A DNA stretch of 36,378 nucleotides, taken from the NCBI GenBank assembly GCA_018055905.1, contig JAGPGT010000004.1:11940-48317 (forward strand), given 5' to 3'. This document shows, one piece after another, positions 1 to 36,378 of this stretch. This DNA comes from Phycisphaerae bacterium (GTDB taxonomy: Bacteria > Planctomycetota > Phycisphaerae > Sedimentisphaerales > Anaerobacaceae). The number at the start of each line of letters is the position of its first letter. Position 1 is the stretch's first letter. Below the pieces are notes generated by a model. It saw nothing but the letters and a program-made list of their open reading frames with translations. It was not told where the DNA came from and ran no database searches. A program made the translations under genes and the position numbers.

Positions 1-210
1 GGTCCCCGGTCGGGGCAGTTCATGACGCTGGGGGCCAAGGCCCTGGCCTTGACCAAGGGGCGGATCACGCCGAGCTTCGACGACGTCAAGGCGATCTGCA
101 AGCTGGTCCTGCGCCATCGCGTGATTCCGAACTTCAACGCAGAAGCCGATGGCATCAGCACTGAGGCGATCCTGGGCGACCTGGTGGAGAAGGTGGCGAC
201 GCCGAAATGA
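1..210 (+). CDS. MoxR-family AAA+ ATPase, C-terminal end (5' partial)
   Basis: The reading frame is open from the first base, and about 69 residues remain. They match the C-terminal lid helices of MoxR ATPases: a GPRSGQ stretch, a helix containing AKALALTKGR, then ITPSFDDVKAICKLVLRHRV, the usual 'V.PDDVK......LRHR' signature. The Walker A and B motifs lie outside the window. MoxR proteins are AAA+ chaperones usually encoded just before DUF58 and VWA genes, which they are thought to help assemble or insert metal into. Here the DUF58 gene starts 34 nt after the stop, so this is the leading or near-leading gene of the operon. The family call is firm even though only the tail is visible; the substrate is unknown. 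Confidence 0.85.
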   Translation, partial: GPRSGQFMTLGAKALALTKGRITPSFDDVKAICKLVLRHRVIPNFNAEADGISTEAILGDLVEKVATPK

Positions 211-219
211 AGGGCGGCA

Positions 220-246
220 TAGGACGTATAGGACGGATGCGACCAT
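220..246 (+). repeat. 9-bp tandem repeat TAGGACGKA, about 2.5 copies
   Basis: TAGGACGTA (220-228) and TAGGACGGA (229-237) are direct tandem copies, with a diverged third (TGCGACCAT) running into the DUF58 start codon. They lie in the 34-nt gap after moxR. The same nonamer occurs again at 35429-35437. Confidence 0.5.
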
Positions 247-1141
247 GACAACGTCAAGTCGGGAATACCTCGATCCGCTGTTCTTGAACAAGCTGGCGAA
301 CCTGGAACTGGTGGCTCGGTGCGCGGTGGAGGGGTTCTTTTCCGGGCTGCACCCCAGCCCATTCCAGGGCTTCAGCGTCGAGTACAGCGACCATCGCCAG
401 TACCATCCCGGCGACGAGGTGAAGTTCGTCGATTGGAAGGTGTACGCCCGCACGGATCGGCTCTGCATCAAGCGGTTCCACCAGGAGACCAATACGACGG
501 TGTACGTTCTGCTCGACGTCAGCAAGAGCATGTCGTTCGGGGGCGGCTCGATCCGCAAGATCGACTACGCCCGTTGCTTATCCGCGGCACTGACGTACCT
601 GATGCTCAAGCAGGGGGACAGCACGGGACTGATCCTCTTCGCGGAGAAGGTGATCTCGCAGGTTCCTCCAGCCTCCCGCCGGACGCACATCCACGCGATC
701 CTGCAGGCCCTGGACCGCCAAACGACCGCAGGGCAGACGAATTTGGCCTCGATCCTGCATACGGTCGCTGAGACGACCAAACGCCGGGGTCTGGTCGTCC
801 TGATCTCCGACCTGCTCGACGACGAAGCCGACATCTTCCGCGGCCTGGCCCACCTGAAGTTCCTCAAGCACGACGTGATCGTCTTTCATGTGATGGATCT
901 GCGGGAACTGGACCTCAAGTACGAGGGCCTGATCCAGTTCGAGGACCTAGAGACCGGCGACAAGTTCCGCACGTTCCCCCAGTCGATCCGCGACGGCTAC
1001 CAGCAGCGGGTTACCGATTTTCTCGACAACGTCAAGAAGACCCTGGGCAAGAGCGGCATCGACTACTGCCTGCTGGAGACCTCGCAACCCCTGGACCGGG
1101 CCTTCCTCGCCTATCTGCTCAAGCGAAGGAGGCTGATGTGA
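245..1141 (+). CDS. DUF58 domain protein with VWA-like MIDAS
   Basis: 298 residues. The N-terminal half carries the DUF58 signature, including a YSDHRQYHPGDEVKFVDWKV segment (R.Y..GD....DWk). The second half is a VWA-like fold with a metal-binding DxSxS motif (DVSKS, Asp91) and a conserved VLISDLLDD strand. An ATG at 149 in the same frame would overlap moxR and add a Trp/Arg-rich stretch unlike the family, so ATG 245 is chosen. DUF58 proteins are cytosolic or membrane-associated partners of MoxR ATPases; their biochemical role is unsettled. The stop overlaps the next start by 4 nt (GTGA), indicating translational coupling. Confidence 0.9.
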   Translation: MTTSSREYLDPLFLNKLANLELVARCAVEGFFSGLHPSPFQGFSVEYSDHRQYHPGDEVKFVDWKVYARTDRLCIKRFHQETNTTVYVLLDVSKSMSFGGGSIRKIDYARCLSAALTYLMLKQGDSTGLILFAEKVISQVPPASRRTHIHAILQALDRQTTAGQTNLASILHTVAETTKRRGLVVLISDLLDDEADIFRGLAHLKFLKHDVIVFHVMDLRELDLKYEGLIQFEDLETGDKFRTFPQSIRDGYQQRVTDFLDNVKKTLGKSGIDYCLLETSQPLDRAFLAYLLKRRRLM

Positions 1142-3198
1142 GTTTTCTGGCGTGGACATTCCTGTTCGGATCGGTGGCGGTGGTCGGGCCGATCCTGGCG
1201 CACCTGCTGGCCAAGCCGCGTTTTCGCCGGGTGCCGTTCACGATGCTGCAATTCCTTCGGGCCGGCCGACAGGAGAGCCACTCCCGCCGAAAGCTCCGCG
1301 ACATTCTCGTGCTGCTCCTGCGCTGCGCGATCATCGTGTTGATCGCGGTGCTGTTCGCCCGGCCGGTGTTGAAGGTGCATTCACCGCCTCCGGCGCATAC
1401 ACCAATTCTCTATCTGGCCCTGGACGACTCGGCGTCCATGGCCTATCACGATGGCGGAGAGAGCCTGTTCGCGAAGGCGGTCGAGAAAGCCGTCGGCCAT
1501 GTGCGTCAGGCCCCGTCTGACGCCATGTTCGGCGTGTACGGACTCGCGTCGGGCAAGACCGCCGAGGGATTGACCCGCAGTCAGGTCCTCGCGGAGATCA
1601 GGCGATTGGCCGTCGTGCCCAGGAGCGCACGGCCTGCGGATTTCGTGAAGGTACTGGAGTCGCAGGGCTCCGCGGCATTCCTCGCCGATGTGATCTCCGC
1701 GGTCGTGATCAGTGATTTCGGTCCGGACGTCTTGCGGGAGTTCGAGCGGATTCGCAAGCCCGCGGCGGTCGGCGCGTTGTCGCACGAAATCGTCGTTCCC
1801 TCCTCACCTGTGAGCAACGTGGCGATTGCCGACGCAAATCCCATCGAGACCGCAGACAACAAGCTCGACATCGACGTGCTCGTCGCCAATGGTGGCGACC
1901 AGCAGGAGCGTCGCAAACTGATCGCCAAGTGCGATGATCTAAGGCCGATCCCCACGGACGTCACGCTGTCGGCAGGTGAGCGGAAAGTGGTTCGTGTCGG
2001 GATCGATCTGGGGCCGCGAGGGCAGGGGACCCGTCGGTCCTGCCTTCCGCTGGAACTGAGCCTCGACCCTCGGGACGGCTTGGAAGCGGACGACGTATTC
2101 CGTCTTGGCGTCTGCATGCCTCAGGCCGCGGCCACGAAGGTCCTCGTGGTCAGTCGAGGGGATGAAGCATTCCTGTTTGAGACCGCCGTCGAGGCCCTCA
2201 TGGAGAAAGGCGCCGCCGGTGGCATGAGCTTGCGGAAGACCCGCGAGAGCGACGTTCGCAGTGACGATCTCTCGTGGGCGGACGTTGTCGTATTCTCCTG
2301 CCTGCCGACGGACGCCTCCTATCCTGCGAGTCTTCTGAGGAGTTGTCTCGCTCGGGGCGGGCGGCTTGTCTTCTTCACGACGGAATCAGGCAATCCGCAG
2401 ATCGCGGACATGCTGCTGCGTGAGGGGCTGATTCCCGCCGTGCCACAGAGATGGAGCCAGGGAGTTGCGTGGCTCCAGCCGCAGCCCGTTGCCATTGAGG
2501 GAACCGTATTCAGCGAGGCGGCGATTCAAACCCTTGCGAGCTACCGATTCGACAAGATCGCCCTGAAGGGGCACTGGCTGTGCCGGACGTCGAGCCAGGC
2601 ACAATGCGTGTGGCGACTGGCCAACGACGCTGCGTTCGTCTACGCCCAACCTCAAAACACGGGCGTCTCGATCCTGGTGAACACAAGCATCGACGATTCG
2701 CGCGGGCTGCTCGCCAAATCGGGGGCTTGGGTGGCGTTCTGCAGGTTTTTGGTCGGCGAGGGCGAGCAGGTCCGGCGGCTCTGCCTGCGTGCGGAAGATC
2801 GTCCGACGCTCGAACTGCCCGCCTCGATGCGGGCCGTCGGGCGGACCCTTGTCAACGTGGAGAACTGTGATGGCGGAAAGGCCCGCGCCGCGATAGAAGG
2901 CGTCAGACTGGTTCTGCCTGCTCCGCAGGGACTGGGCTGGATGCGAACGCAAGGGGGTGATCCGACGCTGCACGTCGGCGTCAATTTGCCCCAGGGCGAG
3001 ACGGATCTTCGCAGGCCGACCGAGGGCGCGGTCGCCGCCGCGATCAAGGGGGCGTTCGTGTTCGAGCCCGGTCAGGAGCGGTCGCTTGCACAAGGGAGTG
3101 CCCCCATGCAGAGCAAACCCGTCTGGAGAGAATTTGCCTGGGCGATCGTGGCGCTGCTGCTCTTGGAGCCGGCAGTCACAAACAGACTGAAGAGATGA
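1138..3198 (+). CDS. BatA-like VWA membrane protein
   Basis: 686 residues from a GTG overlapping the DUF58 stop. The N-terminus is a typical BatA domain: a hydrophobic segment (about 1-24), a basic stretch (KPRFRRVPFTMLQFLR), then a second membrane helix (about 57-79). A VWA-like domain follows with MIDAS DDSAS at 96-100. The middle (about 230-320) looks like a beta-sandwich domain. Residues about 335-430 resemble a class I glutamine-amidotransferase-like Rossmann fold (VLVVSRGDEAF ... ADVVVFSCLP), as in many planctomycete proteins of this type. A C-terminal membrane helix (about 665-681) ends in NRLKR. It probably sits in the inner membrane with its large part outside. The family is well supported; the function is unknown. 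Confidence 0.85.
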   Translation: MSFLAWTFLFGSVAVVGPILAHLLAKPRFRRVPFTMLQFLRAGRQESHSRRKLRDILVLLLRCAIIVLIAVLFARPVLKVHSPPPAHTPILYLALDDSASMAYHDGGESLFAKAVEKAVGHVRQAPSDAMFGVYGLASGKTAEGLTRSQVLAEIRRLAVVPRSARPADFVKVLESQGSAAFLADVISAVVISDFGPDVLREFERIRKPAAVGALSHEIVVPSSPVSNVAIADANPIETADNKLDIDVLVANGGDQQERRKLIAKCDDLRPIPTDVTLSAGERKVVRVGIDLGPRGQGTRRSCLPLELSLDPRDGLEADDVFRLGVCMPQAAATKVLVVSRGDEAFLFETAVEALMEKGAAGGMSLRKTRESDVRSDDLSWADVVVFSCLPTDASYPASLLRSCLARGGRLVFFTTESGNPQIADMLLREGLIPAVPQRWSQGVAWLQPQPVAIEGTVFSEAAIQTLASYRFDKIALKGHWLCRTSSQAQCVWRLANDAAFVYAQPQNTGVSILVNTSIDDSRGLLAKSGAWVAFCRFLVGEGEQVRRLCLRAEDRPTLELPASMRAVGRTLVNVENCDGGKARAAIEGVRLVLPAPQGLGWMRTQGGDPTLHVGVNLPQGETDLRRPTEGAVAAAIKGAFVFEPGQERSLAQGSAPMQSKPVWREFAWAIVALLLLEPAVTNRLKR

Positions 3199-3201
3199 AG
3201 T

Positions 3202-6200
3202 ATGGCCGCTGCGGTTGACGACATTCTGGATGATCTGATCGCACGGGTGGGACGCGTGCGGCGGTGGCTGCTGGCCCTCAGCGTTCTGCGGATTGCCGCC
3301 TTGGGACTGGCCTGTGTTTCGCTGTACATCGGCGGATACGCCTGGCTCGACCATCGCATCCACTTCGGTTCGATTGGCAGGTTGTCCTCGCTGGTTGTGT
3401 TCCTGGCTATGGTGGCCGTCGGTCTGTATTTCATTGTCCGCATTCTCCGCCGCGACATGACGTACGCCAACGCCGCCAACTACATCGAGGCCAAACACAG
3501 CTTCGACCAGCAGCTTGTGGCGGCCGTGGAATACTACGAGGGACGCGGCGATTATCCCTACTCCAAGTCGCTCGCGGCCCAACTGGTCCGGCAGGTTGAC
3601 TCTGCGACGCAGGAATACCGCTTCGACTCCACAATCGAGAAGTGGCAGGGGTATCTGCTCGCGTGCTTCGTTTTGCTGGGTGCGTGCGTCGTCGGGTTTT
3701 TCGTTCATCAGAATGTACTGTTTTTTTCCTCGTATCTGGCTCGGTTGCTGCGACCGTTCTCCGCTGTCCAGCCGGTACCCGACACAGTCCTGGAATCCGT
3801 CACCGGCGACCTCGTCGCAGGCGTGGATGACCCGGTGACGTTCGAACTGGCGGTCGAGGGGCGTGTCCCGGAATCAGCCTCGCTTGTTCTGACGCGGCGT
3901 GATCCGAACGATCCGAATGCCCCAGCCGAAGCCCTCACTGAGAGGATCGAACTCACACGCAGCACCGACGCCGAGGGCAGGACGAAATTCACCGCGACGA
4001 AGTCCTTCGACGCCCCCGGCCGGTTCGAGTACCGGTTTGAGACACCCAAGGCCCGATCCGATTCGCATGAGCTTCGCGTGTGCGAGTCGCCTTCGATCGA
4101 TCGCGTCACGGCCAAGGTGTTTCCGCCCGGCGCGCCGCAGGAGACCAGCGACCCCGATCCGAACGCAACGCTCGCGACGCAGATGCAGCCGTATGAGGTG
4201 GAGCTGACGGACAAGCCGTTGGAGGTGCTGCCTCACAGCCGTATCGAACTGACCGCCCAGGCATCGACCCCGCTTCGCGAGGCGACGATGGCGAGGTCCG
4301 ACGGCAAATCTGTCAGGCAGCCACTCAACGGTGAGAATCGCTTCGGCTTTGAGTTTACGGCCGACAAGTCCTCTTCGCTCCAGCTCAACGTCGTCAGCGC
4401 CGACGGTCTGACCGGTAGCCGGGCCAAAGAGCTTCAGGTCGTGCTCAAGTCGGACGCGCGGCCCGAGTTCAAGCTGGTCTCGCCCGACGGCGACTGCCTG
4501 GCCACGGACGTCGCCAGCATCCCGATCGCGTTCGAGGTGACGGACGATTTCGGGCTTGAGCGGGTCGAATTGCTCTGCGAGTTGCCGGGTCGCGAAGCAA
4601 TTGTGCTGGAGTCGGCCTCGCCGCAGGGGGCCAGGCAAACGGCCCTGACCCACGTGCTCGAACTGGAAGAACACGAGTTGCGCGTAGGCGATGCGGTGCT
4701 CTTCTACGCCAGAGCCAGGGACATCGACACAGGCCATCGGCCCGCCGACGCGAACGTGTGCAGCGAGGTCTATCTCATCGAGGTCAGGCCCTATCGGCAG
4801 TATTGGCATCAGGAGTCCGGCGGCAACCAGTCGAACCCCGCGCCGGGATTGATCCCGGAGGACCTCATCACGGTTCTGGAATACACGCGGGCGGTGGTCA
4901 AGAAGACCTGGACGCTGGCCCGATCGCCGCAGTCGGCGGCAGAGGATCGTCCCAAACTCCAGATGCTGGCGGAAGACGTCCAGTACTGTGCCTTCCGGCT
5001 GACCACGATCCGCGACGATCCTGAAAAGGGCTTCGGCGAGGGCGACAAAGCCGTGATGAATCGCGTGCTGGAATCCTATCGTCAGGCCCAGACTCACATG
5101 AAGAACGCCGATGCGAACGCGGCGTTGCCTCCGGTCCAGGACGCCTATCGCATTCTCCGCATGTTCGTCGACGAGTTGCATTTGAAATGGACCCCGCCGG
5201 ACAGCGGGACCAGCGCGCCGCAGGAGACTCCCGAGAAGGTCAAGCTCCAGGAGCAGCCGCAGGATTCCCAAATGGACAAGGACCGCGTTGAGAACCAACT
5301 CCAGGAGATGCAACAGAAGATCGACTCGCTCGCGAAGCAGCAGGAGTCGCTCAAAGCCGATATCTCCAAAGCGATGCGGCAACAGAGGGATTCGAAGTCG
5401 CAATCCCAGTCCGCGAACCCTTCCACCGGCGGAGACGGGAGGGCATCTCAAGACCAGGCTGGCGACAAAAAGGCCCGCTCGTCCGGAAAAGGAGATTCCG
5501 GGGAGCCGACCGGGGAATCGGGCAGTCAGGGGCAGTCTCCAGGCTCCCAGTCCAACGGTCAGGCCGGGCAATCGGGACAGGGACAGAGCGGACCGCAAGG
5601 GCAGGCCGGCCGGGGACAGAACGGGAACTCACCAGGCAGTCCCAACGGGTCGGAAACCGAGCAGACAGGTAACGCGCCGGGGCAAGGTTCTTCCCAAGCG
5701 GATGCGCAGATGCGTATGCTCCAAGCCCGCCAGAGGGCCTTGCGAGAGCAGGCTTCGCAGATGAGCAAGGATATGAACGGGCTAGCTGCTTCCGATGGTT
5801 CTTCGCGGGGACAACCCGGTGGAGAGGCCAAAGGACATCTCGACCAGGCGGTGGAGGCGATGCATCGTCTTGAAGAACGTCTGGAGGACGCCCGGTACGG
5901 GTCGGGCGAAGAGTCCGGATCCGAAGGTATGGTCGATTTGGCGGATTCCGCGGCTCGTCGGTTGGCCGAGGCAGGGCGTGCGATCCGCCGCCAACGCCCA
6001 GGTGAAGGAGAGGACTCGCTGGAGAAAGCCCGCGAAATGGCCGAACAGCTCGCGTGGGATGCGCAAGCGTACGACGAGTCGCTCAGCGAGGCCGAGAAGC
6101 AGAAGATGCAGGATCGGCTCAAGGCCGCCGAGCGGCTGTTGGAGAGTATGGCGGGAGTGCAGTGGACCACGATGTCCAGCAGGGGTGGTCCCGGCGTGGG

Positions 6201-6405
6201 GCATGTCTACACGAAGGACCCGCATGCCTCGCCCGCGGAGACCGCTCGACTGCTCGCTCGCCAGTTCTGGTCGATGGGCCTGAAAGGACAGAACCGTCGA
6301 AGTCGGCTCATGGAGCAGGAATCGTCCGGCGTAAAGTTCTTCGAGGCCGAGAGCGAGTTCTTCGAGAAGGCGGCGAAATTCGGATCGCAGAGCGTGCAGA
6401 AATGA
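3202..6405 (+). CDS. DUF4175-like large membrane protein with coiled coils and Gln/Gly-rich linker
   Basis: 1067 residues, starting 3 nt after the previous stop. Three hydrophobic segments (about 23-47, 61-82 and 151-172) anchor the N-terminus. Residues about 190-530 look like repeated beta-sandwich domains (VTDDFGLERVELLCELPG is typical of DUF4175-like proteins). A helical region (about 550-730) rich in Gln, Lys and Glu leads into a roughly 100-residue tract (about 730-832) almost entirely Gly, Gln, Ser, Pro and Asn. More amphipathic helices (about 835-990) and a C-terminal tail follow. The architecture suggests a long periplasmic scaffold. Its position between VWA proteins implies one complex. 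I infer the family from architecture and context, not from a catalytic motif. Confidence 0.72.
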   Translation: MAAAVDDILDDLIARVGRVRRWLLALSVLRIAALGLACVSLYIGGYAWLDHRIHFGSIGRLSSLVVFLAMVAVGLYFIVRILRRDMTYANAANYIEAKHSFDQQLVAAVEYYEGRGDYPYSKSLAAQLVRQVDSATQEYRFDSTIEKWQGYLLACFVLLGACVVGFFVHQNVLFFSSYLARLLRPFSAVQPVPDTVLESVTGDLVAGVDDPVTFELAVEGRVPESASLVLTRRDPNDPNAPAEALTERIELTRSTDAEGRTKFTATKSFDAPGRFEYRFETPKARSDSHELRVCESPSIDRVTAKVFPPGAPQETSDPDPNATLATQMQPYEVELTDKPLEVLPHSRIELTAQASTPLREATMARSDGKSVRQPLNGENRFGFEFTADKSSSLQLNVVSADGLTGSRAKELQVVLKSDARPEFKLVSPDGDCLATDVASIPIAFEVTDDFGLERVELLCELPGREAIVLESASPQGARQTALTHVLELEEHELRVGDAVLFYARARDIDTGHRPADANVCSEVYLIEVRPYRQYWHQESGGNQSNPAPGLIPEDLITVLEYTRAVVKKTWTLARSPQSAAEDRPKLQMLAEDVQYCAFRLTTIRDDPEKGFGEGDKAVMNRVLESYRQAQTHMKNADANAALPPVQDAYRILRMFVDELHLKWTPPDSGTSAPQETPEKVKLQEQPQDSQMDKDRVENQLQEMQQKIDSLAKQQESLKADISKAMRQQRDSKSQSQSANPSTGGDGRASQDQAGDKKARSSGKGDSGEPTGESGSQGQSPGSQSNGQAGQSGQGQSGPQGQAGRGQNGNSPGSPNGSETEQTGNAPGQGSSQADAQMRMLQARQRALREQASQMSKDMNGLAASDGSSRGQPGGEAKGHLDQAVEAMHRLEERLEDARYGSGEESGSEGMVDLADSAARRLAEAGRAIRRQRPGEGEDSLEKAREMAEQLAWDAQAYDESLSEAEKQKMQDRLKAAERLLESMAGVQWTTMSSRGGPGVGHVYTKDPHASPAETARLLARQFWSMGLKGQNRRSRLMEQESSGVKFFEAESEFFEKAAKFGSQSVQK

Positions 6406-8630
6406 CCTTCGTGGATTACCCAGGACATCTCGTTGCTTTGGGGCTGACACTGGCAACTGCCGCGGTCGTCCTCGTCGCCTTCCATGCAGGCCCGCTGCAG
6501 ACGCCGCAGCGCAATCGATACTGCCGGCTCCTGGCGGCTCTACACTATGCTGCGATTCTTCTGGTGCTTGTCATCCTCTGGAACCCTTCCGCATGGCGAG
6601 AGGAAGAGACGTTTGGGAAGAACACTGTCCTGGCGGTCTTCGACACAAGCGAAAGCATGTCCGTGGCCGACGACGGACGCCAGTCGCGACTGGATCGGTC
6701 GCTGAGCCGATTCGCGGAGTGCTTCGACAAGCCGGACGCGGATGGGCCTCAGTACCGGGTCTACGGCTTCGACGAACGCGTCTACCACTGCGGTTCCGCG
6801 GACCTGCTTCGGCGGTGGGGCTTGCGAAGCAATCTGCACGAGGCGGTTTCGCTCACGGCCGACTGCCTCACACGAGATGCACAGAGTCCAACGCGGGACG
6901 AGCCCACCGGTTTGGTCATCTTCACGGACGGACGGGCCGACGACCGGGACCCGCGGCGCTATCTGCCTGCGTTGCGGGAAGACCTGCCGATCCTGATCGT
7001 GGGCGTGGGGGCCCGAAGTCCGCGGCCCGACCTGGCGGTCGAGACGCTCCTAAGCCCGGCGGCTGTTTGGGTCGATACGACATATGACGTTGGCGTAGTG
7101 GTGTCCGCTGCGGGTGTGCCGAATGCTCCCGTGACACTGGAGCTGCTTTGCGACAACGAGATTGTCGGGAAGCGTCAGATCGATCGAGAGGCCTTCAAGG
7201 CCGACGGCACAGGGCCCGCACAGGCGACGCTCAGGTTCACCGTCCCGGCGCAGGGGCTTGGCGTGCACCTGTTGACCGCCCGTGTCCCACCGGGCCGGGG
7301 CGAGATCAACCTGGGAAACAATGCCCGCACGACGTCGGTCGAGGTGATGCAGGAACGCCCGCTGCGAGTCCTGCTGTACTCGCAATGGGCCAACTTCAAC
7401 ATCGGCAAAATCCGCCAGGTGTTGTCACGGGACAAGCACATTCGACTGGATCTGGGCTTCGACGTGATCAAGAATAAGCCCCTGTCGGATCGGGCGACGC
7501 GGGCCACGGGGTATGTGACCCTGGCGGAGTTCCACACCCGGCAGGATGAATACGATGTGATCATCGATGGATCCTCGTATATCGGTTTCCCAGGGGACGA
7601 TTTCAAGGAGAAGACTTCGTATGATTTCTTCGCCAAGCGGGGCGGCGCCATGATTCTCCTGCCGGGTGAGACGGTGCATACTCTGGCGACAGACAGCCAG
7701 GAACGCGGCCTGTCCACGTTGCCGGTTCTGTTCGCGCGGCAAGAGCAGGGCGCCTTCCCCACAATGGCGGTTTCGAGTCCGGCGAGGGTCTGGCCGCCGC
7801 AACGGGATGCGATCAAGCTGTCCTTTGAAGCCGAGATCGCGTATGTGTTCGATCCGAGCGTCTTCGCGGAGCCGCAGTATCGGGTCTCGCCGTACTATGG
7901 AATCGCTGCGACAAAACCCGCGGCTACGACGCTGGCGATGGTCGGCGACACGCCGATCGTCTCGGTGCACAGGGTCGGCAGGGGTCGGGTGTGCCTGCTC
8001 AACATCTCGAAGCTGTTCACGCTTTACAGAGAGGACAGGCAAGGCGGCGCGCTGAGCGAACTGATGTGCGGCTTGGTGGCGTATCTGGGCCGCACACCTT
8101 CGCAGGGGGCGAATGTCGAACTGTTCGCCGAGTGGGTGGCCGAAGACCCGCGACGCGTTCAGTTCAATGCGTACATCATGGACAAGTCCTTCCAGCCGGC
8201 TCCAGGGGCGAACGTCCTGTTGACGGTGGGCGAACAGGTCGTGAGCATGGAGCCGACCGGACGGGGGTATTACCGGGCGACGCTCGACTGGGGTTCAGGA
8301 CAATCCGTCGTCGCCAAAGCGCAGGCGGAGCTCAACGGCTCATTTCTCGGCGAGCGGATCCTTGCGACGACCCTGCCGGCGGTGCGCGACGAGATGTCCT
8401 GTGTCGATTTGGACGAACCGTTTCTACGCTCGCTGGCGGAGCGAATGAAGGCTCGTTATATCCACATCGACGACTTGAGCGAGAAGGCCGCGGAGATCTT
8501 TGAATCCCAACGTCAAGTCGGCACGATCGAAAAGGTCACGAGCATTTGGCCACGATGGTCCTTGCTGGTGGTGTTGTGTTTGTTGCTCGCGACCGGCTGG
8601 TTCATCCGCCGGGCGATTGGATTGGTGTGA
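6402..8630 (+). CDS. VWA / glutamine-amidotransferase-like membrane protein
   Basis: 742 residues. The open frame extends upstream to 6054, but ATG 6402 overlaps the previous TGA by 4 nt (ATGA) and immediately precedes a membrane-type N-terminus, so it is preferred. Two hydrophobic segments (about 8-28 and 42-62) come first, then a VWA-like domain with MIDAS DTSES at 81-85 and a strand ending GLVIFTDGRADD. A beta-sandwich with CARDB-like character follows (about 225-310), then an amidotransferase-like fold (RVLLYSQWANFN, YDVIIDGSSYIG, GGAMILLPGE). A membrane helix at the C-terminus anchors it again. It is the third MIDAS protein in a row in this operon. No amidotransferase catalytic triad is evident, so that domain is probably structural. 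Confidence 0.8.
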   Translation: MTFVDYPGHLVALGLTLATAAVVLVAFHAGPLQTPQRNRYCRLLAALHYAAILLVLVILWNPSAWREEETFGKNTVLAVFDTSESMSVADDGRQSRLDRSLSRFAECFDKPDADGPQYRVYGFDERVYHCGSADLLRRWGLRSNLHEAVSLTADCLTRDAQSPTRDEPTGLVIFTDGRADDRDPRRYLPALREDLPILIVGVGARSPRPDLAVETLLSPAAVWVDTTYDVGVVVSAAGVPNAPVTLELLCDNEIVGKRQIDREAFKADGTGPAQATLRFTVPAQGLGVHLLTARVPPGRGEINLGNNARTTSVEVMQERPLRVLLYSQWANFNIGKIRQVLSRDKHIRLDLGFDVIKNKPLSDRATRATGYVTLAEFHTRQDEYDVIIDGSSYIGFPGDDFKEKTSYDFFAKRGGAMILLPGETVHTLATDSQERGLSTLPVLFARQEQGAFPTMAVSSPARVWPPQRDAIKLSFEAEIAYVFDPSVFAEPQYRVSPYYGIAATKPAATTLAMVGDTPIVSVHRVGRGRVCLLNISKLFTLYREDRQGGALSELMCGLVAYLGRTPSQGANVELFAEWVAEDPRRVQFNAYIMDKSFQPAPGANVLLTVGEQVVSMEPTGRGYYRATLDWGSGQSVVAKAQAELNGSFLGERILATTLPAVRDEMSCVDLDEPFLRSLAERMKARYIHIDDLSEKAAEIFESQRQVGTIEKVTSIWPRWSLLVVLCLLLATGWFIRRAIGLV

Positions 8631-8641
8631 GGAGTGTCGGG

Positions 8642-9427
8642 ATGGTTCATAGAATTGTGATTGCCGCCTGTGTAGTGTCGCTCGCGACCGCGATGGTTGC
8701 ACAAGACCGCCTCGCGGTCGAGACCTATGCGGTCGTCGTCAGCGGGGTCGGCAAGGACCCGCAGGACCTTCTTGCCAGGGGGCAGGTGCTGAGTGATTTG
8801 CGAACATATCTGAGCGAAAAGGTATCCGTCAAGGCCGAACGACTGACGGTCCTGTCGCCCGACGTCGCGACGGCGCAGGAGGCAAAGAACGCGATCGACG
8901 CGGTGGCTCGAACCGCACGAGAGACCGATCGATTCATTTTCTACTACATCGGGCAGACAAATCTGGCGGGAGGTTTGCTGCGATTCAATCTGCCCGGCCC
9001 GGATGTCACGCAGGACGATTGGGCCCGATGGCTGTCGGGAGTCAAGGCCAAGACCCAGCTTGTTGTCTTGGACTGTCCCTGCGCCGCGGCAGCGGCCCAA
9101 GCCCTTGCCCGTCCCGGCAGGGTCGTCGTCATGGCTGCGACCGAAGTGCAGGTGTACAGCCCTCGATTCAGTCTGCACTTCGTTCCGGCCCTGGCCCGAT
9201 CCCAGAGCGACGCGAATCATGACGGTCGCGTAAGCGTGCTCGAAGCTTTCACCGCGACAGCTCGCGAAATCGAGCAGTGGTACCGTCAGATGAAGCTGCT
9301 GCCCACGGAGACCCCGTGCATGGAGGACAATGGCGACGGCCGGCCCACGGAGCAGCCCTGGCGGTATTCACAGGATGGCTGCGATGGCCGATTGGCCGCA
9401 GAGTTCGTGCTTGCTCCAGGGTTCTGA
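8642..9427 (+). CDS. Secreted caspase-fold (C13/C14-like) protein, catalytic residues apparently lost
   Basis: 261 residues from ATG 8642, behind a GAGGAG ribosome site; an in-frame ATG at 8546 lies inside the previous gene. A signal peptide covers about residues 1-21 (cleavage near MVA-Q). The order of strands matches bacterial caspase/legumain-like proteins: YAVVVSGVGKD, then FIFYYIGQTN, RFNLPGPDVTQDD, LVVLDCPC, RPGRVVVMAAT and a C-terminal DGRVSVLEAFTATAREIE. In active relatives the second motif reads YYxGHG; here Gln105 replaces the His. The Cys motif (Cys145/Cys147) lacks the usual DxCxSG spacing. A perfect EF-hand-like loop (Asp190 to Glu201, DANHDGRVSVLE) is present. It is likely a non-catalytic exported partner of the DUF4159 protein encoded next. 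Confidence 0.7.
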   Translation: MVHRIVIAACVVSLATAMVAQDRLAVETYAVVVSGVGKDPQDLLARGQVLSDLRTYLSEKVSVKAERLTVLSPDVATAQEAKNAIDAVARTARETDRFIFYYIGQTNLAGGLLRFNLPGPDVTQDDWARWLSGVKAKTQLVVLDCPCAAAAAQALARPGRVVVMAATEVQVYSPRFSLHFVPALARSQSDANHDGRVSVLEAFTATAREIEQWYRQMKLLPTETPCMEDNGDGRPTEQPWRYSQDGCDGRLAAEFVLAPGF

Positions 9428-9461
9428 ACAAGGGAACCATCCATAGGGGTGAGGTGACACA

Positions 9462-10337
9462 ATGGAATCGATAGGACGACGAGACTTCCTCAGGCTCGCG
9501 GGCGGCGCGCTGCTGGGCATGGTCGCACAGGGGGCCAACGGATCTCGCACAGTCCGTCCCGCTACACGTCCAGGGGCAGCGAATTCATCGTACGATCCTA
9601 ACGCGTCTGCCGAGCCGACCGATCTGGACGAGTACGATTTCGTTTTGCCGCGGGTCCGCGTGGTGGAACTGGCGTTCAAGGGCCGGGGCAAAGGGCCCGA
9701 CGTCTGGAACGTCCGCCCTGGCGGCGACGCCAATCTGCTTCGCGAGTTGGCCCGTATCGTGCGCTGCCACGTCAAGCCCATTGTCGGGGCGATGGACTGG
9801 CAACCGCAGTACGCCTACGACGGGCAGTTGAACGCTGTGGTGACCTTCGACGACCCGGGATTGCTTCGCCACTATCCCTTTCTCTTCATGACCGGCGAGA
9901 ACCACTTCGAGCTCAACTCCGATCAGAAGGGCAATCTCAAGGACTTCCTCACCGCCGGCGGCTTTCTCCTGATGGACGACTGCGTCGTCGGTTCCGGCGG
10001 CGATTTCTTCTACACGAGTTGTTTTCAACTGCTGGAGGGGCTGTTCGGTCGGGGCTCCGTCAAGGCGATCCCCCGCGACCACGAGGTCTTCCACAACGTC
10101 TTCGACCTGGGGGACGTCGGGCTTCCGCATCTGCAATACGCCGGCGGACGTGGCACGCACGGCCAGAATCACGGGGCCCGCGGATTGTTCCTGGAGGACC
10201 GTCTGGCCGTCTTCCTCAGTTCCAACGACCTCCACTGCGGCTGGTGCGACAGCCACGGCGTCGAGTGGGGGCCCGAGGGATACCGCAAGACCATTCAGAT
10301 GGGGATCAACATCATCCTGTACGCGATGACGCACTGA
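9462..10337 (+). CDS. Tat-exported DUF4159 domain protein
   Basis: 291 residues. The N-terminus is a twin-arginine signal (GRRDFLRLAGG, Arg6-Arg7) with a hydrophobic stretch to about residue 27, so it is probably exported folded. The body matches DUF4159: VTFDDPGLLRHYPFLFMTGE, then a GGFLLMDDCVVG strand and an HEVFHNVFDL segment. Its last part contains HGQNHGARG and a Cys/His-rich SNDLHCGWCDSHG segment. DUF4159 is structurally amidotransferase-like and is typically the last gene of MoxR/VWA operons. A GAGG ribosome site lies 8 nt before the ATG. Tat export suggests a cofactor or metal, and the His/Cys residues are candidates for binding it (inference). Confidence 0.85.
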   Translation: MESIGRRDFLRLAGGALLGMVAQGANGSRTVRPATRPGAANSSYDPNASAEPTDLDEYDFVLPRVRVVELAFKGRGKGPDVWNVRPGGDANLLRELARIVRCHVKPIVGAMDWQPQYAYDGQLNAVVTFDDPGLLRHYPFLFMTGENHFELNSDQKGNLKDFLTAGGFLLMDDCVVGSGGDFFYTSCFQLLEGLFGRGSVKAIPRDHEVFHNVFDLGDVGLPHLQYAGGRGTHGQNHGARGLFLEDRLAVFLSSNDLHCGWCDSHGVEWGPEGYRKTIQMGINIILYAMTH

Positions 10338-10490
10338 TCAGTCCCTTGCGACTCACAAGCCAGGAGGCATGAAGGTCCATCGCGAAGCAGATCTGCCGGA
10401 CGTCAGTAGGGGATTGGCACGACAGCGCGACTCATTCACGGCTCATCCTAAGCGGCCTGACGTTGAATCGGGCGGCAGCGTTTCAGCCAC

Positions 10491-10540
10491 TTGGACTTCG
10501 TGTTTTGGATTTGTTTCGAATCTCGGGCTTGGGATTTTCC
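10491..10540. repeat. Degenerate TTyGGaTTT-type repetitive tract between convergent genes
   Basis: In the 212-nt space between the DUF4159 stop and the hisI stop, the sequence becomes T/G-rich and loosely periodic, with words such as TTGGACTTCG, TTTTGGATTTG, TTTCGAATCTCG and TTGGGATTTTC in succession. No coding signal or strong terminator is visible. I recall similar degenerate tracts between genes in planctomycete genomes, but that cannot be checked here. A perfect palindrome GCAGATCTGC lies upstream at 10387-10396. Confidence 0.35.
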
Positions 10541-10549
10541 GTCCGACGT

Positions 10550-10966
10550 TTACTTCTTCTTGTTGTATGCGAGTGCCGGATCATAGACCTTTTGGGCGAT
10601 GAACTCCAGCTCGGTCGAACTGCCACGCTTGACGGCGCGGTAGAAGCAGGACTGGTAACCGACGTGGCACTGGCCTTCGTCCACAGCGACCTTCAGGATC
10701 AGGCAGTCCTGGTCGCAGTCTACCAGGATCTGGCGGACGGTCTGGACGTGGCCGCTTTCCTCGCCTTTCTTCCAGAGTTTCTTGCGGGAACGGCTGTAGT
10801 AGGTGGCCCGGCCTGTGGCGAGGGTGTGGTCCAGGGCCTCGCGATTCATCCAGGCGACCATCAAGATCTGCCCATTTTCGGCATCCTGAGCGATGGCCGG
10901 GATCAGACCGTCGGCGTTGAACTTAGGTGTGAACTCCAAACCCTCTTCAATTTGCTTCGATTCCAA
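10550..10966 (-). CDS. hisI: Phosphoribosyl-AMP cyclohydrolase
   Basis: 138 residues on the minus strand from a TTG start; no in-frame ATG lies nearby upstream. HisI opens the adenine ring of phosphoribosyl-AMP in the third step of histidine biosynthesis, in the cytosol. The family signatures are all present: an ILMVAWMN strand (about 34-41), TGRATYYSRSRKKLW (51-65), SGHVQ, the acidic metal site DCDQDC (83-88), and the zinc-binding CHVGYQSCFYR (Cys100, His101, Cys107). Length is normal for a stand-alone HisI; the HisE pyrophosphohydrolase domain is absent. No other his gene is nearby. The gene lies opposite its neighbours and is transcribed divergently from the YbhN-like gene, with 131 nt between them. 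Confidence 0.95.
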   Translation of the reverse strand: MESKQIEEGLEFTPKFNADGLIPAIAQDAENGQILMVAWMNREALDHTLATGRATYYSRSRKKLWKKGEESGHVQTVRQILVDCDQDCLILKVAVDEGQCHVGYQSCFYRAVKRGSSTELEFIAQKVYDPALAYNKKK

Positions 10967-11097
10967 AACGTACCCCGTTGCATTGACTCATTGGTTATTG
11001 GCCATTTGTGATTGGGCGAGCCCAACGCCGGGAATCGTCGCATCACATCGCGAACTCCAGCGGTGAACAATAATAAATCGCAAATAGTGAACCGTCA

Positions 11098-12210
11098 ATG
11101 CCTTGCGTCTTCTTGCCAGAATCACCTTCGCCCACTATGATTTACTATGACAAGGGATTATTCGGAGACAAGCCGTTGCCGGATGCGCGGAAGGTTGGAA
11201 AGAAAAGACGTTGGTCGTGGATCGCCAGGATTGTCGTAGCCGCTGCGGCGATGTTATGGGTCTTTCATGGCCAAGACTGGGGAAAACTGGCGGCGGCATT
11301 TCATCGTCTCAGCGCGTGGTGGTTCGCTTTTACCTTGGCCGTTTTCATCGTGGCGCAGATCGCCATGGCTCTTCGGTGGTGGCTTCTGCTGAGAGCGCAA
11401 TTTATTCATATCGGTATTCTTGCGGCCATACGACTGTCCTTTCTCGGATTATTCTACAACAACGCGATGCCGGGATCGGTCGGGGGCGATCTGCTGAAGG
11501 CTTGGTACGTGACCAAGCACACCCACCGCAAGACCGCAGGCGTGTTGAGTGTGTTCGTGGATCGGGCCGTCGGGTTGGCCACCTTGATTCTGATCGCAAT
11601 TCCCGTGTATGGGATATTCGTGCGAGGTCGGCTACCGGACGGACCCGGCACCACAGTGGGGATTTCCCAGTACGCACGGGCAGTTTTCGGCTCCGTCGTG
11701 GTTATAGGTCTGATCCTGGGTTTGGTGTTGGTCCATCCCACCGGTCGGGAAAAGCTCCGTCGGGTTGTTGGTCATCTTTGGTTGCGGGGCTTGACGCTGT
11801 TGCAAGAGACGAAGGATGCGGTGGTTATCTATTGTTCAAAGCCCGGGATGCTCCTGCTGGCGATTGTCTTGACGCTGTTCTCGCAGAGCACGGTGATCCT
11901 GGCCTTTTGGCTGCTGGGGAGGAACCTGGGGGTCGAAGCGAACTTGAGGCATTATTTTGTGGTGTTTCCGGTCATGTGGGTGGTCTCGGCGGTTCCGGTG
12001 AGCATTGGGGGGCTGGGGGTTTTTGAGGCGGGGGTGGTCCAGATGTTTGGTCGGCTGGCCGGGGTCTCGGTCGAGTTGGGTATGGTCCTGGCCCTTTGTC
12101 AGCGGTTTGTCTGGGTGCTCACGTCATTGCCGGGGGGGGTGATCCACCTGCTGGGTGCCCATCTACCTCGGGACGAGATTTCTGTTGACTGTCAAGAGGC
12201 CGGAAATTAG
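11098..12210 (+). CDS. YbhN/UPF0104-type integral membrane protein (LPG synthase TM domain family)
   Basis: 370 residues. After a basic N-terminus (KVGKKRRWSW) there are about eight hydrophobic segments. Family motifs are visible: a FLGLFYNNAMPGSVGGDLLKAWY segment typical of the lysylphosphatidylglycerol synthetase membrane-domain family, and later VSAVPVSIGGLGVFEAG. The soluble aminoacyl-transfer domain of MprF is absent, so this is the flippase-like half alone. Such proteins are proposed to move or modify lipids in the inner membrane; the substrate here is unknown. An alternative start is ATG 11137 (MIYYDK), and neither start has a clear ribosome site. The gene lies between hisI and hpf with no clear functional link to either. 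Confidence 0.82.
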   Translation: MPCVFLPESPSPTMIYYDKGLFGDKPLPDARKVGKKRRWSWIARIVVAAAAMLWVFHGQDWGKLAAAFHRLSAWWFAFTLAVFIVAQIAMALRWWLLLRAQFIHIGILAAIRLSFLGLFYNNAMPGSVGGDLLKAWYVTKHTHRKTAGVLSVFVDRAVGLATLILIAIPVYGIFVRGRLPDGPGTTVGISQYARAVFGSVVVIGLILGLVLVHPTGREKLRRVVGHLWLRGLTLLQETKDAVVIYCSKPGMLLLAIVLTLFSQSTVILAFWLLGRNLGVEANLRHYFVVFPVMWVVSAVPVSIGGLGVFEAGVVQMFGRLAGVSVELGMVLALCQRFVWVLTSLPGGVIHLLGAHLPRDEISVDCQEAGN

Positions 12211-12387
12211 GCTATCGGCGTCCGTTAGAACGCGATCTCGCTGCGTGCCTGGAGGCGCAAGGCTGTTGCGGCTTGAGGTTTGAGGATGTATCGTCTTCGA
12301 CCTCGGCGCGGGGGATTTTGCCCGACAGGTAGGTCTTCGAACGCAGGAGGCGCTGGGATAACCGTGAGAGAATTGTGGCCGTTGTTT

Positions 12388-12393
12388 AAGGAG
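12388..12393 (+). promoter_or_regulatory. Ribosome-binding site deciding the TTG start of hpf
   Basis: AAGGAG lies 7 nt before the TTG at 12401. This good Shine-Dalgarno match supports the rare TTG start, after which the protein reads LFTISGKHVTIT, as HPF proteins normally begin. The rest of the 190-nt gap upstream (12211-12400) has no gene and no promoter that I could place. Confidence 0.7.
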
Positions 12394-12400
12394 ACAGGAA

Positions 12401-12742
12401 TTGCTTTTCACCATCTCGGGCAAGCACGTTACCATAACCGATTCAATCAGAGCCTATGCGGAGGAGAAAACGTCGAAGCTCCCGCGATATTACGACGGGA
12501 TCAGCCAGGTGGAAGTGATTGTGGACTGTACTCACGGGGCCAACAAGATCAGTGTGGAGGTGATTGCCAAAGGAGAACATGGGAACCTGTTCGTGGCGAC
12601 CGAAGCGGGCGACGACGCCTACCCGTGCATCGACGGCGCCGTTCACAAGCTCGAACAGCAGCTTCGCAAGAAGAAGACGAAAGAGCGGGACGACAAGCAT
12701 ATGGGCGAGGGGGATGTTTTTAAGAAGCCGGCCCGCTCGTAG
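12401..12742 (+). CDS. hpf: Ribosome hibernation promoting factor (short form)
   Basis: 113 residues starting at TTG. HPF/RaiA proteins bind the decoding region of the 30S subunit in slow growth and stop translation. The N-terminal beta-alpha fold is clear: FTISGKHVTITDSIRAYAEEK, then the KLPRYYDGISQVEVIVDCTH strand and the DDAYPCIDGAVHKLEQQLRKKK helix. A short charged tail follows, and the long-form dimerisation domain is lacking. In many Gram-negative genomes hpf lies between rpoN and ptsN. Here a PtsN-type EIIA follows after 121 nt, but rpoN is not upstream. Confidence 0.92.
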   Translation: MLFTISGKHVTITDSIRAYAEEKTSKLPRYYDGISQVEVIVDCTHGANKISVEVIAKGEHGNLFVATEAGDDAYPCIDGAVHKLEQQLRKKKTKERDDKHMGEGDVFKKPARS

Positions 12743-12863
12743 GGGCCTAAGCCGTCGGTAGTGTGTCGCCGGTCGGCGGCATCGCGGCGGTGGCTCTCCT
12801 GGGGACGCCGGGGTTTTCGTGTCAGTGGATGGTTGCGGTTACCGTTAGGTCTGGACGCAAAGA

Positions 12864-13337
12864 ATGAAGTTCGAAGAATTCATGTGTTTCGAGGCGACGA
12901 TCCCTCAGTTGCAGGCAAAGGATCGTGACGGAGCCATCAGCGAACTGGTGGCGGCTTTGGTCAGCGCCGGCAGCATCCCGGCCGAGCTGGGCAAGGAAGT
13001 GACCAAGGCTGTGATCAAACGGGAAAATGAGGCCAGCACCGGCATGGGCAAAGGCGTGGCGGTTCCCCACGTCAAGCACCCGGCGGTCAAGAAGGTTACG
13101 GCAGTGGTCGGACACAGCGCCGCCGGCATTGATTTTGCCTCGCTTGACGAACAGCCCGTCTATTCGGTGATCCTGTTGATCAGCCCGGTGGATAATCCCG
13201 ACAAGCACCTGCAAGCCATGGAGAACATCTTCCGCCATCTTCAGAAGGAGCGGTTCCGTAAGTTCCTCCGGCAATGCCGCAACGCACAGGAGCTGGAGGA
13301 TCTGCTCAAGGAAGCGGATGAGAATCCCTCCTGGTGA
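12864..13337 (+). CDS. ptsN: PTS EIIA protein, PtsN-like (nitrogen/fructose type)
   Basis: 157 residues. The EIIA type-2 domain is complete: RDGAISELVAALVSAG helix, KRENEASTGMGKGVAVPHVKHP with the phospho-accepting His69, then GIDFASLDEQPVYSVILLISP and the C-terminal NIFRHLQKERFRKFL helix. PtsN-type EIIA receives phosphate from HPr but usually regulates (for example potassium uptake or sigma-54 genes) rather than driving sugar transport. Its gene overlaps the HPr gene by 4 nt (GTGA), and EI follows. No EIIB or EIIC permease is in the window, which supports a regulatory role (inference). Confidence 0.9.
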   Translation: MKFEEFMCFEATIPQLQAKDRDGAISELVAALVSAGSIPAELGKEVTKAVIKRENEASTGMGKGVAVPHVKHPAVKKVTAVVGHSAAGIDFASLDEQPVYSVILLISPVDNPDKHLQAMENIFRHLQKERFRKFLRQCRNAQELEDLLKEADENPSW

Positions 13338-13684
13338 ACGAAAGACAGATCCAGCGCCAGGCGAACGGGCCCAGGTTGCTGACGGGAGAAATGGTCTTGG
13401 GAAAACCGGTGTCTGAGACGACTATGGAGATCAGGAACGCCGACGGTCTTCATATGCGCCCGGCGATGCAGTTCGTCGATTTGGCCAGCCGGTTCGATTG
13501 CGAGGTCTCCGTCAGCAACGGTCAAACGGCAGCCGATGGCAAGAGCATCATGCAGATGAGCATGTTGGCGGCCACCTGCGGAACTCGCCTGAAGGTGCGG
13601 GCGGAGGGCCCCGACGCCGAAAAGGCGATCGAAGCTTTGCGCGAACTGGTCGAGGTGCGACTGTTCGGAGAGCCGCCGCCCTAG
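13334..13684 (+). CDS. HPr-like phosphocarrier protein
   Basis: 116 residues from a GTG that overlaps the ptsN stop. The HPr core begins at about residue 30: MEIRNADGLHMRPAMQFVDL with phospho-His40, then DGKSIMQMSMLAATCG with Ser71 at the place of the regulatory Ser46 of Gram-positive HPr, and a normal C-terminal helix. HPr passes phosphate from EI to EIIA proteins. The roughly 30-residue N-terminal extension is unusual. Internal ATGs at 13391 and 13424 would give 97 or 86 residues, closer to ordinary HPr, but neither has a well-spaced ribosome site. The GTG start is favoured only by its coupling overlap. Confidence 0.88.
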   Translation: MNERQIQRQANGPRLLTGEMVLGKPVSETTMEIRNADGLHMRPAMQFVDLASRFDCEVSVSNGQTAADGKSIMQMSMLAATCGTRLKVRAEGPDAEKAIEALRELVEVRLFGEPPP

Positions 13685-13753
13685 AAATCAGCCGGGATTG
13701 TACGAAAAGAATGCTCCGCGGAAGTCCGGCGAATACTGAGTCATCATTCGGTC

Positions 13754-15493
<1,740 letters not shown>

Positions 15494-15606
15494 GAGGGAT
15501 GACCGATTCTACTTCTCTTTCGCTGTGATTGACCAATTGAGGAACGGTTATCGAGGCATGGAGCGACAATTCGCATCGGTCAGGGGAGGGCGGGCCCGGA
15601 GTTTCG

Positions 15607-16368
15607 ATGCCGACCCGGGCAACAGCCGTGGTTCGATTCCGAATCGTCGGGCCGGTGGCGATGTTGTCGCATGCCGAGACGTTCCGGGTTCTCCAGCGGG
15701 CCTGCGCCCGCGCAGGCATTCCGGTGCGGTACAGCGAGGGATTCAATCCTCACCCCAAGTTGTCCCTTCCACTTCCCAGGCCGGTGGGGGTGGAATCGGA
15801 AGAGGAATTGCTGGTGGCCCGGCTCTACGAGGACCCGACGGTTCGACGGGGCGCAGCGCCGGCGGAGTGCGAAACGGCCATGATGCGGGCTTTGGACGAT
15901 CAACTGCCTGAGGGAATGGACGTGCTGTCGTTGACGCTGGTAGCCTCCAACGCGTCATTGACCCCGCAATCGGCTCAGTACGTTCTGCCTTTGCGCGGGG
16001 GGGCCGATCCGGGGCTTGCGGACCGTCTTGGTTGCCAGATCGAGCGGGTGATGGCCAGGGAATCATGCGTGATGGAAAGAACGGTCGACCGGGACAAACC
16101 GGCCAGGAAGATCGACGTGCGTCCGTTTCTCTTGTCGATCCGGTTCGAGGACGGTCGTCTGATCGTCCGGCATCGTACCGGCGACGCCGGGTCGATCCGG
16201 CTCGACGAGATCCTGAGGCTCTTTTCGTTACGGGCCGAGGATTTGGCTGGACCGGTACAAAGGTGCAATGTCGTATGGGAGACAACCAATTTGCAGCAGA
16301 CAACACAAAAACCCCATGGGGAAAGTGGGGCAGAGGACATAGAAGATGGCTCGAGAAATGCTGATTAA
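15607..16368 (+). CDS. DUF2344 (TIGR03936-type) radical-SAM-associated protein, stand-alone
   Basis: 253 residues. The start of the DUF2344/TIGR03936 domain is clear: VRFRIVGPVAMLSHAET, RACARAGIPVRYSEGFNPHP and KLSLPLPRPVGVESEEE. In many bacteria this domain is fused to or encoded directly after a TIGR03960-type radical SAM protein and next to an RNase E/G gene. Here the RNase gene is present, overlapping this stop by 23 nt in another frame, but no radical SAM gene precedes it; Enzyme I does. ATG 15607 has GGAG 8 nt upstream. The molecular function is not established; links to RNA or ribosome processing are inferred from neighbourhood only. Confidence 0.85.
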   Translation: MPTRATAVVRFRIVGPVAMLSHAETFRVLQRACARAGIPVRYSEGFNPHPKLSLPLPRPVGVESEEELLVARLYEDPTVRRGAAPAECETAMMRALDDQLPEGMDVLSLTLVASNASLTPQSAQYVLPLRGGADPGLADRLGCQIERVMARESCVMERTVDRDKPARKIDVRPFLLSIRFEDGRLIVRHRTGDAGSIRLDEILRLFSLRAEDLAGPVQRCNVVWETTNLQQTTQKPHGESGAEDIEDGSRNAD

Positions 16369-17872
16369 CGTCGCCGAGCGCGAGGAGTGCCGCGTGGCGG
16401 TCGTCGAAGACAACCGGCTGGAGGAGCTCTATGTGGAGCGGGCCAGCGCCGGCACTCACGTCGGGAGCATCTACAAGGGGAGGGTCGTCAACATCGAGTC
16501 GGGGATTCAGGCCGCATTCATCGACATCGGGATCGAGAAAAACGGCTTTCTTCACATCAGCGATCTGCATCCGCGCTACTTTCCGGGCGGCAAGAAAGAC
16601 GTGCTGGAAGTCATCGGACGTCGCCAGGCGCTGAAAGAACGTCCCCCCATCCAGAATTGCCTGCGGCGGGGGCAGGAGATCGTGGTGCAAGTGACCAAGG
16701 AAGGGCTCAAGACCAAAGGGCCGACGCTGAGCACCTACCTGGCCTTGGCGGGCAAACACCTGGTCATGATGCCCTGGATGAAGAACTACGGGATCTCGCA
16801 CAAGATCGAGGACGAAGAGGAGCGAAAGCGTTTGGCGGGCGTGTTCGACGAGTGCAAGGCGCCCAAGGGCCACGGGTTCATCATCCGTACCGCCGGCGAG
16901 GGAGCGTCCAAGAAGGACATCCAGGCGGACCTCAAATATCTCGACCGCCTCTGGCGGGCGATCGAGGCCAGGATGGAGAGCGAGAAGGCGCCGGGCGAGA
17001 TCTATCTGGAGTCGGATCTCGTGATCCGGGCTCTGCGGGACACGTTCGGCCCGGAAATCTCCAGGATTGTCTGTGATTCGGAGGTCATGGTCCGCAAGAT
17101 CAAGGAGTTCTTGTCGATCTCCGCGCCGCGCCTGAAGCCCAAGATCGTCACGTACGAAGAGAAGATTCCGCTGTTCCACAAGTACGGGATCGAGGACGAG
17201 ATCGCCAAGATTCAGTCCCGCGAGGTGGAGCTCAAGAGCGGCGGCTCCATCGTCATCGAGCAGACGGAGGCCCTGGTCGCCATCGACGTCAACAGCGGAC
17301 GGTTCCGCAAACAGAAGAACGCCGAGCAGACCGCGTTTGAAAACAACATGGAGGCGGCCACCGAGATCGCCCGGCAATTGAGGCTTCGGGACCTGGGAGG
17401 CCTGATCGTGTGCGACTTTATCGACATGCGGAACGCCAAGCACCGCAAAGAGGTCGAGAAAGCGTTTCGCGATGCGGTCAAGGCGGATCGGGCCCGGTCC
17501 AAAATCCTGCATATCAGCCGTTTCGGGGTCGTCGAGATGACCCGCCAGCGGATGCGTCCGTCCCTGCAGTTCAGCACCTTCCTGGCCTGCCCTCACTGTG
17601 CGGGTATGGGTTTCGTCAAGAGTCACGAGTCGCTGGCGCTGGAGATCATCCGCCTGCTGAACCTGGCCGTGTCGAAGGAGCACATCCGTCGGATCGAGCT
17701 GACGGTTCCGAAAGAAGTGGGGGAGTTCCTTCAGAACGAAAAAAGAGCCGCCATCGCCCAGATTGAGCAGGCGACCGAAAAACGAATCATCATTCATTCT
17801 TCTCCCGATTACGTCGGCGAACAGCGGACGCTGTTGTGTCTCAACGACCGCGGCGGAGAAGTCAAGCTGTAA
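16346..17872 (+). CDS. rng: Ribonuclease E/G family endoribonuclease (RNase G-like)
   Basis: 508 residues, the RNase G size; the long C-terminal degradosome scaffold of RNase E is missing. It cuts single-stranded RNA, preferring 5'-monophosphate ends, in mRNA decay and rRNA processing. An S1 domain sits near residues 40-115 (GSIYKGRVVNIESGIQAAFI). The catalytic metal site is Asp314 (AIDVNSGRF) and Asp357 (CDFIDM), with the same 43-residue spacing as Asp303 and Asp346 of E. coli RNase E. The zinc-link CPHC (Cys415, Cys418) joins protomers. It follows DUF2344 with a 23-nt overlap and is followed after 21 nt by kdsD. The name rng is chosen on length and could equally be a short rne. Confidence 0.93.
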   Translation: MAREMLINVAEREECRVAVVEDNRLEELYVERASAGTHVGSIYKGRVVNIESGIQAAFIDIGIEKNGFLHISDLHPRYFPGGKKDVLEVIGRRQALKERPPIQNCLRRGQEIVVQVTKEGLKTKGPTLSTYLALAGKHLVMMPWMKNYGISHKIEDEEERKRLAGVFDECKAPKGHGFIIRTAGEGASKKDIQADLKYLDRLWRAIEARMESEKAPGEIYLESDLVIRALRDTFGPEISRIVCDSEVMVRKIKEFLSISAPRLKPKIVTYEEKIPLFHKYGIEDEIAKIQSREVELKSGGSIVIEQTEALVAIDVNSGRFRKQKNAEQTAFENNMEAATEIARQLRLRDLGGLIVCDFIDMRNAKHRKEVEKAFRDAVKADRARSKILHISRFGVVEMTRQRMRPSLQFSTFLACPHCAGMGFVKSHESLALEIIRLLNLAVSKEHIRRIELTVPKEVGEFLQNEKRAAIAQIEQATEKRIIIHSSPDYVGEQRTLLCLNDRGGEVKL

Positions 17873-17893
17873 CCGGCAGGGAGGCCCAAGACC

Positions 17894-18871
17894 GTGGAAT
17901 TCGATCTTGATTACGCCCGGCGGGTCATTCTCGCCGAGGCCGATGCGATTGCGTCGATGACGCCGATTGTCAACGGCCGGTTCGTCCGGGCCGCGGAAAT
18001 GCTCTATACTTGCACCGGTTCGTGCATCGTCAGCGGGATCGGCAAGGCCGGTCTGATCGGTCGTAAGATCAGCGCGACGCTGGCTTCGACCGGAACGCCG
18101 AGCCATTTTCTCCATCCCGCGGAGGCGGTGCATGGGGATCTCGGCCGTCTCCGACGCCAGGACGTCGTAATGATCCTCAGCTACGGCGGCGAGACCGACG
18201 AAATCATCCGCTTGATCAACCTCGTCAAACAACTCGGCATCCCTTTGATTGCGCTCACCGGAGACGAGGATTCGACCCTCGGCCGGCACAGCGACGTCGT
18301 GCTGTGCATGGGGAAGGTGAACGAGGCCTGCCCGCTGGGGGTGGCGCCGAGCGTGTCGACCACCTGCATGCTGACCATCGGCGACGCGCTGGCCTTCACG
18401 GTGATGAAGGCCCGCAACTTCAGCGTCGAGGACTACGTTCGTTTTCATCCGGGCGGGTCGCTCGGCGCCAAGTTGATGACGGTGGAACAGTCCATGATGT
18501 TCCGTCCGGGCGAGAAACTGCCGATCGTGAGCGTGAACGAAACGATCCGCGGGATGTTGGAGAAAACCAAGGACGTGAAGCGCCACGGGGCCGTGATGGT
18601 CGTCGATTCTTCGGGCCGCTTGGCCGGTATCCTTACCGACGCGGACTTGCGCCGGCTCCTGACCAAAGAGGGAGCGGCGGCTTTGGACCTGAAGGTGGGT
18701 GAAGTCATGACGGCCGGCTGCAAACGGATCCGCGCCGACGCTCTGGCTGCGGAGGCCACCGCTCTCTTCCACAAGTATCGAATCGACGAGTTGCCCGTCG
18801 TGGACGCCGACGACCGGCCGGTCGGTCTGATCGACGTGCAGGACATCGTCATGATCAAGGTGGTCGGATAA
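17894..18871 (+). CDS. kdsD: D-arabinose 5-phosphate isomerase (SIS + two CBS domains)
   Basis: 325 residues from GTG 17894, with AGGGAGG 9 nt upstream. KdsD converts ribulose 5-phosphate to arabinose 5-phosphate, the first step to Kdo for lipopolysaccharide. The SIS domain (about 1-195) shows SGIGKAGLIGRKISATLAST, FLHPAEAVHGDLGRL and SYGGETDEI, plus the catalytic-region His185 in RFHPGGSLGAKL. Two CBS domains follow (about 205-325), containing GAVMVVDSSGRLAGILTDAD and ELPVVDADDRPVGLIDVQD. Length and layout equal E. coli KdsD. kdsC follows after 138 nt, consistent with Kdo synthesis. Confidence 0.94.
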   Translation: MEFDLDYARRVILAEADAIASMTPIVNGRFVRAAEMLYTCTGSCIVSGIGKAGLIGRKISATLASTGTPSHFLHPAEAVHGDLGRLRRQDVVMILSYGGETDEIIRLINLVKQLGIPLIALTGDEDSTLGRHSDVVLCMGKVNEACPLGVAPSVSTTCMLTIGDALAFTVMKARNFSVEDYVRFHPGGSLGAKLMTVEQSMMFRPGEKLPIVSVNETIRGMLEKTKDVKRHGAVMVVDSSGRLAGILTDADLRRLLTKEGAAALDLKVGEVMTAGCKRIRADALAAEATALFHKYRIDELPVVDADDRPVGLIDVQDIVMIKVVG

Positions 18872-19009
18872 TAGCCTTGGCGGCATTCCCCGACTCCAGG
18901 CGGCGGCGACATACGACTGTTTGTCGACGGTCTTGTTCGCCCATCGAAACGCAGAACTACCCAACGAGGACAAAACGCGATTGTTGTAGCTATGCTGAAA
19001 TGAGCGAAT

Positions 19010-19537
19010 ATGGATACTAAGGGCAAGCCCAATTTGAAAGCCATCGAACTGTTGGTGCTCGACGTGGACGGCGTGCTTACCGACGGCCGCGTGTTCATTC
19101 ACAGCGACGGGACCGAGAGCAAGGGCTTCTCCATTCTCGACGGGCATGGTATCCGCATGTGGCAGCGGGCCGGGTTGCACGTGGCATTACTCAGCGGTCG
19201 GGCCTCCGAGGCGACCGCCCGTCGGGCTGAGGAACTGGAGATCGCGCACGTGATCCAGGGGGCCAAGTCCAAGCTACCCGTGCTCAAAGAACTGTTGGAG
19301 AAGCTGAGTCTGTCGCCCGCGCAGGCGGCCTATATCGGCGACGACGTGATGGATCTGCCGATCGTTCGCTATGTCGGGTTCGGCGTGGCCGTGGCCAATG
19401 CGGTGGACGAACTGAAGAAACACGCGGATTACGTGACCGCCCGAAAGGGTGGGGACGGCGCCGTCCGCGAGGTGATCGAGTACATTCTCAAGGGCTCCGA
19501 CCGTTGGGCGAGTTTGATGGAGCGGTATCTCCTGTAA
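19010..19537 (+). CDS. kdsC: 3-deoxy-D-manno-octulosonate 8-phosphate phosphatase (HAD family)
   Basis: 175 residues, the typical KdsC size. It removes phosphate from Kdo 8-phosphate, giving free Kdo for LPS. HAD motifs are in order: DVDGVLTDG (Asp18, Asp20), LLSGR with Ser62, Lys88 in the KSKLPVL helix, and GDDVMDLP (Asp111, Asp112). The cap is minimal, as in tetrameric C0-type KdsC, and FSILDGHGIRMWQRAGL matches the family's FxxxDGxGI segment. The C-terminal RKGGDGAVREVIEYIL tail is also diagnostic. The 138-nt gap after kdsD contains no gene and no convincing promoter. Confidence 0.94.
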   Translation: MDTKGKPNLKAIELLVLDVDGVLTDGRVFIHSDGTESKGFSILDGHGIRMWQRAGLHVALLSGRASEATARRAEELEIAHVIQGAKSKLPVLKELLEKLSLSPAQAAYIGDDVMDLPIVRYVGFGVAVANAVDELKKHADYVTARKGGDGAVREVIEYILKGSDRWASLMERYLL

Positions 19538-19561
19538 CTGTAACGACAATCGGCGCGCAGG

Positions 19562-21751
19562 ATGGGTCTGAACCTTCGAAAAATCGTGATCGGCGGGATC
19601 GCACTGGGCGTGCTGGGCGCGGCCTTTGCCCTTTACCTGCGGTACAACCAGACGCCGCCGATCGTCGCCAACGAGGTCCGCCCGACGCCCACGCCTGTCG
19701 CGGAGATCGACGACCCCGATTCAAAACCCCCCAGCGGCCAAATCAGCGGCGTCAAGGTCGGACCGGTCCGCGAGACGGAGTTCGTGCACCGTAACGAACA
19801 GTTTCAAATCGACAGGAAGTTCGGATTCGAGCAGCTTCTCCACAAACAGGGCAGCCAGTGGGAAATCACCAAGCCGTACATGTGGATCTATCTGGAGCGG
19901 TTTGTCTGTCGCGTTACGGCCGATCGCGGCGTGGCCGAGCTGGTCGAAGCGTTCGGGCGGCTCATGCCCAACAACGCCACGTTCGTCGGAAACGTGGTGA
20001 TCCACGTCCTTCCGACCGATCCCAACGATTCTTGGGAGTGTTTCATTCGCCTCGACGATGTGGGTTTTCTCGCGGACAAGTCGATGTTCTCCTCCACAGG
20101 GTCCGTCCGGTTTCTCTCCCGCGCCATACGTCTGACCGGTACCGGCATGGAGCTGATTTACGACGCCGGTCGCAGCCGGCTCGATCTGTTCCGCGTTTTC
20201 GACCTCGACAACCTCCGAATCCGCAGCAGCGAGGTCAAGGCCATGGCCCCCAGAAAGAAGGGGGATTCGTCGGTGGGAGACAAGGAGGATTCCCTGGCAG
20301 CAACCCGCGGCGCTGAAACGGCCGACACTACGGTGAAGAGGTCCGCCTCGTCCGTCCCCATCGCTGCGGCGCCCGACGTGTACCAGTGTGTCTTTCGCAG
20401 AAACGTCCGGTTGAACAGCCCCGACGGCGTCGCGATTGCCCGAGACGTGCTGTCCATCAACGGCATTCAATGGGCCCGGCCCGGCGATCGTGAGCCGAAG
20501 TCCCCGACGGAGACGGATCTGGATCCGGCCCACGAGCGGTCGTTGCCGGAACCGAGGGCTCTGAACACCGCCGCCTCGTCATACCCGGCCATGAGCGCCA
20601 TTCCCGACGAACTCTACGACATCGTGGTCACCTGCGACGGCGGCGCCGACATCACCCTGGTCGGCGGTTCGCCCAATCTGGCGAACGCCTCGGTCATCCG
20701 TACCCCCCCCAACGCGCCGGCCGGACCGCCTTCCGAGGAGATGGATTCCTTCGACCGCCAGCAGGTCGTCGCGCAGCGGATCGATTTCGATTTCCCGACC
20801 ACCGACACGACGATGCTGGGCCCGGTGGCGATGAAGTTCCTGGTGGCCTCCGATCCCAACAGCTCGCGCGCCAGACTTGGGGAAAAGCCCATGCCCATGA
20901 CGGTCACGGCGCGAAGTGCGGTCCGCTATCTCGCGGCGGCCAAACGAATCGTCCTGGAAGGCGGCTCCACCGCCACCATCCAGCGGACCGAGCCCAACTT
21001 CGTCGACGAATACCGCCTCGCGGCCCCTCGCCTGACGCTGGATCTGATCGTCGATTCCAATGCGCCCGACAACGTCAAGGTTGATCTCCGCCGATTCGTC
21101 GCCGACGGCGGGCTGGGAACGGTGGATGCGGCGCCTGTGGCGGTTCGGATGTGGCGCCGCGCCGCCGGCAAGCTCCTCGGTCGCGTGACTTTGGACGCTC
21201 ACGATCTGCGGTATGATGCAAGAGCGGCCGAACTGGCTGCCTCCGGTCCCGGTGTCATCTGGGTCCACAACGCCGCGACGGTCCGGTCGAAGGACGATCC
21301 CAATGAGGCCTTCAAACCGTTTTACGCCCGCTTGAGCAACTTCGACAAGCTGACGTATTGGACCCAGTCCAGGCGGATTGTCGCAGAGGACGATTCGCAG
21401 CAACTCGAACTGCGCTACTTCCCCCAGGTAAACGGCGAATGGGGGCCCCAGACGCAGGTGGTCGCCGGACACGTCGAGGCGACGTTGCGTCAGACCGACC
21501 CGAACCGCATGGAACTGGAGTCGTTCGTGGCGTCCCAAGGCATTGAGTACGACAGCGAGATCGATCATTTGAATTTCATCGGTTCCGAGCTGGTCTACGA
21601 CCAGGGGCGGTCCCGCCTGCGGATCACAGGCGACGAGCTGCGTCCGTGTTATCTGAACGGTGCCTTGGTCGACGCAATTGTCGTGGACCTCAGGACCCGC
21701 AACGTCGAGACGCAGATCGCCGGGCCCAGCATCTTTCAGGTCCGACCGTAA
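19562..21751 (+). CDS. Large LptC/LptA-like (OstA-fold) LPS transport protein
   Basis: 729 residues. A single N-terminal membrane helix (about 8-25) is followed by a periplasmic region rich in beta strands. LptC of E. coli has about 190 residues and LptA about 185, so this is roughly four times LptC. Strands of OstA-type appearance recur: ELIYDAGRSRL at 197, a VRYLAAAKRIVLEGG strand near 455, HDLRYDARAAELAASG near 545 and ELVYDQGRSRL at 676. The position directly after kdsD-kdsC matches lptC in proteobacteria. I infer that it anchors in the inner membrane and forms part or all of the periplasmic LPS bridge. The ATP-binding LptB is not in the window. The family call rests on context and strand pattern. 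Confidence 0.62.
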   Translation: MGLNLRKIVIGGIALGVLGAAFALYLRYNQTPPIVANEVRPTPTPVAEIDDPDSKPPSGQISGVKVGPVRETEFVHRNEQFQIDRKFGFEQLLHKQGSQWEITKPYMWIYLERFVCRVTADRGVAELVEAFGRLMPNNATFVGNVVIHVLPTDPNDSWECFIRLDDVGFLADKSMFSSTGSVRFLSRAIRLTGTGMELIYDAGRSRLDLFRVFDLDNLRIRSSEVKAMAPRKKGDSSVGDKEDSLAATRGAETADTTVKRSASSVPIAAAPDVYQCVFRRNVRLNSPDGVAIARDVLSINGIQWARPGDREPKSPTETDLDPAHERSLPEPRALNTAASSYPAMSAIPDELYDIVVTCDGGADITLVGGSPNLANASVIRTPPNAPAGPPSEEMDSFDRQQVVAQRIDFDFPTTDTTMLGPVAMKFLVASDPNSSRARLGEKPMPMTVTARSAVRYLAAAKRIVLEGGSTATIQRTEPNFVDEYRLAAPRLTLDLIVDSNAPDNVKVDLRRFVADGGLGTVDAAPVAVRMWRRAAGKLLGRVTLDAHDLRYDARAAELAASGPGVIWVHNAATVRSKDDPNEAFKPFYARLSNFDKLTYWTQSRRIVAEDDSQQLELRYFPQVNGEWGPQTQVVAGHVEATLRQTDPNRMELESFVASQGIEYDSEIDHLNFIGSELVYDQGRSRLRITGDELRPCYLNGALVDAIVVDLRTRNVETQIAGPSIFQVRP

Positions 21752-21857
21752 CTTCGGCCCCGCCGCGATTTCCATTTGGCAAGACGTGCGTGATGCCCTA
21801 CAACAGGGCCATCGGTGTGTGCGTTCAGAACGTTTATATGATATGATAGGATGAGCG

Positions 21858-23819
21858 ATGGATCAGCGAAGTACGTTGGGTTGGGCGGTGCTGTTGGCGA
21901 TGGTTTCAGGAGCTTCGGGGAACGCATTCGGTCAGAGCAGAGAGATCCGGCCGGGGGAGAACTTGGTGGTCCAAGGCCTGCCTCCCCTCCCGGTCACGCT
22001 GGCGGACGAAGTCCGACGGTACACGGAATCTCGCTCGGCATCCTTTGCGGACTGGCATCCGACCGAGCGGTCGATCCTGATCTCCACACGATTTGCCAGT
22101 ACCGCTCAGATTCATCGTGTCCAACAGCCCGGCGGGGCGAGAACGCAATTGACATTCTTCGACGAGCCGATCAGCGGAGCCACGTACGAGCCTCGCACCG
22201 GGCGGTACTTCCTATTCACCAAGGACGTCGGCGGCAACGAGTTCGGTCAGATCTATCGTTACGACCTGGCGGATGGAAAAATCACGCTGCTGACCGACGG
22301 AGGCCGCTCCCAGAACGGCGGCATCGAGTGGAGCACTCGAGGCGACCGGATCGCTTACGGCTCGACTCGCCGCAACGGCGCCGACCGCGACCTCTACGTG
22401 ATGGATCCGCTCGACCCGAAGACCGACCGGCTCGTCCTGCAAGTCCGCGGTGGCGGCTGGTCCGTCCTCGACTGGTCGCCCGACGACCGAGGACTGCTGA
22501 TCGGCGAATACATCTCCGTCAACGAGAGCCGCCTTTGGCTCCTGGATCTCCAGACAGGCGAGAAATCTCTGCTCATAGAGCCCGGCTCGGAACCGGTTTC
22601 TTATCGCAACGCCCAGTTCAGCAAGGAGGGGACGGGACTCTATCTGACGACGGACAAGGACTCCGAGTTCCAGCGGCTTTCGCACATGGACCTGGCGACC
22701 CAACGGATTACCGTCCTGGTGGACTCGATCCCCTGGGATGTCGAGGGCCTGGACCTGTCGCCGGACGGTCGGCGGATCGCGTTCGGCGTGAACGAAGCCG
22801 GCATCTCGCGGCTGTATCTGTTCGATCTCGCCGATCGCAGGCTGCAACGCGTGGACGCGGTCCCGACCGGCATAACCGGCGGCCTCAAGTGGCATCTCAA
22901 GGGGCGGCATCTGGCCTTCACGATCTCCTCGGCCCGCTCGCCTTCGGATGTCTACTCGCTCGATACCGAGACGGGCGAGGTCTCCCGCTGGACGGAGAGC
23001 GAACTCGGCGGGCTCGTCGCCTCCGAGTTGTCGGAGCCGAAGCTCGTGAGCTGGCCTAGCTTTGACGGCCGCGAGATCACCGGGTTTCTCTATGAGCCCC
23101 CGGCCCGTTTCACCGGAAAACGCCCTGTGATGATCGTCATTCACGGCGGTCCGGAGGGTCAGTCCCGACCGGGCTTCCTCGGACGCAGCAACTACTTCCT
23201 GAACGAGCACGGCGTCGCCTTGCTCCTGCCCAACGTTCGCGGCTCAACCGGTTACGGAAAGAGCTTCGTCAAACTCGACAACGGATTGAAGCGGGAGGAT
23301 TCGGTCAAAGACATCGGCGCTCTGTTCGACTGGATCGCGAAGCAGCCGAATCTGGATGCCTCGCGGATCTTGGTCATGGGCGGCAGCTACGGCGGCTACA
23401 TGACCCTGGCCGTCGCGACCCATTACAGCGACCGCATCTGCTGTGCGATCGACATCGTGGGGATCTCGAACTTCAATACGTTCCTCAAGAACACCGAGAG
23501 CTACCGCCGGGACCTGCGCCGGGCCGAATATGGAGACGAACGCGATCCCGCGATGCGGGAGTTCTTCGAGCGGATCGCGCCGCTGAACAACGCCGCCAAG
23601 ATCACCAAGCCCCTGTTCGTCGTGCAGGGCGGAAACGATCCTCGCGTCCCGCTGTCGGAGGCCGAGCAGATGGTCGAGCGGGTCCGGGAGCACGGCACAC
23701 CCGTCTGGTATCTCATGGCCAAGGACGAAGGCCACGGCTTCCGCAAGAAGGAAAACGCCGACTTCCAGTTCTACGCGACGATCCTGTTCGCGCGGCATCA
23801 CCTGCTGGGCGGATCGTGA
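21858..23819 (+). CDS. S9 family prolyl-oligopeptidase-type serine peptidase, secreted
   Basis: 653 residues with a signal peptide (about 1-25, cleavage near AFG-Q). The N-terminal half is a beta-propeller with PD40/WD40-like repeats (ADWHPTERSILIST, EWSTRGDRIAYGS, DWSPDDRGLLIGE, LDLSPDGRRIAFG). The C-terminal alpha/beta hydrolase domain holds the triad: Ser510 in GGSYGGYM, Asp594 in GGNDPRVP, His626 in DEGHGF. The layout is that of acylaminoacyl-peptidase/DPP-like S9C enzymes that cleave short peptides reaching the tunnel. AGGATGAG precedes ATG 21858. The stop overlaps a GTG that opens a GNAT remnant. Confidence 0.93.
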   Translation: MDQRSTLGWAVLLAMVSGASGNAFGQSREIRPGENLVVQGLPPLPVTLADEVRRYTESRSASFADWHPTERSILISTRFASTAQIHRVQQPGGARTQLTFFDEPISGATYEPRTGRYFLFTKDVGGNEFGQIYRYDLADGKITLLTDGGRSQNGGIEWSTRGDRIAYGSTRRNGADRDLYVMDPLDPKTDRLVLQVRGGGWSVLDWSPDDRGLLIGEYISVNESRLWLLDLQTGEKSLLIEPGSEPVSYRNAQFSKEGTGLYLTTDKDSEFQRLSHMDLATQRITVLVDSIPWDVEGLDLSPDGRRIAFGVNEAGISRLYLFDLADRRLQRVDAVPTGITGGLKWHLKGRHLAFTISSARSPSDVYSLDTETGEVSRWTESELGGLVASELSEPKLVSWPSFDGREITGFLYEPPARFTGKRPVMIVIHGGPEGQSRPGFLGRSNYFLNEHGVALLLPNVRGSTGYGKSFVKLDNGLKREDSVKDIGALFDWIAKQPNLDASRILVMGGSYGGYMTLAVATHYSDRICCAIDIVGISNFNTFLKNTESYRRDLRRAEYGDERDPAMREFFERIAPLNNAAKITKPLFVVQGGNDPRVPLSEAEQMVERVREHGTPVWYLMAKDEGHGFRKKENADFQFYATILFARHHLLGGS

Positions 23820-23989
23820 GTTCGCACGGCGGCGCGGGCGCGATCTTTGCGGAGACCTCCGTCCACAATCCCACCTCGCAGCGGGTCCTGGAGAAGAATG
23901 GGTTCGTCAGAACGGGTGAACGAGAAGACCCGGAAGACGGCCCGCTTACGCAGTGGAGATGCAGTCGCATCGTCAAGCCTCCTCTGTAA
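23816..23989 (+). pseudogene. GNAT acetyltransferase C-terminal remnant
   Basis: 57 residues open from a GTG overlapping the S9 peptidase stop. The reading IFAETSVHNPTSQRVLEKNG followed by FVRTGERED matches the last part of RimJ/RimL-type GNAT acetyltransferases (the 'N..S..vleKnGF...G' acetyl-CoA-binding helix and final strand) and ends naturally at TAA 23987. The first two thirds of the domain, including the P-loop-like R/QxxGxG/A motif, are missing, and no matching frame lies upstream, where the peptidase gene occupies the DNA. It is best read as a decayed fragment left by a deletion or insertion at the edge of the accessory islet. Expression as a 57-residue peptide is possible but unlikely to be functional. 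Confidence 0.72.
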
Positions 23990-23995
23990 CGTAGC

Positions 23996-24025
23996 TTGCA
24001 GTGCCCCCGTGTTCAAAGGTATACT
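23996..24025 (+). promoter_or_regulatory. Sigma-70 type promoter for the DUF4160-DUF2442 islet
   Basis: TTGCAG (23996-24001) and TATACT (24020-24025) are separated by 18 nt. Each hexamer is close to consensus. A start near 24032 would give a leader of about 40 nt containing AAGGAG before ATG 24072. Confidence 0.6.
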
Positions 24026-24071
24026 GTGACCAGTGAGTCATCTGCGATCTGGTTGCTGCAAAGGAGAGAAT

Positions 24072-24338
24072 ATGCCGACCATATCGATGTTCTACGGCAT
24101 TATCATTCGATTGTATTTCGCCCCGGGCGAACACAATCCGCCGCACTTCCACGCGTTCTACGGCGAGTCCAAAGCGTCTGTTGATATCCGTACAGGAGAG
24201 ATCATCGACGGTTCCCTTCCACCTCGACAGTGAAAACTCGTTCAAGCTTGGACAGAATTGCACCAGGAGGAACTGATGGCCAATTGGGACTTGGTGATGA
24301 ATGGCGATCAACCGTTCAGAATCCGGCCGTTGGAATAG
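24072..24338 (+). pseudogene. DUF4160 protein interrupted by one in-frame TGA
   Basis: Starting from ATG 24072 behind AAGGAG, the first 53 codons give a typical DUF4160 start: MPTISMFYGIIIRLYF, then HNPPHFHAFYGE and VDIRTGEIIDGSLPPRQ. A TGA at 24231-24233 ends this frame, but the same frame continues without shift as KLVQAWTELHQEELMANWDL and then NGDQPFRIRPLE to TAG at 24336-24338. That is the normal second half of the family. So a single codon between Gln and Lys has become a stop. Explanations are a recent nonsense mutation, a sequencing error, or readthrough. The DUF2442 ribosome site overlaps the true stop, as expected for an intact two-gene module. DUF4160/DUF2442 pairs are common and thought to be toxin-antitoxin-like, without proven function. 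Confidence 0.8.
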
Positions 24339-24350
24339 GAGTATGTGGGA

Positions 24351-24599
24351 ATGTATCAAGCCGTTGTAAGCGTCCATCCGAACGAGGACTTCTCACTTAC
24401 CGTTGTTTTTGAAGATGGCGTCAAAGGCGTTCTCGACATGACGCCCTATCTCGATTTCGGCGTGTTCAAACAGATCAAGGATTTCGAGCAGTTCAAGCGG
24501 GTGCGCATCGTGTTCGACACAGTCGAATGGGAATGCGGGGTAGATCTGGACCCCGAATTCATCCGTGCTAAGTGCCAGCTGATTGAGAAAACCGCGTGA
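24351..24599 (+). CDS. DUF2442 domain protein
   Basis: 82 residues from ATG 24351, with AGGAG at 24337-24341 (9 nt spacing); a GTG at 24345 is in frame but too close to that site. The sequence fits DUF2442: a VSVHPNEDFSLTVVFEDGVKG strand pair, DMTPYLDFGVFKQIKD, then VRIVFDTVEWECGVDLDPEF, close to the family's '..v.wpnGaDldPe.ly'. DUF2442 proteins often sit next to DUF4160 and other small genes in possible toxin-antitoxin modules and are proposed to include DNA-binding members; this is not established. It forms one transcription unit with the broken DUF4160 gene upstream. Confidence 0.88.
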   Translation: MYQAVVSVHPNEDFSLTVVFEDGVKGVLDMTPYLDFGVFKQIKDFEQFKRVRIVFDTVEWECGVDLDPEFIRAKCQLIEKTA

Positions 24600-24620
24600 A
24601 AGTCCATGCGCGAGTTGTGA

Positions 24621-25181
24621 ATGATGATGCGAAATCGCTCTGACAAGGTGTTGGTCAACCCAACGGGGGAACAGCTCGTCGAACGGGATCCTATTATCGC
24701 CTTTTCTTTCTATCTCTCCGGTCGGATCGGCGTGCTCCTTAGCGTTGCGGATGCGATCATCGGGAACCTTGATGCCGGATTTCGTGACGATTGCGTACAC
24801 TTTGACCGAGTCGCACGTGCCGAATCATTGATGTGGCTCTGGACATTGGGAGCGCATGAAGTCGTGCGAACAATGTGCCAGGCGACGGGCAGCTTCTCGG
24901 AACAGGTAATGACTCAGCTCACAGGACTCAAGAAGACTCTTGCCGTGATTCGCATGCCCGCGGCGAAAATGGAGAAAGCTGGGAGGAAGGTCCCCGTGTC
25001 CTCTGATCGGAGTCCGGCGGGTTGGGATGCTGCCAACCGGGATCTGTTGGTGGGTGATCCGACATCGACCCCCGACCTCTCTGCTCGCTCGGTCTTGCAG
25101 GAATTTGACCGAGTGTTTTCATCCATTACCAAGGATGACGTGCTTCGGCGTCACGAGGAATCGTACGTAAGAGGGCAATAG
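24621..25181 (+). CDS. Unrecognised protein in the DUF4160-DUF2442 islet
   Basis: 186 residues; I do not recognise the family. The start falls in ATGATGATG (24621-24629), so it could begin at any of three Met codons, and no clear ribosome site precedes it. It lies 21 nt after DUF2442 and is probably co-transcribed. The first 115 residues look largely alpha-helical (IIAFSFYLSGRIGVLLSVAD, ARAESLMWLWTLGAHEVVRT, LTGLKKTLAVIRMPAAKMEK), somewhat like HEPN-type helical proteins, but no catalytic R-x(4-6)-H motif is clear. The last 60 residues are polar, with a short helix near VLQEFDRVFSSI. There is no signal peptide or membrane segment. Base composition looks less GC-rich than in neighbouring genes, consistent with transfer. 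Confidence 0.6.
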   Translation: MMMRNRSDKVLVNPTGEQLVERDPIIAFSFYLSGRIGVLLSVADAIIGNLDAGFRDDCVHFDRVARAESLMWLWTLGAHEVVRTMCQATGSFSEQVMTQLTGLKKTLAVIRMPAAKMEKAGRKVPVSSDRSPAGWDAANRDLLVGDPTSTPDLSARSVLQEFDRVFSSITKDDVLRRHEESYVRGQ

Positions 25182-25268
25182 AAAGAGACAAATGGTCCCG
25201 CGTGCAGGGCGAGAGGCCACCCCACACGCTGTCCTCTGTTATCCGTCCTCGATTTTCTGGCACCGGTG

Positions 25269-28200
25269 CTACTTCACCGGATAGGGCGGCAAAGGGGGAA
25301 TCTCCTTTTCCTTGGTCTTGAGTTCTTCGAGGATGACCTCAATGGCCTTATTGAGTTGCTGATCGATGCCGGCGTATTCTTGAGCGGGATCGTTGTCTAC
25401 GACGATGTCCGGTTCGACCCCTTCGCCTTCGATGATCCAGCGTTTGCCTTCGACGTCGTAACGCGAGAACTCGGGCTTGTTCAGCGAACCGCCGTCCAGC
25501 AGAGGCAGGGAGCCGCGGATGCCGATCACGCCGCCCCAGGTGCGTTTGCCGATCACCTTGCCCAGCTTGTAGTGCTTGAACTGGTATGTGAACAGGTCGC
25601 CGTCGGAGGCGGAGAACTCGTCCGCCAGGCAGACCATCGGGCCGTAGATCATCGCCTCCGGTTCCGGGGTCGGCGCTGTGTTGCGGGCGAATTCGATCAT
25701 CGCGATCTCGCGGCGCAGCCGCTCGATCAGCATGGGCGAGACGTTGCCGCCGCCGTTGCCGCGAACGTCGATGATCAGGGCCTTCTTGCGGATCTGCGGA
25801 TAGAAGTGCTTGACGAACTCGTTCAGGCCGGTCGTGCCCATGTCCGGCACATGGACATAGCCTACTTTGCCGTCGGTGGCCTTGGTTACCTTCTCGATGT
25901 TGCCCTGGACCCACCGATAGTAGTAGAGATTCCCCTCGTTGTCGATGGGCACGACGGTGGTTTCGTGGCTGCCTTCGAGTTCCGGCTTTGAATTGACCTT
26001 CAGGGTGACCTGCCGGCCCGCCTTGTTGACGAGCAATTCATAAAAATTCTTCACGTCGGCGGTCGAGTGCCCGTCGACGGCCAGAAGGAAGTCGCCTTCT
26101 TTGACGTCCACGCCGATCTCCGTCAGAGGCGAACGGGTGGCCTTGGCCCAGTTCTCGCCCCGCAGGATCTTGACGATTTGATAGTAGCCGCTCTGCGCGT
26201 CGCGGGTCAGTTCGGCGCCGAGCAGACCCATCGGAATTCGCTTGGGCTGGGGGGATTCCCCTCCGCCGACGTAGGCGTGTCCCGCGTTCAACTCGCTGAT
26301 CATCTCGCCGATGACGTAGGTCAGGTCGGCGCGGTGATTCACGAAGGCCACCAGTGGCTCGTAGCGGGCCCGCAGGGCCGGCCAGTCCACGCCATGCAGG
26401 TTCGGGACGTGGAAGAAGTCCCGCATCTGTCGCCAACATTCGTTGAAGATCTGCCTCCATTCGGCCCGTTTGTCGAGTTGAACTTCCATCGTCGACAAAT
26501 CCAGCGTCTCCTTCATCTCGAATTTGCCTTTGGGCAGATCGAGAATCGCATACTGGTCGCCGACCGAGACGAGCATCTTCTTGCGGTCGGCGGAGATCTC
26601 GTAGCCACGGGCTTGGCCCAGCTCGGTTTCCTTTTGTTCCTTGAGGTTGTACAGGCACAACTGCCCGTGGCGCAGGTAGTAGATCAGATCGTCGACGGAA
26701 CTGAGATGACGATAGGACGACACCGCGATCGGCAGCGCCGCGATGCGGTCCTGGATACCGTCGAGATCGACCTGGATCGGCCCGGGTTCGGACTTTTCCT
26801 TTGTCTGGTGGTTCTTGGGCTTGTCCGTCTGGTCTTGGGAGGCGGCCTCGGTCTCCGCTTCCTTCTTTTGCGACTCCTGGGTCTCGACCTCGTCGCTCTT
26901 GGGCTCAAAGGGCGAAGGAGTCGATTTCGCCAGTGCGATCAAGTAGATCCGGGACATGTCCTGATAGGCGTGGTTCCATTCGGTGCTGCTGTAAATGGGG
27001 TGGAAATCCCGCTGCGAGACGAAGAACACGAACTTCCCGTCCGAACTGAAGATCGGATCGGACGAGCTGTACCAGCCGTCGGTCAGCTCATGCGAGGTCT
27101 GGTCCTGGAGGGAGTAAAGGTAGATCTTGCTCATACTGTTCAATTCGGGCTTGGCGTAGACGATCCACCGGCTATCGGGCGACCAAGCATAATCGCTGAA
27201 CTCCCATTTGTCCGCCTTGCAGACCTCGGTGATCTTGCCGGTCTCGACGTTGACGAATCGCAGGCGCAGGGCTTTGTCCGCCCAGAGGATTTTCTTGCTG
27301 TCGGGCGACCACACGAGGTCATACAGATAGACGGCGTTGTCCTTGGTCACCTGTCGGGCGGCGCCCCGTCCGTCCTGCGGGACCACCCAGATCTCGTCTT
27401 CGCCCGATGCGTCGGAGACGTAGGCGATCCACCTTCCGTCGGGGGACCATTTGGAATTCCGTTCGTGCACGCCGGGCGTGGCGGTCAGATTGCGGATCGC
27501 CCCGTGCTTGGCCGGCACGGTGAAGACGTCGCCTCGAGCGCCGAAGAGGCCCCGTTTTCCGTCGGGCGAGATCTCGTAGTTGCTCACCTTGTTGGCGACG
27601 TTGACCAACCCACCCCGGCCTCCCTGGAGATCGTCCTCGATGAAAATGTTCACTTTCACGGCTTGTTCGGTCTGCAGGTCGTAGCGGTAGAGGTAGCCTC
27701 CGTTCTCAAAGACGATCGCCTTGGGACCCAGCGACGGGAACTTCACGTCGAACTCGGTGAACGCCGTCAGTTGGCGGGTCTCTTTCGAACGGATGTCGTA
27801 GACGAATAGGTTCATCCGTTTGTTCTCATCGCGGTCCGAGAGGAAGAAAATCCTGTCCCCGCTCCACATCGGGATGATGTCCTGGGCAGGATTGTTTGTG
27901 AGGTTCTCGGTGGTTTTGGCCTCGAAATCGTAGATCCAGATGTCGTCGGCCATCCCGCCGCGATAGCGCTTCCAGGTACGGAACTCGCGAAAGACGCGGT
28001 TGTAGGCCAGCTTCTTGCCGTCCGGGGAATAGGAGCAAAAACCCCCTCGCGGCAGGGGCAGTTCGTCGGGGATCTCGCCCGAGAGCCCGACGGAGTACAA
28101 CCGACCCAGGAAGTCATTGAAGGAACGCATCCGCGAACGAAAGAGGATCCGTTTGCCGTCCGGCGTCCACGTCATCACGATGTTGTTGGGACCCATGCGG

Positions 28201-28544
28201 TCGCCCACGTCGTCCCGCCCGAGCGTGGCTGTGAAGGTAAGCCGCTGGGGCACGCCGCCGGCGGCGGGCATCAGGTAGACCTCGGTGTTGCCGTCATACT
28301 GGCCGGTGAAGGCCAGCGTTTTGCCGTCCGGCGAGAACCGGGCGAACATCTCGAACCCGTCGTCGTTGGTCAGTTTGCGGGCGGTGCCGCCGGAGGAGGC
28401 GACGGTGTACAGATCGCCCGCGTAGGTGAAGACGATCTGGTCTTCGTGGATTGCAGGAAACCGCAGCAATCGGGCCTCGGTCGCCGCCAAGGCAGGGTGG
28501 ACACCGACAAGGAGGGCCGCACAGAGCGAAAACACGAGCTTCAT
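25269..28544 (-). CDS. Tricorn-like S41 protease with beta-propellers and PDZ domain, secreted
   Basis: 1091 residues with a signal peptide (about 1-20, cleavage near ALA-A) and GAGGA 7 nt before ATG. Residues about 25-680 form two beta-propellers with many SPDGK repeats (ARFSPDGKTLAFTG, TWTPDGKRILFRS, KWSPDGRWIAYVS, WSPDSKKILWAD). An acidic, Gln-rich insert (about 550-590, SDEVETQESQKKEAETEA) interrupts the second propeller. A core domain, a PDZ domain (about 800-890) and the tail-specific protease domain follow. His756 (NAGHAYVGGG) and the EFSASDGD motif (probable nucleophile Ser980), then RTWGGVIGI, are Tricorn-type. It should cut proteins or large peptides in the periplasm or outside. The convergent 87-nt gap to the islet shows only an imperfect hairpin. 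Confidence 0.9.
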   Translation of the reverse strand: MKLVFSLCAALLVGVHPALAATEARLLRFPAIHEDQIVFTYAGDLYTVASSGGTARKLTNDDGFEMFARFSPDGKTLAFTGQYDGNTEVYLMPAAGGVPQRLTFTATLGRDDVGDRMGPNNIVMTWTPDGKRILFRSRMRSFNDFLGRLYSVGLSGEIPDELPLPRGGFCSYSPDGKKLAYNRVFREFRTWKRYRGGMADDIWIYDFEAKTTENLTNNPAQDIIPMWSGDRIFFLSDRDENKRMNLFVYDIRSKETRQLTAFTEFDVKFPSLGPKAIVFENGGYLYRYDLQTEQAVKVNIFIEDDLQGGRGGLVNVANKVSNYEISPDGKRGLFGARGDVFTVPAKHGAIRNLTATPGVHERNSKWSPDGRWIAYVSDASGEDEIWVVPQDGRGAARQVTKDNAVYLYDLVWSPDSKKILWADKALRLRFVNVETGKITEVCKADKWEFSDYAWSPDSRWIVYAKPELNSMSKIYLYSLQDQTSHELTDGWYSSSDPIFSSDGKFVFFVSQRDFHPIYSSTEWNHAYQDMSRIYLIALAKSTPSPFEPKSDEVETQESQKKEAETEAASQDQTDKPKNHQTKEKSEPGPIQVDLDGIQDRIAALPIAVSSYRHLSSVDDLIYYLRHGQLCLYNLKEQKETELGQARGYEISADRKKMLVSVGDQYAILDLPKGKFEMKETLDLSTMEVQLDKRAEWRQIFNECWRQMRDFFHVPNLHGVDWPALRARYEPLVAFVNHRADLTYVIGEMISELNAGHAYVGGGESPQPKRIPMGLLGAELTRDAQSGYYQIVKILRGENWAKATRSPLTEIGVDVKEGDFLLAVDGHSTADVKNFYELLVNKAGRQVTLKVNSKPELEGSHETTVVPIDNEGNLYYYRWVQGNIEKVTKATDGKVGYVHVPDMGTTGLNEFVKHFYPQIRKKALIIDVRGNGGGNVSPMLIERLRREIAMIEFARNTAPTPEPEAMIYGPMVCLADEFSASDGDLFTYQFKHYKLGKVIGKRTWGGVIGIRGSLPLLDGGSLNKPEFSRYDVEGKRWIIEGEGVEPDIVVDNDPAQEYAGIDQQLNKAIEVILEELKTKEKEIPPLPPYPVK

Positions 28545-28660
28545 CCTGATTCCTCGCTATTACAGAACAACCTCGTTCGATCCTTCAAGCGTTCTTTCGC
28601 CACAAGCAGACGCCATCGTATTCGAACCCCCGCTCGAGGTCAATGTTTCTCACGGGTTTG

Positions 28661-29821
28661 TCATTGCGGTTGGCGGTCTGTGCGAACGTAGTGGGGTTCT
28701 TCCGGCTGGTTGTCGGGGTCGTACTGGGGACCGTACCGGGCCGCGGCTTCCCGTTGGATGTGGTCCATGATGGTGGCCATGTGGATCTGCGGATTGATCC
28801 GTTTGCGGGATTTGTCGCCGAACGCGACGCGGAGGATCTTGCCCTTTTCCCACTCGTGGGGCTCGATTTCATGTTTGAGCTGGAAACCGTATTCGCTCAG
28901 GACCTCCAGCGTCGGAACCGGATACGAGAGGGGTTCGGCGTTGGGACACCGCGACAGACTGGGCACGAGAGTCGGTGTCACGTACCCGTCGTCCAGTCCG
29001 ATGTCGAAGTTTCGCTTCTTCATGTCGAACAGCAGAACAAACGAGCCTGTGTACCACTGGCCTTTCATGGATTTGCTGGCCAAGCGGGCGTCCCGGGCCG
29101 ACGGCAGGATTCCGAGTTTCTTCATTTCCCGGTCGATGGCCAGGGTTACCGCTTTATTGTAGGAATGCTCCGGGTCCTGGAGCGCCTGCACCCCGATGAT
29201 CGTGCCCAGAAGGTTCGAGTACGAGTCTTCCCAACTGAATGCGGAATCGTATTCCACGGGAATCGCCATGCTCTTGTAGCCGTACCAGGTGGTGACCTCG
29301 TGCCAGGTTACCATCGTGAACGTCAGATACGGACCGATGGCCAGGGCCACTTTTTCTGCAATGGCGGACTTGTCCGTTTCACTGAGATAATCCCAGCCGG
29401 GCGGATAGGTGATTTCGACGTAGCTTCGGGACCGATCCACGGGCATTCGGCACGAGAACCCCCGATCTTTGCGCATGATGTGCTGGTAGCTCTTGGCGGA
29501 TAGATAGGCGGTCCAGTCGATGCCGATCCGCATGTGGACGACGTCGATGTGGCCGCCTTGGCAGGTGTAAACGATCCCGTTTTTCTCGAAGAACGGCCAG
29601 TAATAGTTGTGCGATCCCAGATCCCGTCCCAGGAAGGTCATGCCGGGAATAGCGGCGGCGTAGCCTCCGAACCGGGTCCGCGGCTGCGTGTTGAATCCGT
29701 AGAACACCACGCGATTAGCCGGGCCTGAGAGGGCTCGATCGGGCAATAACCCACACCCGGCCGTCGCCAGCGACAGCAGGCCCAGGATACACCCTAGTTT
29801 TCGTGTGGGGTACGCAGTCAT
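28661..29821 (-). CDS. DUF4056 domain lipoprotein
   Basis: 386 residues from ATG 29821; the frame extends 14 codons upstream to a TTG, but the hydrophobic signal begins only after this ATG. A lipoprotein signal is likely, with Cys23 in SLATAGC (the -3 residue is Thr, a weak lipobox). The mature part resembles DUF4056: an RFGGYAAAIPGMTFLGRDLG segment, VYTCQGGHIDVVHMRIGIDW, and HEVTTWYGYKSMAIPVEYDS near the middle, then SYSNLLGTIIG. The His and Glu residues in these segments could form a metal site (inference). Function is unknown. It has its own strong promoter and ends 116 nt before the Tricorn-like gene, so the two could be co-transcribed. Confidence 0.75.
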   Translation of the reverse strand: MTAYPTRKLGCILGLLSLATAGCGLLPDRALSGPANRVVFYGFNTQPRTRFGGYAAAIPGMTFLGRDLGSHNYYWPFFEKNGIVYTCQGGHIDVVHMRIGIDWTAYLSAKSYQHIMRKDRGFSCRMPVDRSRSYVEITYPPGWDYLSETDKSAIAEKVALAIGPYLTFTMVTWHEVTTWYGYKSMAIPVEYDSAFSWEDSYSNLLGTIIGVQALQDPEHSYNKAVTLAIDREMKKLGILPSARDARLASKSMKGQWYTGSFVLLFDMKKRNFDIGLDDGYVTPTLVPSLSRCPNAEPLSYPVPTLEVLSEYGFQLKHEIEPHEWEKGKILRVAFGDKSRKRINPQIHMATIMDHIQREAAARYGPQYDPDNQPEEPHYVRTDRQPQ

Positions 29822-29824
29822 GAT

Positions 29825-29837
29825 CGGACTGTGTCCG
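29825..29837 (-). other. Short hairpin next to the DUF4056 start codon
   Basis: On the minus strand CGGAC-ACA-GTCCG forms a perfect 5-bp stem with a 3-nt loop, ending 3 nt before the ATG. It occupies the place of the ribosome-binding site, and no Shine-Dalgarno sequence is seen there. It could reduce translation, or be chance. Confidence 0.35.
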
Positions 29838-29957
29838 TATTTCCGTCGTCGTTGTCCATACAAAGGCTTCAGACGTGTCCATACGCAGGGCTACGCCCTC
29901 GAGAAAGGAAAGCGTCGGGAATTGTTTTGTACCACCCCGATGCCCAATTCATGCTTC

Positions 29958-29987
29958 ATTATAGCATTGGGGGGTAGGGATTGTCAA
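29958..29987 (-). promoter_or_regulatory. Perfect-consensus sigma-70 promoter
   Basis: Read on the minus strand, TTGACA (29987-29982) and TATAAT (29963-29958) are separated by 18 nt. Both hexamers are exact consensus. Transcription would start near 29950 and run through a leader of about 130 nt to the DUF4056 lipoprotein gene. The site lies just 55 nt beyond the stop of the glycosyltransferase fusion gene. Confidence 0.72.
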
Positions 29988-30041
29988 GGCAACAGTGGCG
30001 TCGATCCCCGGAAAACCTTGTTTCTTGAGGGCCAGCACGAG

Positions 30042-32633
30042 TTATTTCGATCTCCAATCGCATTCGTGGGGCGGAGGCGGGCGATAGTCGCGGGCGATTC
30101 GATAATAGTATCGCACGGGTCTTTGGCGTACGGACACGGTCCGCTCTTCGATCCCGTCCAGTCTGGCCCAGCGGGGGATGTTCTGGCGTTCCAGGTTCGT
30201 GCGGTCCAGGCTGATCAGCAGGAGTGTCCAGCCGGCGTACCGGCGGGGCGGGAACCAGAATCCATACATCAATCCGCTGCCGCCGAAGAGATGTCGGCTC
30301 GATGTCAGTTCGACGCTCCCTTGCGTATGACGACGGTAGAACGCCAGTTCGCTGGCCAAGGCGTATTTGTCCATGCCGACGACCAGGGGGCGGACGCCCA
30401 GATCGGTTCGCAGTTGTTCTTCCAGCCGCTGCACATCGCGTCCAATCTCTTCCCACGCGATCGGCCAATTCCAATCTTGAACGACCGGGACGCCGGGAAG
30501 GCCGAGAGAAGCACAGTGCAGGAATCCCCCGAACACCAGAACGCACGCCACCAACGTCGGAGGCCAGAGCTGCCGGCTCAAGGCGTCCAGTGATGGTCGC
30601 ACCGCACAGGGGGGCGTCACGATCTGCCTGGCCAGGACCGGTAGCGCCGCCAGCCACAGAGGGCCCGTCCAGTTCATTCTCCCCTCTCGCGAAAGACTAA
30701 AGAGAACGAACACCGACAGCGGGACTATCGTGAAGACCGTCGTGAACAGACGTTTCGAGGAGAACACGGTTCGAAACGCATCCAGAAGGCCCAGCGGAGT
30801 GATCAGCAGGGCTATGGCCGCGACGAGCAAAGGAAGCCCGAACCGGCTCTGCCCGTCGAGGCGGTGGACACTTTGAAAGAGGAACGACGCCCATTCGTTC
30901 CGCAGGTTCCACGCGATCACAGGGCTCAGCAGCAGGCCCGCCAGAACCCCGGCCAGATAGGGTTGCGGACGACGAAGCCACCGTCGGCTGGGTCGGTCCA
31001 ACAGGATAAAGACCCCAGTCGCCGGGACCAGCAGGGCGATCGTGTATTTCGAGAGCATCCCCAAGCCGATGCAAATCCCGGCCCCCCACCAGGCCCTTGC
31101 CCGTCCAGCGGAGAGGGCGCGTTCCAGGAAGAACAAAGCCCCCGCCCAGCAGGCGGTCAGCGGGGCATCGGGTGTCATGAAGAACCCGAACAGGAAGAAG
31201 AAGGGCAGCACCGCGGTTAACATCGCGGCCGTCAGCGCGGTTCCTTTGCCATAGAGATTGCCGGTCAGGGCCAAGCAGAACCCCGCGGTGACGAACCAGC
31301 ACAGGAAGGCCCCGACGCGGACGCCCAGCTCCGTGTCGCCGACCAGGGCTGTTCCCGCAGCGATCAGCCAGGCCACCATCGGCGGATGGTCCAGATACCC
31401 CAGGGCCGGATGTTGGGCGTAGTTCCAATAATAGGCCTCCTCGGGCAACAGGTCCGGCAAGCCCAGATACGTCAGCCTCAGAAGAACCGAATAGCCGATC
31501 AGTCCGAGGGCCGCCAGACGCCAGGACAGCCCGTCGGAGCGGCCGTCCTCCCGTCGGAACACGAAGAACGCGCAGCCCAGATAAGTGACGATCGCGCCGG
31601 CCGACGCCGCGATCGACAACGCCACCAGTTCGGACCCACCGGCTCGTTCCGTCAACAAAGCCAGCACGCCGCCGCGCAGGAACAAAGCCATCAGGCAGGT
31701 TGTGACAAACCGCACCGGCTTCGTCCGGCCGGAAGGCCTGTGGTCCGACGGCGCGAACACCCAGTGAACGCACATCCCGTAGGTGAGCATCGCCACGATC
31801 GCAAAGCTGAGGATGTGGGACAGGCTCAAATCCAGGCCCCGGTCCCGCAGAATCGTGAACCCTCCCACGTCCACGACTAGGCCCGCCAGCCCCACCAGGG
31901 CGAATCGCCCCGCAGTGACTGGGGTCGCCGCGCCGCCGACCAGTGCGACGGTCCGACGAAGGTAGCAGGCCGCCTGTCGCAAGCTCATCTTGGACTGCCC
32001 GTGGAAGCGGTCGCCGAAGCAGATGGGGATCTCGCTGACGCGCAGGTCGCCTGGATGGCGAAGCAGGATCTCCAGGGCGATCTTGAATCCCTCCGCATCG
32101 TCGGCCACGCCCAGCAGCCTGTCGCGACGGATTGCGAAGAAGCCCGAGGTCGGGTCGTGCACGTCCGTCAGCGGCCAGACGACCGCGCCTGCGATGCGGG
32201 ACATCGCCCGCCGGGTCCAGGACCAGTGGGGAATTCGTCCCCCCTGGACATACCGGCTGCCGATGACCATGTCCTGAAGTCCCTCGAGCACCGGTCGCAC
32301 CAATTCGGGCGCCTGCTCGGGACTATGGCTCAGGTCGCCATCCATCACGAGGATTGTGTCGGCCCTCGCCCGGCCGGCGGCGGCCAGGACGTCTCCGGTC
32401 AATCCTCGGCCGCTTTGGGCCTTCACCAGCGTGACCGACGCCTTCGATTCCCACCGGCGGATTCTCTCTTGTGTGCCGTCGGTGGAGCCGCCGTCGGCGA
32501 ACAGGACCTCAATGGACAGATTCGCCCGGTCAAAGGCCGCAAACAGGCCGGTCAGCAGACAATCTACATTCTGCGCTTCGTCCAGTGTCGGCACGATGAC
32601 GGAGATATCAGGGGGTTTTCCCCGCTTATCCAT
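30042..32633 (-). CDS. GT2-GtrA-GT39 three-domain glycosyltransferase fusion
   Basis: 863 residues from ATG 32633; the frame continues 14 codons upstream but the family begins near DISVIVPTLDEAQNVD. Residues 1-235 are a GT2 domain like dolichyl/polyprenyl-phosphate mannose synthase, with ADGGSTDGT and the metal-binding DGD at 98-100. Residues about 243-362 are a GtrA-type four-helix membrane domain (FALVGLAGLVVDVGGFTILR to CAFFVFRR). Residues about 380 to the end are a multi-helix PMT/ArnT-like GT39/GT83 domain with EEAYYWNYAQHPALGYLDHP in its first loop. One chain would thus make a polyprenyl-phosphate sugar, help it cross the inner membrane, and use it outside on protein or lipid. This order of roles follows from the families; the sugar and acceptor are unknown. 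Confidence 0.88.
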   Translation of the reverse strand: MDKRGKPPDISVIVPTLDEAQNVDCLLTGLFAAFDRANLSIEVLFADGGSTDGTQERIRRWESKASVTLVKAQSGRGLTGDVLAAAGRARADTILVMDGDLSHSPEQAPELVRPVLEGLQDMVIGSRYVQGGRIPHWSWTRRAMSRIAGAVVWPLTDVHDPTSGFFAIRRDRLLGVADDAEGFKIALEILLRHPGDLRVSEIPICFGDRFHGQSKMSLRQAACYLRRTVALVGGAATPVTAGRFALVGLAGLVVDVGGFTILRDRGLDLSLSHILSFAIVAMLTYGMCVHWVFAPSDHRPSGRTKPVRFVTTCLMALFLRGGVLALLTERAGGSELVALSIAASAGAIVTYLGCAFFVFRREDGRSDGLSWRLAALGLIGYSVLLRLTYLGLPDLLPEEAYYWNYAQHPALGYLDHPPMVAWLIAAGTALVGDTELGVRVGAFLCWFVTAGFCLALTGNLYGKGTALTAAMLTAVLPFFFLFGFFMTPDAPLTACWAGALFFLERALSAGRARAWWGAGICIGLGMLSKYTIALLVPATGVFILLDRPSRRWLRRPQPYLAGVLAGLLLSPVIAWNLRNEWASFLFQSVHRLDGQSRFGLPLLVAAIALLITPLGLLDAFRTVFSSKRLFTTVFTIVPLSVFVLFSLSREGRMNWTGPLWLAALPVLARQIVTPPCAVRPSLDALSRQLWPPTLVACVLVFGGFLHCASLGLPGVPVVQDWNWPIAWEEIGRDVQRLEEQLRTDLGVRPLVVGMDKYALASELAFYRRHTQGSVELTSSRHLFGGSGLMYGFWFPPRRYAGWTLLLISLDRTNLERQNIPRWARLDGIEERTVSVRQRPVRYYYRIARDYRPPPPHECDWRSK

Positions 32634-32784
32634 AGGGACCCAGTCCTTCGGCAACCACCCGGCTCGCCCCCCCAAGGAGGCGGGTCGTACAAGAGCTTAT
32701 CGAGGGCGACCGGGGTCGGCAAGAGGCGGGATCGCCCCGGTGATCGCGACGCCGCGATGTTGTCTTTCGCAGGAAGATCCCCTC

Positions 32785-32813
32785 TTGCAACGGGACCGAA
32801 AAAATGGTATAAA
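32785..32813 (+). promoter_or_regulatory. Sigma-70 type promoter for the LamG-like/PA14 secreted protein
   Basis: TTGCAA (32785-32790) and TATAAA (32808-32813) are exactly 17 nt apart. They lie in an A-rich stretch within the 286-nt divergent gap 32634-32919. The transcript would have a leader of about 100 nt. Upstream in the gap an ATCGCG-ACGC-CGCGAT hairpin (32743-32758) is visible; I found no promoter for the glycosyltransferase gene on the other strand. Confidence 0.6.
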
Positions 32814-32908
32814 AAAGAAGGTTCATATCGGTATGCGGTTCAAGCATTGTGTGTGGAGGTTTTTCCGTGTAACAGGGCAGTTCCCTCGTCGTGTAAGTCT
32901 TTTTTTCT

Positions 32909-32913
32909 GGAGG
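32909..32913 (+). promoter_or_regulatory. Ribosome-binding site deciding start 32920
   Basis: GGAGG lies 6 nt before ATG 32920. The frame is open further upstream, with another ATG at 32833, but only the 32920 start has a good ribosome site and puts the signal peptide at the N-terminus. Confidence 0.7.
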
Positions 32914-32919
32914 CCTACT

Positions 32920-35406
32920 ATGCGTCGTGAGGTGAGAGTGTGGTCTTCTCTGGGGTTGGTGGCGATTCTCGCAGCACCTCTGTTCGGCCAATTGCCCGCC
33001 GGCTGGACCAGCCAGGATGTCGGAAATCCGGCCGCCGCCGGCCAAGCCCAGTACGATCCGGTCACGGAAACCTGGATCATCCGAGGCGGCGGCACAGGCA
33101 TTCGGTCCACTTCCGACCAATTCCAGTACACTTACAAAACTCTTTCCGGTGACGGCGAGCTCGTTGCCCGAGTCGTCAGTCTCGATCCGCCCCTGGCGGA
33201 TTGGGCCATGGCCGGCGTGATGCTTCGCGTGATGCTCACGCCCGGTTCGCCCTACATTTTCCAGGGCGTCAGTGCCAATACCGCAGGTCTCCAGCACGGC
33301 GTCACCTTCTGGGGCCGTCAGACGTTCGACGCACCTGCCGACCAGGTCAGTAGCGGGGCCACCGGCGCTCCCCACTGGGTCAAGGTCCAGCGGGCCGGCG
33401 ACACGTTCTCTGCCCACTCCTCGCCCGACGGCAAGACCTGGACCCAGCAGTACAGCACGACGGTTCCCGGCATCCCCAAGAACGTCTATATCGGCTACGT
33501 CGTCACTTCCGAGGTCGGCAGCCAGCGGGTCACCGCGGTGTTCGACCGGGGACCGGTCAAAGCGTGGAGCCCCGATCCCGCCGACGGCGCCAAGTACGTC
33601 GAAACGCCCCTGGTTCGCTGGACCGCCGGCGTCAACGCCATCGCCCACGACGTCTTCTTCGGGACTTCTGCCACCCTGGGACCCGACGACTACAGGGGCC
33701 GCCAGTCGCTGGACAATACGTCGTATCGCCATGGTCCCGGCCTGACCCCGGGGACGACCTACTATTGGCGAATCGACGAGGTCGCTTCGGACCACAAGAC
33801 GATTTTCCCGGGCGACGTCTGGTCGTTCAGCTCGGTCCCCGCAACGGCCTACTCGCCCCGGCCTTGGGACGGACTCGACGGGGTCGCCGTCGACGCGGAT
33901 CTGGTCTGGGTCTCGGGCTACATGGCCGTCTATCACAAGATCTATTTCGGGACCGATAAGGCCGCCGTCGAGGCCGGCGATCCGAGCGTGTTCAAGGGGG
34001 ATCAACTCGTGCCGTCGTTCGATCCCGGCCCGCTGGCCGAGAACACCACCTATTACTGGCGGATCGATGAGCAGGATGTCACTTGGACCGTGCACGCCGG
34101 TCCCGTCTGGAGCTTCAAGACCGTCGGTCCCGGTCTGGGCGTTCAGGCCGAGTACTTCGCAGGCGTGGAACTCGCCGGCAATCCGATCCTGACCGTCAAG
34201 GAGAACGCGATCGACCACAACTGGGGCAGTAACGAAGTGGCAGGGGGGCTCAAGGACAACGTCTCGGCCCGCTGGACCGCAGACCTCGAAGCGCCCTTCA
34301 CCGAGACGGTCCAGTTCATCACGACCTCCGACGACGGGGTGCGGCTCTGGCTCAACGGCAAGCTCCTCCTCGACAACTGGACTTCTCACAGCAGCGCCGA
34401 AGATATCGCGTCGGTCAACCTCGTCGCAGGCCAGTTTTATCGCCTGAAAATGGAGTGGTTCGAGAACGGCGGCAACGCCGTGGCCCAGTTGGCCTGGCAA
34501 AGCCCCTCGATCGCCCGGCAGATCATTCCGGCGGGCGTCCTGCAATGGCCGGTCCACGCGGTCGATCCCTATCCGGCCCATGCGTCCTCGAACGTTCCCC
34601 AGACGCCCCTTCTCCGTTGGGTCGCAGGCCCGTCCGCGACGCAGCACGATGTCTACTTCGGCGCCGACGCCAAGGCGGTGGCCGAAGCGGACCCGACCAC
34701 CGCAGGGATCTACCAGGGTCGTCAGGAGGTCGAGGTCGCGACGTTCGATCCCGGCCCGCTGGAGTGGAACACGACGTATTACTGGCGGGTGGACGAGGTG
34801 GAGCCAGGCCAGGCAGGGGGGACATGGACCGGTTCGGTCTGGAGGTTCACCACCGCTGATTTCCTTGTGGTCGACGATTTTGAAAGCTACACGGACGAGG
34901 AGGGCCGCCGCATCTACGAGGCCTGGCTCGATGACTATGCCGCCGGCGTTTGCGGTTCCACCGTCGGGTACATGAACGCTCCGTTTGCCGAGCAGAAGAT
35001 CGTCCACAGCGGCGCTCAATCCATGCCGTTGGACTACAACAACGTGTGTACGCCGCACTATTCCCAAATCGAGCGGGAGTTCTCGCCGGCTCAGAACTGG
35101 ACCGTCAATGACGTCAATACGCTGGTGCTCCATGTCCGAGGCCGAGCGGGCAATGTCGGCGCGCCGCTGTTCGTCGCGATCCAGGACAGCACAGGCAAGC
35201 TCGCAACGGTTCGCCATCCAGACTCCGCGATCGTTCAGACCCCCACGTGGACTGCGTGGAAGGTCCCGCTCAGCGAGTTCACGGCCGGCGGAGTGAACCT
35301 CACCAGGGTCAAGAAGGTCTTCCTCAGCGTGGGCAGCAGCGCCCAGCCGGCGCCGGGCAGCTCCGGCGTGATCTTCATCGACGATCTCTGGGTGGTCAAG
35401 CCGTAA
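32920..35406 (+). CDS. Large secreted LamG-like / FnIII-like / PA14 multidomain protein
   Basis: 828 residues with a signal peptide (about 1-23). Residues about 25-215 form a DUF1349/laminin-G-like beta-sandwich (LPAGWTSQDVGNPAAAGQAQ, WAMAGVMLRVML, HWVKVQRAGDTFSAHSSPDG). Three modules of about 95 residues contain the motif TTYYWR(I/V)DE preceded by H(D/K)(V/I)(F/Y)FGT or FGA; two precede and one follows a PA14 domain (about 406-535; VQAEYFAGVEL, TTSDDGVRLWLNGKLLLDNW). The last 180 residues start VVDDFESYTDEEGRRIYEAW and end FIDDLWVVKP, a beta-sandwich likely to bind sugars. No catalytic domain or sorting tail is seen. Such proteins are frequent in planctomycetes and probably bind extracellular polysaccharide. 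The modules share DNA identity (TTCGATCCCGGCCCGCTGG at 34018 and 34744), suggesting duplication. Confidence 0.8.
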   Translation: MRREVRVWSSLGLVAILAAPLFGQLPAGWTSQDVGNPAAAGQAQYDPVTETWIIRGGGTGIRSTSDQFQYTYKTLSGDGELVARVVSLDPPLADWAMAGVMLRVMLTPGSPYIFQGVSANTAGLQHGVTFWGRQTFDAPADQVSSGATGAPHWVKVQRAGDTFSAHSSPDGKTWTQQYSTTVPGIPKNVYIGYVVTSEVGSQRVTAVFDRGPVKAWSPDPADGAKYVETPLVRWTAGVNAIAHDVFFGTSATLGPDDYRGRQSLDNTSYRHGPGLTPGTTYYWRIDEVASDHKTIFPGDVWSFSSVPATAYSPRPWDGLDGVAVDADLVWVSGYMAVYHKIYFGTDKAAVEAGDPSVFKGDQLVPSFDPGPLAENTTYYWRIDEQDVTWTVHAGPVWSFKTVGPGLGVQAEYFAGVELAGNPILTVKENAIDHNWGSNEVAGGLKDNVSARWTADLEAPFTETVQFITTSDDGVRLWLNGKLLLDNWTSHSSAEDIASVNLVAGQFYRLKMEWFENGGNAVAQLAWQSPSIARQIIPAGVLQWPVHAVDPYPAHASSNVPQTPLLRWVAGPSATQHDVYFGADAKAVAEADPTTAGIYQGRQEVEVATFDPGPLEWNTTYYWRVDEVEPGQAGGTWTGSVWRFTTADFLVVDDFESYTDEEGRRIYEAWLDDYAAGVCGSTVGYMNAPFAEQKIVHSGAQSMPLDYNNVCTPHYSQIEREFSPAQNWTVNDVNTLVLHVRGRAGNVGAPLFVAIQDSTGKLATVRHPDSAIVQTPTWTAWKVPLSEFTAGGVNLTRVKKVFLSVGSSAQPAPGSSGVIFIDDLWVVKP

Positions 35407-35419
35407 CCGCAAAAGTGCC

Positions 35420-35437
35420 TGGGACGAATAGGACGGA
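35420..35437 (+). repeat. 9-bp tandem repeat TGGGACGAA-TAGGACGGA, second locus
   Basis: Two tandem nonamers lie in the 67-nt convergent gap after the PA14 protein gene. The second copy (35429-35437) is identical to the copy at 229-237. A GAGGG-GCC-CCCTC palindrome (35436-35448) follows directly; it lacks a T-tract, so I do not call a terminator. Confidence 0.45.
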
Positions 35438-35473
35438 GGGGCCCCCTCGGGCTCGGTGGCGTCCCGTGCGATC

Positions 35474-36378
35474 CTATGGGTCCGCAAGGAATTTTCGAAT
35501 CATCGCGCCGCAGAGTTTGTCCAGGCCTTCCGCGGCGCCGTCGCCTCCGCGATTGGCGGCCACGAGAACCGCGAAGTTCCTCTGTGGAGCGACCCAGACG
35601 ATGGCGTAGTGCATCGTGTTCGTGCCGGAGTGGGTGAAGACTGTGCCCCCCCAGTCGCGGTCGTGGAGACTCCAGCCCAGCGCGTAATCGCCGCCGAAAG
35701 GGGGCTCCTTCACCGGTTGGATCGCGGCCGCCGGGAGCAGGCCGTCCTGGCCCCGCGCGGCCGTCAGGATGCATTGGACGTATTTGGCCCAGTCGGCCAT
35801 CGAGCAGTGGACGCGTCCGCCCGGCGTCAGAAAAGGCGGATTGTCGGCCTGCGGCCCCGGCGGGACGGGAACAATTTTATCTGCGTTCTTGCGGTGTCCC
35901 CACAAGGCGTCCGTTCGGCCGGGCGTCCCCATCGACCCGAATCCTGCGGTCCGCATCCCGAGCGGGTCGAAGAGCATTCGTTGCAGCAGCGATTCATAGT
36001 CCTCGCCCGTCGCACGTTCCGCGATGACCCCTGCGATCGTGAAACCTGCATTGGAGTACTCGAACTTCTCGCCGGGCTTGTGGACCGGCGGCTGCGTCAG
36101 GACGATCTCCGTGACCCGCTTTCGCTGCTGGGCGGGGGACTTCATCTTGCAGATCCTGGCGAGTTCTTTGCCCTGGACGGGCGCGAAACCCGCGGTCATG
36201 GACGCAACGCCCGCCCGGTGGGACAGCAGGTGCACCAACGTCACGCCCCGATAGTCGGGGTGCATCGTGTCCTTCAACTCGGGGAAGTACTCGACCAGCG
36301 GCCTGTCCCATCGGAGCTTGCCTTGTGCGACGAGCATGCCGATCAGCGATCCGGTCATCGCCTTGGTGCACGAGCCCA
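35474..36378 (-). CDS. Class C beta-lactamase-type serine hydrolase (5' partial)
   Basis: The minus-strand frame is open to the window edge; about 301 residues are visible. The first in-frame Met (36358) is internal, because the preceding codons read GSCTKA and contain the SxxK nucleophile motif (SCTK, Ser codon 36373-36371). The second motif is YSN in EYSNAGFTIAG, and the third is HSG in FTHSGTN. LRWDRPLVEYFPEL and VTLVHLLSHRAGV are also typical. These enzymes include beta-lactamases, D-Ala-D-Ala peptidases and esterases; the substrate cannot be told from sequence. About 50-100 N-terminal residues including any signal peptide are outside the window. It converges with the PA14 gene across a 67-nt gap. 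Confidence 0.9.
   Translation of the reverse strand, partial: GSCTKAMTGSLIGMLVAQGKLRWDRPLVEYFPELKDTMHPDYRGVTLVHLLSHRAGVASMTAGFAPVQGKELARICKMKSPAQQRKRVTEIVLTQPPVHKPGEKFEYSNAGFTIAGVIAERATGEDYESLLQRMLFDPLGMRTAGFGSMGTPGRTDALWGHRKNADKIVPVPPGPQADNPPFLTPGGRVHCSMADWAKYVQCILTAARGQDGLLPAAAIQPVKEPPFGGDYALGWSLHDRDWGGTVFTHSGTNTMHYAIVWVAPQRNFAVLVAANRGGDGAAEGLDKLCGAMIRKFLADP

Follow-up and report, generated by a model that had tools for sequence, protein, structure and literature searches.

The long gene occupies the lptC position

The window, the whole 36,378-nucleotide stretch of DNA analysed here, encodes on its forward strand a protein of 729 residues (P0001; 19562-21751, +, ATG start). The GC content of this reading frame by codon position (0.64/0.46/0.80), together with homologs in 57 of 61 related genomes at E<=0.01, marks it as a real gene. 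Its closest named records belong to metagenome-assembled genomes labelled Planctomycetota or Phycisphaerales, with identities of 71, 63 and 56%.

Upstream on the same strand lie genes for RNase E/G (16346-17872, +), for the D-arabinose 5-phosphate isomerase of the Kdo pathway (kdsD/kpsF; 17894-18871, +; TIGR00393, E 1.6e-85), which is a conserved upstream neighbour, and for Kdo-8-phosphate phosphatase (kdsC; 19010-19537, +; TIGR01670, E 4e-51), with both KdsD and KdsC exceeding their NCBIfam subfamily cut-offs. Only 24 nt separate the end of kdsC from the long gene, and kdsC is directly upstream in 29 of 30 loci, the thirtieth (L026) ending at the gene itself. The E. coli K-12 order is kdsD-kdsC-lptC-lptA-lptB, which the window matches as kdsD and kdsC followed by the 729-residue gene. 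This bears out the proposal of an earlier, sequence-only reading that the gene sits where lptC is expected, as well as its description of the product as about four times as long, E. coli LptC having 191 residues. In contrast to the E. coli operon, neither lptA nor lptB follows the long gene; lptB is located on another contig, and the next gene in the window encodes an S9 peptidase (21858-23819).

A second peptidase gene is found near the first (25269-28544, -), its product combining the beta-propeller, PDZ and S41 domains of a Tricorn-type protease, and a further open reading frame (ORF; 30042-32675, -) joins glycosyltransferase family 2, GtrA-like membrane and PMT-like mannosyltransferase domains. 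A scan for promoters and terminators between the genes revealed no signal exceeding that of shuffles.

An LptC-like domain precedes LptA-like repeats

The protein begins with a membrane anchor helix (residues 3-28; 19568-19645, +) that coincides with the hydropathy maximum at residues 8-26 and is helical over residues 3-28 in the AlphaFold2 model. It is the only hydrophobic helix of the chain (residues ~5-27), in agreement with the single N-terminal anchor assigned previously. The domain that follows (residues ~65-228; 19754-20245, +) was classified through its relatives, as no Pfam or NCBIfam model matched P0001 itself at E<=1. In an alignment of 26 homologs of the long protein (A1), the LptC models PF06835 and TIGR04409 matched 11 and 12 members, respectively (best E 3.8e-8 and 4.4e-8), and in 16 of the 61 genomes PF06835 was above its cut-off, the match covering the N-terminal domain that the long gene encodes. 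By way of these homologs, the first domain appears to be homologous to LptC. The LptA models PF03968 and TIGR03002 each matched two of the 26 (best E 5.7e-4 and 5e-6), and PF03968 was above its cut-off inside the long gene of two genomes (G041, E 3e-5; G057, E 1.3e-4). The A1 profile retrieved no Lpt chain from the PDB sequences, its only match being a chance one to a Ran-binding protein (E 0.39).

Residues 268-397 (20363-20752, +) combine conserved strands with variable Pro/Ser-rich insertions and, judging from the homolog alignment and from the colinear alignment with LptC-LptA proteins described below, probably form a first LptA-like unit. The next two units are related to each other: LptA-like repeat 1 (residues 398-530; 20753-21151, +) aligns with LptA-like repeat 2, which extends to the C-terminal end (residues 536-729; 21167-21748, +) and adopts a beta fold in the AlphaFold2 model. 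Comparison of segment profiles with hhalign matched residues ~395-559 to ~537-687 with an E-value of 2.8e-8 and a probability of 95%. Alignment of the N-terminal domain to the repeats was weak and not significant (best E 0.018), which counts against a one-chain bridge. According to the homolog alignment, long Pro/Ser-rich insertions lie at residues ~226-270, 305-345 and 370-395; they could break a continuous groove and count against such a bridge as well.

The sequence-only reading had drawn attention to two near-identical motifs, YDAGRSRL at 200 and YDQGRSRL at 679. Both are present, and a pair of this similarity arises in 11 of 2000 shuffles, but in the alignment of 26 homologs the two 8-mers agree at about 2 positions on average, often at the Tyr alone. 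The recurring turn is therefore real while its near-identity is not conserved and is mostly a coincidence of this lineage; as weak evidence, the pair was rejected in support of the repeats.

Units in the family were counted with a profile built on the two repeats together (A4), its 24 rows coming from 12 of the 26 homologs; this profile also detected repeat 1 as one of two copies in the window's genome. Over 59 ORFs it found one copy in 14, two in 36, three in five and four in two, with five and six copies in single ORFs of 1070 and 1187 residues, respectively. These counts are lower bounds, because fragments and diverged members are among the ORFs with a single copy. Consistent with a variable number of units, the extra length of three family members in the alignment (L024, L028 and L029) consists of additional repeats. 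The earlier suggestion of a fixed-length bridge can thus hold only within a species, as the repeats detected vary from one to six between species, so that members of the family differ in length. Two genomes carry two copies of the long gene each (G014:C324/C574 and G028:C7/C44), one of ~700 residues and one of 1070-1187 residues with 5-6 repeats, although contamination of the assemblies is possible.

The C-terminal unit is modelled with an LptA-like fold

The AlphaFold2 model of the full chain, built on an alignment of four sequences only, reached a pLDDT of 30.5 and was not used. For the last 194 residues, one of five models was confident (pLDDT 72.2, pTM 0.70; the other four 35.8-40.9), and this model is all beta. 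Foldseek returned LptC and LptH as its best matches (E 6e-4 to 1e-3). In VIA-align the top score was shared by the LptD N-terminal domain (LptD-N; 9rps; Z 14.7, rmsd 2.7, 134 aligned) and LptA (2r1a; Z 14.7, rmsd 2.2, 126 aligned), followed by LptH (4uu4; Z 13.5) and LptC (Z 12.0). The first 26 rows are all LptA, LptD, LptC or LptH (Z 8.1-14.7), and the next row drops to Z 6.5. The last unit is thus modelled with an LptA/LptD-N-like beta fold. Of the continuous jellyroll that had been anticipated along the whole chain, the C-terminal 194 residues show the OstA/LptA-like part; the remainder was not seen because the full-length model failed.

LptC and LptA domains share single chains across the phylum

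The wider relatives of the window family were sought in 292 Planctomycetota genomes with PF06835 and PF03968 at E<=1e-3. PF06835 identified 61 LptC ORFs in 60 of the genomes, of which 55 have at least 500 residues and four fewer than 350; among these four, one is standard-sized (178 residues) and the 303-residue frame of G087 continues beyond the end of its contig. PF03968 (LptA/LptD_N) marks 61 of the 292 genomes and occurs in the same frame in 38 of the 61 LptC ORFs, at least twice in 28 and three times in 12. Two of these proteins (L206 and L207) exceed the NCBIfam equivalog cut-off for LptC and also that for LptA, which matches them in three stretches, and two others (L191 and L194) exceed that for LptC and fall just below that for LptA. 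The Pfam cut-offs for both domains are exceeded in six of ten scanned proteins (L191, L192, L194, L198, L206 and L207). By these curated models, single chains in the phylum hold LptC together with up to three LptA domains. A phmmer search of the PDB with L206 gave no match at E<=1.

The position of these genes is largely shared, as kdsC is upstream in 15 of 18 phylum loci; one locus (L208) has kdsD alone, and L192 and L198 have neither gene. The latter two (G106:C1 and G065:C166) are long LptC-LptA ORFs of ~1110 residues without kdsC or kdsD nearby, indicating that the fusion is independent of that gene position. The A1 profile recognises only 21 of the 292 genomes at E<=1e-5, showing how far the window family has diverged. 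Nevertheless, when the window-family profile was aligned to that of four phylum LptC-LptA proteins, the two were colinear from residues 97-717 to 95-646 (score 60.2, E 2.1e-6), in contrast to a score of 23.9 for the reversed control and of 21.6 (E 0.18) for the best of 30 block-shuffled controls.

The remaining Lpt machine and the search for a separate LptA

The window's genome (G000; 86% complete, 352 contigs) encodes LptB above cut-off (G000:C74), adjacent LptF/LptG genes with a run of N inside (G000:C100) and a 982-residue candidate LptD (G000:C214) that matches PF04453 (E 0.0012) and PF03968 (E 0.039), both below cut-off. These matches make the 982-residue protein a probable LptD; it had no match in the PDB by phmmer at E<=1. 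Among the 61 relatives, LptB is found in 52 and LptF/G in 59. One LptF/LptG paralog has ~530-580 residues instead of ~370 (L107:1841-3496, -; G000:C100, L081:1141-3321), with PF03739 matching in two pieces and extra OstA-like strands between them, suggesting that the periplasmic domain of the permease may be extended too.

A search for separate lptA or lptC genes, proposed with the sequence-only reading as a check, found none in the window's genome with PF06835, PF03968, PF13100, the family repeat profile or the second LptC-like family described below. This absence is weak evidence because PF06835 misses P0001, PF03968 barely sees LptD and the genome is 86% complete. Neither in this genome nor in G005 was an lptA seen beside lptB, which is followed by fmt in both; the opposite flank in G005 carries a gene that looks by eye like yidC. 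Counting against the absence of a separate LptA, PF03968 ORFs of LptA size (169-225 residues) occur in four phylum genomes (G159, G114, G129 and G069). Short PF03968 or PF06835 matches in relatives were rejected as chance, the proteins reading by eye as RNase H, GAPDH, DNA polymerase, FHA and aspartokinase.

Another LptC-like protein is found in 12 of the 61 relatives, mostly of ~235-350 residues and of 584 residues in G008, and likewise counts against the one-chain reading. The patchy family it represents (A3; clear in 12 of 61 relatives, with examples at L092:629-1534, L093:662-1465, L131:5276-6082 and L130:4718-5578) combines a membrane helix with an LptC domain, and its genes sit immediately next to one whose large product appears to be secreted. 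We rejected it as the 'real' LptC, as it was not found in the window's genome and occurs in only one of eight congeners.

A proposed one-chain bridge and its alternatives

We propose, with a probability of roughly 0.7, that the 729-residue protein is the inner-membrane-anchored periplasmic bridge of the Planctomycetota Lpt machine, in which LptC and several LptA units have been fused. By homology, LptB2FG would extract lipopolysaccharide (LPS). Residues ~1-228, with the N-terminal helix and the LptC-like domain, would dock on LptF/G. About three tandem LptA-like units (residues ~268-729), whose LptA fold is supported by a model for the last unit only, could then extend a hydrophobic groove across the periplasm. 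The free C-terminal unit, which resembles both LptA and LptD-N, may dock on the N-terminal domain of LptD, so that a separate oligomerising LptA would be superfluous and the length of the bridge would depend on how many units the gene encodes, which differs between species. The idea that one polypeptide could replace LptC plus several LptA is supported in its architecture by sequence comparison and modelling, most strongly because phylum relatives, mostly in the same position, carry LptC and one to three LptA domains in one ORF; its function, with LPS as cargo, a continuous groove and the replacement of a separate LptA, is inferred.

The long protein might instead be an extended LptC whose bridge is completed by a diverged, separate LptA that escaped detection, the extension adding length or another contact. 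We consider this unlikely, even though PF03968 is of low sensitivity, with probable LptDs often scoring only E ~0.01, and one genome (G159) holds both a 522-residue LptC ORF and a 225-residue LptD_N ORF. The family's own repeat profile argues otherwise, as in the 61 genomes it finds only the long gene, apart from three rows elsewhere, none of them significant (E 0.12-0.86). Similarly, in the genomes of the 38 fused ORFs the other PF03968 ORFs have 757-974 residues, the size of LptD, bar one of 267 residues in G320, seemingly the latter half of the same fused gene after a break.

Considerably less probable is that the protein bridges the periplasm for a different amphiphile in the manner of Lpt, or that it belongs to a paralogous side machine. 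Across the phylum the gene is linked to kdsD and kdsC of the Kdo pathway, and it co-occurs with LptB2FG and a probable LptD; both observations speak against this reading, although in several relatives the second LptC-like family adjoins the gene for a large secreted protein, so that LptC domains do serve other contexts in these genomes. A beta-rich surface or structural protein with strands that merely happen to resemble the OstA pattern, as the missing direct family match for P0001 and the low confidence of its full-length model would allow, is the least credible alternative and already disfavoured: curated LptC and LptA models match its homologs, its gene position is conserved, the structural matches (Z 14.7) stand far above unrelated rows, and the profile alignment far exceeds shuffles.

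If the one-chain bridge is correct, Planctomycetota may move LPS along one polypeptide without an LptA oligomer, the number of units serving as a genetic ruler of reach in each lineage and perhaps tracking envelope width. We advance this broader proposal only tentatively, at a little under even odds. Detectable LptA-like units number one or two in most of the window's order and up to six in the 1187-residue ORF. A one-chain bridge fixes the number of LptA units by sequence, which makes stoichiometry, reach and groove continuity directly measurable, and its repeats can be added or removed.

Comparison with known systems

E. coli assembles its LPS bridge from LptC and LptA as individual proteins, the copy number of LptA being unknown according to the accessible part of PMC10094684, and LptC, one LptA and the end domains span ~16 nm of a 21-nm periplasm in the portion available of PMC5575297. 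By analogy with these distances, about three LptA-like units would be ample for one chain to reach across. Like LptC (PF06835, TIGR04409; E. coli YrbK), the window protein is encoded after kdsC, has one N-terminal membrane helix and, as seen in its homologs, an LptC-like first domain; it differs in having 729 residues with internal repeats instead of a single domain of 191, with LptA-like units following in the chain. It resembles LptA/LptH (PF03968, TIGR03002) in its modelled C-terminal fold and in repeats of approximately LptA size, but is neither separate nor soluble, its tandem units being anchored through the LptC part, and P0001 lacks a sequence-model match.

The Planctomycetota LptC-LptA ORFs L191, L194, L206 and L207 agree with it in position, colinear profile alignment and size class (635-807 residues). 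Their domains still match curated models, whereas the window family has diverged and acquired long linkers. We found no name in print for ORFs of this type, and no report of a natural one-chain LptC-LptA in the open-licence PMC literature. Gene surveys describe the Planctomycetes Lpt set as 'largely reduced' in the part of PMC8871954 available, a look that may arise from LptA lying inside the long LptC; LptD was present in all Planctomycetes examined, as stated in the available text of PMC3422733. Diderm Firmicutes have two OstA proteins of ~200 residues, going by the accessible section of PMC5007114. All domains were already known, while their one-chain arrangement is apparently new and spread over much of one phylum. 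A parallel is offered by the long MlaD of Veillonella, which, as far as the accessible text of PMC10665443 goes, has an unrelated MCE fold, handles phospholipids and ends in a C-terminal barrel, but is likewise proposed to cross the periplasm as one inner-membrane chain in place of the separate parts found in E. coli.
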